Of a stretch of 64,000 bases of DNA, positions 1-64,000 are shown piece by piece. Numbering within the stretch: position 1 is the first letter of the stretch; the number at the start of each line of letters is the position of its first letter. Location of the stretch: the NCBI GenBank assembly GCA_905221615.1, contig CAJNDT010005791.1:196736-260735 (forward strand), in the 5' to 3' direction. Source of the DNA: Symbiodinium sp. CCMP2592. Lineage: Eukaryota > Sar > Dinophyceae > Suessiales > Symbiodiniaceae. The notes under the pieces were generated by a model that was not told where the DNA came from, did not search any database, and saw only the letters and a list, made by a program, of their open reading frames with translations. A program made the translations under genes and the position numbers.

Positions 1-162
1 TCCAGCCTGGCTGAGGGGTGGAAGGCTGGAGTGCGGGAGGGGAGGGAGTGAGGGAGGGAGGGAGGGAGGGAGTGAGGGAGGGAGGGAGGGAGTGAATGAG
101 GGAGTGAGGGAGGGAGGGAGGGAGCGAATCAGGGAATGAGGGAGTCAGGGAATGAATGAGTG

Positions 163-780
163 GTTGAGACGTTGATGCCGTCCGTATCTGCCGTATCGTG
201 TTTCGCTAGTGGTTTCCATGATGTTCCATGCAAAAATGCAATATTTGTCAAGAAAGTGAGAGTTCGCGGGGCCACCAGCGACGGGCAGAGTTCGAAAAAA
301 CTGGTCTATGAAGTGTTTGACACGTTCAGTCCGTCCGTATTTGCCGTGTCGTTGTCCGCTAGTGCTTTCCATGCAAAAAAGGCAAGATTGTCAAGAAACT
401 GAGAGTGGCGCAGCCACCAGGGACAGTGCAGAGTTCGAAAAAATGGTGTATGAAGTGTTTGACACATTCAGACCGTCCGCATCTGCCGTGTTGTATTTCG
501 CTAGTACTTTCCGTGCAAAAATGCAATATTGTCTAGAAATTGAGAGTTCGCGCAGCAACCAGCCGCAGTGCAGAGTTCGAAAAAAATGGTGTGTGAAGTG
601 TTTGACACGTTGAGGCCGTCCGTATCTGCCGTGTTGTATTTCGCTAGTGCTTTCCATGCAAAAAAGGCAACATTGTCTAGAAATTGAGAGTTAGCGCAGC
701 CACCAGCCGCAGTGCAGAGTTCGAAAAAAATGGTGTATCAAGTGTTTGACACGTTCAGGTTGTGAGTATCTTCTGGGGGA
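163..780. repeat. ~142-bp tandem repeat, about five units
   Basis: The phrase AAGTGTTTGACACGTTCAG recurs near 312, 455, 597 and 742, spaced 142-145 bp, with a more diverged first unit at 163. Each unit also carries GAGTTCGAAAAAA, CGTCCGTATCTGCCGTG and TTTCCATGCAAAAA. The same set recurs at about 9170-9787. No function is apparent. Confidence 0.8.
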
Positions 781-1044
781 GCGCGGGAGGGAGGGAGGGA
801 AGGAGGGAAGGAGGAGGAAAGGAGGGAACAGGGAGGGAGGGAAGGGAGGGAGGGAGGGAGCGAGGGAGGGAGGGAGGGAGGGGCGGGAAAGAGAGAGAGA
901 GAGAGAGAGAATTACTGAAAGTGACAGTGAGAGCGAGAGTGAGAGTCAGAGTGCGAGTGCGAGTGCGGGTGAGAGTGAGGGTGAGAGTGAGTGTGCGCGT
1001 GAGTGTGAGCGAGAGGGAGAGAGAGTGCCCAGGTGATGGCGGGG

Positions 1045-1152
1045 TCGTCAAAGTCAGAGGCAGCCGCTTTTGAAGTGTAGTGCTCGTGACCGCTGCGGAG
1101 TCGTCAAAGTCAGAGGCAGCCGCTTTTGAAGTGTAGTGCTCGTGACCGCTGA
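1045..1152. repeat. 56-bp tandem duplication
   Basis: TCGTCAAAGTCAGAGGCAGC starts at 1045 and again at 1101, and the sequence after each is the same through GTGCTCGTGACCGCTG. The pair is repeated inside copy B at about 10053-10160. Confidence 0.8.
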
Positions 1153-1417
1153 TCCTGTTTGTTTCCTGTTGGTCGAACCCACCCCTCCGGGGGGCGGGGC
1201 AGTGTGTCTTGCTGGCGCAGGGCTTGGGACCGCTTTATGGGGCTTGATTCCCACAGCAAGTGCTAGGAGGCCAAGTCGTGCCTGTAGAGTAAAAGCCAGC
1301 GGTGTTCAGACAGGCTATGCGATTGATTGCTTGTGCTGCATCATGCAGTTTTCCACAGCCACTAGCTGCTACTCGACATCCGTTTTCTCAGAGCAGAGGC
1401 GGTTTTGCGTTTGAAAC

Positions 1418-1476
1418 ATGGCTGCCGCAAATCCAGCAGTGGAGCTGCAGCGGATCCGCCAGGAGGTTTCTTTTGG
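1418..1476 (+). CDS. Possible first exon of the transposase gene
   Basis: An ATG at 1418 opens a short reading frame (MAAANPAVELQRIRQEVSF) that runs to a splice-donor-like G|GTAGGT at 1476-1477. It lies about 145 bp upstream of the transposase N-terminal ORF, in the same direction. The peptide looks coding but has no recognisable domain. Linking it to the downstream exons is inference. It could also be the start of an unrelated short gene. Confidence 0.25.
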
Positions 1477-1620
1477 TAGGTAGGACGACATAGAAAGGGA
1501 GCAGTTGTGCATTGTTGCTACTTTCTGTCGTGTGATTTCCTTTGGAAGGTTGCATGTCTTCGAAGAAAGATTTCTTCGTTGTCACGGACGAGAAGAGCCG
1601 AGAAGCAGCGGGAAGCCAAC

Positions 1621-2145
1621 ATGGGCTTGAATCCCCGTCAAGTGTTTGTCTTATTGGCGATTTATGTACTTACTGGTGACCCAGCGGTGGCTCTCGAGTA
1701 TATCAGCGCGAAGGCTGCGCGTGAAAGGATGGAAGAGGCAGACGCAGAAGACAAGAAACGATATGTAGAAGAGCTGTACCTCAAAACAAGCTTGGAAGAC
1801 ATAGCATCGCTGCAGGATCCTTCTGGTTCGCGGCAGGGCATTTACAAGACTGCACAGCGTTGGATTGCCAGACGAAGAACCAGAAACTTCGTGTGCAATA
1901 TGAATGCGATTGGCGTGGCTCCAAGTTCAGAGCAAGTTGCAGAAGAATATCGCAAACAAAGTGCGTCCTCTGTACCAACTACCGATGCCCGTGGATTACG
2001 AGCCTGGAGCAGTCGCTTCCGTCGCAGTTTTGCCTTCCGGCTGGGCAAGATGAAAGCGGCCAAGCCAGTGGAAGATGTTTGTGCAAAGGCCGGGTGCTGG
2101 GTTCTCGAGACTTCCTGCACGCATAACACCGCATGCTTATGGTAG
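1621..2145 (+). CDS. DDE transposase, N-terminal DNA-binding exon
   Basis: The frame from ATG 1621 gives 174 residues. It begins with a hydrophobic segment (residues about 9-22) and then a basic helix-turn-helix-like region. The part around QGIYKTAQRWIARRRT, followed by LRAWSSRFRRSFAFRLGKM, resembles the CENP-B/Tc5-type paired HTH at the N terminus of pogo-like transposases. The catalytic part is in the same frame class at 2428-3315, so the two are probably exons. A donor-like GTAGCT follows at 2142, but splicing it to the acceptor at 2427 would not keep frame, so the true junction is unknown. The assignment is moderate: HTH character is visible, but the sequence is diverged. Confidence 0.5.
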   Translation: MGLNPRQVFVLLAIYVLTGDPAVALEYISAKAARERMEEADAEDKKRYVEELYLKTSLEDIASLQDPSGSRQGIYKTAQRWIARRRTRNFVCNMNAIGVAPSSEQVAEEYRKQSASSVPTTDARGLRAWSSRFRRSFAFRLGKMKAAKPVEDVCAKAGCWVLETSCTHNTACLW

Positions 2146-2330
2146 CTGCTTGCAGTGGATCGTTCTGCACTTATCTGCGTTTCGATACCTCCTAACCAGC
2201 GGCAGCATTTGGACCCGAGGATTGAGGGGCCGCATCGCTTTCGACTCCATGCGGGGATGCTTTTTGAGCTCATTTTTGGACCCTCTTTTTGGAGCTGCTT
2301 TCTAAGGCTAACTCGTGGAAGCACTTACAA

Positions 2331-2381
2331 CCCCAAAACGAGGCTCCAAAATGAGGCCTCGTTCTGGCTCCAGTTTTGGGG
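2331..2381. repeat. Hairpin inside the putative transposase intron
   Basis: CCCCAAAAC (2331-2339) pairs with GTTTTGGGG (2373-2381), and GAGGC/GCCTC repeats lie inside. It sits about 45 bp before the splice-acceptor-like TTGCCTGCAG (ends 2427). Hairpin-bearing short introns resemble dinoflagellate introner-type elements, but this is one example only. Confidence 0.45.
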
Positions 2382-2427
2382 CCCAATTTGGGTTCAATTT
2401 CGGTAAGCCATTTCTCGTTGCCTGCAG

Positions 2428-3315
2428 GCCGTGCTCTTCTGGCGCCACGCTGCTTGGTTGGAACGCTCCAGCGCGAAGCAGCCAGTCTACATCAATATAG
2501 ATGAAACGGCTTTAGCCTATTCGTTCCATGCTGCGCCTGGCCTGATACAGCGGAAATTCCACGCAGAGGTTCAAATTAGACCTCAAGACGCACGTGGGTG
2601 CATCACCCACGTCGCTCTCGTCTCAAATGTCCTCAGTGTGCAAGCGCATTTGCCACAGATTTTAATATGTAACAAGCGTCGTCTCAGCAGAACCCTGGAG
2701 CAACAATTGCAAAGCGTTGTTCCCTCCACCGTGACTCTCTGTCGTGAGGATTCCTCATGGAATTCAGCACGACATATGGTCTCCTTGCTAACTCTCTTGG
2801 GTCAGCTCTTTCGCATCCGCTTCCCGCAATATCAGGCCATTGTTGTCTTCGACGCGGCCTCGTGCCATCTTTCTCCGGGCGTCATAAGAGAAGGACGCCT
2901 CCAGGGGTTATTCATGCTGCCGGTGCCCCCAGGCATGACGTCCTACCTGCAGCCTTTAGATTTATGGTGTTTTGGACCATATAAGAAATGGTTGGAGCGC
3001 GAAAACCGCCAGCAGCGAATTTGCCAAAATGGGCTCGTGTCTCTAGAGACTTGGTTTAGAACAATTTTCAAAGCGTGTACAGACTACTGGACGAATCGTC
3101 CCTTTTGGAAGGCCTTTGCACAGGCAGGCCTTCCCACATCCGAGCAAAGGTTGCATGGCAAGCTTGCCTCGCTGTTCCCGGAGGGAATTCCCAGTCTGGA
3201 GCAAGCTTTGTCTCCAGATGAATTTGCACAGTTGTTGCCTAAAAGGCACGACTTGACCCGGACTTTTTCTGACTGGGTGGGCGGTCCCCGGCGAGAGGTG
3301 CCGGTGCTTTCCTAA
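2428..3315 (+). CDS. DDE transposase catalytic exon (pogo/Tc-like, DDE_1 type)
   Basis: The frame opens directly after an acceptor-like TTGCCTGCAG and runs about 295 codons to a stop at 3313-3315. It shows the three catalytic blocks of the DDE_1 family: NIDETAL (first Asp), VVFDAASCH (second Asp) and PPGMTSYLQPLD (third acid, Asp). There are 35 residues between the second and third acids, giving a DD35D layout as in pogo/Tigger-type transposases. The protein would cut and paste a DNA transposon in the nucleus. The catalytic frame has no internal stop, so this copy may be recent, but I could not find terminal inverted repeats that delimit the element. The C terminus may continue in exons at about 3692-3755 and 3811-3944. 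Confidence 0.8.
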   Translation, partial: AVLFWRHAAWLERSSAKQPVYINIDETALAYSFHAAPGLIQRKFHAEVQIRPQDARGCITHVALVSNVLSVQAHLPQILICNKRRLSRTLEQQLQSVVPSTVTLCREDSSWNSARHMVSLLTLLGQLFRIRFPQYQAIVVFDAASCHLSPGVIREGRLQGLFMLPVPPGMTSYLQPLDLWCFGPYKKWLERENRQQRICQNGLVSLETWFRTIFKACTDYWTNRPFWKAFAQAGLPTSEQRLHGKLASLFPEGIPSLEQALSPDEFAQLLPKRHDLTRTFSDWVGGPRREVPVLS

Positions 3316-3691
3316 ACATCTTGAAGCATGCAGAGAAGACGTGCTGCCGCAAAAAATTGCAACTGTACAGGAACGACTTGTGCCCCTAGCGTATCAGCTG
3401 CTGCCAAGCACTCTGATTTTGGCTCCGGCCATCAAGCAGTTAATATGGCGCTTGCTGAGTTCTCTGCTTGGCTCCAGCAAACCCTGCCTTAAAACACCGT
3501 GCTGAAGGCATGGCAAACAACGAGGCAGGTCAACACTGTTTCACAGCACCCCTGCTGAAACAAAGCGCCCCGCCCGAGGCCGAGGTTGCGGGACCTGAGC
3601 TTCCACGAGAGCCCGACCGTGTGGAACTGCCCCAGGTAGCCATGCCAAAAAAGCATCCACAGGAGCAGCTGCTCACTCGTATCTACGCAGG

Positions 3692-3944
3692 AAACGCTGA
3701 ACGAACGCCTTGCTGCCCTAAAAGCTGCCAGGGCAGCTGCGAAGGCTCACAGCATTGTGTGTCTTAGGAGGCTCAGGCCCTTTCTTGTACAGCCTTGTGT
3801 GCCTCTCCAGGTACAAGCCAAGCAGCTGAGCAAGGTGGTAAAGGCCGAAACAAAAAAGCTCAAAAAAGCGCGGGCGGTGGCACGAAAGCTGAGCGAGGCA
3901 GACTTGCTAGGGCTTCTTGTAGAAAAGAGGCAACCAGTTCTCTG
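3692..3944 (+). CDS. Putative C-terminal coiled-coil exons of the transposase gene
   Basis: Two short coding-like pieces lie here. The first (about 3692-3755) reads QETLNERLAALKAARAAAKA and onward, an alanine-rich helix. The second begins after an acceptor-like CCTCTCCAG (ends 3810) and reads VQAKQLSKVVKAETKKLKK, continuing through a charged helix to a TGA at 3942-3944. Both are heptad-like and basic, suiting a transposase tail. The join to the 2428-3315 exon is inference, since that frame has its own stop at 3315. Confidence 0.35.
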
Positions 3945-4367
3945 AGAGTGGGAGCTGGAAGCTTCTAGAAACTGTTTTTTCGAAAGCTTTTCCCTCGTTT
4001 CTCACTCCCGCAGCTGATGCTCTTGATAATCTGCAGACTTCTTCTGAAGTCGACAAGTTTGTGCAGACTCCAAACTTTTCTTCTGCACTCTAAACGCCTG
4101 TGCTGTTGCTGCTTTCTGCAAGAGAAGCAGATGCAGCGACACGTGCCTTGAAAATATTGCTGCTTTGTTTTGCTGAAATGATGTCGGAGATTGTGGCAGT
4201 AGTCCTGTGAAGTTTTCATTCGCTCTTTTGCAAGTAACAAGTCGTAGCCGTGATGCCTTTGTCCTAACATGTTCAGACTTTTGGCAAGAACATTGTTAAT
4301 GTGCTTTGGGGAAGACTGAAGACAGCAGTGCACGGCAGCATGAGCTCAACAATGGTGTGCTTTGTCT
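3945..4367. other. Non-coding spacer
   Basis: No gene is supported here. The stretch leads from the transposase exons into the tandem array and contains scattered CTTCTGAAG/CTTTGTT-type sequence without clear repeats. Confidence 0.4.
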
Positions 4368-6540
4368 GCGATGGATCGGTCGTGACCTGAGATGCTAGCC
4401 TGTCTCTGCGTTGTTGCGGCCGTTCTTGCAAGCCCTGCTGTCCTATTTAGGAAAATATTGCATCGGATCAAGCTTTTGAGATTTCGGAAGATATTGCATC
4501 GGATCAAACTTTTGAGAAATAGGAAGTTATTGCTTCGGATCAACCTTTTGAGATGTGCTCTGGAGTACTGCTAGCGATGGTAGAGACAGCAGTGCAGTGC
4601 AGTACAGCGGCATCTGACGACTGAAGACAGTAGTGCAGTGCAGCAAATACTGCGCCGTTCTTGAGGTGTGATTTTTTTTGCGACGGATCAGTCGTGACCT
4701 GAGATCCAAGCCTCTTTCTGTGCTGTTGCTGCCGTTCTTGCAAGTAGCCGCGTCGTGCTGTCATATTTGGGAAGATATTGCATCGGATTAACCTTTTGAG
4801 ATTTAGGACATAATTGCATCGGATCAAGCTTTTGAGATGTGCTCTGGAGTGCTGTAAACGATGCTAGGGACAGCAGTGCAGTGCAGCGCAGTGCAGTGCA
4901 TCTGAAGACTGAAGACAGCAGCGCAGTGCAGCATCAGCTCAATAATGCGCCGTTCTTGAGGTGTGATTTTTTTTGCGACGGATCAGTCGTGACCTGAGAT
5001 CCAAGCCTCTTCTGTGCTGTTGCGGCCGTTCTTGCAAGTAGCCGCGTCGTGCTGTCATATTTGGGAAGATATTGCATCGGATCAACCTTTTGAGATTTAG
5101 GACATAATTGCATCGGATCAAGCTTTTGAGATGTGCTCTGGAGTGCTGTAAACGATGGTAGGGACAGCAGTGCAGTGCAGCGCAGTGCAGTGCATCTGAA
5201 GACTGAAGACAGCAGCGCAGTGCAGCATCAGCTCAATAATGCGCCGTTCTTGAGGTGTGATTTTTTTTGCCACGGATCAGTCGTGACCTGAGATCCAAGC
5301 CTCTCTCTGTGCTGTTGCGGCCGTTCTTGCAACTAGCCGCGTCGTGCTGTCATATTTGGGAAGATATTGCATCGGATCAACCTTTTGAGATTTAGGACAT
5401 AATTGCATCGGATCAAGCTTTTGAGATGTGCTCTGGAGTGCTGTAAACGATGGTAGGGACAGCAGTGCAGTGCAGCGCAGTGCAGTGCATCTGAAGACTG
5501 AAGACAGCAGCGCAGTGCAGCATCAGCTCAATGATGCGCCGTTCTTGAGGTGTGATTTTTTTTGCGACGGATCAGTCGTGACCTGAGATCCAAGCCTCTC
5601 TCTGTGCTGTTGCGGCCGTTCTTGCAAGTAGCCGCGTCGTGCTGTCATATTTGGGAAGATATTGCATCGGATCAACCTTTTGAGATTTAGGACATAATTG
5701 CAACCTTTTGAGTTGCTAACGCGGTAAAGGGCAGTGTTCGTGGTGTCGTGCTCTGGAGTGCTGCTAACGCGGCAGAGACAGCAGTGCAGCGGCAATTCAA
5801 GACTCTTCGCAGGGTTGCTCTTTCAGTTCAGCTCCTTTTAGGGTTTAGGGTTCCTCAACACATCTGGGGTTTCCCAACCAACATCTCCTTTTAGGGTTGA
5901 AGGTGTTATTTTCTGGTTTTGAGCGGAGATTTTTAGACTTCTGCCAAGAACACGCTTCCAAAGAATAGCTGGAGACTCTGCAAATCCAGTTTTACGTGGT
6001 GTGGCGCTCTGGAGTGCTGTTAACGCGGTAGAGACAGCAGTGCAGTGCAGCGGCAATTGAAGATTGAGTAGAGACAACAGTACAGTGTAGCACCGGGTAA
6101 ATCAAGCGCTGCTCCCTAGGTTTTTCTGATTTCTGACACATCGGTCGCGACCTGAGATTGACACACTGAGAACAGTCCCAGTCATGGTTTGGAGTGCCGC
6201 TACGTGATGGAGAGCGATGTTAGTGGCGTCGTGCTCTAAAGTGCTGCTATAACGCGGTAGAGACAGCAGTGCAGTGCAGCCGCAGTTTCAAGACTGACTA
6301 GAGACAACAGTACAGTGTAGCATCAGGTAAATCAAGCGCAGTTCCCTAGGCTTTTCTGATTTCTGACGCATCGGTCGCGACCTGAGATTGACAGACTCAG
6401 AACAAGTCATGGTCTGGAGTGCTGCTACGTGATAGAGAGCGATGTTAGTGGCGTCGTGCTCTGAAGTGTTGCTTTAACGCGGTAGAGACAGCAGTGCAGT
6501 GCAGCGGCAGTTTGAAGACTGAATGTTGCTGTGTCGTGCT
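4368..6540. repeat. ~295-bp tandem array with embedded GCAGTGCAGT runs
   Basis: GATCAGTCGTGACCTGAGAT recurs near 4685, 4980, 5275 and 5570 (295-bp period), with a diverged copy at 4374 and shortened relatives at about 6143 and 6370. Each unit contains TTGCATCGGATCAA, CTTTTGAGATTTAGGACATA, a GCAGTGCAGT run and a T8 tract. From about 5730 the array decays into a shorter unit (GGTAGAGACAGCAGTGCAGT). The minus-strand ORFs are by-products of the repeats. A telomere-like TTTTAGGGTTTAGGGTT lies at about 5836. Confidence 0.8.
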
Positions 6541-6968
6541 GTGGAGCGTGCGTGCAGTGCAGCTTTGTTTTCAGAATGAAAACTGCAGGCAGTGCAGTTG
6601 CCGAGGCTTGCTTGACTTCCATCGGATTTGTGACTGAACAGGGCAAAAGTCCAGCCGCTCCTTGCTTTGTAGCTTGCAGAGCAGGCGTTGACGCAATTTA
6701 CACTTCGGCATTGTCCTGCTCCCACCACGTACACTTCACAGCGTAGAAGCGCCGCACGATGCAAAGAGATGCCTGTTTTGCTCGCTACCCCCCTCCTTGG
6801 TTTCATTTTGCTCGGGATGCGCTGCTCATGTTGCTCGCTTTGTCTCCCCAGTTTTATTGCTCAAAGGACGCTCTTCTGGTCGCTCAAGCGTGGATCCACC
6901 AAGAAAAAGACATGCCATCGTCCACCTGGGCCGAAGGACTGGAGACCACTAGTAGCTGGAAGGCCACA
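6541..6968 (+). other. Possible upstream exon region of the Rep gene
   Basis: An open frame from about 6759 reads through FHFARDALLMLLALSPQFYC and reaches a donor-like CA|GTGAGC at about 6968, followed by a hairpin-bearing stretch and an acceptor-like TTTCCACAG (ends 7178). It could be an upstream exon of the Rep ORF or a chance ORF. It shows no known domain. The rest of the interval has no supported feature. Confidence 0.25.
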
Positions 6969-6981
6969 GTGAGCCCCGTGA

Positions 6982-7050
6982 GGCGTTCCTTTTTTTCTGC
7001 TCTGGGAGAATAATAATTCTATTCTCCCACAGCGGGAAAAAAGGAATGCC
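6982..7050. repeat. Long imperfect hairpin (~31-bp arms) in putative intron
   Basis: The arm GGCGTTCCTTTTTTTCTGCT, continuing GGGAGAATA, pairs with its near-complement ending GGGAAAAAAGGAATGCC. About 27 of 31 positions match, with a short AT loop. It lies between donor-like GTGAGC (6969) and acceptor-like CCTTTCCACAG, so it may be an intron-borne inverted-repeat element. Confidence 0.6.
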
Positions 7051-7233
7051 TTCCCCACTAGGGGGATTTCCATCTGGAAGGTTCCTTTGCGTTCCTTTCC
7101 GCTCTGTTTTCCACCAGAAACGTGGAAGTCGCAAGGGTTCTGACAGGTTTGGTGTTCCCTTTCCATTCCTTTCCACAGTTTTGGACATCCAGTGATCTGT
7201 TCTGCCGTTGGCGCGTGGCCCAAAGTTGCTTCA

Positions 7234-8718
7234 ATGAAGCGCCGGCGTTTGCTATATAAGCAGCCTCTTCCTGCCGCGCCGTCGAGTGATGAGCTTGGGC
7301 AGGTGAGAACGCTTGTGAGAGACAAGTGGGTTGCCTCCTACCTTGCCGAGCATGGACGTGGGGGTCAGGATGCACGTGCTGCGGCCAAACGAGAGTTCAC
7401 CTCAGCCGCCAACAAGCGTCAGATGCTGAGTTCCATGCTGGAGTCTGGGCAGGTACCACCCCGGCTTCATGCAGCAGCCACCCGTCTAATCATGGCTTGG
7501 ACATCTGAGACGCCCCTCCGTGGCCCACATGAGGTGGAGGAGGATGTCATGAGTTCGTACCGTGGCAGTGGGACTATGTTTCGGTATTCAGGGTCGTGGA
7601 GCCGTGTGGACGATGCCGCAATGTCGGCGGTGCTGGTTGCGAAGGGTCACAATGGCATTTCTGAGGTATGCAGTCGCCTCAAGTGTCACCCCTATGTGCA
7701 AGGATTGTGGGACGAGTTCTCGGCCTTCAGGCAGCAGCTGGTGTCAAGCACACCTATCACGCGCTGGACTGCAGCCATGGAGCTACATGTGGAAGCTTCG
7801 CTTGCGGCCAACCCTCCCATTCCATTGGTACACATACATTTTATGTTTGATGCCATTGGCAAGACCATCTCATTTCGAAATGAGCCTGGATTGAAGTTTC
7901 GCAACTCGCAGCCGTACAGGTCGCTTGCAGCACCAGTCGCCCGCGGACGGGCTTGCAAACGAGCCTATGATCAGGGGCACTTTTACTTGACTCCGCTCAA
8001 GACAGGTGCCATACTCCATGCCACAAATGCACCACCGTTCAAGTCCTATGCAGTGTCTCCAGAATGGATCACAAGCATGTGGCAAGGGGATAAATTGTCT
8101 CCGGAATCGGCCAAGGAACTCTATCTCAAGTGCAAAAAGCACGTCAAACAGTATTGTGACAATGTCACATCACAGGTCCAGATGACCCAGCAGAGCAACT
8201 TGCAGGAACGCCAGGCTGCAGCACAGGCAGCCTTGCTCCGCATGCATCGTCCTCGGGTGTATCTGGAACCAGTGGAACAAGAGTTCTTGCCTCAATTCCA
8301 GGTGGATGCTTTCAGACGACGCTTCTTGGTGCTGGACGGACCCACGAAGCTCGGCAAGACGATCTTTGCCTCCAGCCTTGCAGGACCCGAACACACTCTG
8401 GAGTTGAATTGTGCATCGTCCATGGAACCCAATTTGCGGGACTTCAACAATGATGTTCATCGCGCGATCGTGTTTGATGAGGCATCTTGTGCCATGGTTC
8501 TCCGGCACAAGAAGCTTTTCCAGGGTGGTGTGCAACCACTGGAACTGGCCAGCTCCAACACGAATTGCTACTCTTACAAGGTTTGGGTCTATGGCACGAT
8601 GATGATCGTCACAAGCAACACCTGGACTGCAGAGTTGCATGAGCTGTCACCTGAGGACGCATCATGGCTGCGTTCCAATTCGGTGCACGTCTACTGCACA
8701 CAGAAATTGTATTGCTAA
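7234..8718 (+). CDS. CRESS-DNA-type replication initiator (Rep-like, HUH endonuclease + SF3-like helicase)
   Basis: This single uninterrupted frame of 494 codons starts at ATG 7234 (MKRRRLLYKQ). An in-frame GTG at 7192 and a spliced upstream start are alternatives. The N-terminal half carries an HUH motif (VHIHF, H200 and H202), and about 43 residues later RAYDQGHFY supplies a candidate nucleophile Tyr245. The C-terminal half is a P-loop helicase: Walker A GPTKLGKT (369-376), Walker B IVFDEA (412-417) and motif C MMIVTSN (about 457-463), ending SWLRSNSVHVYC. This order matches Rep proteins of circular ssDNA viruses and related plasmids, which nick the origin and unwind DNA for rolling-circle replication. 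No capsid gene is nearby. It looks like an integrated, still open rep gene or part of a Rep-bearing mobile element. The domain calls are from motifs; precise affinity is unknown. Confidence 0.75.
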   Translation: MKRRRLLYKQPLPAAPSSDELGQVRTLVRDKWVASYLAEHGRGGQDARAAAKREFTSAANKRQMLSSMLESGQVPPRLHAAATRLIMAWTSETPLRGPHEVEEDVMSSYRGSGTMFRYSGSWSRVDDAAMSAVLVAKGHNGISEVCSRLKCHPYVQGLWDEFSAFRQQLVSSTPITRWTAAMELHVEASLAANPPIPLVHIHFMFDAIGKTISFRNEPGLKFRNSQPYRSLAAPVARGRACKRAYDQGHFYLTPLKTGAILHATNAPPFKSYAVSPEWITSMWQGDKLSPESAKELYLKCKKHVKQYCDNVTSQVQMTQQSNLQERQAAAQAALLRMHRPRVYLEPVEQEFLPQFQVDAFRRRFLVLDGPTKLGKTIFASSLAGPEHTLELNCASSMEPNLRDFNNDVHRAIVFDEASCAMVLRHKKLFQGGVQPLELASSNTNCYSYKVWVYGTMMIVTSNTWTAELHELSPEDASWLRSNSVHVYCTQKLYC

Positions 8719-8757
8719 TGACTGCTAATGCATGAGTGACTATGGCGAAGAAAGGGC

Positions 8758-9055
8758 CACGTCTGCTGCTGTCACTTTGGTGCAAGGCTTCCAAGACCAC
8801 GTCAGATTTTCTCACTCTGGGGCCAGTGCCGAGGCAGAGAGTTTCAAGCTAGGACGTCTGCTGTTTTCAGTTTGGGGTGACAGTGCCTCCCAAGATGACG
8901 TTGGGTTTCCGAAGAAGGTGTTGAAAGTGCCAACGTCTGCTGTTGTCACTTCGGTGCAAGGCTTCCAAGACCACGTCAGATTTTCTCACTTTGGCGGGCA
9001 GTGCCTCCAAAAAAGGCTTCCAGCCCTCCAGCCTCCAGCCTTCCAGCCTTCCAGC
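8758..9055. repeat. 175-bp direct repeat downstream of rep
   Basis: ACGTCTGCTG(C/T)TGTCACT, followed by GGTGCAAGGCTTCCAAGACC and CACGTCAGATTTTCTCACT, occurs at about 8759 and again at about 8934. A shortened third form lies between them. The stretch then runs into CCAGCCTTCCAGCC simple sequence at the left edge of copy B. Confidence 0.7.
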
Positions 9056-10297
9056 GGTGGAAGGCTGGAGTGCGGGAGGGGAGGGAGTGAGGGAGGGAGG
9101 GAGGGAGGGAGTGAGGGAGGGAGGGAGGGAGTGAATGAGGGAGTGAGGGAGGGAGGGAATGAATGAGTGGTTGAGACGTTGATGCCGTCCGTATCTGCCG
9201 TATCGTGTTTCGCTAGTGGTTTCCATGATGTTCCATGCAAAAAATGCAATATTTGTCAAGAAAGTGAGAGTTCGCGGGGCCACCAGCGACGGGCAGAGTT
9301 CGAAAAAACTGGTCTATGAAGTGTTTGACACGTTCAGTCCGTCCGTATTTGCCGTGTCGTTGTCCGCTAGTGCTTTCCATGCAAAAAAGGCAAGATTGTC
9401 AAGAAACTGAGAGTGGCGCAGCCACCAGGGACAGTGCAGAGTTCGAAAAAAATGGTGTATGAAGTGTTTGACACATTCAGACCGTCCGCATCTGCCGTGT
9501 TGTATTTCGCTAGTACTTTCCGTGCAAAAATGCAATATTGTCTAGAAATTGAGAGTTCGCGCAGCAACCAGCCGCAGTGCAGAGTTCGAAAAAAATGGTG
9601 TGTGAAGTGTTTGACACGTTGAGGCCGTCCGTATCTGCCGTGTTGTATTTCGCTAGTGCTTTCCATGCAAAAAAGGCAACATTGTCTAGAAATTGAGAGT
9701 TAGCGCAGCCACCAGCCGCAGTGCAGAGTTCGAAAAAAATGGTGTATCAAGTGTTTGACACGTTCAGGTTGTGAGTATCTTCTGGGGGAGCGCGGGAGGG
9801 AGGGAGGGAAGGAGGGAAGGAGGAGGAAAGGAGGGAACAGGGAGGGAGGGAAGGGAGGGAGGGAGGGAGCGAGGGAGGGAGGGAGGGAGGGGCGGGAAAG
9901 AGAGAGAGAGAGAGAGAGATTACTGAAAGTGACAGTGAGAGCGAGAGTGAGAGTCAGAGTGCGAGTGCGAGTGCGGGTGAGAGTGAGGGTGAGAGTGAGT
10001 GTGCGCGTGAGTGTGAGCGAGAGGGAGAGAGAGTGCCCAGGTGATGGCGGGGTCGTCAAAGTCAGAGGCAGCCGCTTTTGAAGTGTAGTGCTCGTGACCG
10101 CTGCGGAGTCGTCAAAGTCAGAGGCAGCCGCTTTTGAAGTGTAGTGCTCGTGACCGCTGATCCTGTTTGTTTCCTGTTGGTCGAACCCACCCCTCCGGGG
10201 GGCGGGGCAGTGTGTCTTGCTGGCGCAGGGCTTGGGACCGCTTTATGGGGCTTGATTCCCACAGCAAGTGCTAGGAGGCCAAGTCGTGCCTGTAGAG
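9056..10297. repeat. Direct repeat copy B (1.24 kb)
   Basis: Near-identical to 17-1289 and in the same order: GGGAGGGA sequence, five ~142-bp units (about 9170-9787), purine-rich tract, GAGAGTGAG microsatellite, 56-bp duplication and tail. It lacks ~32 bp present in copy A. Its last bases (CCTGTAGAG) abut the internal breakpoint of a Copia 5' LTR. Confidence 0.85.
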
Positions 10298-10435
10298 AAC
10301 AGTTGGTTGCGAAGAAAGGTGTAAAAGTGCTGTTAGCTTTCACTGCTGTAGTTGCGTGACGTAGTCAGTCAGTCGGCTTGCACCTCCTTTTACTAAACCT
10401 AGAAGTGTGCCTCAAGGCGCGTTTGGGTTTTAACG
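10297..10435 (+). repeat. 5' LTR, truncated (R/U5 end only)
   Basis: GAACAGTTGGTTGCGAAGAA through GGGTTTTAACG matches 25520-25660 with very few differences (for example GTAGTTGCG versus GTAGCCTTGCG). The upstream ~340 bp expected from the 3' LTR are missing and replaced by repeat copy B. Confidence 0.85.
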
Positions 10436-10449
10436 TGGTAGCGGAGCTC
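10436..10449 (+). promoter_or_regulatory. Primer-binding site, initiator-tRNA-Met type
   Basis: TGGTAGCGGAGCTC lies immediately after the LTR end. Its first 12 bases differ at one position from TGGTAGCAGAG-type sites complementary to the 3' end of initiator tRNA-Met, the usual Copia primer. Confidence 0.7.
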
Positions 10450-10468
10450 AAGGTTGCTCCTCAGAGCC

Positions 10469-12227
10469 ATGGACCCACGAGCCGAGCCTAGCCGCGACCG
10501 TTCCCCAAGAGGACGGAGTTCAGGGCGAAGTGCTAGTCGTGCCAGTGGAGTTTCTTCTGGCTTTCCCTCAACCCCTCGAGAGTTGAGTGCACCTGGCTCG
10601 CGGACTCGTGGAAGGTCCCTCCCTGCTCGGAACAGTCCGACAGCACACCGGCCTGTGAGTAGACCCAGACCTCTTGTGAGTGCAGGTCAGGTGCCTCAGG
10701 TGCCTTTTGCACAGGTGCCTCAGCAAGTTCCCGTTGCAGCAGGGTTTTCAGCAGCAGCAGCAGCCTCAGTTTGGAACGCAACCAGCTTTCCCTCACGGAG
10801 GAGGGATTCCGCAGCAGGCAACTGTGCCTAGTCCAGAAGACAACACTGTCAACCTTTTCAGGCAGATGTTGCAAGCCCAGGATGAACAGATCCGAGCTCA
10901 GCAGGGCCAGATTTCGCAGCTCACCGAGATGGTGAAGACGCTCGCCGTTGCGAGTGCAAACGCTGCAAGTTCGGCCGCAAGTGCAGCTCCTGTTGCTGCA
11001 AGTTCGTCCCAAGGGACGCCCGCTGAAGCTCTTGGAAGCCTGGGTGCCATCAGAGTTGACTCTGATGGTGTTGTGAAGATGGATGTGGACACAGGCTTGC
11101 GCAGCAACAGGGCGGAAAACTACATTCCGTCCCTGCCAAAGTTGGCAGCAGACAAGATGAGATCGCGCCATGAGGAGATCTCCACGTGGGCCGCTTACCG
11201 CGAAGAACTGACCTCCTGGCTGTGTCTTTTAGACGACCGCTACGCGGAGGAACTGCAAGAGGCTGTGGAGAGCGGTGTTCAGGTTCAACAGATCAGCCTC
11301 TCAAAGGGGAAGGCCGCTCGTTCCACTAAGCTGTGGTACCTCTTGAAGCAGGCTCTCGCTGGTTTTCAGCGAGGAGTTGACATAGCCAAGCTTGTCGAGT
11401 TGAGTCAAGGCGGTGCCGCTGCAGGGTACGACCTCTGGCGTGAGTTGAACAAAGAACTGTCTGTTAGGTCTCGTGTGGAGGGACAGGCGCTCAGAGAGCA
11501 GGCTCTCTTGATCGCGCCACCAAAGCACTTGAGACGGCCATTGGATATTTTTCGCCATATGATTTCTGATTTTGCTCGCTACCGCACGCTCGTTGCCAAC
11601 AAGTACCCAGACCTTGAACTGCAGCAGGCTGATGTTATCAGCTGCATCTTGAAGCACCTTCATGATGATTGCAAGAAGTACCTTTTGTTACATGGGTCTT
11701 TGACAACGTTGGAGCAGCTTGAGCGCGGTTTGGTTTTCTATGATGAGCAGCTTCGTGTTTTGAACTTTCACAAGGAAGCCTCGAACGCCAAGGGCTTTGC
11801 AGCTTTTGGTGCTGATCGTTCTGAGAAGGGTGAGCCCAAGGGTGGCGAGCCCAAAGGAAAAGGTCATGGAAAAGGCCAAGGCAAGCATGGTGATAAAGGC
11901 AAGGGCAAAGACAAAGGAGGAAAGGGAAAGGACAAAGGCAAAGATGGCAAGAAGGGCGGAAGGCCACGATCTGCAACGCCGGCTCCTGGAAAGAAGAAGC
12001 CGGGCACTTGCAATTACTGCCACAAGCCGGGCCATTGGGCCAACGAGTGCAGGAAGAGGATTGCCGATGAGAAGGCTGCTGCGACAGCAGCGGCGGCAAC
12101 AGAGAGTGCCGCTCCCAAGGTGGCCCCTCCTGCACCTCCCTCGACTGCTGCGCCAGCTCCCACTGCTCCAAAGGGTGCCGGGAAGATTGGCAAAGCGGCC
12201 CTCCTTATGTCGTCAAGCAATGCCTGA
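10469..12227 (+). CDS. gag: Copia Gag (with one frameshift)
   Basis: The protein starts at ATG 10469 with an Arg/Ser-rich segment (MDPRAEPSRDRSPRGRSSGR), then shifts by +1 inside or next to a CAGCAGCAG run at about 10740-10765. It continues in the frame ending at TGA 12225-12227, about 585 residues in all. The middle contains a helical capsid-like region (about 11100-11780). Then comes a Lys/Gly-rich stretch (GKGHGKGQGKHGDKGKGKDK), a CCHC zinc knuckle CNYCHKPGHWANEC and an Ala/Pro-rich tail. Gag packages the element RNA in virus-like particles. The shift lies in a microsatellite, so replication slippage, an assembly error or programmed slippage are all possible. The last codons overlap the pol ATG (12220) by 8 nt. 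Confidence 0.85.
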
Positions 12228-15200
12228 GAGGGGACAGTTTTTCACCATGACTGCCTTGATTTTCACGTTTTTCATGTTTTGCATGGTAGGATGCTTGATT
12301 TGTCGGTTGGTTGCATGCTTGAGTAGCCCACGGCAGTCATGTTTCACGTGTGCTTGCGTAGCCGTAGCAGTGATTGCTTTGAGCCTTGCTTCCGCGCCGC
12401 AGCCTCAGCTTCATGCTCGGTCTTCAGAGTGCCTTGCTTTTCCAACTTTGGCACTTCCTGCAGTCACTAGGGACGACCCCTCGTATCTCTTGATTGATAG
12501 CGGTGGAAGTGTTCACCTTGTTTCGCAAGACATGCTTGGAGTGACTGCGAAGCTGATCCGAGAGCTTGAGGTTGAGCCTCTCTTTGTAAGTGTCGCCAAC
12601 GACCAGACTATGGAGATAACTAGGTATGGGTTGCTAGAGCTTTGGTTCCCTTGTTTCGAAGAGGGGCCCTCTGGAACCCAAGCTTACAGAGAGATTCGAG
12701 TGCAGCTGGAAGCGTATATTGCCCCCAATTCGATAAGCATCCTTAGCTCAGGCATTTTGCAGTCTTTAGGCTTTAGGATCTTTCATTATGACTATGATCC
12801 TCAGTTACATGTTGCCTATCCTCCGGGTGGTCTGCGCTTTGAGACAGAATTGTATGCCAACACGTCGTGGCTGAAAGCTTGTACCTACGTTGAGCCTGAT
12901 TCTACTGATGGTTCCGTGCAGTCGGTTGAGAAGGGAAGCGTGAGTTCTGTTGTCCCGTCTCACCCTGTAGGTGTAGGAGTAGGGCTTGAAACCGTAGGAG
13001 CGCGTGTTGGTCGGTCGGTCGCTTCGTCTCACCTAGCCCACTCTTGCTCTGAAGGCCCAGTAGAACCTGTAAGGGACGATGGCTGGGTCCGACCACGAGA
13101 TGGACCAGGACATGGAGGACTCGACCTTCCGGGTTCTAGGGTTGCCGGCGGAGCAGACGGAGCTCTCCAACGACGTGGCGCTGCCGACTCCGGTCTCTTC
13201 CCCGGAATTGTCTCCTCACCTCACAGAGCCGGACTTGCCGACAGCAGAGGTGGAAGAGAGTCCGCCGATGAGTTTTGCGAGCCTTTTCGAAGACAGCCCG
13301 GTGGAGCCGCCGAGTCCGTTGATTCTGCCAGGATCGGAGGCTTCTCCCCGCGGCGCTCTTACGAAGGCTGGTGCCAGGGCACTGGCCAGGCAAGACTCTC
13401 CAGACAGCCCGGTCGTGACTACTCCTGTGTACGCATGGCGTGGGAAGGTGGCTCCTCTCAAGCCACCCATGCCAGAGCCGGATACGACTCCTATGCCTCC
13501 CGTGCCGGAGCCGAGCACGGCCCCTATGATCGTGGAAGCACAGGAGGAGGAGACGGACGAGGACGAGTGTTGGGGCAAGTGGAGCACCACAGCCTCCAAC
13601 ATTGCTCCTGGCTCGAGTGCGCCCGCAGCCAGCTCCCAGAGCGTCGTTATGCAGGGGAAAATTGCGGATCTAGCCCTGTTCAGGCAGCGAGCCAGCGAAA
13701 GGAGGCAGGGAGTGTTGTCCCAAGTACGTGGGGCACAGCAGCCTGTGACTCCACCGAAGGCCCCAGGCTCGACAGCTATGGTGCCAAGTACGCCCCCAAA
13801 GGGGCCAGCCACACCACCGAAGTCTCCGATTACACCACCAAAGGGGCCAACTACACCGCCAAAGAGCCCGCCAAAGAGTCCGCCAAAGGCCGCGCCAGCG
13901 CCGCCCAACATCTGGACAGCACCACCTCCACCGAGGGCCGCTCCGAAGGCTGCCGCTCCAAAGGTTCCAAAAGCAGCGGTTCCAAAGCCGCCGAAGGGTC
14001 CAAAAGCAGCGGTTCCAAAGCCACCGAAGGGTCCGAAAGCAGCGGTTCCAAAGCCGCCGAAGGGCGCGACTACAACAACGCCGGCTCCTATGGCAACGCC
14101 GGCTCCTATGACATCGCCGGCTCCTGTGACAACCCCGGCTCCTTTGACAACGCCGGCTCCTGTGGCAACGCCGGCTCCTGTGGCAACGCCGGCTCCTGTG
14201 ACATCGCCGGCCCCTGTGGGAACGCCGGTGGCAACAACAACGCCTCCGGTGGTGACGGTGGATCCTGTGGTGCCTACGAGGCACATGCCTTTTTCGGCCA
14301 TAGAAGGAGTGCGCCTCGGCTTCATGGACACGGGGGATGCCGCGACCTTCGCCCACAGAGCGTCCCTTGCAAAAGCAGCAGCCTCAAAGCAGCAGGGGAA
14401 GGCCCCGAGACCACCGGCGCCACCGCCGGCGCCACCGTTGATGGAGAATACGCCGGAGCCTCCTCGAGTTCCAGCTCAAAGGTCGGTGCCAATAACAATG
14501 CAGATGCAGGTTCCTATGCAGATTCCGGTGCCCATGCAGATGCACGTGCCCCCGCAGATCCCCATGGATTACCGCTACAGGCCCTATCCGGCCCGACCGA
14601 CCACAACACCGAGGCCGAGTACAGTACCAGTGGCGCCGAGTTCAGCGCCGATGCCAACGCCAACAGCAGCGCCTTCTCTCCGGGCGCCAGTTCCAACATC
14701 GAGGCCGTTGTTCATGCCGCCGGCAGCCACACTAAGGCCTACACCAAAGAAGATGATGCCGGCATCCAAGCATGCGCCAAAGCCACGTGCAGTAGTGGGC
14801 GTTCACTATACCATCGAGATGCCCACGCCAGAGGAGATACCAGTGGCGCCGCCGACCAGTTTGGCAACGGCAGCGAAACCGGCACCTTTGCCTCCTCCGC
14901 TTGTGGACCTCGAAGAGGTCGAGGAAATCAGCAGCGACAGCGACCTGTAACTTTAGCCGCTCTTGAGCAGCAGCCAAAAGAGGGAGCTCGTGAAGTTCTT
15001 TTGCAGAGTGCCGCTGTCAGAGAAGTGCTGCCGGTAGGTTGCCCAGCTTGTGTTCCGGTAGGTAGTCTAGCTTGCTTGCAGGTAGGTCGTGCAGCCTGCG
15101 TGCCAGTAGGTAGTTCAGCGTGCATGTCGGTCGGTCGCCCATTGATTGATTCAGGTGATGTGGGTGGTGCCATTGGTGTTGAAGAGCTAGAGCAGCTTTT

Positions 15201-16260
15201 TGATGATGATGGTGATGACCGTGAAGGGTTAGAGAGAACCACCCCGAACAACACCAAGCCCCCGGTAGACCCTGAAGAAGCTCTCCCCGAAAACATCGGT
15301 GCCGAAGCTAGATTGCGCCACCAACGTCAGGGTCATACCCCCTACTGGGGTGGCTGTCCTAGCTGTGTAAGGTCTAAAGGGCTAGCGCCCGCCCGAACAC
15401 GCAAAAGTGTCGACCCACTTGAGGTGCAGATGGATCAATACTGGTATCGAGGCATCCGTTTGATCGCTGTGGTGCACGTACCGACATATTGTATAGGGAC
15501 AGCTGCGACTTGTGTGGGAGATAACCGAAAAGTCACCGTGGGGAAGCTAGTCAGATTCCTCAAATCATTCGGCCTTAAAGAGGTTCATGTTGTACACGAC
15601 GGGGAACCGCTTTTAGCAGCTATGGCAGCCGAGGTCGTTGAGATTACAGGTGGGAGTTCAGTTTCTACGAAAACCTCGCCTAACAGACACGCCCCGGTAG
15701 CTGAGAGAGCGATCCGAACGCTTAAAGAAACAGCTTTGGCCAACGAGCTTCATGCTAAGGGTGTGAGTGGTTTGAAACTGTTGGCTAATGAGGAAGCGAT
15801 GGAATTGCTTCACAGCCACGCGGCTGCTTCACACAACCGGTTCGGAACGTCACAAGGTCAACTGTTGAGTCCTTTGCAGCGAGCTTTGGGTGAGAGTCAC
15901 ACGCCTCACTTGTTGTTTCCTTTTGCTTGCATCATGTACATTCAGCCCCCAGAACACCTTGCATCACAAGTTGATGGTCGATACGACATTGGTGCCTATC
16001 TCGGCCCCGTGATTGGTGGGCAAGGGCATCACTGCATGATCAGACTCTCAAATGGGTCTATGAAAAGATGCGTCGCCCGGGCTCTCAAGATGGCCTACCC
16101 AGTGACGTTCTCGTCGAACTTGTTACCCACTATCGCCGAGGCTAATCCTGATGAGCCTGATTATGAAAGCCTACCAGGGGTGGCCCTACCGTCCCGTTGC
16201 CGCAACCGGCGCCTGAATGGCTTGAAAACAACAAAACGGCACGTTGTCCGGGATGCTTAG
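12220..16260 (+). CDS. pol: Copia Pol part 1: protease and integrase
   Basis: An ATG at 12220 overlaps the gag stop and begins a 1346-codon frame. Residues about 10-65 include hydrophobic segments that look like membrane spans, odd for Pol. The protease active site is LLIDSGGSVHLVS (D93). The integrase has a His/Cys zinc segment (RHQRQGHTPYWGGCPSC, about residues 1031-1047) and a catalytic triad: D1072 in QMDQYW, D1127 in VVHDGEP and E1162 in VAERAIRTLKE, close to DD35E. Between protease and integrase, residues about 285-910 translate the antisense-of-frame side of an inserted cassette and have no domain. Tandem (V)GxxACxPVG repeats lie at about 15030-15140. The frame stops at TAG 16258, while the RT frame opens at 16197, offset by -1. 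Confidence 0.85.
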   Translation: MPERGQFFTMTALIFTFFMFCMVGCLICRLVACLSSPRQSCFTCACVAVAVIALSLASAPQPQLHARSSECLAFPTLALPAVTRDDPSYLLIDSGGSVHLVSQDMLGVTAKLIRELEVEPLFVSVANDQTMEITRYGLLELWFPCFEEGPSGTQAYREIRVQLEAYIAPNSISILSSGILQSLGFRIFHYDYDPQLHVAYPPGGLRFETELYANTSWLKACTYVEPDSTDGSVQSVEKGSVSSVVPSHPVGVGVGLETVGARVGRSVASSHLAHSCSEGPVEPVRDDGWVRPRDGPGHGGLDLPGSRVAGGADGALQRRGAADSGLFPGIVSSPHRAGLADSRGGRESADEFCEPFRRQPGGAAESVDSARIGGFSPRRSYEGWCQGTGQARLSRQPGRDYSCVRMAWEGGSSQATHARAGYDSYASRAGAEHGPYDRGSTGGGDGRGRVLGQVEHHSLQHCSWLECARSQLPERRYAGENCGSSPVQAASQRKEAGSVVPSTWGTAACDSTEGPRLDSYGAKYAPKGASHTTEVSDYTTKGANYTAKEPAKESAKGRASAAQHLDSTTSTEGRSEGCRSKGSKSSGSKAAEGSKSSGSKATEGSESSGSKAAEGRDYNNAGSYGNAGSYDIAGSCDNPGSFDNAGSCGNAGSCGNAGSCDIAGPCGNAGGNNNASGGDGGSCGAYEAHAFFGHRRSAPRLHGHGGCRDLRPQSVPCKSSSLKAAGEGPETTGATAGATVDGEYAGASSSSSSKVGANNNADAGSYADSGAHADARAPADPHGLPLQALSGPTDHNTEAEYSTSGAEFSADANANSSAFSPGASSNIEAVVHAAGSHTKAYTKEDDAGIQACAKATCSSGRSLYHRDAHARGDTSGAADQFGNGSETGTFASSACGPRRGRGNQQRQRPVTLAALEQQPKEGAREVLLQSAAVREVLPVGCPACVPVGSLACLQVGRAACVPVGSSACMSVGRPLIDSGDVGGAIGVEELEQLFDDDGDDREGLERTTPNNTKPPVDPEEALPENIGAEARLRHQRQGHTPYWGGCPSCVRSKGLAPARTRKSVDPLEVQMDQYWYRGIRLIAVVHVPTYCIGTAATCVGDNRKVTVGKLVRFLKSFGLKEVHVVHDGEPLLAAMAAEVVEITGGSSVSTKTSPNRHAPVAERAIRTLKETALANELHAKGVSGLKLLANEEAMELLHSHAAASHNRFGTSQGQLLSPLQRALGESHTPHLLFPFACIMYIQPPEHLASQVDGRYDIGAYLGPVIGGQGHHCMIRLSNGSMKRCVARALKMAYPVTFSSNLLPTIAEANPDEPDYESLPGVALPSRCRNRRLNGLKTTKRHVVRDA
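13079..14950 (+). CDS. Captured 623-residue proline-rich ORF inside Copia pol (different frame)
   Basis: A complete ATG-to-TAA frame lies wholly within pol in the +1 frame. The product starts MAGSDHEMDQDMEDSTF and ends with the acidic tail VDLEEVEEISSDSDL. It has an acidic N terminus (1-160), a TPPKGP/PKAAVPKPPKG repeat region (about 220-330), a TTPAPxxTPAP repeat region (about 330-400), a short region with more ordinary composition (AIEGVRLGFMDTGDAATFAH, about 410-435) and Met/Pro-rich repeats. No known domain was recognised. CCTGTAA occurs at 13066-13072 and again at 14944-14950, directly bracketing the ORF. The distance between them (1878 bp) is divisible by three, so pol stays open across it. 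It looks like a separate coding sequence inserted into pol. The composition alternative is GC-rich low complexity that leaves several frames open. Confidence 0.6.
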   Translation: MAGSDHEMDQDMEDSTFRVLGLPAEQTELSNDVALPTPVSSPELSPHLTEPDLPTAEVEESPPMSFASLFEDSPVEPPSPLILPGSEASPRGALTKAGARALARQDSPDSPVVTTPVYAWRGKVAPLKPPMPEPDTTPMPPVPEPSTAPMIVEAQEEETDEDECWGKWSTTASNIAPGSSAPAASSQSVVMQGKIADLALFRQRASERRQGVLSQVRGAQQPVTPPKAPGSTAMVPSTPPKGPATPPKSPITPPKGPTTPPKSPPKSPPKAAPAPPNIWTAPPPPRAAPKAAAPKVPKAAVPKPPKGPKAAVPKPPKGPKAAVPKPPKGATTTTPAPMATPAPMTSPAPVTTPAPLTTPAPVATPAPVATPAPVTSPAPVGTPVATTTPPVVTVDPVVPTRHMPFSAIEGVRLGFMDTGDAATFAHRASLAKAAASKQQGKAPRPPAPPPAPPLMENTPEPPRVPAQRSVPITMQMQVPMQIPVPMQMHVPPQIPMDYRYRPYPARPTTTPRPSTVPVAPSSAPMPTPTAAPSLRAPVPTSRPLFMPPAATLRPTPKKMMPASKHAPKPRAVVGVHYTIEMPTPEEIPVAPPTSLATAAKPAPLPPPLVDLEEVEEISSDSDL

Positions 16261-19106
16261 GTAGATCTCGCTTCCACTCTAGGCGTTGCAAAGTTCGCTT
16301 TCGTGATTACATCAGGGATACGCTCGGTGATCTTGACAATCCTGAACAGCAACAAGCCCCTGAAAAGCCTCAAGTAAAAATCAACCCGAACCCTGAAGTT
16401 GTGGAGTTTGAAGAAGAGAGCTTGGACTACGAGCCCAGTCTTCCTGGGTCTCCTGTTCCTGAGGATCTGCAGCACCTGGTGCCCGAACCCTCACAGGCAG
16501 CCCAAGACTCTGAGCTCCCTCAGGAGTATCTCCCTGGTGGGGACGTTGAGATGGATCAGGTTGATATGGACGACTACACTGTGCCCATGGATGTTGCTCA
16601 GGTCCCGGATGTCCTTGACAGTGCGAGCATGCCTCAGTTCATGTTCTCAGTGATTCCGGACCAGAAGCATCACCTGAGTCCTGTTGATTACGGTGAGGTC
16701 GGCTTGTTTGCTGCCCAGCTTAAGAGAAAAGCACCCGCTCAGCACAGTAACCCCGATGAGGGGGTAGCCATGCCTTTCGGTGATCGGGAGGTGTGGGTCA
16801 TCAAGCCCACTTCTGTGGTTGATGATGTCAGTGGCTTGCCTTTGGATCCTGAGAAAACGTGGGTTGGCATGCAGAAAGAGGTGTCTGCTATGCACAACTT
16901 GGGTGTCGGCAACGCCCGCACCTATGATGAGATTAAGACCCACTGCCAGGAGACAGGTGCCAAGATCATTAAGTCGCGTTTTGTCTTCACTGACAAGGTT
17001 GATGTTGACGATCAGCACATTGTGCGTGCGCGCCTTGTTGCAAAAGACTTTGCTTTCAATCAACCTTCGGCGCTTGACTTGGGCATTGCGAGCCAGACTG
17101 CTTCTGTGGAGGCCTTCAAGGCTTTCATCTGTCGTGTTGTCCAGGATACGCTTGTCCTTTGGGGACTTGACGTTTCGACTGCCTTCTTGTATGCCAAGTT
17201 GGTTCTTGATACCGTGCTTGAGTTGCCGGGATGCTTTCAGAACCTTGATGGCTCTAAGGTTTACGTCATCCTGGAGAAAGCCATATATGGCTTGAGATCG
17301 GCAGGCCTTTCGTGGCAGAAGCATCTTGCTGGACTTCTTGCTGAGTTGGGATTGTTTCCTTCTCTTATTGAACCTACGTTGTACAAAGGGTATTGGGGAG
17401 ACATCCTTGTGCTTTGTCTTGTGTACGTCGACGACATCTTGCTAGCCACAAGAACGAAAGAGGCAAACCAACAGCTTCTAGACTTCCTCATGGGCCGTCT
17501 TAAGGTCAAGTTGACTGGACGCTTGGATGAGGACGGCAGGATCGGATTCCTAGGCCGTGAGATAATCAAGCGTGGCCATGAGATCTTGTTGGCTGTGAAG
17601 AAAGAATACGTCGATTCGATCTTCGAGGCTTTTGGGTGGAGCCAGGAGAACCGCAGGAAGATGAAGCCCTGCACTGCACCACCAGACCTCCGATCGATCC
17701 TTGACAAGGAAGACCCCGAGAAGCCCTCCGAAGAGCTCTCCCCTGAAGCCGCGAGCCGCTTTAGAAGCACCCTAGGGAAACTAGGCTGGCTTGTGCAAAC
17801 CAGGGGGGATTTGTGTTATTTTCACTCCATGCTGTCTAGAGGTCAAGCCTGTCCGCGCGCTGTGCATGAGGATTGTATGCGTAAAGTGCTCCGTTGGCTT
17901 TTGGAGGTTCCCGATCTTGTTCAGGTCTTTCAGAAGGACTCCAAAGCTCAACCTGGGACTGCAACCCTCGTTGGATTCAGCGACGCTAATTGGGCCTCTG
18001 AGCGCTCTACTGGACGGAAGAGCACCAGCGGAGGAGTGATTTACCTGAATGGGAATTGTATCAAGACTTACTCGAGGCTCCAGCCTATCGTAGCACTCTC
18101 CAGTGCGGAGTCTGAGCTTTTCGCTATGGTTGAGATGGCGCGCGAGCTTGTAGGATTGGGGCAGCTTTTGGGCCACCTTTTCGAAAGCGTTGCGCAACCC
18201 CTATACCTGCCTACGGACAGCTCTTCCGCTCGCCAGGTCAGTATGATGTCCGGCTTCCTGAGAAGGATGCGTCACGTGGACCTTCGTCTTTGCTACTTGC
18301 AAGATAAGGTTGAGAACGGCGAGATCCTGGTTACACACGTCCCAGGAACAGATAACGTCGCCGACTTGCAAACAAAGAACTTGAGTGTCGCGCAAACTTG
18401 GTATCATATAGGACAGTTGTGTCTTGAGGAACGTCTCACCCGTAGTGACTATCTTCGAGGTGATGCGCCCCCGGTCCGTTGCCTTGTGTTTGCCGCGTTC
18501 AAAGGTCTGTTTTCTGCAAGCGTCGATGATCCTTGGAGTGTGTTGGTTGGTCGTTGTCGGTTGCAGACACCGCATTACATTGTGATGGTCGAGTTCTGCA
18601 CCTCTGGAGAAGCCTGGTTGACTAAGCTTGCTAGCCACTATGGCATCCATGCTATTCCCGTGACGGAAGAAACGGATGGGACTCTTCCGGAGACCATCGA
18701 GCTCATTGAGCACGCCCTTCGTGCGGCACACCGTCGGAACATGCATGTTGTTGTGTGGGCCTCGACGCCCTGTACCGGTGGTTCGCCTTGGCAGCGCTAT
18801 CACCAAGCCCGATCTGCAGATCACTATGATGAAAGGATGAAAGGACTTTTCACAGTCCACCGAAAGCTCTGGAAGAGCTTCTTGAAGCTAGTCAACACAT
18901 CTGATTCGGCAACTTGGGTCATTGAGTGGCCGCAACGTTGTGCTTACTGGGGATGGTCCGCTACGAAGTCATTCCTTAAGATCAATCCGCATGAGACCGC
19001 TCTTGTGCATGGTTGTGCGCGGTATGGTTGGAATGGACGCACTTCCTGTGAAGAAGGTTTGGAGGTTGTGCTCGAACAGTCATGTTCTCATTCACTGCAT
19101 GGATAA
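16197..19106 (+). CDS. pol: Copia Pol part 2: reverse transcriptase, RNase H and extra C-terminal domain
   Basis: 969 codons. It opens with a CPGC...FHSRRC segment (possible zinc site), then an acidic linker to about residue 190. The RVT_2 reverse transcriptase spans about 200-450: KSRFVFTDK, VRARLVAKDF, WGLDVSTAFLYA (motif A), AIYGLRSAGLSWQ and LVYVDDILLA with Y410-V-D-D. Ty1-type RNase H follows (about 590-745): FSDANWASE, KSTSGG, ALSSAESELFAM and the tail HVPGTDNVADLQTKNLS. Copia Pol normally ends there. This protein adds about 210 residues (760-969) with WASTPCTGGSP (about 855-865) and WVIEWPQRCAYW (about 904-915). The protein copies element RNA into DNA. It is joined to the integrase frame only by a -1 shift near 16200. 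Confidence 0.9.
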   Translation: MPQPAPEWLENNKTARCPGCLGRSRFHSRRCKVRFRDYIRDTLGDLDNPEQQQAPEKPQVKINPNPEVVEFEEESLDYEPSLPGSPVPEDLQHLVPEPSQAAQDSELPQEYLPGGDVEMDQVDMDDYTVPMDVAQVPDVLDSASMPQFMFSVIPDQKHHLSPVDYGEVGLFAAQLKRKAPAQHSNPDEGVAMPFGDREVWVIKPTSVVDDVSGLPLDPEKTWVGMQKEVSAMHNLGVGNARTYDEIKTHCQETGAKIIKSRFVFTDKVDVDDQHIVRARLVAKDFAFNQPSALDLGIASQTASVEAFKAFICRVVQDTLVLWGLDVSTAFLYAKLVLDTVLELPGCFQNLDGSKVYVILEKAIYGLRSAGLSWQKHLAGLLAELGLFPSLIEPTLYKGYWGDILVLCLVYVDDILLATRTKEANQQLLDFLMGRLKVKLTGRLDEDGRIGFLGREIIKRGHEILLAVKKEYVDSIFEAFGWSQENRRKMKPCTAPPDLRSILDKEDPEKPSEELSPEAASRFRSTLGKLGWLVQTRGDLCYFHSMLSRGQACPRAVHEDCMRKVLRWLLEVPDLVQVFQKDSKAQPGTATLVGFSDANWASERSTGRKSTSGGVIYLNGNCIKTYSRLQPIVALSSAESELFAMVEMARELVGLGQLLGHLFESVAQPLYLPTDSSSARQVSMMSGFLRRMRHVDLRLCYLQDKVENGEILVTHVPGTDNVADLQTKNLSVAQTWYHIGQLCLEERLTRSDYLRGDAPPVRCLVFAAFKGLFSASVDDPWSVLVGRCRLQTPHYIVMVEFCTSGEAWLTKLASHYGIHAIPVTEETDGTLPETIELIEHALRAAHRRNMHVVVWASTPCTGGSPWQRYHQARSADHYDERMKGLFTVHRKLWKSFLKLVNTSDSATWVIEWPQRCAYWGWSATKSFLKINPHETALVHGCARYGWNGRTSCEEGLEVVLEQSCSHSLHG

Positions 19107-19363
19107 ATTAAAGTGCCCTGGAAACCACGAGCATAGTAAGATGTTCGTTCTGAAGAACACCCAGCACTACCCCGAAGCTTTTGCTCACACAGCTCTTAGG
19201 GCTTTGAGTGCTTGGTAGGTGCTGACGCCTCTTTGTACAGCCGCAGCCGTTTTTGGAAGAGCCATAAAACTATCGTGAACCGTGAGAAGATCTACGAGCC
19301 CAATACGCAACAGCAGCCACTGGACCGGTACCTTTTCTCGACGACAGGTTCATGAGGGGGAGT
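19107..19363 (+). other. Copia region after pol, before the LINE insertion
   Basis: No ORF is supported. Sequence resumes after the LINE at 25068, so the original Copia post-pol region is about 257 + 464 bp up to the 3' LTR (counting one copy of the duplicated target). Confidence 0.5.
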
Positions 19364-19375
19364 TGATTTTCAATC
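19364..19375. repeat. LINE target-site duplication, left copy
   Basis: TGATTTTCAATC is repeated exactly at 25056-25067. The two copies bracket the LINE, as expected for target-primed reverse transcription. Confidence 0.8.
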
Positions 19376-19391
19376 TGTTTCGAAACTGGCT

Positions 19392-22300
19392 TTGTTTGTC
19401 CCAATCAGGGACCTTCAGGCTACTGGCCTCACTCACAACATAGACCAGTGGCTGGATGACATTTCGGCTGACGTGGTAGGTTCCACTGCTTCTAACACGG
19501 CTCACAAAGCCCTCAAGACATTTCGTATACTGCGAGATTCTCTTGCGGAACGAAATCTTCAGGTTTCCTTGGAAAAAACCAAGTTTCTTTGCTCAGATTC
19601 TGCCACCTCTCAAGTTCTTGAGCGTCTGCGTTCGGACCAAGATCCTGGCATTACTCTGTTAGCCAAAGACTTAGGGGTTGACAGCAATGCTGGCAGACGC
19701 CGCAGGCTTGCCACCTCTCTTGGCAGGCACAAGAAGGCGCAAGGCCGCCACAAGCGCCTTCGTGCTTTAGGTGTTGATTCGCATCGTTCACGCACTAGGG
19801 TTGTGCGCGGATCCATCATGACATGTGCCACCTATGGCCATCAGGCACAGGGTGTTAGCCCCAAACGGTTGAAATGGCACCGCGCTGTGCTGGCTGGTAG
19901 CTTAGGACGCCAACATCTTGGAGGAACCCTGACCGTCTTGGAGATGTTCTCCCACAGATTTCCGGATCCCCGAGAGCAGATCATTTGTGAGCATTTGCAA
20001 GTCTTCCTTCGTATTCTGGGCCGTTCTCCTTCCATTTGGGCGGAAGTTCAAAGGTCCTGGCCCTTGGTCAAATCCAGGTTGGAGGCTTCGCCTCACCCTT
20101 GGAAAATCGTTGCCGGACCCATTTCGGCCATGATTCAGTATGCCAGGGACATGGGATGGGATGTCCAGTCCCCGGAAGTCTGGCATATTGATGGCCACCC
20201 CTGGCCCGTTGACTTCAGCCCCTTTCTTTTTCAGGAGCTGCGGCGCAAGATTCGGTCTACCATCAAGGGCGAAAGATTGCGAGCCATCTCTTGCCAACAT
20301 GGCGGTCAAGGAGCTCAGGATGGTGTAGATTTTACAATTCATCGCCGCATTGCTTTAAAGAAGACCAAACGTCTGACCTTCTACCGGTCAATCTGGCAAG
20401 GAGCAGTTGTGCATGCGGGAAGTGGTGGCCACCCCAAGTGCCCTTACTGCAAGGATCGGGGCATTGAGTCAGACAACACACTACAACATGTGCTGTGGGA
20501 CTGCCCTAGATGGGCTAGACAGCCAAAGCTTCCCCGGCATCTTGAACAAATGCGTCAGTCCCATCCTGCGCCCTGCCTTTGGTTGCGAGCCCTTCCCCCT
20601 CTTGCCTACGTCTCCTCGCCACTTCAGAACGCTGAGGATAGGTATGAGGGCACCTGGCCGTCACAGACCTGGGACTCGGATTTTGTCATTGGCACCGATG
20701 CCAGTGGTGGCAAATTCTCTTCCGATCCCAGATTGAGGACCATTGGATGGGCTGTGATTCTAGCACGTAAAACGGGCCAAAGCATCACAGTCATCGCAAC
20801 TGCGAGCGGGGTTTTGCCTCGGCCGGCCACGGTTCTAGATGGGGAGGTCCATGCCATTGTCAAGGCCCATGAGCTTTGCCCGGGCCTGACGGATCTTACT
20901 ACAGATTCTCGGGTAGCTTGCAAGCAGGCCGCAGCTAAGGCGGTTACATCCAAGCATTCCATGTTTTGGAAACCCCAATGGCAGAGCATCTCCCCACAAC
21001 ACCTTCATTGGGTCAAGGCCCACTTGGATGTAGGAAAATTTGCTGAAAAGTTTGGAAAAGATGAGGTTTGGCGTTGGCATTTGAATCAGGAAGCTGACCA
21101 GCTTGCCGGGTCCAGGGCTGACCAAGCTTTGCACCCTGATGCCAGAAAGCAAGTCCGGCAAGTTGACACGCTGGTTTCCACCCTTTCCCAGCTACTTAGT
21201 CAGAGGGCGGAGATTTTGATTACTACGCAGGATAAGAAGACTATTTTCTGCAAGCGCCAGCCAAAACCTCCAACCCTTAACAAAAGGCAGCAGATTGAGC
21301 AACTCGTCAGCCAAACCGTATCTCCGCAGGGACACCAGTGGGAAATTCGGAGTCAGCACCCGACGAACCTCACAGCCATGTGTGGGAAATGTGGCCTTTA
21401 CCTGCAGCAAGTGGACCCTCCGTCACTGTTCCAGCAGGTCCTTGCACAGCCGTGCCTAGGAGGGGAAGGTCGTCCCCCGGAGCACCTGGCCTGTCACTCC
21501 TCCCATCAGCTTGTTTCCATTGGCAAAGCTTGGCAGTGTAAAGTGTGTGAAGGCATTTTGCCAGCGCGGGCAAAGAAAGTCCCGGGGCTCCTCCAGTCCC
21601 TGTGTGTGACCCGTAAACACACTAACAAACTGACTAAGTTCACCAAGAGTCTGTTAAGTGGTGTAGGGGTTCCGGAGTCACTACCTGCTTCCAAGAAGGC
21701 TAGCAAGCTTTCTAAGGAGACCCTCCCAAAAGCCCGAAACCTTAGCAACTTCTTTGCAACACCACTTAACAGGGTTGAGGCCACTCCCCTGCAAACCCTC
21801 ACTTCCGACGACCCTCCCCTGCAGAACATGGTCAGGATTGAGCCTCCCTCTCCTGCTGTCCGCGATCACCGGGACTCTTGTAGCCCGGAGCTTGGAGACT
21901 TAAGGGCTGCTAGCTCCATTGTTCGCAAGGTGAAGTTCCAAAATCCATCCAATCATTGTTATACCAATTCTTTGGTGGTTGGTTTCTTTTGGATTGATCT
22001 GCTCCTTTATGCCTCCAGCCCTTTTGCTGGATCCCCCATCCAGGGCATTCTGCGATGGTTGAAAGATCAACGCAAAGTCGAGCTGTGGCAGTCCCTGGTT
22101 TGGAAGAGATTAGTTGCAGGCCAGGGTCGATGGGAATCCCCAAACAGCCAGCATGATGTTTGTCAACTTCTCATGCACCTTTCTTCGGGGTTTCCCCGTG
22201 ACCTCTCTTGCGTTTCATGGAGAGCTCATGCTCCTAATGCACCTCACCACGAGGGTAACTTTTTCCCACTTCCTCTTCACCTCCCGGAGCACGAAGTCTC

Positions 22301-22667
22301 TATGAGGGAACTCCTGGCAAGTTGGCAACAAGGTGGAGAAGTGAAAATCCTCACTCACCCGCCTTTGATTGCATTGCAGCTTTTGAGGTTTGTTGGGGAC
22401 GGGGGGGGTTTTCGGAGGCTCGAGAACCCAGTTGGTTTTGAGGATCCTTGTGTGCTTGAGGGATTGGATGGGGAACTTCTTCGTTACTACCCCAAGGCCG
22501 TGGTCTCGCATTTTGGCAACTCCCCGACCTCTGGACATTATCGTACATTACTACTCCCCTCCAAGCTTATTACTGATGATGGGGTAGGTGCTGTTTGCGC
22601 CAAGCCTGCAGATGTAGCCTGGTCTAAGTGCTACTCGTACCTGGTTTTGCTAACCCTCCATGTCTGA
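19392..22667 (+). CDS. LINE ORF: RT C-terminus, RNase H and ubiquitin-specific-protease-like domain
   Basis: The frame is open from the insertion edge (19376) to a stop at 22665-22667, about 1091 residues from 19392. It begins at the RT catalytic box (DQWLDDISADV, equivalent to FADD) and thumb. A zinc-like segment follows (CPYCKDRG...HVLWDC, about 350-372), then RNase H (GTDASGG with D436, LDGEVHAI, LTTDSR, NQEADQLAG). Cys pairs in CGKCGLYL and CKVCEG (about 663-720) suggest another zinc module. The C terminus (about 845-1090) matches USP peptidase boxes in order: Cys box FQNPSNHCYTNSL (C856), QHDVCQLLMHL, PPLIALQLLRF, His box HFGNSPTSGHYRTL (H1049), then ITDDGVGAV and YSYLVLL. USPs remove ubiquitin from proteins. 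Here the module would be part of, or cleaved from, the LINE polyprotein. Cys and His are present; activity is inference. Confidence 0.85.
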   Translation: MFVPIRDLQATGLTHNIDQWLDDISADVVGSTASNTAHKALKTFRILRDSLAERNLQVSLEKTKFLCSDSATSQVLERLRSDQDPGITLLAKDLGVDSNAGRRRRLATSLGRHKKAQGRHKRLRALGVDSHRSRTRVVRGSIMTCATYGHQAQGVSPKRLKWHRAVLAGSLGRQHLGGTLTVLEMFSHRFPDPREQIICEHLQVFLRILGRSPSIWAEVQRSWPLVKSRLEASPHPWKIVAGPISAMIQYARDMGWDVQSPEVWHIDGHPWPVDFSPFLFQELRRKIRSTIKGERLRAISCQHGGQGAQDGVDFTIHRRIALKKTKRLTFYRSIWQGAVVHAGSGGHPKCPYCKDRGIESDNTLQHVLWDCPRWARQPKLPRHLEQMRQSHPAPCLWLRALPPLAYVSSPLQNAEDRYEGTWPSQTWDSDFVIGTDASGGKFSSDPRLRTIGWAVILARKTGQSITVIATASGVLPRPATVLDGEVHAIVKAHELCPGLTDLTTDSRVACKQAAAKAVTSKHSMFWKPQWQSISPQHLHWVKAHLDVGKFAEKFGKDEVWRWHLNQEADQLAGSRADQALHPDARKQVRQVDTLVSTLSQLLSQRAEILITTQDKKTIFCKRQPKPPTLNKRQQIEQLVSQTVSPQGHQWEIRSQHPTNLTAMCGKCGLYLQQVDPPSLFQQVLAQPCLGGEGRPPEHLACHSSHQLVSIGKAWQCKVCEGILPARAKKVPGLLQSLCVTRKHTNKLTKFTKSLLSGVGVPESLPASKKASKLSKETLPKARNLSNFFATPLNRVEATPLQTLTSDDPPLQNMVRIEPPSPAVRDHRDSCSPELGDLRAASSIVRKVKFQNPSNHCYTNSLVVGFFWIDLLLYASSPFAGSPIQGILRWLKDQRKVELWQSLVWKRLVAGQGRWESPNSQHDVCQLLMHLSSGFPRDLSCVSWRAHAPNAPHHEGNFFPLPLHLPEHEVSMRELLASWQQGGEVKILTHPPLIALQLLRFVGDGGGFRRLENPVGFEDPCVLEGLDGELLRYYPKAVVSHFGNSPTSGHYRTLLLPSKLITDDGVGAVCAKPADVAWSKCYSYLVLLTLHV

Positions 22668-22693
22668 GCCTTCTCGCAGCTTTTGGCTCCAAG

Positions 22694-24453
22694 ATGGGTA
22701 AAGGAAAAGGGAAGAACAAGCCAGGGAAGGGGCAGAATGCCCCTTTCGAGGACCCGGTAACGGAACAGCGGTACCAGGCCCTCTTGCAGCATCGTTTTAG
22801 TGAGGGCAAACCTGCTATTTCGAGATCAAGGTACTCCAGGCAAAGCCAGCATTCAGGTACCGACCGGGAACCTCCGGCTTCTGGTCCCAACTTGTCAAGG
22901 TCGGTGGAGGCCCCTATCACGAGGCCAAAAGCCGCACCCAAGACGGGGGTAGCCCGAACCCCAAGCGGCAACGCACAGAGGCCCAGGCTGAGGAGGCCTC
23001 GCCAAGAGCCTCCGGTTCCAATCTGCAGGCTGAGGTGCCCTCGCCTTCCAATGCTGATGAACCAAGCCTAGCCCCCACAACCCAGGTTGAGCAGGTCTCG
23101 CCTGCACCAACCTCTCCTTTGGGGCCTGAGCAGGATGAGGTGCTGACCTCTCCTAAGCAGGAACCTGCCCAGAGTTCTCAGATTGAGGTTCCTTCACCGG
23201 CAACCAAGCCGGATACAGAAGCTGGTGATCCAGGCCCGGCCGCCACAACCCAGGTTGAGAAGGTCTCGCCTGAACCGGCCTCTCCCTTGGAGCCTGAGCA
23301 GGAAGAGGTACTGACCTCTCCTAAGCAGGAGCCTGCCCAAAGCTCCCAGGTTGAGGTTACCTCACCGGCGCCCAAGCCGGATACAGAATGCCCGGCTTCC
23401 AAAACACAGGTTGAGAAGATCTCACCTGAGCCAGCCTCTTCTTTGGTGCCTGAGCAGGTTGAGGAACCCTCACCTCACCCAGATCCTGTCCCCAGTGCCC
23501 AGGTTGAGGCAAACTCACCGGCCACCACCGAAGCTCCATCCCCAGCGCAGTCCCATTCAGGCCCAGATCCGGGAATCAAGGGCGAGGACCTCAGAGGGGA
23601 ACCAGATCCGGAGGTTCCCTTGGAGCTTCTTTTCAAGCAGCCCCTGAAGATCCCGAGATCCCTCCGAGGCGTGTCCCTAAACAAAAAAGGCACGTCTGGC
23701 ACGCCTTGGACTACTTACACTCCGGCGGAGCTGGAGGACGAGCTTGGAGGGGTATGGGCCGTATTGGGGGTAGGTGGCAGTCGTGTCACCTTGGAGCCCC
23801 CGGCTCAATGGGGACTTGGAGCCGAAGTTCAGGTCCTCAAGCTGGGGCTCGCCGAGGCCATGGACCAGGAGCAGATTTTTCTGGAGGGATTATCCAGAGA
23901 TTTCACCTTTATTCCTCGACCGGGGTCCTCTGGTGAAGTCCTGCTCACCTTGTCAGAGAATGGCCATGGCCGGGGTTTCTCCCTTCGTGCCCGCGCGGTT
24001 TTCTACAGGCGGGTCATCCCTGTGGCTTCTCCGCAGGGAAGGCTTAGGACACTTGATGTCCCGGACCTCCTGGCCTTGTTAAGTGTGGTCGCGTTTTTGT
24101 GTGCCTGCCATATCCGCTTGTCGGATCTTGGGGAGCACAACGTAGGTTGGGCCCTCCCGACCTTGGCGCGCACACGCGCCGAGAACATGGCGCTCCAAAG
24201 TGCAAAGCTGCGCTCGGCCGACTACGTGCAGGTTTGTTTGTACGACGGGGGCCGCTGGAGAGAAGCGCAGCACAAGCACTGGCCTGGAAAGGCGGCAACC
24301 AAGGGGCTCCTTGGCCTATGTGCCAAACATGAAATGTTTGGGCCATGGGTGGAAGAACAAATCCATCTCTATGGCTCCCCCGAGGTTTTGGCCAAGGTCT
24401 TCCTCCACCGCCTCCAGGACTTCCCGCACCACTTCGAGACTCGGGGTTTTTAA
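22694..24453 (+). CDS. Second LINE ORF, unknown protein (one frameshift)
   Basis: An ATG at 22694, 27 bp after the USP ORF, gives a basic start (MGKGKGKNKPGKGQ). The frame then moves to another register between about 22810 and 22985 and continues to TAA near 24451. The middle has about three imperfect 44-residue repeats built on TQVEKVSPEPASPLEPEQEE, VLTSPKQEPAQSS and SPAPKPDTE. The C-terminal ~240 residues look folded (for example GVWAVLGVGGSRVTLEPPAQ, DLLALLSVVAFLCACH and WVEEQIHLYGSPEVLAKVFL), but I recognise no family. In most LINEs the non-enzymatic ORF precedes the enzymatic one; here it follows. It could be a nucleic-acid-binding partner, or a separate gene carried by the element. Confidence 0.55.
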
Positions 24454-24593
24454 CCTACCTCCCTTTGTGCTACAAGGTTGGTATGGTCATTCCCCTGAGC
24501 AACCCTTGGAGCAATCCGGATGATACAACCTGGCAGCTCGTTCCGATCCCAAGTTTGGACACCCCAACGAGTTGAGAAACCCCTTGAAGGGTC

Positions 24594-25010
24594 TTAAGGT
24601 GAGGTGACTCCCTTAAGCTTGCAAGCCGCTCCAGGGTGAGGAGACTCCCCTTTCCAGCTTTAATTCAACGAGCCAATTTGGTCACAAGCCTAAGTCTGCT
24701 CAAGGTGAGGTTACTCCCTTGCTCTACAAGCCAACAACGTGAGGAGACTCCGTGGACTTGGAGAAGCTACAAGGTTGAGATACCTCCCTTGCAACCCCCC
24801 TTTTGTTGCCGCCTAGCTCAAAGTGAGGAGACTCCTTGGAAGGTAGGCTGAGGGCAACCGCAGTAGGCAGGTGAGCTCGACCAGTCTGTGCCGAGGGTGC
24901 TGTTTAAGGACATCACCTGATGTCAGACTGGTCTAGAGAAACTCGCCGCTCCCAAAGTGGACTAGGCTCAGCACTCAGGGTGAGGTGACTCCCCTCACAC
25001 TTCGTCTCAC
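24594..25010 (+). repeat. Dispersed GTGAGGWGACTCC motif, about seven copies, LINE 3' end
   Basis: Variants lie near 24599 (GGTGAGGTGACTCCCTT), 24636, 24702, 24739, 24774, 24822 and 24980. Spacing is irregular (35-160 bp), so this is a repeated motif rather than a tandem array. The arms GTGAG...CTC could form small hairpins. A role in template recognition by the LINE RT is possible but unproven. Confidence 0.6.
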
Positions 25011-25055
25011 CCTGACTCGAACTGGGCTCAGCCCAGCGGACCGACCGCTCGAGCG

Positions 25056-25067
25056 TGATTTTCAATC
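25056..25067. repeat. LINE target-site duplication, right copy
   Basis: Exact copy of TGATTTTCAATC at 19364-19375. Confidence 0.8.
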
Positions 25068-25160
25068 CTATAATGGTGCCCCTGTGTCTCGCCAAGGTCA
25101 GGAACACTTTCCGTTTTTCTCCTTTGTGAGTTTTAGAGAACCTTAGGTGTAGCTGTGAAC

Positions 25161-25178
25161 GGTAGGAGTAGGGAAAAG
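25161..25178 (+). promoter_or_regulatory. Polypurine tract before the 3' LTR
   Basis: GGTAGGAGTAGGGAAAAG is 16/18 purine and directly precedes TTGTCTGTCTG. That suits plus-strand priming at the 3' LTR boundary, with TG at 25180 as the LTR start. Confidence 0.55.
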
Positions 25179-25179
25179 T

Positions 25180-25660
25180 TGTCTGTCTGTCGGTCGCTGC
25201 GCTCACGCTTCCTGTCTCACCTTGCGATGAAAGTGATCAGTGTCAGAAGCGTGTCCAACCGGAGTTTTCCTCACGAGTTTTCACGAAGAACGGTGTTTCC
25301 CTGAAGCATGATGAACATCAAAGTGTTTTCAGTTTGTTTGCTGTGAGAGCGGACTTCTAGACGAAGTCCGGGGAACACCTGGGCCGTGTAGCAGAGTTGC
25401 CAGTGCAGAGAAGCCGTTAGGAGTCCTTAGGACTTACCTCGGAAGTGAGTGTGCTGAAGTCTCTGTCCGCGCCCCGTTTCACTTGGCTCAAGACTTGCAC
25501 TGCGTGACAAGCGCGTGGTGAACAGTTGGTTGCGAAGAAAGGTGTAAAAGTGCTGTTAGCTTTCACTGCTGTAGCCTTGCGTGACGTAGTCAGTCAGTCG
25601 GCTTGCACCTCCTTTTACTAAACCTAGAAGTGTGCCTCAAGGCGCGTTTGGGTTTTAACG
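25180..25660 (+). repeat. 3' LTR (~481 bp)
   Basis: The end (25520-25660) is repeated as the truncated 5' LTR. The start is inferred from the polypurine tract and TG dinucleotide, giving an ordinary Copia LTR length. It contains TTGGCTCAAG (25483-25492), identical to the last 10 bases of the dinoflagellate spliced leader, preceded by CCGT six bases upstream. Confidence 0.6.
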
Positions 25661-25898
25661 TAAGCTGCTCGTCGGAAGCTCGTAGGCAGCTCGCAGGCCG
25701 CTCGCATGCGGCTGCGCGCGAAAAGCCCCGTTAAATCCCGTTTTGCAAGCACTTTAGAGCCCCTAAGATCGCTCGAGCTGTAGGCCGTAGGCCCGTGAAT
25801 CGACAGTGCTCCGAAGTACCGAATTCTGACCTATGTTTCGAACCTAGGCCTGTAGCTAACATGGAGCGGAGCGCTGGAACACCCTCCCCAGAGAGAGA
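25661..25898. repeat. Right half of a long-TIR MITE
   Basis: Matches 34073-34309 nearly base for base, from TAAGCTGCTCGTCGG to CCCCAGAGAGAG. The Copia 3' LTR abuts it, so the Copia element was probably inserted into the middle of a MITE copy whose left half is no longer present on the other side. Confidence 0.8.
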
Positions 25899-27499
25899 AA
25901 ATCGACCAAACCCCGCGCGAGACAGATGAGACAGGCTTGAGACAGGTTTAGTCTGTTTAGACTCTTGTCTCAGCTGTCTCGCCTGTCTCCCGGCCCTCCA
26001 GCTCCAGCGCCCTTGGTGTCAGACAGGCAGCGGAAAGCCCGCCTCTCTCAGTGCTTCTCGGTCAGTGCTTCTCGGTGCTGCTCGGTCGAGCGAGCGTAGG
26101 CTTGCGGAACGAAGCTGACGGGCTTGTCGTGTATGTCCAGCCGTCGTCCCCGCAGTTCCCGGTCGCCCTTCTTGCCGGCCAGCAGGGCCCTGGAGTCTCC
26201 CTCATTGTGTTCGATCCACACAGCCCTCCCGTGTACTCGCCGAGAGCCAGCGCGCGAGTTTTCTTTTCGAACAGCGATTTCGGCGTGTCCCCACCTAGGT
26301 TTTGGGCACGATTTCGGCCGAATCGCACCTTCCCTGTCGACTCGGTAGAAAATTGCGGCCGTGGGCTTGTGGGCGGGACAGAGCCTGGTAAGACAAGCGA
26401 GACAACGAGACAAAGCGGTTCTCGCAATGTCTCGCTTGTCTCCCTCTCTTTCTGGGAAGCCGGGCTGGTAAAACAGAATTTGTCTTGCTTGTCTCGCTCG
26501 TCTGTCTGGGGGGTTCGGGCTGGCAGAATCAGAAGAGAGTTTGTCTCAACGTCCCGCTTGTCTCCCTCGTCTCTCTGGGGGCCCGGGCTGGTAGGAGGGA
26601 GTTTGTCTCACTGTCTCGCTTGTCTCGCCCCCCTTTTGATTGGCGGGCGGCAAAGGGGGTTTTGGAGCGGCGGCATGTTCATGGCAGTAGTCTCGTTGGG
26701 CTCGCCGACTTTCGCAGTACCATTTTGTTTGAGTGCTTTCGTCTGTTTGTGTTTTTGGGTGTGGTTTTTGGTTCACGGCACCCTAACCGCCCTTCGTCCC
26801 CGCAGTAGGTTTGATCCACGGCTGCCCTGCGAGTGCCTTGTCACCCCCACCCCGTAGTTCTCTCCCGATCGGCCATGCATGTAAAGTTACGGTCACCGCC
26901 GCCGTCACCGTCGTCACATCGTCGTCCGAGCCGAGCCTGGTCCGTCGAGCGCATCGTCCGAGCTGAGCGCTTGTCGAGCCCCCCGCATCGTCGATCCGAG
27001 CGTGCCGCCCGTCCGAGCCGTCGCTCGCGCTGACAAGACGCACGCAGGGCACTTGGCATGCCGTCCTGTTGACATCCAGAGCACGAAACCGGCTGAGGGG
27101 TTCGGGGCTTCAGGGGTTGCTGGGTGGGAGACGCCAGTCGGGATTGGGGGTTTGGGGGCTCTGAAGCTCGAGTTTTTGCCGCTTGGCAGACCTGGCACCT
27201 TGCCTCTAAACCTCCCCTTGAAGAAAAGCTTTTTCCTACTGGCAGTTGTTTCCCATGCATTCGAAATCAAAGCTCAAATGTGCGCGCTGTCAGTTTCCGC
27301 AAATCGTGGCAGCCCATTTTTGAGTCAAAGGGCTACTCATTCGGCTCAGCACAAGATATCCACAGGTCGCTAGACTGGAGTAGACGGGAAGGCCTTCCGA
27401 GTCTGCGAATCTGTCCCAGGATGCCGTAAACTCTTGGTACCCCAATACCCTAAACCATCTAAACCGTTTAGAGTTTTGGCTGAGAGCAACTTTCGCGCC
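25899..27499. repeat. TGAGACA-type palindrome, GTCTCGCTTGTCTC minisatellite and CGTCG-rich sequence
   Basis: At about 25920-25995 lies a palindromic element of the same family as those at 31.6-32.2 kb. At about 26390-26640 a ~65-70-bp unit repeats about three times, with GTCTCGCTTGTCTC and GGGCTGGTA in each. At about 26880-27010 the DNA is CGTCG/CCGAG-rich. The 268-codon ORF at 26051-26857 overlaps these repeats and shows no domain. A short peptide at 27256 (MHSKSKLKCARCQFPQ) has a CxxC but nothing more. No gene is supported before 27500. Confidence 0.55.
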
Positions 27500-28759
27500 A
27501 TGGTTTGGAACCGCATTGCGCTTGTCAGTCTGCTGCTCGTCGTGCCTGCCGCTGGCCAGTGCGACGAAGGCACCTGCCAAAGCCTCCGTCCATATTTCAA
27601 CTGCCAGTTCGACTTCGGCAGCGGAGCTGCTGGTGCGGGGAACACGATCACATTCGCACGTTGCCCAGACATTGGCCGCGTTGTCGTTAGGGTCCAATTT
27701 GTGGGTGAAGCCCACTCCGACAATGAAAAATATGTGAGCGCTGTGGAAGTGCTGCGGCCGTACATGGATAGTCAATTTTCACAATTGGAGCTGCCCGAAA
27801 AACACCTCGCTGACTTGTCTGCTGAAGACAGGTTTGTGGCTCTGGCTTTCTTCTCGGGATTGGGCGCGGCCCTGCGTTCACGACCAATCCGACCGATCCA
27901 TCGGAAGGGGGCGAGCTATGCCGAACTGCTTTGGCGTGAGAAAATCAAATGGTCCATGGCATGGGTCTTCGACATCGCGGGACCTGCTGCATCGTGCACG
28001 TATTGCTTCAACGACACGACATTGGTGCCGCTTCTTCCCTTGTGCTTGCGCGAACCGGGCGACCCGGCGGGAGTGTGCCGCTCTAAGAACGTGCGGCTTC
28101 CTTTCGAGCTGGAAGTGGAGGTCATGTCTCGAGCAACGCCCATTGTCGACGAGATTTCGGAAATGAGCATCTCGGAGTTGCTGGTCCTTCTGACTGGCTA
28201 CACCATGGACCTCGGGAAGATGGCTTCCCTTACCTTTTTGCACGACAACCACCTCGGAAATCTGCTGGTGGTCACAAGCCTAACGGGTGCAAAGAAGATA
28301 ACCTGGCACGACTTCGGCGGTCGAAGCTACTTTAACACGGCCACGCAATTGCAGTTCGCAAGCTTCAGGACATTCTTCGACGAGGTTTTCGAGAAGGTGA
28401 TTGAATCTCTCGAAAGGCACATCGACACCGTGAGCCTCGTTGCCCAGTTGAGCCGCGTAAAATCGGAGTGGACCCTGGAAGGGATTGGAGATGTGGACGT
28501 CGTATCAAAAGCGTTGGCCACGCTCGCGGAGAGCCTCCAGCAGGTCACCATGCAATGGGCCGAAGGCAGCATCAACATCCGGCGTTCGGTGCTGCAAGCA
28601 TGGAGCCGAGCATTGCCATCAACGAGACTTGAGGCGCTTCGTGAACTTCTGGAGCAAGGTGGGCCTGTGGCTTCACCCGCAACTCTCGTTTTCCCAAAAG
28701 CTGTTTGGGCAGACTTGTTCTTGAGCAGTCCTGAAAGAGAGCGGAACCCGGATTGGTGA
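27500..28759 (+). CDS. Secreted kinase-fold protein, single exon
   Basis: The frame is open upstream to 27434, but ATG 27500 is preferred because it starts a clear signal peptide (MVWNRIALVSLLLVVPAAGQ, cleavage probably after Ala/Gly-Gln). The mature protein has about 400 residues. FLHDNHLGNLLVV (D249, H251, N254) lines up with the HGDLHPGNIL catalytic loop of aminoglycoside-phosphotransferase and atypical kinases. ITWHDFGGRSYF (D271) supplies the metal-binding DFG. Four or more cysteines (for example CTYCFND and VCRSKN) suggest disulfides in the secretory pathway. No typical Lys-containing N-lobe motif is obvious, so it may be a diverged kinase or pseudokinase. There is no intron, unusual next to the many-exon gene further along; a retrocopied gene is possible. 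Confidence 0.65.
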   Translation: MVWNRIALVSLLLVVPAAGQCDEGTCQSLRPYFNCQFDFGSGAAGAGNTITFARCPDIGRVVVRVQFVGEAHSDNEKYVSAVEVLRPYMDSQFSQLELPEKHLADLSAEDRFVALAFFSGLGAALRSRPIRPIHRKGASYAELLWREKIKWSMAWVFDIAGPAASCTYCFNDTTLVPLLPLCLREPGDPAGVCRSKNVRLPFELEVEVMSRATPIVDEISEMSISELLVLLTGYTMDLGKMASLTFLHDNHLGNLLVVTSLTGAKKITWHDFGGRSYFNTATQLQFASFRTFFDEVFEKVIESLERHIDTVSLVAQLSRVKSEWTLEGIGDVDVVSKALATLAESLQQVTMQWAEGSINIRRSVLQAWSRALPSTRLEALRELLEQGGPVASPATLVFPKAVWADLFLSSPERERNPDW

Positions 28760-31186
28760 CAAACAAACATCAGTGAATGCTGGTCTTGCTCTGAAGCTCG
28801 GGGGGCAGTGTTCTTGAATCCCAGTGATGGCCCAGTGTCGGTCGGGGCAATCTCTTGTTTTTTCCACACTGGCGTTTTTCGTTTTCTTCGCATTGCCCCG
28901 GTGCCATGCAGTGTAGTTCTATGTCTTCCAGTTGGAGGTGTAGGTGCGAATCCATCAGAGTCCTGTCTGCCGCTCTCGTTTGGTTTCTTGTAGAGCGATT
29001 GTTGGAATATCGTCGCACATGGGATTTGTTTCGGTGCCGGCCCCATTCGCCCCACAAAACACCACAAGCTGGACAAGGCTCACAATTGAAGTTCCACATG
29101 GCGCACATGGTTGTCCTTAAAGCCAAATAAAGCTTCGCAACATGGACTGGTTTTGCGAAAATGAAGACATCCTGACACATTGCTCCCTCCTTACGTGTGT
29201 TGGTGCGAAGCTCTGCAGGCCCAACCTCAAGCTCATCTGTCGTCTGGGTGCGGGAGCTGGCCCGGAACCAGGACAGTGTTGTGAGAGCACGCGGTTGTAG
29301 CCCTGTCGTCGAGTTCTTGGCCGGTCTTGGAGGGGCTCCGGATTGTTGGAGTGTTTCTGAGCGTCGGCAGGGCGGAGCATGACACGTAGAGGGGCTTGGG
29401 AGGCGGTTCGGGGCTGGGAGTTTCGACACCACTCGCCGCGCAGGACAGGACGATCACCGCCAAGCTGAGGCCCAAGGAGGATTCCGATTGCCGGTCGTTT
29501 TGGAGCAGCGCCTCTGCGCAGACAAGGTCTCGTCAAGAGGGCGAGGATGAGCTCGAGCCGGCGTTCAAGGTGCAGTCCCGTGAGGCCATCCACAGCATAT
29601 CATGTCGAGTTGATGGCCGCTGGCGCTCAAACAGGGTGCGCAGCTAAATGATGTGGACGATTTGAAAACAGACCCGGCCTCGGCATGTTTCCTTCTGCTG
29701 CCTGTCCCGACATTTGCCACAAGTCCACGAGGCCATCAAGCAGATGAACCCCGATCTCAAGGACATCGCTCCAAGGCATATCGACATCTACTCACAAGAC
29801 GCGCGGGGCCCCAGCCTGCTGTTTTGTTGGATCCTTCCCTCGCCTCCGATTCTGGCAGGCTGGAGCGTGGCGACGCATCAAAAACGAATCGGAAGTCCTG
29901 CGTCGGGACACCACCAGGCCCAACCCTAGGCTCTGTGATCAGCCATTTGACTTCCACATGACGGCATCACTGCTAGGCTAGACTGCTACGGCTTTTTGCC
30001 GCGACGGGCAACCTGAAAGGCCGGGCGATTTGATTTGTTGAGGAAATCGGAGCATCAGTGCTGCGCAGGCGCCATCTAGCTCTGCACATCCTTTTGCACG
30101 TCTCGCTCAGTTTCACATGTCAAGGTTTGCATCATGCCAGTCTTCGCTGCGGTCAGTTTTGCTGCAAGTGGCGCGCTTAGATCGGCAGCAGTAGCGAGCT
30201 AGGTCACTGCTGTAGTGAACTAGATGACTGCAGCAAAGATGTCACTATTCCTGGCCAAACCACGTTAGGTTCAGCTCTCGTGTCGTGCAGGTTCCCGGTT
30301 ATCCCTAAGTCTCGCCCCTCAGCGCCCGAATCCTCCAGAACCCTGAAACTTACTAGGCTGCCCTGTGAGTGCCCTGCGGTGGCAAGGAGCCGACACAGTC
30401 GACATCCGCCGTGAGCAGCGGATGAGCCCGGATGGTCCACCCTCCTTGCACAATTGTTTGGGTTACTTAGAGTCAGACAGCATCGTATCTAGATGCCTGG
30501 GGGACTTGGGGTCACGGCCGGGACAACACGTACATGTAGCAAAAAAAACCTTTTAAGTCTGCCTTACAAGCAATATGTCAAATTTGTAAACAATCTCTGT
30601 TTGGAAACCCTAAATGCGTGAAAAAGGGCGTGAGTGGGGCAAGGAGGGCGACCGGGGGGCATGGGCCCGGTCTGGCCAGTCTCGAAAGATCCCGATGCAC
30701 AGGGGACGCGGGGACGGGGCCGACCGGCCGACGTTGCTTAGCATAGAGGGGTGGAAAAAAAGCCAGCAGCCAAAGCCATTGAGGTGTCATGTCGGTCCGT
30801 GGATGCAATCTGAGTGCCGTGAGTGCATGAGTGTGAGTGTGTCTGTGTGTGTGCGTGCGCGCTGAGAAAACAGCGGCTCTGTGTATTCTGGGGTCGGTGC
30901 GCCGGCCCGTCTCGAACATTGACGGCTCCGCGAGCTACGAGGCGGGACTCTTCAGCCCTCGTTTTTCGCACTCTTTCGAAGCCAACCTGTGCAGGTCTCT
31001 CGAGCTCTTCCAGGCCTGCGTCGTCCCTGCATGCACAGAGTGTGTAGGGTTAGCCGGCTAGGGGTGTCCCCGGTTTAGGTAGGGCCGGCCTGTTTTTTTG
31101 TTGGTTTGCCTACCCGCACCCTCGCCTGAACCTCGTTTTGATGCTCTGCATGCGATGCTCTCGATGCGATGCTCTGGATGCTCGCC
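28760..31186. other. Intergenic stretch, no firm gene
   Basis: Several overlapping ORFs of 60-220 codons occur. None has a recognised domain. The most coding-like is 29714-29929 (+), reading QVHEAIKQMNPDLKDIAPRH and onward, which could be one exon. On the minus strand near 29060-29100, NCEPCPACGVLWGEW has a zinc-like Cys pattern. A GT-rich microsatellite lies at about 30826-30862. Confidence 0.4.
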
Positions 31187-31560
31187 GATGCTCTCGATGC
31201 CGGTGCTCCGGATGCTCGCCGATGCTCTCGATGCCGGTGCTCTGGATGCTCGCCGATGCTCTCGATGCCGGTGCTCTGGATGCTCGCCGACGCTCTCGAT
31301 GCCGGTGCTCTGGATGCTCGCCGATGCTCTCGATGCCGGTGCTCTGGATGCTCGCCGATGCTCTCGATGCCGGTGCTCTGGATGCTCGCCGATGCTCTCG
31401 ATGCCGGTGCTCTGGATGCTCGCCGATGCTCTCGCTGCCGGTGCTCTGGATGCTCGCCGATGCTCTCGATGCCGGTGCTCTGGATGCTCGCCGATGCTCT
31501 CGATGCCGGTGCTCTGGATGCTCGCCGATGCTCTCGATGCCGGTGCTCTGGAGGCGTCGC
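31187..31560. repeat. 34-bp minisatellite, 11 units
   Basis: GATGCTCTCGATGCCGGTGC plus TCTGGATGCTCGCC repeats every 34 bp, with single-base variants (CTCCGG, GACGCT, CTCGCTGCC). Because 34 is not a multiple of three, a stop-free unit stays open in every register. This explains the overlapping ~130-170-codon ORFs on both strands. Confidence 0.9.
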
Positions 31561-31568
31561 CGCACTAG

Positions 31569-32171
31569 GGTGAGACAGCTGAGACAGCTGAGACAAGAGG
31601 CCAAATAGACTAAAGCTGTCTCAGGGCTGTCTCAGGTGTCTCAGGCTCGTTTTGGGCGTTCTTTTACGAAAAAAATGGCCCGCGACAACTTGAGACAAAT
31701 GAGACAGGCTTGAGACAGCCTTAGTCTATTTACACTCTTGTCTCAGCTGTCTCAGCTGTCTCAGCTGTTCGGAGGGCCCGGCCGACCTGGATGCTCGGAT
31801 GGTTCGCCGATGCTCTGGAGGCGTCGCCGCATCAGGCTGAGACACCTGAGACAAATGAGACAAGAGGCTGAATAGACTAAAGCTGTCTCGAGGCTGTCTC
31901 AGATGTCTCAGGCTTGGTTTTAGCGATTTTTTTCCACGGAAAAATGGCCAGCGACAATTTGAGACAGCTGAGACAGCCCTGAGACAGCTTTAATCCTTTT
32001 AGACTCTTGTCTCAGCTGTCTCACCTGTCTCAGCTGCCCTGGCCCCCCTGCCCTGGCCCCCCTGCCCTCACGCCCGTGAGGCTGCCAGACAAGAGATGAG
32101 ACAGCTGAGACAGCCCTGAGACATCTTTAGTCTATTTAGACTCTTGTCTCAGCTGTCTCAGCTGTCTCAGC
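31569..32171. repeat. Cluster of palindromic TGAGACA elements in alternating orientation
   Basis: A ~75-90-bp element (GAGACAGCTGAGACAAGAG, AATAGACTAAAGCTGTCTCA) appears forward at about 31569 and 31842, and reversed at about 31690, 31962 and 32098. Two larger palindromes (about 31570-31770 and 31840-32040) consist of a forward copy, a spacer with AAAAATGGCC, and a reversed copy. Related copies are at 25920-25995 and 33566-33648. Confidence 0.75.
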
Positions 32172-32329
32172 CGGGTGGCGCCGGAAGCGCATGCTTCAGC
32201 AGGGTCTCCGAGCTGTCGGTGGCCCGCATGGCCATCGAGTCATATAGGACCCCACTTCCCGCTCCGCCCCGTGCTGGGGCTGGAAGGATCTCTGGGCATT
32301 GGTGGGGGAACCGCCGCTGGCAGCTCCTC

Positions 32330-33290
32330 GTCAGCTCGTCGTTATTCTTGAACTTTTGGGCGTTGTCTTGATAGACCCGGAAGCTCGCGGCCGGCATCGT
32401 CTCCACATCTTCCGGCGCCACCGTGACGGCTGCATGTGGCCTGGCACTGTAAGCTTCCGCCGCCCTCCCGGGCCACCTTGCCCGCCAGATCCTTCTTCTT
32501 GAATCGCTCTATCCACCACTGCCGTCGCGTTGCGGTCTGAGGGGTCCTTCTGCCGATGCACCACGCCCCCCGGTAGTGCCGCCTCGAGGCCCCGGAAATC
32601 ATTCCCCAGATTCGTGGTGATGGCATAATTCGATGATTCGTCCTCCACCAGCTCGCGGATGATCTCCGCCGCCGCCCGGGTAACCGTTTCGGCCCGCTTG
32701 TCGGGCAATGCCTTCGTCGCCACCTCAGGGTGAACACATCCGTCACCACCAAGCCAAACTTATTGACCCCCCGCGTGTTCTGGCTCATATCAATTAGGTC
32801 GGCTTGCGCCCGATCGTTCGGCCCCTCCGCCGCCGACTTGCCCAAACTCCGGGGCTTCGGTGCAAGCACCTGCCTCGCCACGTCGCCGCTCAATGCCGCC
32901 CACCGCTCCGGGAATTCGCGCCGGGCTATCTGTAAGATTGCGGGGATCCCGCACAGTGAAGTTCCGGGCTGCGTCGCAAACCCGGCACTGCTCGCAAGTT
33001 CGTCTTCAGGCTCTCGTCCGAGAGATTCCGGAAGCCGTAGAAGCAAATCACTTCTCCATCACTACCTCCTCCTAAATTGGATTCTATGAGCAAGTTTGCC
33101 GGCCCGCTGCTGGTGTTCAGAGAGATTGTTTGGTCCAGCGCGTTCAGCTGGCAGCCGCCGATGGAGAGGACCGTTCGGCGAGCCCTGCCTGATTGTTGGC
33201 GTCCGCTGGTGCCCCCGGACAGGGACAAAAATGGCAGGCTGGTCTCCACCGCGCCGTAGACCCGGAAGGTGTCGCCCACCAGGACATTCT
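32330..33290 (-). pseudogene. Decayed retroelement integrase fragment
   Basis: On the minus strand, DRAQADLIDMSQNTRGVNKF and GLVVTDVFT continue after a one-base shift into VATKALPDKRAETVTRAAAE, then TTNLGNDFRGLE and DRNATAVVDRAIQ. This is the core of a retroviral-type integrase (first Asp, second box, third box), but the second and third acidic positions read Asn and Asp rather than Asp and Glu. Upstream (about 32930-33279) are further shifted pieces, such as GEVICFYGFRNLSDESLKTN. Several frameshifts show this is a relic. The parent family (Gypsy-like or a dinoflagellate-specific group) is uncertain. Confidence 0.6.
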
Positions 33291-33670
33291 GGGTGCCTCC
33301 CCTCAGGTCAGGAACAAGCCCAGTATGTGGTCACGTTGCTTCAGGCCGCCACGGAGCCGGCGAAGATCTAATCCTGATCTCGGCCGCCACGAAAAAGGAG
33401 GCCAGGGGTGATGGCTGGCGGGAGCTCTTTTTCAGTCAGGCACCACCTCCACTCGCTGCGACCGCCGTGCCACTACCTAGAGCCTCCCCCCACAACAGTA
33501 GCTCATGGGCCCTAAGGCCCCGGCTCAGCGTGCCCCTCGGACGGACGGACGGAGCGGGTAGAGGGAGACAGCGAGACAGGCGAGACAGATGAGACAAGAG
33601 GCTAAATAGACCAACACTGTCTCAAACCTGTCTCATCTGTCTCGCGCTGTTTGTTGAAGTGATTTTTGCT

Positions 33671-34309
33671 CTCTCTGGGGAGAGTGTTCCAGCTCTCCAC
33701 TCTGTGTTAACTACGAGGCTTCTTTCAGGACACAGGCTAGAATTCGGTACTTTGACGGCTTGTCGATTTTGAGCCCTAGAAGCTGCAGGGCTCGGAATCT
33801 TAGAGGCTCCAAAGTGCTTGCAAAGAGCGCGAGCGGTGGTTTGCAGGCTGCGAGAGAGCGCATGTCGTGCTTCCAACCTGCCGGAAATCCAGGCGCCGGG
33901 TTCAGGAGCCTGCCGGGCTGGAGGCTTGCGAGGGATCGAGACCGACTGCTTGGAAGGCCGGCTGGTAAGCTGTTCGGACGGTAGGCCGGTACGGTGTTCG
34001 GACAGCAGGCCGCGGTAAGCTGTTCGGACAGTCGGCTGGTGAGCTGCTCGTAGGAAGCTCGTAGGCAGCTCGTAAGCTGCTCGTCGGAAGCTCGTAGGCA
34101 GCTCGCAGGCCGCTCGCATGCGGCTGCGCGCGAAAAGCCCCGTTAAATCCCGTTTTGCAAGCACTTTAGAGCCCCTAAGATCGCTCGAGCTGTAGGCCGT
34201 AGGCCCGTGAATCGACAGTGCTCCGAAGTACCGAATTCTGACCTATGTTTCGAACCTAGGCCTGTAGCTAACATGGAGCGGAGCGCTGGAACACCCTCCC
34301 CAGAGAGAG
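33671..34309. mobile_element. MITE-like element with ~145-170-bp terminal inverted repeats
   Basis: The left end CTCTCTGGGGAGAGTGTTCC and the following ~145 bp are the inverted, diverged counterpart of 34135-34309, which ends GGAACACCCTCCCCAGAGAG. Shared marks are CAGAATTCGGTACTT and GCTCTAAAGTGCTTGCAAA. The centre holds short repeats (GGTAAGCTGTTCGGACAG, GCTCGTAGGCAGCTCG). It has no coding capacity. A target-site duplication is not evident. Confidence 0.75.
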
Positions 34310-36058
34310 TTGTGGATTTTGCCGTGCACGATCGGGACACAACAATACCTCGGAGCTGTCCGTTGTTCGACGGAACGAGAACTGCGGCAGGTTGGATTTG
34401 GGCTCCAGCTGTGGTTCTGGACAGTTTGGACAACGGCCCACTTTCCCTGCGCGCAGAAAAGCTGGAAGGCAGCGGCTGGCAGATAAGTTCCTCAAGGAAA
34501 GGACTTTGGACAGGTCGAGCTCAAACTGCGTGGACAGGCAGATCTTCGCCACCATGTCACCCATCTGGGAGCGAATCGTTGCACTTTTCGTCTGCTCTTT
34601 TGCTTGCAGACATCCCACTGGGTCCTTCGTACTGCTTCAACCTCTGAGAATGATTCCAGGAGCTGCCGGGTGGCGAGTGTCAGGTTGGGGCGTAAAACGA
34701 TTGCTAAGGATCCGTAGTTGTTGCTGAACAGCTAACGCAGGTAAAGTCTGTGCGCTGCAGCAAGTTTTGTCCTCAAATTAGACTGTTTTCACCGCTGTTT
34801 TTTTCGTTTGTTTGTTGGTTTGTTTGTTTGATGGCACCGAGTGCTACAACTCTGTCGTCGACTAGGTCCGCATGCGAAAACTGGTTATTCATTGGAGATT
34901 AACTTGGTTCCATGAGTTGGAGGGCCACACTTGCTTCTGGCCAAAGCTGCTCCTAGTTTCTTGCGTCACAGTTCTAGTCTCACACTTTCCTTCTGTGTGC
35001 GACTCTTGCCTCGGTAGCTTGCTGGAGGGAGCCACGCAACACATGCCTTGGATCGGCCCTTGCGATATCCACTTCTGGGAAGCTGGGCGTTTCATTGTGC
35101 ACCGTGTGGCCCGTCCGATCATTTTCGGGGATGTTCACACTGGGATGCAAGCCAGACGGACAGCTAGAAGCAGACTCAACGCACTCGATGTGATACGCTC
35201 TATTGTGATGCCCTTACGACATTCTTGGAGGAAGCTGCGCTGAACCGTTGTGCAATTCTCGATTGGCCCTTGCGATGCCCATCCATGGGAAGCTGGGTCT
35301 GGTTGGCCTGCCGCGTTTGCTATAGCTGGTTGTTACATTGCATCCGCTGGGTATCTTCGCAAAACCCAGGTGTCGGAAAACTGGGTTTCTCCAGCATGGC
35401 GCCTTGGATCGAGCAGGTGCGCGTGGCTTTCCTCCATTCCGCCCGGATGTAGTCAAGGATGCTCATGCTTCTGTGCAGCTGGTTACCGCTTCGGAGAAAG
35501 CCAACTGAGAGACGCTGCATCTAGAAGGTCGAACGATCCCTGCTGGCTAAGTCTGCAATCGCGACCTGTTTCACCCATTAGGATCTTTCTGTGCAGTGCT
35601 TCATTTTTTCTTGTTTATATTTACTTCTTACTGGGACCGGGTGCTACAGCCGTAGTCGACGAAGCCCGCCCACGCCAAAAAATCTTCGATTCTGTTTTGA
35701 TTCGCGTTTCTTTGCTTTAGGAACGGAACTCTGTTCTTTGGATAATTTTTCGTTTGCGCGGTTTGGGTTTGGAGTTGAAGGTTTGAAGGTTTACGGTTTC
35801 GGCTTCAAAGGCGCGGGGGGTTGGAGAGCCCAGCCCCCCCATTGAGCTTCTAAGAGTCCCGCTGAAACGATTTTATGCGGCCTTTGAGTGTCTCTGAATT
35901 TTCATGTTTCTGCTTCTGTTTTATTCTCTTTAAACCCCCGTAAGCGATTTCGTGTGGACGTCTCCTTTCGTGTCGAAGAAGATCCTCCTTCAGGTCTCTT
36001 CCTCAGAACTCCTTTAAGCCTTTCTTCAACCAATCCTAGGCTTGCCTTGAAGCCCTCC
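34310..36058. other. Mostly non-coding; dispersed GGGACCGAGTGC elements
   Basis: No gene is supported. At 34795-34862 and 35633-35682 are pieces of a repeat with CCGAGTGCTACA and GCCCGCCCACGCCAAAAAA. Their inverted counterpart is at 36883-36975, and a further forward copy is at 37518-37567. A phrase GGCCCTTGCGATNCCCA ... GGGAAGCTGGG recurs at about 35055 and 35262, with weaker relatives at 37084 and 37385. Confidence 0.5.
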
Positions 36059-36870
36059 TGGGTTTAACCTGGGTTCAAACCTGGGTTTTAACCTGGGTTA
36101 AACCTGGGTGCTTTAAGCTTGGATTCGAAACCTGGGTTAGAACCTGGGTTTCAAACCTGGGTTGGGTTTTAGAACCTGGGTTTCAAACCTGGGTTATAAG
36201 CTGGGTTTAAATCTGGGATTTTAAATTTGGGTTTAACCCAGGGTTAGAGCCTGGGTTTCAAACCTGGGCTTGGAACCTGGGTTTAACCTGGGTTCAAACC
36301 TGGGTTCAAACCTGGGTTTGAACCTGGGTTCATTAAACCCGTTCCAAACCTGGGTTAGAACCTGGGTTTCAAACCTGGGTTTGGAACCTGGGTTTAAACC
36401 TGGGTTAAACCTGGGTTCATTAAACCCGGGTTCCAAACCTGGGTTAGAACCTGGGTTTCAAACCTGGGTTTGGAACCTGGGTTTTAACCTGGGTTAAACC
36501 TGGTTTCATTAAACCCGGGTTCCAAACCTGGGTTAGAACCTGGGTTTCAAACCTGGGTTTGGAACCTGCGTTTAAACCTGGGTTAAACCTGGGTTCATTA
36601 AACCCGGGTTCCAAACCTGGGTTAGAACCTGGGTTTCAAACCTGGGTTCAAACCTGGGTTATAACCTGGGTTTAAACCGGGGTTGAACCCAGGTTCGAAC
36701 CCAGGTTTAACCCAGGTTAAAACCCAGGTTCAAACCCAGGTTAAACCCAGGTTTCAAACCTGGGTTCCCTGGGTTGTTGTTGTTGTTGTTCCTCCCCCCC
36801 CCCCGGGGGGAGGGAACCTAGGTTCAAACCCAGGTTCAAACCTGGGTTAAACCCCGGGGGGGGAGGGGAC
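36059..36870. repeat. AACCTGGGTT minisatellite with 89-bp higher-order unit
   Basis: The 10-bp word AACCTGGGTT, separated by 0-3 bases, fills ~800 bp. CATTAAACCCG at about 36329, 36418, 36507 and 36597 marks an 89-90-bp higher-order period. From about 36680 the complementary form AACCCAGGTT takes over, so the array is a large inverted repeat. A (GTT)5 run and C12/G6 hairpin follow at about 36776-36815. Confidence 0.85.
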
Positions 36871-38319
36871 CAGCCTTCTTCCTTTTTGGCGTGGGCGGGC
36901 CTCGTCGACTACGGCTGTAGCACTCGGTCCCTACAAACAAGACAAACCAACAAACAAACCAAAACAGCGGTGAAACTGGGCGGCACGATAAAAAGAGGCA
37001 AAGAGCTAGCTGCGGCGCACAGGCTTTGCCGGTGCTAGCCGTTCAGCACGAGCTACGGGGCCTCAGCGACCGATCCTCTGCCCTTGCGAGACCCACTCTG
37101 GTGGGAAGCTGCATAGCTCATCGACGGCTCGGTGAACGCTCGAACTTTTGTCAAGAGAGGTTTACTCTTACTCGACCGCTTGCTTCGTCGCACGTAGAGG
37201 GACACTGTGCGCATGCTTCTGGAGCCTTCCTCTGGGCCGCCTACATGATGAGCTCCCAACGTTCATCAGGCGGGTTCTGCTTTAAGTTGCCGCTATGTAC
37301 GGCTGTGTGCCGCCATTCATGCAACTTTGCGAGCCATTGTATTGCCCATGATTGCGGGCGGCAGGGCCAGTGTTGATGTGGGCCATTGCGCGACCCAACT
37401 TTCACGGGAAGCAGGGCCGGTGATCCGTGGGCCAGCGCGCACCTAATTCATGTCGCAGCTCTTGTTTCACTTTGTACAGGCATTTGTTCGCTCTTTTTGG
37501 CTTATTGTAGTTCTTACTGGGACCGAGTGCAGCAACTGCTGTCTTTGAGGCCCGCCCACGCCAAAAAAAACCATTCCCCCCCCCGCCGCCTCTGTGGTGT
37601 GGAGCCTGTGGTGGTATTCTTTTTGCTGCCACGTTCTTATGTGTTACTCGTTGTCTTCCTTCTTGCTGTCGCACCGTTGATGCTGCTCATGATGTTGTGC
37701 TTGCTATAGACCGGGACATGAGTCGACAATCAGACCATGCTCAACATCATCCTTGTCGTCGTCATCTTCATCATGAATACCTTCAAAAGAATATCTGCCA
37801 CCATCACCATCGCCATACAACCCTCATAATTCAGCATTGCAATTCACTGAGCCGATTGCCGCTTTCCGCACACGGCAGGGTAGTCACTCCCCATCCGCAC
37901 AAGGTCAAGAAACGGGCAAAATGCGGGACTGGGCGCAGGGCGGGTGGGCGTGCAGCAGCAGCAGCAGGGCAGGGGGGGATACCATTGGGGGGGAGGGGGG
38001 GTGGTGGCCCGGGACCCGAGAGCATATATGCGCGGCGCAGTGCGCGGCAGTGTCAAGGGTGCTGCCGCGCACGGCGCCGCGCTCTTCAGGCGCGGCGCTC
38101 TCTTTTTAGTTGAATTATTTTTCTACCGCGCACCACGCCGCGCCCAGCAAGATTTTGCTTTTCCATAGAACATGCGAGGAAGTGCTTAGCCAGCCCTCTA
38201 TGCCCATGATTTCTCCTTGGCTGCCATGCCAGGTCACACTTCCTCATCCTCGTGCGAGGGGGGTTCTGAGCCCGCAGGGCAGAGGATGTTTCGAACTAAA
38301 GTGGGGAAGAAGACTTGCG
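36871..38319. other. GC-rich non-coding region
   Basis: Contains the inverted GGGACCGAGTGC copy (36883-36975), a forward copy (37518-37567), G-rich runs with (GCA)n (about 37950-38010) and a GCGCGGCGC-rich stretch (about 38030-38150). Small ORFs lack domains. Confidence 0.45.
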
Positions 38320-39000
38320 CATCCTCCGCGAGAAAAAGGAGAGTGCGCCACGTTCTTTCTATTGTGTAGCAAACTCACAGTAGTCTTACTGAGAACGCTA
38401 GTCGTGGGTTTGCATTTTGGTAGACAGTGTTTTCGGTAAGTACTTGAGCTTGCATTGCTTCGCCCCGCGCCGCATCTGCTAGCTTATAAAGGTTGTCGAC
38501 CCGGAACGCTTCCGCTTCTTTTTCACCCACCCACCCAACCCGGGAAAAGAACACTCGGCAACGCTTTGCCCTGTTTCTCTCACTCGCACTGGCATCGCAT
38601 TGCCTCGCACCGACTTCAGCATCCTCCGCGAGAAAAAGGAGAGTGCGCCACGTTCTTTCTATTGTGTAGCAAACTCACAGTAGTCTTACTGAGAACGCTA
38701 GTCGTGGGTTTGCATTTTGGTAGACAGTGTTTTCGGTAAGTACTTGAGCTTGCATTGCTTCGCCCCGCGCCGCATCTGCTAGCTTATAAAGGTTGTCGAC
38801 CCGGAACGCTTCCGCTTCTTTTTCACCCACCCACCCAACCCGGGGGAAGAAGACTCGGCAACGCTTTGCCCTGTTTCTCTCACTCGCACTGGCATCGCAT
38901 TGCCTCGCACCGACTTCAGCATCCTCCGCGAGAAAAAAGGAGTGCGACACGTTCTTTCTGTTATGTAGCAAACTCACAACATTCTTATTGAGAACTAGGA
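38320..39000. repeat. 300-bp tandem repeat, 2.3 units, with splice-like junctions
   Basis: CATCCTCCGCGAGAAAAAGG starts at 38320, 38620 and 38920, an exact 300-bp period. Units 1 and 2 are nearly identical; unit 3 is diverged and stops early. Each boundary is GACTTCAG|CATCC, and 116 nt later TTTCG|GTAAGTA matches a strong splice donor, so the array could be duplicated exons with short introns. Confidence 0.8.
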
Positions 39001-39271
39001 AGTCCTTGTTCCAGACGTTTGATGCCGATGATGCTCGTGATGTGTGCACGGAATTTGCAAAGCCCTCGGCCACTGATCTGTGCGCTGCTCTCCAACAAAT
39101 GGGCGACCAAAACGCGGCTGGCCACTGATGCCCCCGTGGCGGTTGAAACGGAAGGCAGCTGATGCCTCGTTGTTGATGCTCATGATGCCAGTCCCACTTA
39201 CCCGCCGTTCTTGGCGGCTTTTATGGTGGCCGGCCTCTGATGCTCAGGATGCTTGCCCAGCAGGCGCCACC
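39001..39271 (+). other. Possible exon continuing unit 3 of the 300-bp repeat
   Basis: The frame through unit 3 (LLCSKLTTFLLRTRKSLFQT) continues FDADDARDVCTEFAKPSATD to a stop at 39126-39128. It looks coding but no family is recognised. Confidence 0.25.
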
Positions 39272-39356
39272 CGGCATCATGTACTGTGGGTACATGTTTG
39301 TTGCAACATCGTTGCATCAGTATTCTGCGTATTACCCCCTGCTGCACCGCCCCCTC
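39272..39356. repeat. 85-bp direct repeat, left flank of the GIY-YIG/RT element
   Basis: CGGCATCATGTACTGTGGGT through GCACCGCCCCCTC is identical to 44720-44804. It is interpreted as an unusually long target-site duplication. Confidence 0.85.
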
Positions 39357-39570
39357 CGTCAGTACGGTGCAGTCCGCCTGGACTCTGACATCATGGGGGA
39401 GCTCAAGGAGTCAAAAGCGTATCACCATCATGATTCGCATGATGGTCTGTGTCGTCACTGTCACTGTCGTCGTCAGCGTCGTCTTTCACACCAGCAGGAT
39501 GCAAGAACTCTCTGCTGGTTGTCCCTACACACGGCCTTGCACTAGCAAGGCCCGGTTGTGCAACTTTTTA

Positions 39571-42525
39571 TCACGCAAATGACATGTCGAGACTCTCCAG
39601 ACGCGAAAAACAGGCATCAATGTCCGTGCAAACTAACGGGTCAACGCATCTTTGCCCCTGAGGGACCCATGTTAAAGCCCATTTCCGAGCATGTTGCTGC
39701 ACAAACCTCAGTGGGTACCCAGCCCTTAGGACTAGGGAGGTTAAGACGTCCCAGAAGGCATCATGACGCCCAGATCTGTCCGAGGACTGGTAGAAAGCAC
39801 GGCAAAGCAATCCCCTTACAGCGTTCTTCTTCTGTTGCGGCGGCATCCAAGAGCACCAAGGAACAAGTGGAAAAGAGTCCACCCTGTCATAGCAAAAAGC
39901 AGCAAACGGATCAGGGTAAGACGGTTTTACAAACATTTGGCCACCCCTCCATGAGCAAGCAAGGCCAACAAACACTTCTGGCTCGCTGCCTTCCAAGCGC
40001 ATGGTGCCAGCCTGAAATCGTCTATCAAATTGCTGCCATGCCCAGTTGTACAAGAAACTGCGCGACAGAGGAGAACTCGACCTCCACGCAAAAAACATGC
40101 GCAAGTCATCCCTGTAGGAGACGTCAAGCAACAAACAGTTGGTGGTTTTGAGGTGCAAAAGTTTGCGTCGCGTTTCAGGGAAAGCGATACAGTTGGGGAG
40201 AGCAGATGAGCCGTGCCTGAGGACAAACTCTCGGTACCATTTCCAGAGGCGAAGAAATGCCGAGCTCAAAGCGTCCCCTTGAGGCACCCCCTGCAACTCA
40301 CGTCCCAGAGAACCTTCTACATGGATAAAGTTCGTCATCGAAAAATGCTGCACAACTGCTCCGATGGAATCAAATGAGCAGTAAATCCAGCCGGGATCTG
40401 TACACATGCCCAAGCACCCTTTGCCGTCAGCGCTCTTTCGAAGGATGCTTACACCCTGAACGTGCTGATCCCGCCACCACGCCGAGAGAGCCGTCCACAT
40501 GAGCGCACCGTCTGGACAGGGCAGGTGCCGAAAACAGTCCTTCATGTCCCCTGCAACAGTGTATCCGGAGTCGTACCTCAGTTGTCTGGACTGTACATTA
40601 AAATCATGGACCATGTCAACAACATCCTGTATTGACATGAAATCCGACCAAAGATGATACGGGAATCGGTCCAACAAAACATCCAGAGCCCTGGAGATGA
40701 CGGAATGCAGCAAACAACACGGTGTGGCGTGTTTCTGTATGATCAACCGCCAGCGAAGTCCAGGCGATTTCCATTTGGGAAGAACAGCCACAGTTCCGAG
40801 CTGCCATTGATGCTTGGGAACCTTTGTGAATTTGTTCGGCATCAGGAACTCATCCTTCAAACCGGGAACAACCGCCATCTGTACAATAGCATCCTGCAGC
40901 GCCTTGGTATCAGCTTGTTCCCACACAATGTTGGGTTCCGACAGCGGGCCTGAAAGATCAAGCAGCTTACAGGCCTGCTCATATGCCAATTTTTGACACG
41001 TGATGGCCAGACAGGAAAGGTTGTGGTCAAAAACAGTCACAAACATGCCCCGAAGCCACGTCTTTGCAGCTTGGATATCTCCATGCGAGATGGGTGTGGC
41101 ACCACCAATCCCAGAAGAGAAAAGCGACCATAGTTCCGCTGTACATTCAACGATAACCCTGTCAGTACAGGGGTCATCTTGAGGAATGCGACAGCGCCTA
41201 CGGAGACCTCGGAAGGCCTCGCGAACCGCCGAAGCAAGATCATCCCAAGTGGGAGGTAAGGCAAAACTAGCTGGCCACCGTGCAAGGTGTTGCAGACTCT
41301 CAGGCCATGGGACGGTGCCCTGTGAGGCGGCAACATGCGGTGTGCCATCAACCACTACAGTGGGCCATGAAGGATCAGCTTGCCGGAGCTCCGCACAGCG
41401 GCAGGCAGGACATGATTTTTCAGCTAGCCAGTCGTTCATGGAACGCGAATTCGAAAGGAGGTCCTTCACTTTCGGAGTGGAAGACCAAGTGACAAAGCAT
41501 TTCGCATGACGCAAGATAGGGACCCAGCACCCCTTCGAACGCCATGAAGAAATGAGTCGGCGCAAGGTTCGCAGTACCACCTGCCGCGCACGCTCAGACC
41601 CAAGCCACGGTATGGAAAAACTGACGATTGAAATCGGAAAACAAAGATCACGCCGCCGAACAGCTATCTTACGCAGCATGTTCAGCCCCCGCCGTCGACG
41701 GAAACCTTGAACTGTACGATCAATGTGGTTGGCCACAAAGGCCCAAGCTCCCGGGCTGAGCGCCCATGCAGACTTAGCTGCTTGTTGCCATCCCGGAAAA
41801 CGGTGCCCACAAAGAGCAGCAGCAGTGAGACGCAGGCCAGCCTTCCAGTCATCCCTCCTGGCATGCCCATTTGCCGTCAAAGGGTTTTGTGAAGAGCCCC
41901 TGCTACGGGAGCGTATGCGGCACAGAGGCCTAAAAGTTCCAAAAATCCGGTACCCAAACCCAGCAAGGCCCTTTCGGCCCGTCATCCGAGCGATACTGTA
42001 CACACGCGGAGGGTTCAATGTCCCGAGAGCGGCCGTCAAGGAAGCTTCAGCTTCCAGGCGGCTTCGTCTATCATGCGAAGCAGCGGAGACGGGAAGCAGC
42101 ATGAAAAAACTCACAGCGGCAAGGAGATGCGAATCACTCACACAACCTCGCCGTACAAAGTGATAAAAAGGCTGCTGAGTCTGTCCATTCGGGTCCAAAA
42201 GTCGCAAGATGTGCTCTTCGAACCGCCGTTGGAACGACACGGTCTCACCGACATACACAACGATGCCATGCTTGCACGCTTTCAGGGGCACAGGCAGACA
42301 AATATACAAACATGGCTCGGTCCACAGACGACTCCATCCCAAGTCCCATGGATCACAACCTATGTGCTGAAGCAACCGGGCATTCCGCCTCGATTCCCGA
42401 GACTGAAGCCACATTAAAAAGACGCTACCCGAAACTCGGAGAAGCACAATCTGCGCCTTCCAACGCCCAGGGGATGCCAGGGTGCGAAAGCGGACAAGAA
42501 GGATGACATCAAGCATCGCACGCAA
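39571..42525 (-). CDS. GIY-YIG endonuclease-reverse transcriptase polyprotein
   Basis: 984 codons without interruption. The GIY-YIG domain spans about 70-180: GIVVYVGET (87-95), FQRRFEEH (arginine 100-101), LEAEASLTAAL (candidate Glu158/160) and LNPPRV (N171). A cysteine module (SCPACRCAEL, 371-380) precedes the polymerase. The RT spans about 570-830: LPKWKSPGLRWRLI, motif A VAGDMKDCFRHL (D660, D663), motif B ELQGVPQGDALSSAF (743-757) and motif C VSYRDDLRMF with D806-D807. The C-terminal ~170 residues are a thumb-like extension. The nuclease would nick the target and the RT copy element RNA onto it. The nuclease-first order and YRDD motif suggest a permuted Penelope-like lineage. A dinoflagellate LINE that gained a GIY-YIG is the alternative. 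Confidence 0.8.
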   Translation of the reverse strand: MRAMLDVILLVRFRTLASPGRWKAQIVLLRVSGSVFLMWLQSRESRRNARLLQHIGCDPWDLGWSRLWTEPCLYICLPVPLKACKHGIVVYVGETVSFQRRFEEHILRLLDPNGQTQQPFYHFVRRGCVSDSHLLAAVSFFMLLPVSAASHDRRSRLEAEASLTAALGTLNPPRVYSIARMTGRKGLAGFGYRIFGTFRPLCRIRSRSRGSSQNPLTANGHARRDDWKAGLRLTAAALCGHRFPGWQQAAKSAWALSPGAWAFVANHIDRTVQGFRRRRGLNMLRKIAVRRRDLCFPISIVSFSIPWLGSERARQVVLRTLRRLISSWRSKGCWVPILRHAKCFVTWSSTPKVKDLLSNSRSMNDWLAEKSCPACRCAELRQADPSWPTVVVDGTPHVAASQGTVPWPESLQHLARWPASFALPPTWDDLASAVREAFRGLRRRCRIPQDDPCTDRVIVECTAELWSLFSSGIGGATPISHGDIQAAKTWLRGMFVTVFDHNLSCLAITCQKLAYEQACKLLDLSGPLSEPNIVWEQADTKALQDAIVQMAVVPGLKDEFLMPNKFTKVPKHQWQLGTVAVLPKWKSPGLRWRLIIQKHATPCCLLHSVISRALDVLLDRFPYHLWSDFMSIQDVVDMVHDFNVQSRQLRYDSGYTVAGDMKDCFRHLPCPDGALMWTALSAWWRDQHVQGVSILRKSADGKGCLGMCTDPGWIYCSFDSIGAVVQHFSMTNFIHVEGSLGRELQGVPQGDALSSAFLRLWKWYREFVLRHGSSALPNCIAFPETRRKLLHLKTTNCLLLDVSYRDDLRMFFAWRSSSPLSRSFLYNWAWQQFDRRFQAGTMRLEGSEPEVFVGLACSWRGGQMFVKPSYPDPFAAFCYDRVDSFPLVPWCSWMPPQQKKNAVRGLLCRAFYQSSDRSGRHDAFWDVLTSLVLRAGYPLRFVQQHARKWALTWVPQGQRCVDPLVCTDIDACFSRLESLDMSFA

Positions 42526-42555
42526 AACTTTACAGACCTCCGGGTCCGGACGGAG

Positions 42556-43884
42556 TCACAAAGGCTTGTGCATAATCTCCGATGCACGCAGCCTCGCAAC
42601 TAGGTCAGGAAATGACGAATCACTCTCCACGTTCAGGTCGTCACAAAGTTTTTTGAGAGCCTTACCTTCCTTGGAACGCGTATTCAAATTGGTACACAGC
42701 TTCTCAAGCTTCCGGAGATAGATCTTGTATACCACGGTGAATAATTCGCCCATAGCCTCGAGCGGCGGCAAGGACTTCAAGGCCTTCTCCGCAGACATCT
42801 TTTTAGAGAACTTGTGGGCTTTGGTGTCCAGCTCCAGCGAGGTCCAGGACAGGTTGGCCGTATCAACATCAACACGGCCTTTGACCCATGTCGCGTAGTC
42901 CTCCTCACCAGCGAGTGGGAGACCCGGCTTGAGAGGAGAGCCCGCAGCCAGATCCTGCAAGGCCTGGAAACTCGAAGTCTGCTGGCGCGCGGTCCGCGGA
43001 GGGGAATTCACAGTAGCTGCATGTCCATCTTGCAAGTCAGCGGAAGCCCACTCCACGTCCCTGGAGGTTGGGGTGCTCTTAGGCTTCTCAGGGCATTGGT
43101 CAACATGCTTCAAGACGGCTTTCCATCTGGAAGCATCAGTGGTGGCCACAGGGAGCCTATGGAACAGGTCCCAAAAGTGCTTCTCAGTTTGACGACTCAT
43201 AGGTACACATTTGAAGCCATCCTCCTGATAGAATGGCGCCGACGCTGGAGATGCAAGGGGAGCCAGTCGCTCCCTGCGGAGGTCGTTCAGCCTCCTGCAC
43301 ATGGACATACGATCCTCTTGGTTGGTGATGCTTTGCGTGTCGACGACCAAACCCGGTGGAGCCTCAAGGGTCACTGCTCGGAATTCCTGCGGTAATTGAT
43401 GGAAGACTTCCCGGAACAAGTTCACGCCTCCCGGTTGTAGAGCTTGCAGGACATCAGTACTAGTTGATCTGCGAGGGGAGCGAGAACGGTGTCGACGTCT
43501 GCGGTGAGCATCCGGAACACCTTCAGGCTGCCATGCGCCTGGAGGAGCTGATTGAAAGTGGTGTGCGGGCACACCCTTGCCGGCATACTCTGCAGAAAAC
43601 GTGTCCGCAGAACCTTGCGAAGGAGCTTGTTCCCACGACAGAGCACCAAATGGAGAGCCCGAAACAAGACCTTGCGGAGTCATCGCATACTGGCCCTTTC
43701 CCTGTTGATGCTGCATCCATGCCGCACCGGTGATCGCCGGGTGTGGCCCCGGCTGAGACTGCCAAGAGGCAACTGATGGGTCTGCTGGTGGGGCCTGTGG
43801 AGTCAATGCACTACCGGATGTGCCCCATGAGCCAGGCACCCATTGCCCTGGGGGAGTTGGGGTTGGCTGAAAATGTGCGCTCAT
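42556..43884 (-). CDS. ORF1 of the GIY-YIG/RT element
   Basis: The frame is open from 44010, but ATG 43884 (MSAHFQPTPTPPGQWVPG) is the likely start because the peptide upstream is unlike the rest. That gives 442 residues. The N-terminal third is Pro/Gln/Gly-rich and disordered. Residues about 128-142 (RRRRHRSRSPRRSTS) form an Arg/Ser stretch suited to RNA binding or nuclear import. The C terminus (about 340-442) is helical and charged (EAMGELFTVVYKIYLRKLEK). It ends 30 bp before ORF2, so both are probably made from one transcript. It may be a Gag-like chaperone for element RNA. No named family was recognised. Confidence 0.65.
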   Translation of the reverse strand: MSAHFQPTPTPPGQWVPGSWGTSGSALTPQAPPADPSVASWQSQPGPHPAITGAAWMQHQQGKGQYAMTPQGLVSGSPFGALSWEQAPSQGSADTFSAEYAGKGVPAHHFQSAPPGAWQPEGVPDAHRRRRHRSRSPRRSTSTDVLQALQPGGVNLFREVFHQLPQEFRAVTLEAPPGLVVDTQSITNQEDRMSMCRRLNDLRRERLAPLASPASAPFYQEDGFKCVPMSRQTEKHFWDLFHRLPVATTDASRWKAVLKHVDQCPEKPKSTPTSRDVEWASADLQDGHAATVNSPPRTARQQTSSFQALQDLAAGSPLKPGLPLAGEEDYATWVKGRVDVDTANLSWTSLELDTKAHKFSKKMSAEKALKSLPPLEAMGELFTVVYKIYLRKLEKLCTNLNTRSKEGKALKKLCDDLNVESDSSFPDLVARLRASEIMHKPL

Positions 43885-44719
43885 TGCACAATGAAGCCTC
43901 GCACAATTACAACCAACTGCAGAAGCTACTGCTAATATGAGCGGGGGATGGCTGCCAGCGACGCAAGCTGGAATCCAAGCCCGCTGTCTTAGCCCTAGCA
44001 TGACCGACATATCGCTTCATGCCCGCAACTTGCGCAGGCCGTGCATCACAAAATGACTTATGAGCACCCCGTCTTTCTTCGCAGCACGACAGCGATAAAA
44101 CTGATCTCTTTCGAATCGCAAAAAACTTCCTCGTACAGGTATACTTCGTCCAAGGTCTCGGATTCATGAAAACAAAACCATATGTGGAGCAAAATCACAC
44201 ATGTGGCAAAACACTGGTTGTTGTGATCAGCAGATTGCAAAAACATGCCATGCAAGGCGCTTCTTGAGATCATGTTGACATGCCCGTCCCATAAACGGCT
44301 CAATCCGGCAAAACATGCAGACATGCACAAGCAAGAGCAAGCGACCTTGTTCAACATGTTGGTTGCTCAACTGTTGCGTGCTGCGTAAACAAACTGCACC
44401 ATGTTGTTGTATCAAGAAAGCGGCTCGAAAACCATCTGCTGAAAAAAGTTCAGAACTTGACCGAGCACCACTCCTCTGTCGGTTGTCGGTGAGGAATTAG
44501 TCTCGGCGTGGTCCACATTCTACAAAGTCCCAGAAAGCATCTGATCTGAAGTACGCGCGGAAACGCGCCCCAAGCTCAAAAACTGCATGACAGCAGATAT
44601 GTATCGGCAAGCTGTCCATGCTGCCAGGTATTTTTAATCAGCCTACGCCAGGAACTTACAGCACGTAAGCACCACTCCTGGGGTCCTGCAAACAAGCAGG
44701 CACAGGCATCAAACACACT

Positions 44720-44804
44720 CGGCATCATGTACTGTGGGTACATGTTTGTTGCAACATCGTTGCATCAGTATTCTGCGTATTACCCCCTGCTGCACCGCCC
44801 CCTC
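44720..44804. repeat. 85-bp direct repeat, right flank
   Basis: Identical to 39272-39356, then the sequence diverges (CGAGCGACTTG versus CCGTCAGTACG). Confidence 0.85.
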
Positions 44805-45851
44805 GAGCGACTTGAAATCGGCTGGCTGTTGGGTGAGGCGGGGTTTAGCCTCAGGGTTCAGGTCGCGGGGCGTGGGGCTCAGGTTATGGGATTGAGGAGT
44901 TAGGGTTGCCAATGGTTAAGGCGGAGTGGCGCAATTCAGCCTCGACTCTGACCGCAATGAAGATGGCGGCGAAAAAAGGGAGAGCGACCGAGCTACCTTA
45001 GAAGGATCCTGCCCTATTGTCCTTCACAGACATCGGCCGTACCTTGAGGACATCGCGAGTCTGGGATCCCGAAAAGATGGATTTTGCCCCTGGGGGGCTT
45101 CTTGGCGTCAGGGGCTCGCCGGGCTCGTTCGTGCACAGAATGTTGGGAATGGGGCTCTCAACTCCAAATGCGGAAAGCCGCAGAAAGAGATGCTGGGCGG
45201 ACGCCTTAAATTTCAAAAGAGGCATCTTGGATTGAAAATCTTCAACCCGCCCGGCAAAGGGCGGAATTGATCTGCCGGGGGGGACCTCTTGGGCTGTTGG
45301 CTTCAGGGCTTTGCTCGGGCTCCAGCGTTGAACCTCAGCTCTCACAGCATTGCGAACACTTCAGATGTTGTGGGAGAGAGGCGTGGGAGACTGCCAAGCT
45401 GCGTGCCACCATTGCTTGCCAATTTCATGTTACAAAGAGCGGATTTGCTTGCAGGCTCGATTGAGAAGGGTAAGATGCTGGTTTATGTCTGGCAGCTCGG
45501 AACTGCTGATGTGTTGTTTCCTTGTGACCATCGCAATGTTTGCTCGCCTGCAGCATTTTGCTCATCACTTACACTCCGAAGCTGAGTGTACTTGCTCTCT
45601 CATGTCCTTAGTGGGTGGTGACCGAGTGGAGATTCGTGGCGAGGGCGGCCCGCAAGCCGACAAGGCGACACCAGCGAAGCCAATTTCTCGTCGATTTTCT
45701 GCGTGGGGTTGCGGTTCTTTCACAACTGTGTCTTCCCAGGTTTCTTCGGTAGAGTGTCGCAGCTTGTCCTCGTGCTAGCTTCGGCGGCCTTTTCGCCCAA
45801 CATACTTTCAAGAAAGAGATAGAAAGAGCAGCTTGGGGCCCTCAAAGCCCT

Positions 45852-45926
45852 ATGCCGACGCCAGCTCGCAAGGAGGTGCTGCTTGGCACTGTCCGCTTCG
45901 TCGGCGAGGCGGCCTTTGCCCCCGGC
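45852..45926 (+). CDS. CAP-Gly gene, exon 1
   Basis: ATG 45852 begins MPTPARKEVLLGTVRFVGEA, then AFAPG. GTVRFVGxxxFAPG is the opening strand pattern of CAP-Gly domains (CLIP-170/dynactin type), which bind the EEY/F tail of tubulin and EB proteins. The next residues expected in the fold are (E/Q)W.G, found at 47005. That implies splicing after GGC at 45926 with a GA donor (GACGCT). A GTAAG at 45958 is a conventional donor alternative that would add DARRFLYQPT. The preceding 1 kb shows no domain. Confidence 0.7.
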
Positions 45927-47004
45927 GACGCTCGGCGATTCCTTTATCAACCAACACGTAAGATTACACACACACACACACACACTGATGTTTGGGTGTG
46001 GGCTGGATGAAGGTCCCAGTGTAAGGGCTTACAGGGTCTCGGGTGCATGATTTGACGGTTCAGCAAAGGCGTGCTGTTGCATCGAACAGGTGCAAAGCAC
46101 ATGCAAACACGCATTATCTTCAACGAGCTGTAGTCATCCGCACGAGTATTTGTGCATGTACATTTCAGTAGAGACATCTAGATAGATAGATATGTGCACA
46201 CAGGTTCAGTTCTTTGAAGAGTTGTTGTCCGCCATCGAGTTTCTCGTGTTTCTTCCTGTCTTCTAGCCCCCCACGGAGACCACAGGGAAAAGTTTTCGGG
46301 TCGGGCTCACTTTGGCAAACCCTGCTTCTGCTCCCGGCAATGACAATGTTGAATGCTCAGAGCCGCACTAACTGTGGAGGTCCTTCGCCTCGTGGATGTT
46401 CACTGCTTGACAAACGGCCTCAAGATTAAAATGCGTGAATGCCGTCGCTACAAGCTGTCATGGCAGGGCACAGGTATCCGCAGGGCAAGTGGTACAGAGT
46501 CGAAATGAGTCTAAACCCATGCTTTGCGCAGGGCGTCAAGCAGAAGTACCCGGTGCCACAGGAATCTTCCTAGAAAGCAGCCGCGTCATGCGATGGAACG
46601 GAAGGGCCTTGCACCGGGCCAGTTGAGGCTTCAAGATGAGATAATGATGAAGTGCAGAGGTCCAGCGACGTTGTGTTGAGGTGCATCTCGTTTAAAATAG
46701 AGGTGTTCATGTTGAAGGGCAGCTCATTCCAAACAGAGCCCCTGTGCATCCTTGTGCATGCTTTATTGAATCGGAGAGCTCCTCAGTGCCAGACACATCT
46801 TGTGGAAAGCCAGCTACAGCCACCTGCGTTACGGCGTTTGCATGCTGAGATGCAGGTATTTCATATCCTCCACACACCGACCTATCCACACACCAACCTA
46901 CCTGTCCACCTACCTACCTCCATACCTAGAAACCTACCTATACGAAAGCTTCCATGAAACATGCAAACACGCAGGTGTGCTCACCTCACTTCATGACTGC
47001 TGAG

Positions 47005-47034
47005 GAGTGGCTCGGCTTGGAGCTTGACCGCCAG
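47005..47034 (+). CDS. CAP-Gly gene, exon 2 (10 codons)
   Basis: After an acceptor-like CTGCTGAG, EWLGLELDRQ supplies the second CAP-Gly block (W.G.ELD). The frame hits a stop three codons on (GCA CGA TGA), so it must be spliced. CAG|GCACGA fits a GC donor, a known dinoflagellate variant. The same 30 bases occur in copy 2. Confidence 0.65.
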
Positions 47035-47162
47035 GCACGATGAGATACCTCAGCAATCGCTCCCGCGGCGTTGAAGATAACAAGTGCAGAAGACAACACA
47101 TGCGTGGCAACAGGGAGGCCTTGCTAGAGCAAGCGTAAGTCTTTGAGCCCAGTTAGTCACAG

Positions 47163-47218
47163 GTCGGCAAGAACAACGGCAGTGTGAAGGGCAAGACGTA
47201 CTTCCAGTGCGAGCCAGG
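47163..47218 (+). CDS. CAP-Gly gene, exon 3
   Basis: Directly after GTTAGTCACAG, VGKNNGSVKGKTYFQCEPG gives the most conserved CAP-Gly block (GKNDGSV.G.RYF.C). A donor CCAGG|GTGGCC ends the exon in phase 2. Joining exons 1-3 gives a continuous CAP-Gly core. The expected final strand (G.FV.P) should be in the next exon, which I could not place. Confidence 0.75.
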
Positions 47219-47842
47219 GTGGCCTGCCGGTGTTTCAAAACAGTTGTTCCATATCAGTTCTGTTTCTTTCTGCAAGGATTGCCTGCTTCTCTGATACAGC
47301 TGATGCCCGATGCCGCAAAGTCCTTGGACATTCGTGGTACATCCTGGCAGGCACGGGATCTTCGTTCGCCCGCACTGCGTGACCAAGGTCTCTGCACGGA
47401 TCCAAGCCTGTTGATGGCATCGTAACGTCTTCGAACACTAACAGAAACGCTGTGCCAAGATCCGGCCACGTCCCAGAGACCTTAAACCTTTGAAGGGTTC
47501 GACATATGAAATGTGGGTATTGTTCTTCCTTGTAACATCAACCATCCGGAGTGGCATGCCCGAGTCGCAGCACAGCACGCAGCACCCAGAAGCTAGGGAA
47601 GGCGATGAGTGTTGCGCAAGTTGCTTTATTACATAGGTCGTACAGAGTCGGCTTGTCGCGTTTTCCGATCGTGTTAGGGTTTCATCAAGGTATATAGGGA
47701 TTTTACCAGGGTTGTTCAGTGACAATTATGACGCAGGGTTTACGGTACAGATTTGGGTGAGTGCTTGGGGAGACTAGTAATGCACGGCCCTACTTCATGC
47801 ATCTTCACAAGGGCTGGCTTCGATACCGTCCCACATATTGTT

Positions 47843-48047
47843 AAACTGGTTGGGCATAATAGGGAAACCATATTCATTAAGTTCTATAGATCCCAATTAT
47901 GGTAACTTCAATTAATTCCCGTAACAAACACGCACATTCGAAGCCAGCGACAGAAAATTACTGGTTGGGCATAATAAGGAAACACTATTCATTATATAAT
48001 TACTATAGATCCCTATTATGGTAATTTCAATTAATTCCCTTAACAAG
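47843..48047. repeat. ~118-bp AT-rich direct duplication
   Basis: TGGTTGGGCATAATAGGGAA, CATTCATTAA and TTATGGTAACTTCAATTAAT recur at about 47962-48047 with small differences. It is much more AT-rich than its surroundings. Confidence 0.7.
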
Positions 48048-48138
48048 AATGCAGGTTCGACTAAGAAGCCTCGACGCCCGGGCCCTCCCAGCTCTCACCG
48101 CGCTTTTGCTTCCGAGGAACCCACGGATGCCCGAAACG

Positions 48139-48208
48139 TTTAGGGTTCTAGGGTTTAGGGTTTAGGGTTTAGGGTTTAGGGTTTAGGGTTTAGGGTTTAG
48201 GGTTTAGG
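48139..48208 (+). repeat. Interstitial telomeric repeat (TTTAGGG)n
   Basis: About nine consecutive TTTAGGG units, the second interrupted as TTCTAGGG. TTTAGGG is the telomere unit of plants and of dinoflagellates studied so far. It lies far from any chromosome end visible here, with degenerate (CCCTAAA)-type words nearby and at 5836, 49918-50010 and 60900-62110. Confidence 0.9.
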
Positions 48209-49364
48209 GCCAAGGAGGAGGCCCCCTTGGGTTTACAGTAGGGTTCAGGGTTCAGACGGCTTGTGGGGTTATCTTTGGCATTTGGTGTTATTTGGGCTGG
48301 CAGAGGATTTTTCTCGTCTTGGAGATCCGGCTGCAAGGGTGTTTGGATACTTGCAGAGCATATGTACCGATGTCGAGTGCGACCTGTGAGACTAGTTGGG
48401 ATCTTTGCACGCAGCTTCGTTTTTTTGAGTTGTGGGCTGTCCAACACTGGTTGTCCGCTGATTAGCTCCGAGCGTCGTGCATACGAGTGTACAGCGGTCT
48501 TTGCCTGGGACGTGCTATGCCGGCCTTGATTTTCGGATGAATGGCTTTGTTTGAAGTCTTCCAGTGCATGTAGATCGTAGAGAGACGTTTAGCTAAGAAC
48601 GAGAGAATAGCAAAGAGCCGTTGACAAGGCTTCAATCTTGGATGATGCGACCTGGACGGTTCCACCTCAGCAGCAGCAACGTGACATACCAGGGCTGATA
48701 GGTAGTTTTTCCCCAAGCACTCGCAGAAACGTCCAAGTGATTCTGTCACTCTCACCGTTCTGATGACCAACAGGTTGAGACTACAAAATCCGAACCTTCG
48801 TCGCGATCAGCCCAGCAGGCCAATGCGAAGGGGGGTTGCAGTGTTGCGGCTGGCAAGTCCTCATCTTCGCATTGCTCCTGCTCCTCCTCCTCCTCCTTAT
48901 CATAGCCGTCATATTCAGCGAGTTGGGAGGTCTGCAGATACAGATCGTGAAGCCATAACCCGCCATGCAAGTTCCGTGCCGCCATGCAAAGGGTGACAAC
49001 TGCCCATGTTGCGCTAGATGCTGTGGTCGTAAGTATTCGCATGGTGTTTGAAATTAGCGAACCCAAAGATCCCGTAACTGAGCAGTATACCTCAAACTAC
49101 AGAGACATAATAGATCGATGGTATGTTCCTTAATCAACACGGGGTTCTGGAGTCTTCGGGAAGGAGCGGTATCTCGTGGCGACGGTGCAGCCCCTGGCGA
49201 TAGAGCTCGTCAGCGACGTGCTGGGTGCGATGCCGGAGGTTGACTGAGCAAAATGTTCCCTAACCTCACTTGCCTCAACCTTTCTTATCGTCACTTTCGA
49301 CTTGGGCTGGCGGTGTAAATTTCAAAGTGCCTTTCTTGTGTGACCACACACCACCACTTGGTCA

Positions 49365-49488
49365 GGATCCGGAGTCCTTCATGATGCGATGGCTCCGCCA
49401 ACGTGCTCCAAGTCATCAGAGCGACAGCATCTCCCTGCGAGAGCGCAACCGAGCCCTCAAGGAGGAGCTGTTAGGGCATCAAGTCTAA
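49365..49488 (+). CDS. Coiled-coil exon
   Basis: After an acceptor-like CCACTTGGTCAG comes DPESFMMRWLRQRAPSHQSD, then SISLRERNRALKEELLGHQV and a stop. The RERNRALKEELL part is a heptad-like helix, typical of proteins that follow a CAP-Gly domain with coiled coil. The true 3' junction is unknown; the stop at 49486 may lie in an intron. Confidence 0.4.
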
Positions 49489-50198
49489 AGAGCTGAGGTG
49501 TCGGTTCTGTGCTCGACTCGTTTCGATCCTCCGGTTAGGGCAGCAGGAGGCGATTGTCATGTGAATGACGTTGCCATACCGTGAGGTCAAGAAAGATGTT
49601 TCGACATACCTTTAAGTGTTTTTGGATTCAGGCTTCGGTGTATCTCCGAACAAGAGCTCCCGGGAGCACTGCGGTGAATCAATGCAGTACGATGCGATAT
49701 AGCATAACCAAAAGCATACTGTATCCTAATATAGCAGCCTATAAAATAGGATCCTTATTATAAGGACCCCCAAATAAGGTACCCTGGTCCCTCAGGAGCT
49801 CTCTGCCCTGCAGGGTGAACGGGTGACTTGCGACGCAAAGGCCAACCCGAAGTCCAGAGCGCCGGGAAGAGTTGAGAATTTAGTGTTTTCAGGTGCGGGA
49901 TTGGGGATATTTAAAATTTAGGGTCAAGAGCTTTGGGTTTACGGTTTAAGGTTTCGGATTTGGGGGCATATAGGGAGGGTGTAGAGCTTGTAGGGTTTAG
50001 GACGTTTATTGGAGCAACGGTGCTCCGCATGTGGATTTCCTTCCCAGACAGTACTGCAGAAATACAAGATAGGTAGTCGAGTAGTCGGGCAGCCGTGGAG
50101 TCTTTCCTTGTTTGGCTCTCTGGAGCTTGCCCTAAGGCCTTAAGCCGAGCACTATTCAAGAACGAGTCCTATCTTGGGGTCGCAGCTAGATGGGCAAA

Positions 50199-50199
50199 G

Positions 50200-50259
<60 letters not shown>

Positions 50260-50262
50260 CTT
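50199..50262 (+). repeat. (CT)n microsatellite serving as polypyrimidine tract
   Basis: About 30 CT units end in TTTTTCTTGCAAG, directly before a coding-like exon, so the repeat may double as the splice polypyrimidine tract. Confidence 0.7.
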
Positions 50263-50268
50263 GCAAGT

Positions 50269-50373
50269 GAAGGCGCCGCTGGTCTCCGAAGTGGGCACGT
50301 TGCGCACGCTCCTCAACAGCCCAGTCGAAGGCTGTATAGGACAACGAAGAGTACTTCTGCAGGAACACCCTGG
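50269..50373 (+). CDS. Exon, unknown domain
   Basis: KAPLVSEVGTLRTLLNSPVE continues GCIGQRRVLLQEHPG to a strong donor GG|GTAAGTC at about 50373. It lies between the CAP-Gly and ankyrin exons on the same strand. No family is recognised. Confidence 0.45.
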
Positions 50374-50730
50374 GTAAGTCTTCGGTTGTCGTTTGAAGTA
50401 GCTCCCTCCACCCGTCGAAGCTTTGTCGGTAGCAGTGCCAGCACAACTTCTGAGACCCTGGCTTTCATGTAGTGCGAGCCCCAAAGCTGCTTAGGTGCCG
50501 AGACGGCGGCAGATCTGACGACATCTTTGGAGGCCATGCAGGCCAATCGTCTTCACCGTGGGGCTGCAGTCGTCTGCACAGTAGAGCTCCTGCAGTGCAC
50601 TAGGTGCAGATGTTGCAAGGTTTGCGAGTTGGATCTTGTTGCCAACAGCTTGATGTTAAAGAATACATGCTGACAGGTCACAGGTCTCGCTCCAGTCATT
50701 TTCAGTGATGCATGGTGAATTTTATGCCAA

Positions 50731-51269
50731 AGGTGCGCCTTGTGGAGCAAGTTGAGGAGAAGGCCAGGTTTTTGCAGCCGAGGGCGCGGGAGGCTGCACT
50801 CGTGTGGAAGAGTTTGTGGATTCTTTGACTTTGGACTTCGTGATGTCTCGTCTGATCTTGCGCGTAGAACGCGTCAGGTGGGGCGCTTGGGCGAGCAGTT
50901 GGAAGCGCGGATGCCGCACCCTTGGCATCAGGAGCTACCGTAGCGCATGGAAGCTGCGCCAGGTGGTGAGCATTCAGTCGTGGATCCGTGCAAACCTGCG
51001 ATGCCGATCTCTTGCAGTTTGCACCTGTTCTAAGTAGAGCTGCATTTTCAAGTTTCTAAGGCTGGAAGTTCTGAGCTCCAAAGTTGAGGAACTGGCAGCC
51101 AGTGGCATGGATGCACGTGGCAAGCAGAGCGGGAAGGGAAGCCGGATCGACTGGATCTTCGAGGGCAGGCCGGGCTGCTTGCTGAGGCCTTCGCACCGCC
51201 GGAGCCGCCAGCACCAAGCAGGCGCTGGCACTGATTGCATGAGCACCGGGGAGAGTGCCATGAAGCCAG
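50731..51269 (+). CDS. Two or more coiled-coil-like exons
   Basis: MPKVRLVEQVEEKARFLQPR with AREAALVWKS (from 50732) and, in another register, VSSDLARRTRQVGRLGEQLE (to about 50940) are helical. From about 51045, FKFLRLEVLSSKVEELAASG then MDARGKQSGKGSRIDWIFEG runs to a stop at 51267-51269. Frames differ, so introns lie between; AG|G-type junctions are plentiful, but I cannot fix them. Confidence 0.4.
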
Positions 51270-51621
51270 TCTGCTGAAGGCCCTGGGCACGGGGTCCGAG
51301 CCTGCCAGCCAGGCCGGGATGACACGAGAGCAGTTTTTCGGGTTCAAGGTCACTCCCTCGCTGCACCGCGTGATTTCACGTGCTGATTCTCGATGATACC
51401 AGTACCATCTGACAGGGGACAGATCCCAAGACGGAGCATGCGCCGAAGCTGTCCCTCCGTGAGAAGGCCCTCGCTTCGGCTCCGAATCTGATGTGAAACC
51501 AGGACATAATACTTCCTTCCTTCGTTTGCCGTCGAGTGCCGTGCCTCCGAACCGTGCCTCTCGTTCGGCCATCGTCTTGCATGCCAATATCAGCCCCCCT
51601 TCGTGTTTTCCCCGTGAACAG

Positions 51622-51768
51622 TTCGGCCTCGCGGACTCCAAGTACGACGGGAACATCGTGCTCCTGGATCGAGAAGACGGTGCAGCAGCCAAGTACGCGA
51701 AGGCGCTGGAGATCTCCGGAGGGCAGGAAAAGCTCAGGAGCTTTCGGCAACTCAGCGCCTTGGCTTAG
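51622..51768 (+). CDS. Exon, unknown domain
   Basis: After CCCGTGAACAG, FGLADSKYDGNIVLLDREDG continues AAAKYAKALEISGGQEKLRS to a stop at 51766. It has good coding character and no recognised family. The 3' junction is uncertain. Confidence 0.4.
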   Translation, partial: FGLADSKYDGNIVLLDREDGAAAKYAKALEISGGQEKLRSFRQLSALA

Positions 51769-51987
51769 CGAGAGATGCTACTCCGACAGCTGCAAGGCTT
51801 CTGTGATTGTCCCAGTCCCACATCGTGTGTCAGTCAGGTAAAGAGCTGCAGAGGAAGCACGGGTTGGGCGAGGAGCAGGAAGGTCTCATTCCCGCCGGCG
51901 AGCGTGCAGCACGAAGCGTCAAGGCCGCGGCGGGCTGATGGAACGTGTCTCGTGATGACAAGCTCCTGTGTTCGGGACATCTGCAGG

Positions 51988-52096
51988 TAAATTTCCAGCC
52001 CTTCTTTCCAACGCTGGATGAGCTCTTTGAGTTTGCGCACAAGCACATGCACCACTTCTTCGACCTTGTCGGCAGGGTCGCGACAGAGACCAATGG
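51988..52096 (+). CDS. Exon, unknown domain
   Basis: Bounded by acceptor GACATCTGCAG and donor AATG|GTACCT. It reads VNFQPFFPTLDELFEFAHKH then MHHFFDLVGRVATETN, an amphipathic helical segment. This is one of the better defined exons in the middle part. Confidence 0.5.
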
Positions 52097-52615
52097 TACC
52101 TGTGCAAACCCCCCATTGAAAGGCAAGGAACGCAGCTCGGTTGTGAGAAGGGTGCATGTTGCTGTTGCCGATTTGCCGCTCATAGATTTCAAGTACTTCT
52201 GCACGAAGCTGAGGCTGCGAGTCAAAGGCAAGGTTTAAGTACATGGACAGCGCCGGTAACGTCGAATGGCGCTGCTGGCCTGCTTGGCTTCATGTGGCAG
52301 TCACGTGTGTAGGTAAGGAACAAGAGGCCGGGGGCCTTGCCATTCGCTGTTCTCCTGATGTTCCGTGGGACGGGCTAGAAGGATGCAAGTGAGAACAATG
52401 TCGTGTCGATGTTGATGCGGGTTACGGTGGTGGCGACGGCATTGGCGGCGGCGACGACGACAGCAGAGACGACTATGATGGCAGCAACGGCGACGACGAC
52501 GACAGCAGCAGGTATGACGACGACGATGGCGAACGATGCTTCTGAGGCTTACTGCTGTTTCTCTGCAACCAGCTGAAGCTTTGCATGATCGCTGTTGAGC
52601 AAGGCTGCGCTTTCA

Positions 52616-52720
52616 ATCTTGCAGGCTGAGTTGGACGAAATTCTGAGAAGGCAGATAACGATCCAAAGTAGGGAGCAGCCACACTTAGAGGGGCATCTCC
52701 TGGAGCCTTCCTGCATACAT
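52616..52720 (+). CDS. Exon, unknown domain
   Basis: After TTTCAATCTTGCAG, reads AELDEILRRQITIQSREQPH and onward. A trinucleotide-rich (GACGAC)n region lies upstream (52435-52535). The 3' end is not fixed. Confidence 0.35.
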
Positions 52721-53105
52721 TACCTTGGAAACCACGGAGCATCATCCACATTGCACGCAAGGTTTCGTCTCCTGCAGAGTTGCGGAGCTTGAAGGCAGTC
52801 GTGTTTGCCAACATCCACTCATCTGAAAACCAGTTCAGATGTGCAAAGGTACGCCGCGGAAAACTGATAGCAGGAGAAGTGGCCTTGACAACAAGAGACG
52901 GGTTTTCACATAGCTGGTGCTGAACAGCAAGATTTCGATTTTGTAGAAAGTCATTAGCTTAATGGTATCCCACGGCGGAACAAGGTTTTCTGAGTCCACC
53001 GCAGATTGGAGAAGGCCCAAGACACCCGTTGCTAGGTTCGTTGCAGGTAGTCAGGTCCGGTGAAGAAGAGACCATGCAGATGTGAAGTTGAGGATTTGGG
53101 CCTTT

Positions 53106-53746
53106 GTTGATCGAAGCCAGGCACAGACTTACTGACATCGTTCGAGACACGCTCAGCTACGAGAGCCTGGAAGATATGTACCATGGACTGAAGCTGATCG
53201 ATGAGGACGCACGGCTGCAGCGTGGTCACGGGACTGCACAGTTGCCCGACAAGGCATGTAAAGGCACATGTTGCGGCTGGCAAGGACGAGAGCGTTGAAA
53301 TTGTGGAGTTCAACGACCGGCCACGAGCCCAGTTTGCTGCTTGAGGTAGCTCCAGGCTTGTTGTCACAGATTCTGTAATTCAAAGGGATGTGGGGAAGGT
53401 ATCAAACTCCATTGGATGGGGGATACCGCGACCTCCAGCTCACACTTCGAGTGCAAGGCGTACTTCCCGCCTTCACAAGCGTTCTTGATCACAGGCTTTG
53501 GTGTGTCGAAATCGTACCGCCACAGGTAAGTTGGTCTGCGAGCTGCAACTTACAACAAAGTACATGCTCTTCATTAAGGCCCCTGCACCCAGATGCCAAG
53601 TCAGATGTGACATTGCCTGATTCTTTCCGTGTCAGGAGTCGAGTGGGCACAGGGTGTTCGAGATCAAGCGACAGCTCATTGCCGATGTGGCTGCCAACAG
53701 CGACCTGGAGTGTCGCAAAACACTCAAATGGGCTGGAAAGGATGCA
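53106..53746 (+). CDS. Three exons, including a GYRD...LRV segment
   Basis: Exon a (about 53110-53220): EARHRLTDIVRDTLSYESLE then DMYHGLKLIDEDARLQRG. Exon b (about 53399-53526): QTPLDGGYRDLQLTLRVQGV ... LWCVEIVPPQ, ending at donor CAG|GTAAGT. Exon c (from about 53637, after CCGTGTCAG): ESSGHRVFEIKRQLIADVAA then NSDLECRKTLKWAGKDAEAV. The pattern YRDxxLxLRV ... VEI ... SGHxxFE loosely recalls the GYRxxHL...VEIQ part of RelA/SpoT-type nucleotidyltransferase folds, but the match is weak. The position, just before ankyrin exons, suggests one larger protein. Confidence 0.5.
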
Positions 53747-54329
53747 GAGGCAGTTCTTCTCATCACAGTGCAAACAGTATTGCTCATTCAGTGACCACTG
53801 CAGGTGCTAACTCTAACGCTGTAGAAATGTCCTTGTTGTTTCCGCGGAAATGTTGCTTTCTACCGCCGTTGCCGATGCGAAGTTTCCTGTTGCCATTTTC
53901 ACGACGAAGGAAGGCATCCGAACCATGAACTCTCCAAGCCTTTATGAGATTTGGTGCGGTGGTTCGATGACGATGAAGACGAATTGTAGCGTCGAGTGGT
54001 CCAGACTGGACGGCATGCTGGACAGGCTGTGCTGAAGGAGAAGAAGAGGCCTTTGCTTCACAAAGCGGCTTCGCAGGGCAACTCCGGAATGGTGCATCCC
54101 GACTGATCCGGCTTGTTGGAGTCAACAGCTGTGGTCGGATACAAGGGAGTCTTTGCCCATCTTTGCCCTTTGATCAAACTGCACGAATGTTGTAAAACTA
54201 TGGTCATGCCAGGACACATGCTGGTCTGTCCTTGTCCAAGCCAGCAACATTGAGATGCCAAGCAACAGATCAGCAACATTGAGATGCCAAAGCAACAGTG
54301 GGGATTATTGCGTCGCACAGCTCTTGCTG

Positions 54330-54600
54330 AGGCAGCTTTTCATTCAGCACGGTGCGGATGTAGACCTCGAGGAGGAGACTACTCAGCGCACGGCCCTGCA
54401 CGAGGCCCTTTCTTTCCCTGGCAGCAAAACAGTGCAGGAAAGTCGTCAGTACAGGACTCTTGGCGAGGCAGCTGACAAGCAGGTTTTGTTCTGCTCTTCG
54501 CAGGCGATGGGCCAGGGCCATGCCTGTGCTGCGTGGGCGCTGATCTCGGCGGGTGCTCGGCAAGACGTCCAGGATGCAGACGGGCACACGCCCCTCTTGC
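54330..54600 (+). CDS. Two ankyrin-repeat exons
   Basis: Exon a (about 54336-54432) reads LFIQHGADVDLEEETTQRTA then LHEALSF. Exon b begins after CTGCTCTTCGCAG at 54504: AMGQGHACAAWALISAGARQ then DVQDADGHTPLLLG. The GADVD...TALHEA and ISAGARQDVQDADGHTPL signatures are typical ankyrin helices and hairpins. They mediate protein-protein contacts. Confidence 0.65.
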
Positions 54601-54969
54601 TCGGAGACCGGCCTGCAACCATTCTTCGTGGTCTAATGACGGAATCATAGTCATAAGCTGCTCGTTGCCCCCGGCGATGAAGATCGACTAAGCACGCCTT
54701 TGATTGCAAGGTTCAGGGCGGCTAGAGTTGAGCAAGGGTGATCTTTTGTGTACCTGCTGCGCTCGCCAGTTCCGATTGTGGGGTATGTGTAGGTATGGCA
54801 TGGCGTTGTTTTGTTAAAGAGTAGTTGTATAGCCCTGCAAACTCCGGATGCTGGGGAGCGTAGGCGCTTCCCAGACACAAACCCTTCTCGCAACCACACA
54901 TGAGCATGGGCAAACATGGAAAAGCTAACCCGCTTGATTCCAACTACCTCTTGAGGACTCCTGCGCCAG

Positions 54970-55420
54970 CGCGTGTACCCCGAGAGCGAGGCTGTAGCGA
55001 GGCGCGAAGCACTCGAAGTCGACTCTCCAGAAGAACAGAGACCGTCAAGAGTGGGAGCGATCGTTCAACCCCCTTTCCCCCCCCCTCCCCTCAGTCCAAG
55101 ACACAGTCGGCTCTTCAAGCTTAGCTTCCCCAAGACAAACTGCATCACTTCATGCAGGTGCGTCTCCATGTTGTCGCAGAGATTGGGCCTTGAGGACTGG
55201 CATCATGTCAAGATACCAAGCGAAGTACTTAGGAAGAGGAGTGGGGTCTTCGCTCCGTACCGCAGCTTCAGGGCTTCTGTATACCTATGGCTGCAGGAGC
55301 TGCGGCGTGCCAAGGAGGAGTTCAGCGAGGTGGTGCAACATCGCCTGAAGAACAGCTCGGAGCTCGTCAGCGCGTCTACGGCTCAGTTGCCGCGCAGCTG
55401 CTCCGCCGTGACTGTGTTGC
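54970..55420 (+). CDS. Two exons before the main ankyrin run
   Basis: Exon a (about 54970-55070) reads QRVYPESEAVARREALEVDS. Exon b (about 55158-55420, after CACTTCATGCAG) reads MLSQRLGLEDWHHVKIPSEV, LRKRSGVFAPYRSFRASVYL and WLQELRRAKEEFSEVVQHRL, a long clearly coding exon with a C-terminal helix. No family is recognised. It ends close to GTGTTGCAG at 55422. Confidence 0.55.
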
Positions 55421-55458
55421 AGATGGCACCTGCTGAGTGATGTTCTTGCAATCCGCAG

Positions 55459-55830
55459 CTAAGGGCCTACGACGATAATGTGCAGAAGGTCGTGGAGCAC
55501 TTGCGCAATTGGGCGAACCCAAACAGCGCCACGAACGATGGGAAGCACGCGCTCCACCGAGCGCTGGCTCAGGGGCACACTGCCGTGGCCAGGCAGCTCC
55601 TCACGTACAAGGCTGACATTCGGACAAAGTTTCAGGAATTGGTCGTACCTTATGAATAAGGATCGCTACTCGATGGCGTTCTGCATCAGGGTTCGAACCC
55701 TACAAGGCGGACATTGGGTTGAAGGAGAACGACAAGACCGCCTGGGACGTCGCCTTAGAAGTTGCAGTGGAGAAGCCCGGGTCTCTGGAGCTCTTGGTCG
55801 ACCTGCACGAGCAGTACAAGGCCGGGGTTC
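55459..55830 (+). CDS. Ankyrin-repeat exons
   Basis: After AATCCGCAG at 55458: LRAYDDNVQKVVEHLRNWAN then PNSATNDGKHALHRALAQGH and TAVARQLLTYKADIRTK, a full ankyrin repeat. A second exon (about 55701-55826) reads YKADIGLKENDKTAWDVALE then VAVEKPGSLELLVDLHEQYK. The two share the YKADI start, suggesting internal duplication. Confidence 0.7.
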
Positions 55831-56367
55831 AGTTGCCAGGTTTTGAGAAGCTCGTCTCTTGCTCTCTCAGCCGCCTTACTCCAGCGCGCTTTCGTTTGGT
55901 TCGATAGGCAGTTGGCTCATGACAACGTCGCGCTTTGCTCAGGACTTCAAAAACGATGAGGGTCACGGCCTCAGCTGTAACGGTCTCCACGGCGGATGCC
56001 GATCCCGAACTGGCAGCCCTGCCTGGTTGCAGGCAATCCTGCATGTGATCCTTCAAACACCTGGCCATTCCCGGCCTTTACATCCCACGATTGATTGCAA
56101 GTGCGCGTTCCGTCGGTAATTGATGTTTCTGCCGGAGACTCCGATCCTTCGCCAGTGCTCTGGTTTCCGGACCTGCAACACCACGTCCCATTGTCACTTC
56201 GGACTCGCACCCATGCCTGACCGTCGGCATCGCCCATCCCGACTGGCTGCACTGGTGAAGGAAGGAGCTGTCGTGACTGCCGAAGGACAGACAACTCCCA
56301 AACAAGCCACGTTGACTTCCGCGCGCAAAGGCAAACGCGCTTGCTTCCATCGCGTCCGTCCCCATTC

Positions 56368-57140
56368 TCTGAGCCTCAGGCTTGACGTTCCTGATGTTGG
56401 CGGCAAAGCATGGCAATGCAGCCCACATCAAACGGTTCCTCGACAAAGGCATGGAGAAGGCAGGTTTTGCAGACGGTACGGGGCCTCATTCGCACAAGAT
56501 CCGTACCAGGATGCCAGATGCGTCGATGGTCCGGGCCCTGCAGGGATCCGGGATGAGGGAGGTCGTGTAATCGCAGTACAGCAAGGATTTTTTCTGTATT
56601 TGTGAGGGTGTATCCGCACATGCATCATATGGGCAAACGATGACGAGGGCAACCGGCTCCGGCATGAGCGAAGACTTGATTCCACGCTTTGCATCGAAGC
56701 GGACCAGCCCAAGGCAGCACGGCGCTGATGCTTGCAGCGAGGGAGGGCAAGACGGAGTCCCTCGGAGTGCTCCTGGACGGGGAAGCCGAGAAGGCTCGGG
56801 GCTTGAAGGGGCGTGCGTTGGAGCAAAGTGGCCTTGCAATCCGTTGCGTAGGACTGCCAAGACAACGACGGCCGGGGCCTTGGTACCAGCGCAAAGCAAA
56901 AGCCTAGGCGCAGTTTCCCTAACACGGACATCGCAAAAGAGAAAAGGTGCCCCACTATGTCGACATGGTCGCATGTGGCACCGAAACAACTGTCGACCCT
57001 GTATCAGCTGCTCCATTCCATGTGCCTTCCCCATAGTTCCACGTTAAGGCTACACGGCTCTGATGTTCGCTGCTGGCTCCGGCCACCTGGAGTGCGTCAA
57101 GGAGCTCTTGGATAGAGACGTGGAGAAGGCGGGCGAAGCG
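56368..57140 (+). CDS. Three ankyrin-repeat exons in tandem
   Basis: Exons at about 56371-56460 (TFLMLAAKHGNAAHIKRFLD KGMEKAG), 56716-56800 (STALMLAAREGKTESLGVLL DGEAEKARG) and 57050-57140 (YTALMFAAGSGHLECVKELL DRDVEKAGEA). Each codes one repeat, and all end in the same EKA(R/G)G phrase. The downstream intron pieces are also related: GGACTGCCA(A/G)(G)A-ACA-CGAGGGCCGGGGCC-like sequence recurs at about 56850 and 57405. The array therefore grew by duplication of exon plus intron. Confidence 0.75.
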
Positions 57141-57524
57141 ATGGCCGCAGAGCTGGAACTTATATACAGAACAGATGCTTCTGTTCCTCGGTTTGTGTTT
57201 CGGGCGTTTTTCTTGTTGAGCGTTTGCATGTTCCTTCCCTGTGCGAAAGGGGTGTAAATACTGTCCACGGCCGTGAACAGGGCAAGAGCCAGGCAGCGTG
57301 TATATATAAGTATACTGAAGTTCCTCAGTGGATGCAGCACAGTTGGCTTCTGAAAAACGTGACTCGCACCGCCGCGGAGCAGATCGGCCTTGCATTTCGT
57401 GGCGCAGGACTGCCAGAACAGCGAGGGCCGGGGCCTTGGTCCCATGCTGCAGCACAGTCTGTCGCAGTCTGTCACCACAAAACGTACAGCTCAAGGGATG
57501 AATCCTTCCGGAAAGCCTGTCACA

Positions 57525-58105
57525 TGGCCAGGCCACACTGCGCTGATGCTCGCCATGCACGGTGGCCATGAGGGGTGCTTGAAGCTGCTCCTTGACAGGG
57601 GCGCAAAAGGCGCTGTGCGGTACACGGACACGGATGGTGACCAGATCGCCTTTGTGGTGAACGCTTTGGGTGGCCTGGACTATGAAGTGAATGGCCGACC
57701 GAAAGTTCGAGGCCTGACGTCTTTGTATTTGAGCGGTTGCACCCTCCACCTCGATGGAACCAGTGCCGGTTCTTGGCTATCACACAGGCGCACAGGACTC
57801 CCCGCATCTCAAATTGCAGTGGCAAAGCAAGCCTTGGATCTGTTCCAAGCATGCACCCATGCTTCCGACAGCGCCAGGGCTCAGACCCGTAAGCTTTGGA
57901 CTTCGTGGATACCGGGCGCATAGATTACATCGTGAGCACGCGCGTCAAAGCTCGCAACCTGAATCGTCTCTCCATCCGACAACGCTCGATCCACCTGGAT
58001 GGCGAGTCGGCCGGAACCTGGTCTTCTAGCAGGCTCACCACAGTTTCCCAAAGACGGGACTCCGTCCTGCAGCGTGCCGAGAGCATGTTTGCACACGAGC
58101 ACTGA
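57525..58105 (+). CDS. Last ankyrin repeat and C-terminal duplicated domain
   Basis: GHTALMLAMHGGHEGCLKLL LDRGAKGAV is the last ankyrin repeat. It continues into RYTDTDGDQIAFVVNALGGL, VRGLTSLYLSGCTLHLDGTS and AGSWLSHRRTGLPASQIAVA to about 57880. A second exon from 57897 (FVDTGRIDYIVSTRVKARNL, IRQRSIHLDGESAGTWSSSR, then VLQRAESMFAHEH) repeats the same plan and ends at stop 58103-58105. The shared pattern is D....(I/F)V...V...L..L......HLDG.SAG(S/T)W. It is not a family I can name. I take this as the gene's 3' end. Confidence 0.65.
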
Positions 58106-61100
58106 AAGCAAGAAGTTGACTAGCAAACCTGTCACGCCTGCCCAGCACTTACTACCTACGAGTAGCTGCAGCTGCGACTGCTAGGCAATGAAAGGACATC
58201 CTGTCAACCTTGTCATGGTTTCAAGACCCGGCATGGCGTCGTCATCTCTTCGTCGTTGTCGGCGTGTCGTCGCAATATGGTCAAATCCGCAACTTCGTTG
58301 CCGTCGCAGTCGTGTCCGTTCCGTCGTGTCCATTCCGTGCCGTCGCCGCATCGTCGTCGCATGCTCGTCGTCGCATGCCCGTCGTGCCGTCGTCTCATCG
58401 TCGTGTGGCACTGTCGTCGCATCGTCGGGCCATTGTCGTCGTGTTGTCGTCGCACCGTCGTCGCATCGTCGTTGCGTCATCGTAGCGTCGTCATTTAATG
58501 ACCGTCAAGACCCATCCTCCTATACTAGAAACCATACCCTACATGTCTTCAGAGCTTAGATAACTCATGGCAAAGCCGTGCAATGCCGTCAAACATGCTT
58601 GGTCCCTTTGAACGAACGGCTTCGGCACCCCTTTGTCGTCGCCTTCACCTGCGTTGGTATGTAGTGCATCCTGTTCAAACTCGTTTTGGAGGCAGAGATG
58701 GATTGGCGAATAGTTCCATAGTTCTGCTCTTGTCAGCGCGGCCTTGGCCGCGTTTTCCTCTCCCCCTGCCCTTCTCGCATGCCTGAGGCTAGGCGCGAAG
58801 CTGATACATAAACACTAAATACGAAACCCTACACCCATAGAACTGGCTCAAAGCTCGGGCTGAGTCCCTTCTAATTAGCTAGGACTTCCTGCAGGACCTT
58901 GTGGGCATTATGTGCCGACACACAAAGGGTGAGCTTATGTTCCGCACATATTTGTGCTCGAGAATGATTCGCAAGTTGTGGAGATTGGTGTTGATGCGCG
59001 TGCGCACAACCTGACAGTTGTTCCTGTTCTGAGCAAAGCTGTTGTCTCCGTGTATCGTAGTCCTCGATGGCAGTAAGGAGGGCCGTGGGCAGATTTAGCT
59101 GGCACTCGTCCGGAACCCTCTTCCGAGGGGCAGAGGGTTGTCCCCTAAATACACGGGAGCTTCCAGAGACTTGGCCTCCGAGCGCGAAGATCGACCTTTC
59201 GCGGTGAGTAGAGTAGAGGTTACATCCACTCCGTAATGAGCGTTCCCCAGCGCTGACCTAAAGACATCAAAGAGACCTCGGAGGCGCTCAGAGCCGTTTC
59301 AGCCCTTCCGATTCAAAAAACAACACCATACATTCTGATATTTTCGATAATACTATTATAGTCTGGTATTTGAGAGTTGTACATATGATGGAAATTATGG
59401 CGCCATTCTTTTATTCCGAGCTCTTCAGAGGCCGAGGCCGACGTTCCCAATCTCCCAGCTGGCAAAGCGCGGCGAAGCCGTGCTGGAGGAGCACGAAGCA
59501 CATGGAACATCATGGCTGGAGATGCTTCTTCGTGCCAGCAAGGAGTTGTCGAGTTGGGTTTATCCATCGACAAGCCGTCGAAAGCCTCTTGCCCCTTCCA
59601 TGATGGGGACAGAGACTTTGAAGCACGGATGCGAGCAAAAATCGGGAGCAGAGCGAGGCGACTTTGTCTGTTTGTTTCCGGACTTGTAGTTCAGCGGATG
59701 CTATAGGCTCATGCTTCTTGCAGCTTCTTCAAGTCCTTAGCTCCTGCACAGGAGGTGTTGTAGACACGTTCGTTGTAGTACCTTCTTTCAGCTTACGAGG
59801 CGGCAAGGGTTGAGGGTTTTGCGTTTCAGTTTGAGTTGAGGGACTTTGACAGCAGCTTGCACTGCTCTGATTGTTCTGTCGGGCAGGATCTTCCAACTCT
59901 TGTTAGGCTAAGGTCGGGGTTCAGAGCGAGTTACATTCGAAGGTGTAGGGAGATTGGGGCTGCGATGCCCACTTGATTTGCGGTGCTTCCGCCCCAGTCT
60001 AGAATTACCACCAGCAATGGAATATGTCTAGCTTATTGTTGTGGCTTCTTGCATCCTGACATGCTCTTCAATTATCGCTAGGTTCTGAAACCGTAGGGGT
60101 AGCGCGGTTTTAGAGCACAGTTTTGCTGTTTGCACCGGCTGTTTTAAGCGCACCTGTCCGTAGACTCTTTGGACAGCGGTAGATGTGAGGCTGATTTTGC
60201 GACTATGAAGCTCAACCTTGGTACTTGCAAGAAAGTCATTCTGACAGCCTGTGAGCACTTGTGGGATCGCCTCGTGAGCGACCAGTGGAGCTACAGCTAA
60301 TGTTTCAGTGGATAAACGTCTTTAAAAGTTATCTCGACGGTCCGGCCGGTGCTCTCCTGCGGCGATGTAGGGCCACGGTTGCTGGCGTCCATGAGGAGGA
60401 TCGGAGTTGGGTCGTCGCGATTTGGGGTGTAGGCGTTTTCTTTCAGAATGTTTCAAAGGAGTTAGAACATCTGAATCGTTTGAAGTTCGGGGTTGGGCGA
60501 CGAGGCGGGTTATTCGGAGTGAAGCGTCGGACGTGGAGCTTCGGAAAGAGCAAGGGGGAGCCCAAAGTATCCCTTACTTGAACCCCATATTATCAACAAG
60601 GGATCCCGGAACCTTAAACCCAAAGCCCTGAACCGAGGTACAACGAGAAAGAGCCTTCAGTTTGGGAGATCTTGGTTCCAAACTCCCCTCGCACCCTGTA
60701 CCCTTACAGAAAGCTTCAGGCCTTAGGTTCACCCGAGACAACCGACCGTTTTCAGGACGTAGTCAAGGAAATCATAATGAGGAGCCCTTTTTTAGGGTGT
60801 ATCTTTTGTGGGTAGAGTTAGAGTCTAGTCAGGGTTCAAGCTGAAAGGGCTGGGCTTTTGGGCAGAAGGTTGGGGGTTGAAGCTGTTGTGGTTTGGTCGC
60901 AGGATTTAGGGGATTCAAGGTTTAGGAGATTAGGTTTTCCGGTTTGGAGTTTAGGATGCAGGGGCCCAGGTTTTGAAGCGCGAAATCAACCACGCGGCAT
61001 GCCTGAAACCCCCGCAGCCTCAAACATCGGGACCTTTGAATCCTGAACCACTGAAGCCTTCATGCTAAAGACCCTGGACCCTGAGCGCAGGAGCCACTCA

Positions 61101-62286
61101 TTGGATTGGCCCCTTAGCCAGAACGAAAAGAAAGGCGCGGCTGCATCCTTGCATGGGGGAGCCTTTAAGGGTTCCTTAAACACCCTAAGCCCTAAACGGA
61201 GATTGAAGTTTGGTTTGGGGTTCAGGTATACTACAACAGGATCATTATGCAAAGGAATGTTATTAATGGTATCGTTATTAGTATGGCTGCTACAGCATAA
61301 TTGTAGTCACGATCGTACGATTTTTTCGGAGTATTGTGACAGTGTTGTTATGGTAGGGCTCAGTTTGTGGGATTCACGGTATCCCAGAACCCAAGATGCA
61401 AGAGCTTCGAGGTTTCGGGTCAAGGCAATGTCAGCAGAGGGGCCTAAACAATGAGAAAGGGTTCGGGTTGTATTGCATACCGCACGTCTAAGATGGTCAT
61501 CATCCCAAACCCTATTTACAGGATACTGATTGCTTTGGAACCCTCCTCCGAAAAAAAGGATGAGCACTAATACGCATTAAGAATAATACTGCAGTTATAC
61601 TAGACTCAGTATTATGTACCCAAGACCCTAAAACCCTAAACCCACTGTCGGGTTCGAAACCTTGAAAGCAAGATATCCTTCCATCGAACCCGTAAACTCT
61701 TCAATCCTGGACCCTAAACCGGAAACCCCGAAAAACCAAACCCCCAATGCCTCGATAGCCTACTATAGGGGCTGAAAATAATTACCAATACTATTCTGGG
61801 GGTTCCTTCTTGTTGTTATAGTATAATGGCCCCCAAAAACCCTATTCTAATTACCAAGGCCCCTAACCATAGACTGCCCAAAGGCCGGCTGCTGGAACTC
61901 TACGACAAGGACCGACAGAGGGCCGGCTCAGCTCTTGCCCTCAAGCTCTTCTGGGACTCCGGAGACCGGCTTGAGGGCCCGGCTCTCTTAAGGATCCCTC
62001 GTTTAATTTTGTTTCGAGCGGCTTCCTAGCAGGACAGCCGAACCCAAAACCCTAAACTCTTGGTCTCGGCTTGCAAGTTTAGAGGCTTTAGAGTTTGGAG
62101 TTTAGGGTTCTCGAACTTTCCGTTGAGCTCGCAGGAGGTTCGCGCCAACGACCAGCTCCTGAGACCGCAGAAAGGTTTGTCCGTGAACACAGCTTACAGA
62201 CCACATCCCTAGCCTCACCCACAACTCTGCGATGAACGTGTGCTGCGGCTTCCGTACACCCGGCCTGGACCTCACAACGTAGCAAC
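58106..62286. other. Mostly non-coding spacer with simple and telomere-like repeats
   Basis: A (CGTCGT)/(TCGTCG) tract lies at about 58230-58495. AT-rich patches lie at about 59325-59385, 61235-61320 and 61560-61850. Degenerate CCCTAAAC and TTTAGGGTT words are frequent from 60570 to 62110. One coding-like segment (about 59459-59690, for example SIDKPSKASCPFHDGDRDFE) may be an isolated exon. No other gene is supported. Confidence 0.45.
58230..58495. repeat. TCGTCG-rich simple repeat
   Basis: Dense TCGTCG/CGTCGCATCGTCG words fill the interval and leave all six frames open. Confidence 0.75.
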
Positions 62287-64000
62287 GAATTCAGCCTCGA
62301 CTCTGCCCGCAATGAAGATGGCGGTGCAAAAAGGGAGAGTGACCAAGCTACCTTCGAGGGATCCTGCCTTGTTGTCCTTGACACGAATCGGCCGTACCTT
62401 CAGGATATCGTGAGTCTGGGATTCCGAGAAGATGGATTTTGCCCCCGGGGGGCTTCTTAGCATCTGGGGCTCGTTCGTGCACTGAATGTTAGGAAGGGGG
62501 CTCTCAACTCCAATCTCAAAAACCGTAGACCGAGATGTTTGGCGGACGCCTCAAATTTCAAAAGAGGCATCTTGGATTCAAAATCCTCAACCCGGCCGGC
62601 AAATCCCTGAAAGGCGGCGCCCCGTAAAGTGGGTGGAAGTGATCTGTCGGGGGGGACCTCTTGGGCTGTTGGCTTCAGGGCTTTGCTCGGGCTCCATCGG
62701 TGAACCTCAGCTCTCACAGCATTGCGAACGCTTCAGATGTCGTGGGAGAGAGGCATGGGACACTGCCAAGCTGTGTGCCACCATTGCTTGCCAACTTCAT
62801 TTTGCAGAGAGCGGATTTGCGTGCAGGCTCGATGCTGGAGAACGTTCTAAGCTCATGTTTGGCAGCTTGGAACTGCTGCTTCGTTGTTTCCGTCCGGTTA
62901 TGGCAATGTTCGCTCGCCTGGCAGCATTTTGCTCATCAGCTACTAGATGGTTCGCCCAGTACACTCCGAAGCTGAGTGTACTTTCGCTCTCATGTCCGTA
63001 GTAGGTGACCGAGTGGAAATTCGTGGCGAGGGCGGCCCGCAAGCCGACAAGGCGACCAGCGAAGACAGTTTCTCATCGATGTTCTGCGTGGGGTTGCGGT
63101 TCTTTCAAAACTGTGTCTTCAGAGGTTTCGGCTGTAGAGTGTCACAGCTTGTCCTCGTGCTAGCTTCGGCTTTTGCCCGCGCAACGTACTCTCAATAAGC
63201 AGATAGAAAGAGCAGCTTGGGGCTCAAAGCCCTAAGCCGACTTCTAGCGCCAGCTCGCAAGGAGGTGCTGCTTGGCACTGTCCGCTTCGTCGGCGAGGCG
63301 GCCTTTGCCCCGGGCGATGCTCGGCGATTCCTTCATCTACTAACACGTAAGATTACACATACACTGATATTTGGGTGTGAGCTGGATGAAGGTCCCAGTC
63401 GAAGGGTTTATAGAGTCTCGGGTGCAAGATCTAACGGTTCAGCAAAGGCTTGCTGTTGCATCGAACAGGTGCAAAACACGTGCAAAAACACGCATTATCT
63501 TCAACGAGCTGTAGTCATCTGCACGAGTATTTGTGCATCTACATATAAGTAGATTTATCTAGACAGGTAGATATGTGCACACAGGTTCAGTTCTTTGACA
63601 AGTTGTTGTCTGCCATCGAGTTTCTCGTGTTTCTTCCTGTCTTCTAGCCACCCCCCACGGAGACCACAGGGAAATTTCTTCGGGTCGGGCTCACTTTGGC
63701 AAATCCTGCTTCTGCATCCAGACAGTGAAAATGTCTAATGCTCAGAGCCGCACTAGATCTCTGGAGGTCCCTCGCCTCGTGGATGTTCACTGCTTGACAC
63801 ACGGCCTCAAGATTTCCATGAAACATGCAGCAACACGCAGGTGTGCTCACCTCACTTCATGACTGCTGAGGAGTGGCTCGGCTTGGAGCTTGACCGCCAG
63901 GCACGATGAGATACCTCAGCAATCGCTCCCGTGGCGTTCAAGATAACAAGTGCAGAAGACAACACATGCGTGGCAACAGGGAGGCCTTGCTAGAGCAAGC
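62287..64000 (+). repeat. Segmental duplication copy 2 (CAP-Gly gene 5' region), cut by the window end
   Basis: Counterpart of 44932-47134 lacking its 523-bp insert. It contains exon-1-like sequence (63256-63325, KEVLLGTVRFVGEAAFAPG) and exon-2-like sequence (about 63871-63900, EWLGLELDRQ). The exon-3 equivalent would lie beyond the window. Confidence 0.8.
63245..63325 (+). pseudogene. CAP-Gly exon 1, second copy, start codon lost
   Basis: Where copy 1 reads CCTATGCCGACGCCAGC, this copy reads CCTAAGCCGACTTCTAGCGCCAGC: the ATG is now AAG and six bases are inserted. The CAP-Gly residues after it are unchanged and GA/GC-type junction bases are kept (GGC|GATGCT). It is either a pseudogene or uses another first exon. 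Confidence 0.5.

Follow-up and report, generated by a model that had tools for sequence, protein, structure and literature searches.

Can a LINE carry a ubiquitin-specific protease (USP, peptidase C19) as part of its own pol? The question is raised by an open frame of 1091 amino acids (19392..22667, forward strand) in the window, by which we mean the whole 64,000-nucleotide stretch of Symbiodinium sp. CCMP2592 DNA that was analysed. The frame runs through the end of a reverse transcriptase (RT), an RNase H-like region, a Cys-rich region, a linker and a USP domain (21894..22664, +), the last recognised by Pfam and PDB profile matches and by its predicted structure, and closes at a stop codon (22665-22667, +). 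A sequence-only reading of this DNA had listed as USP boxes NHCYTNS with C856, QHDVCQLLMHL, PPLIALQLLRF, SGHYRTL with H1049 and a final DDG...YSYLVLL, and every one of them is present, with the order and residues given there. Conservation was followed in an alignment of 33 rows, made of the domains of 30 loci, the window, P0009 and P0010. The codons for the catalytic Cys (C856; 21957..21959, +) and the catalytic His (H1049; 22536..22538, +) are each kept in 31 of the 33 sequences, the Asp that forms the third catalytic residue (22578..22580, +) in 30, and all catalytic residues of the triad in 29. The Asn five residues N-terminal of the Cys (21942..21944, +), presumably the oxyanion-hole position of USPs, is Asn in 31/33, and in the QHD box (22149..22157, +) the Gln is found in 32 and the Asp in all 33. 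The spacing from His to Asp is 14 residues in the window USP and 17-20 in the eight other sequences measured.

Taken alone, the USP region of the window matches Pfam UCH at E 0.001 (about 19.2-19.4 bits, under the curated cut-off of 23.9) and the whole 1091-aa ORF at E 0.032, and the top match of the single domain in the PDB is USP7 at E 0.19. Since the window domain scores weakly by itself, the case for a USP depends on the predicted fold and on the profile of the whole family. UCH is matched at E <= 0.001 by 25 of 26 aligned family members, the best at 4.3e-14, and a profile built from aligned family members finds USP46 in the PDB at 9.5e-15, the Cys and His boxes falling into register in the alignments to both USP46 and USP12. 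The predicted structure of the domain is a USP fold whose nearest neighbours are USP46, USP12, USP30, USP2 and USP7, with USP30 and USP12 within 1 Z unit of USP46. Among relatives, P0005 (39.7 bits) and P0010 (40.5 bits) lie above the UCH cut-off and P0023, P0024 and P0016 under it; searched as whole proteins, P0004 gave no UCH match at E <= 1 and the intact copy P0003 no PDB match at E <= 0.1. At the level of the family profile and the predicted structure there are significant matches to peptidase C19, and the earlier assignment to the USP class on a non-LTR pol, distinct from the OTU and Ulp1 proteases, is supported.

The LINE copy in the window (19377..25661, +) starts inside its RT and ends in the constant 3′ end ...GGGTTTTAACG. 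From 19377 onward the window corresponds to the intact copy L031 from position 4031 on, at 99.2% identity, and the sequence as far as 19375 belongs to a Copia-type element (RVT_2). Because the LINE begins inside its RT at 19377, this copy lacks the endonuclease and most of the RT, and it is defective; the first RT part that remains is WLDDISADV (19449..19475, +), which we take to be the catalytic DD box. The earlier description of a USP in the same frame downstream of RT and RNase H is only partly true here, since of the RT this copy retains just the terminal part. The RNase H part stands in its motifs (GTDAS, DGEV, TTDS and AD; 20682..21125, +), whose D, E, D, D residues are invariant in an alignment of three sequences, but not in the profile searches, where neither Pfam nor the PDB gave a supporting match. 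The complete arrangement is seen in L031, a single 2098-aa frame with Exo_endo_phos, RVT_1 (8.8e-8) and the USP at its end. Exo_endo_phos in this protein (P0003) scores E 5.3e-5 and 23.5 bits, slightly under the cut-off of 24.5 that is exceeded by P0024 (29.0 bits) and P0005 (26.0 bits). Human LINE-1 ORF2p and USP46 are matched within one and the same protein in P0010 (E 8.4e-18 and 0.0019) and in P0005 (E 9e-13 and 0.0028). We regard it as virtually certain that the USP-fold domain belongs to the LINE pol. Downstream of it, with an ATG 26 bases past the USP stop, lies a Lys/Gly-rich ORF (22694..24453, +), which is split across two frames in the window copy and is a single frame in the part seen in L031.

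The ends of the element behave as in APE-type LINEs, for which variable 5′ truncation, a constant 3′ end and differing flanks were all seen: the other scored genome copies end at one place in 39 of 39 cases (query 1461-1468 of 24200-26200), and the flanks differ in all eight copies fetched. One Copia point has three different LINE positions behind it (window 19375-19377, C5084:87469 and L067), those in C5084 and C5074 differing from that of the window; the junctions look as if the LINE RT had switched templates onto Copia RNA. The Copia-type ORF itself (window 16197-19106; RVT_2 1.1e-24) has in its C-terminal part the string ASTPCTGGSPW, in which we would see a slight likeness to the methyltransferase PPC motif. 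Several further observations concern the arrangement of copies. A second LINE 3′ end is found at window 10297-10436, where 142 bases are 98.6% identical to 25520-25661 before different sequence follows, and 239 bases are repeated exactly and in direct orientation at window 25659-25897 and 34071-34309, the first repeat starting at the LINE 3′ end. On contigs C4701, C5084 and C922 of genome G000, USP matches belonging to the window's family follow one another on a single strand at intervals of about 10.06-10.09 kb, a spacing that suggests head-to-tail LINE arrays. On C764 a 3′ end piece minus its last 0.6 kb stands upstream of the next copy.

The domain is not limited to this copy: many families of this genome carry it in long open frames, and it occurs in outside proteins as well. 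A search of the 1.098-Gb genome with the window domain gave at least 144 scored matches among 1818 candidates. Full coverage of the domain (query 1 or 2 to 267) at 94-100% identity is seen in 62 of these, and for 25 of the 62 the surrounding open frame measures exactly 2098 codons. Another 31 are divergent, at 26-37%, and the remainder are partial or less similar, some with stops. With a divergent domain as query, at least 142 of 2105 candidates were scored. At 60% identity the 33 domain rows fall into 16 clusters, namely that of the window, that of the outside protein P0010 and 14 others of this genome. Starting from the RT instead, 117 of 118 matches were looked at: for 43 of them a USP match is listed on the same strand, about 2.2-3.0 kb farther downstream, and in three sampled from the remaining 74 the USP was at the expected place every time (190, 178 and 96 bits, the copy with 96 bits being frame-broken). 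Extrapolating from these 43 and the three sampled among 117 RT matches, the USP would be near-universal in this LINE group. Outside relatives were sought in 5.8 billion proteins, where P0010 (precomputed as RVT_1 + UCH) was the sole match of one search, and another returned two, P0023, with 172 member sequences, and P0024, with 2073 aa and 490 member sequences, whose USPs share 67% and 59% identity, respectively, with the USP of the window's family. Among the 10 smaller proteins found with the domain profile, one bears the label Symbiodinium sp. CCMP2592 and another the label Skav, presumably Symbiodinium/Fugacium kawagutii. One deposited gene model of Symbiodinium sp. CCMP2592, P0016, has a part resembling ORF-X (described below) running straight into a USP, and is perhaps an annotation join of two frames. 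What emerges is a broad and very probably dinoflagellate LINE group, whose pol consists of an APE endonuclease, an RT, either an RNase H-like region or C2H2 fingers, and a USP.

The USP is under purifying selection. In the 15 listed pairs with dS < 1, which are not independent of one another, dN/dS is 0.067-0.267, rising to 0.55 in pairs whose dS is larger and near saturation. Among 27 copies of the window's family the USP has a pN/pS of 0.20, and the 1500 bases upstream of it 0.14 over 22 copies. Identity between the window's family and P0024 is 77% in the RT, 59% in the USP and 34% in the linker before the USP. In one cluster, L059 (G000:C3602), Cys, His and Asp are all replaced in a pol frame that is still open over 2648 codons; it may represent a non-catalytic lineage, and since it lost the triad yet kept the frame, catalysis would appear dispensable in some lineages.

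The zinc-finger families have a second open frame, which overlaps pol in +1 between the fingers and the USP (overlap loci L034-L063; for example L033:5530-6687 and L032:5701-6882). The longest +1 frame reaches at least 340 codons in 26 of 30 loci and in 27 of 30 its end falls no more than about 120 bases from where the USP match begins. Its product, ORF-X, is conserved; a Gly/Lys-rich N-terminal part is followed by a C-terminal domain of some 230 residues, whose model has a pLDDT of mostly 73-95 and for which the PDB gave no match at E <= 0.001. The window's family is without the overlap, and no homology to ORF-X was detected in its Lys/Gly-rich ORF. Over 15 pairs, dN/dS in the overlap is 0.08-0.52 in the +1 frame and 0.49-2.97 in frame 0, the +1 value being the lower in 14; the high values of frame 0 arise because +1 is constrained and are not a sign of positive selection. 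When the +1 codons of the 30 loci were shuffled among synonyms and frame-0 stops counted, 304 stops were expected against 27 observed, and 25 of the 30 loci have none, the exceptions being copies in which frame 0 is broken (L039, L043, L044, L045 and L053); these loci are related and hence not independent trials. A first such test on 16 chosen loci (12 clusters) had given 10 stops against 161 expected, with none in 13. Third-frame stops are low (P <= 0.05) in three of the 30 loci, all of one cluster. Selection for translating through the overlap into the USP is the simplest reading of these counts, and the scarcity of stops in frame 0 makes it very probable that the USP is made as the C-terminal end of pol. 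We give about an even chance to the fuller proposition that a near-universal deubiquitinase of this LINE group is reached, in the zinc-finger families, across an overlap of about 340-460 codons, the +1 frame there coding for a conserved accessory protein and the pol frame serving as a stop-free bridge to the USP; the linker amino acids would then be free and only the openness of the frame selected.

Searches of the open-licence PMC literature showed no LINE-encoded USP. Within that literature, this LINE offers an enzyme class for which we found no earlier report in LINEs, together with an unusual overlapping frame. Compared with cellular USPs, the LINE domain shows about 15-20% identity in structural alignments, is shorter (about 240 residues against about 310), lacks the CxxC pair in the window copy and forms part of a retrotransposon pol. 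Ubiquitin-pathway cysteine proteases on mobile elements are also represented by OTU in Ginger1 and Helitron and by Ulp1 in Ginger1 and Mutator, which are however other protease families and sit on DNA transposons rather than LINEs (PMC2836005). The nearest precedent found is described in the same source, where XP_001314237.1 of Trichomonas vaginalis joins transposase_11 to peptidase C19; the likeness is one of description, to a DNA transposase and not a retroelement, and a single protein is named (PMC2836005). SymbioLINE-Dnmt, a Symbiodinium LINE with a DNA methyltransferase, likewise carries an acquired enzyme domain under purifying selection, but in a separate upstream ORF, unlike the C-terminal USP, and the words ubiquitin, protease and peptidase are absent from the main text of that paper (PMC5890265). 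Insect R1/TRAS LINEs do have an extra C-terminal enzymatic domain in ORF2, a viral-type helicase where the present LINE has a deubiquitinase (PMC6338049).

What, then, might the domain do? It is very likely able to hydrolyse ubiquitin, and our best explanation as a whole, to which we assign a probability of roughly 50%, is that the USP of the LINE pol is an active deubiquitinase acting in cis on the element's own ribonucleoprotein. The host would attach ubiquitin to this particle of pol and accessory protein, the pol-borne USP would remove it in cis, and the pol-RNA complex would so be spared degradation by the proteasome until it has completed target-primed reverse transcription. That protection of its own particle is the main role of the domain has, taken separately, even odds. 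The part played by host ubiquitylation draws its support by analogy from a mouse element and not from dinoflagellates: in the mouse, host ubiquitylation restricts LINE-1, whose ORF1p is polyubiquitylated and degraded through TEX19.1 and UBR2 (PMC5570191). That the domain is a chance resemblance of motifs, or a host USP gene captured beside a single LINE copy, would fit the weak single-sequence scores in the window, but it is refuted by the presence in many families and by the structure, with profile and fold matches, selection and outside relatives on the same side, and we hold it to be extremely improbable.

Other roles for a genuine USP have to be weighed against protection of the ribonucleoprotein. 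The enzyme could act at the insertion site, deubiquitinating repair factors or chromatin (e.g., PCNA, FANCD2, histones) and letting target-primed reverse transcription finish, in keeping with its fusion to an endonuclease-RT that acts at the target and with USP46 and USP12 as nearest structures. USP1, a relative of USP46 and USP12, acts on FANCD2 and PCNA. The nearness to USP46 is not clear-cut, given the small Z differences noted above, and this role seems unlikely to us even with the repair-linked role that has been proposed for OTU and Ulp1 in DNA transposons (PMC2836005). Action on another modifier (SUMO, NEDD8 or ISG15-like), or mere binding of ubiquitin, is a rather poor prospect: some USP folds do act on other modifiers, USP18-ISG15 and USP36-Fubi structures being among the structure matches, and the L059 frame is open without catalytic residues, but the triad kept in 29/33 sequences speaks against binding alone in most lineages. 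Least convincing among these roles is a protease that processes the element's own product, as some viral papain-like proteases do. No other protease-like domain was found in this very long polyprotein, but the seven GG dipeptides conserved between P0003 and P0024 include none in the linker before the USP, and the unconstrained linker amino acids of the zinc-finger families argue against a fixed cutting site there, although a site in another part of pol would be compatible with both results. The same lack of a linker GG, and of any ubiquitin domain in the proteins scanned with Pfam (window region and ORF, intact copy, relatives), leaves the earlier suggestion that the enzyme cleaves ubiquitin fusions with no positive support.

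If pol does serve as a bridge to a near-universal deubiquitinase, the group would hold a long-lived LINE countermeasure to host ubiquitylation, along with an unusual overlap in which one frame is only a bridge to a downstream enzyme. Selection for the openness of a frame whose amino acids hardly matter is a signature that could expose hidden C-terminal domains elsewhere, and a LINE-encoded deubiquitinase would suggest that retrotransposons and their hosts are in conflict over ubiquitin far outside animals.
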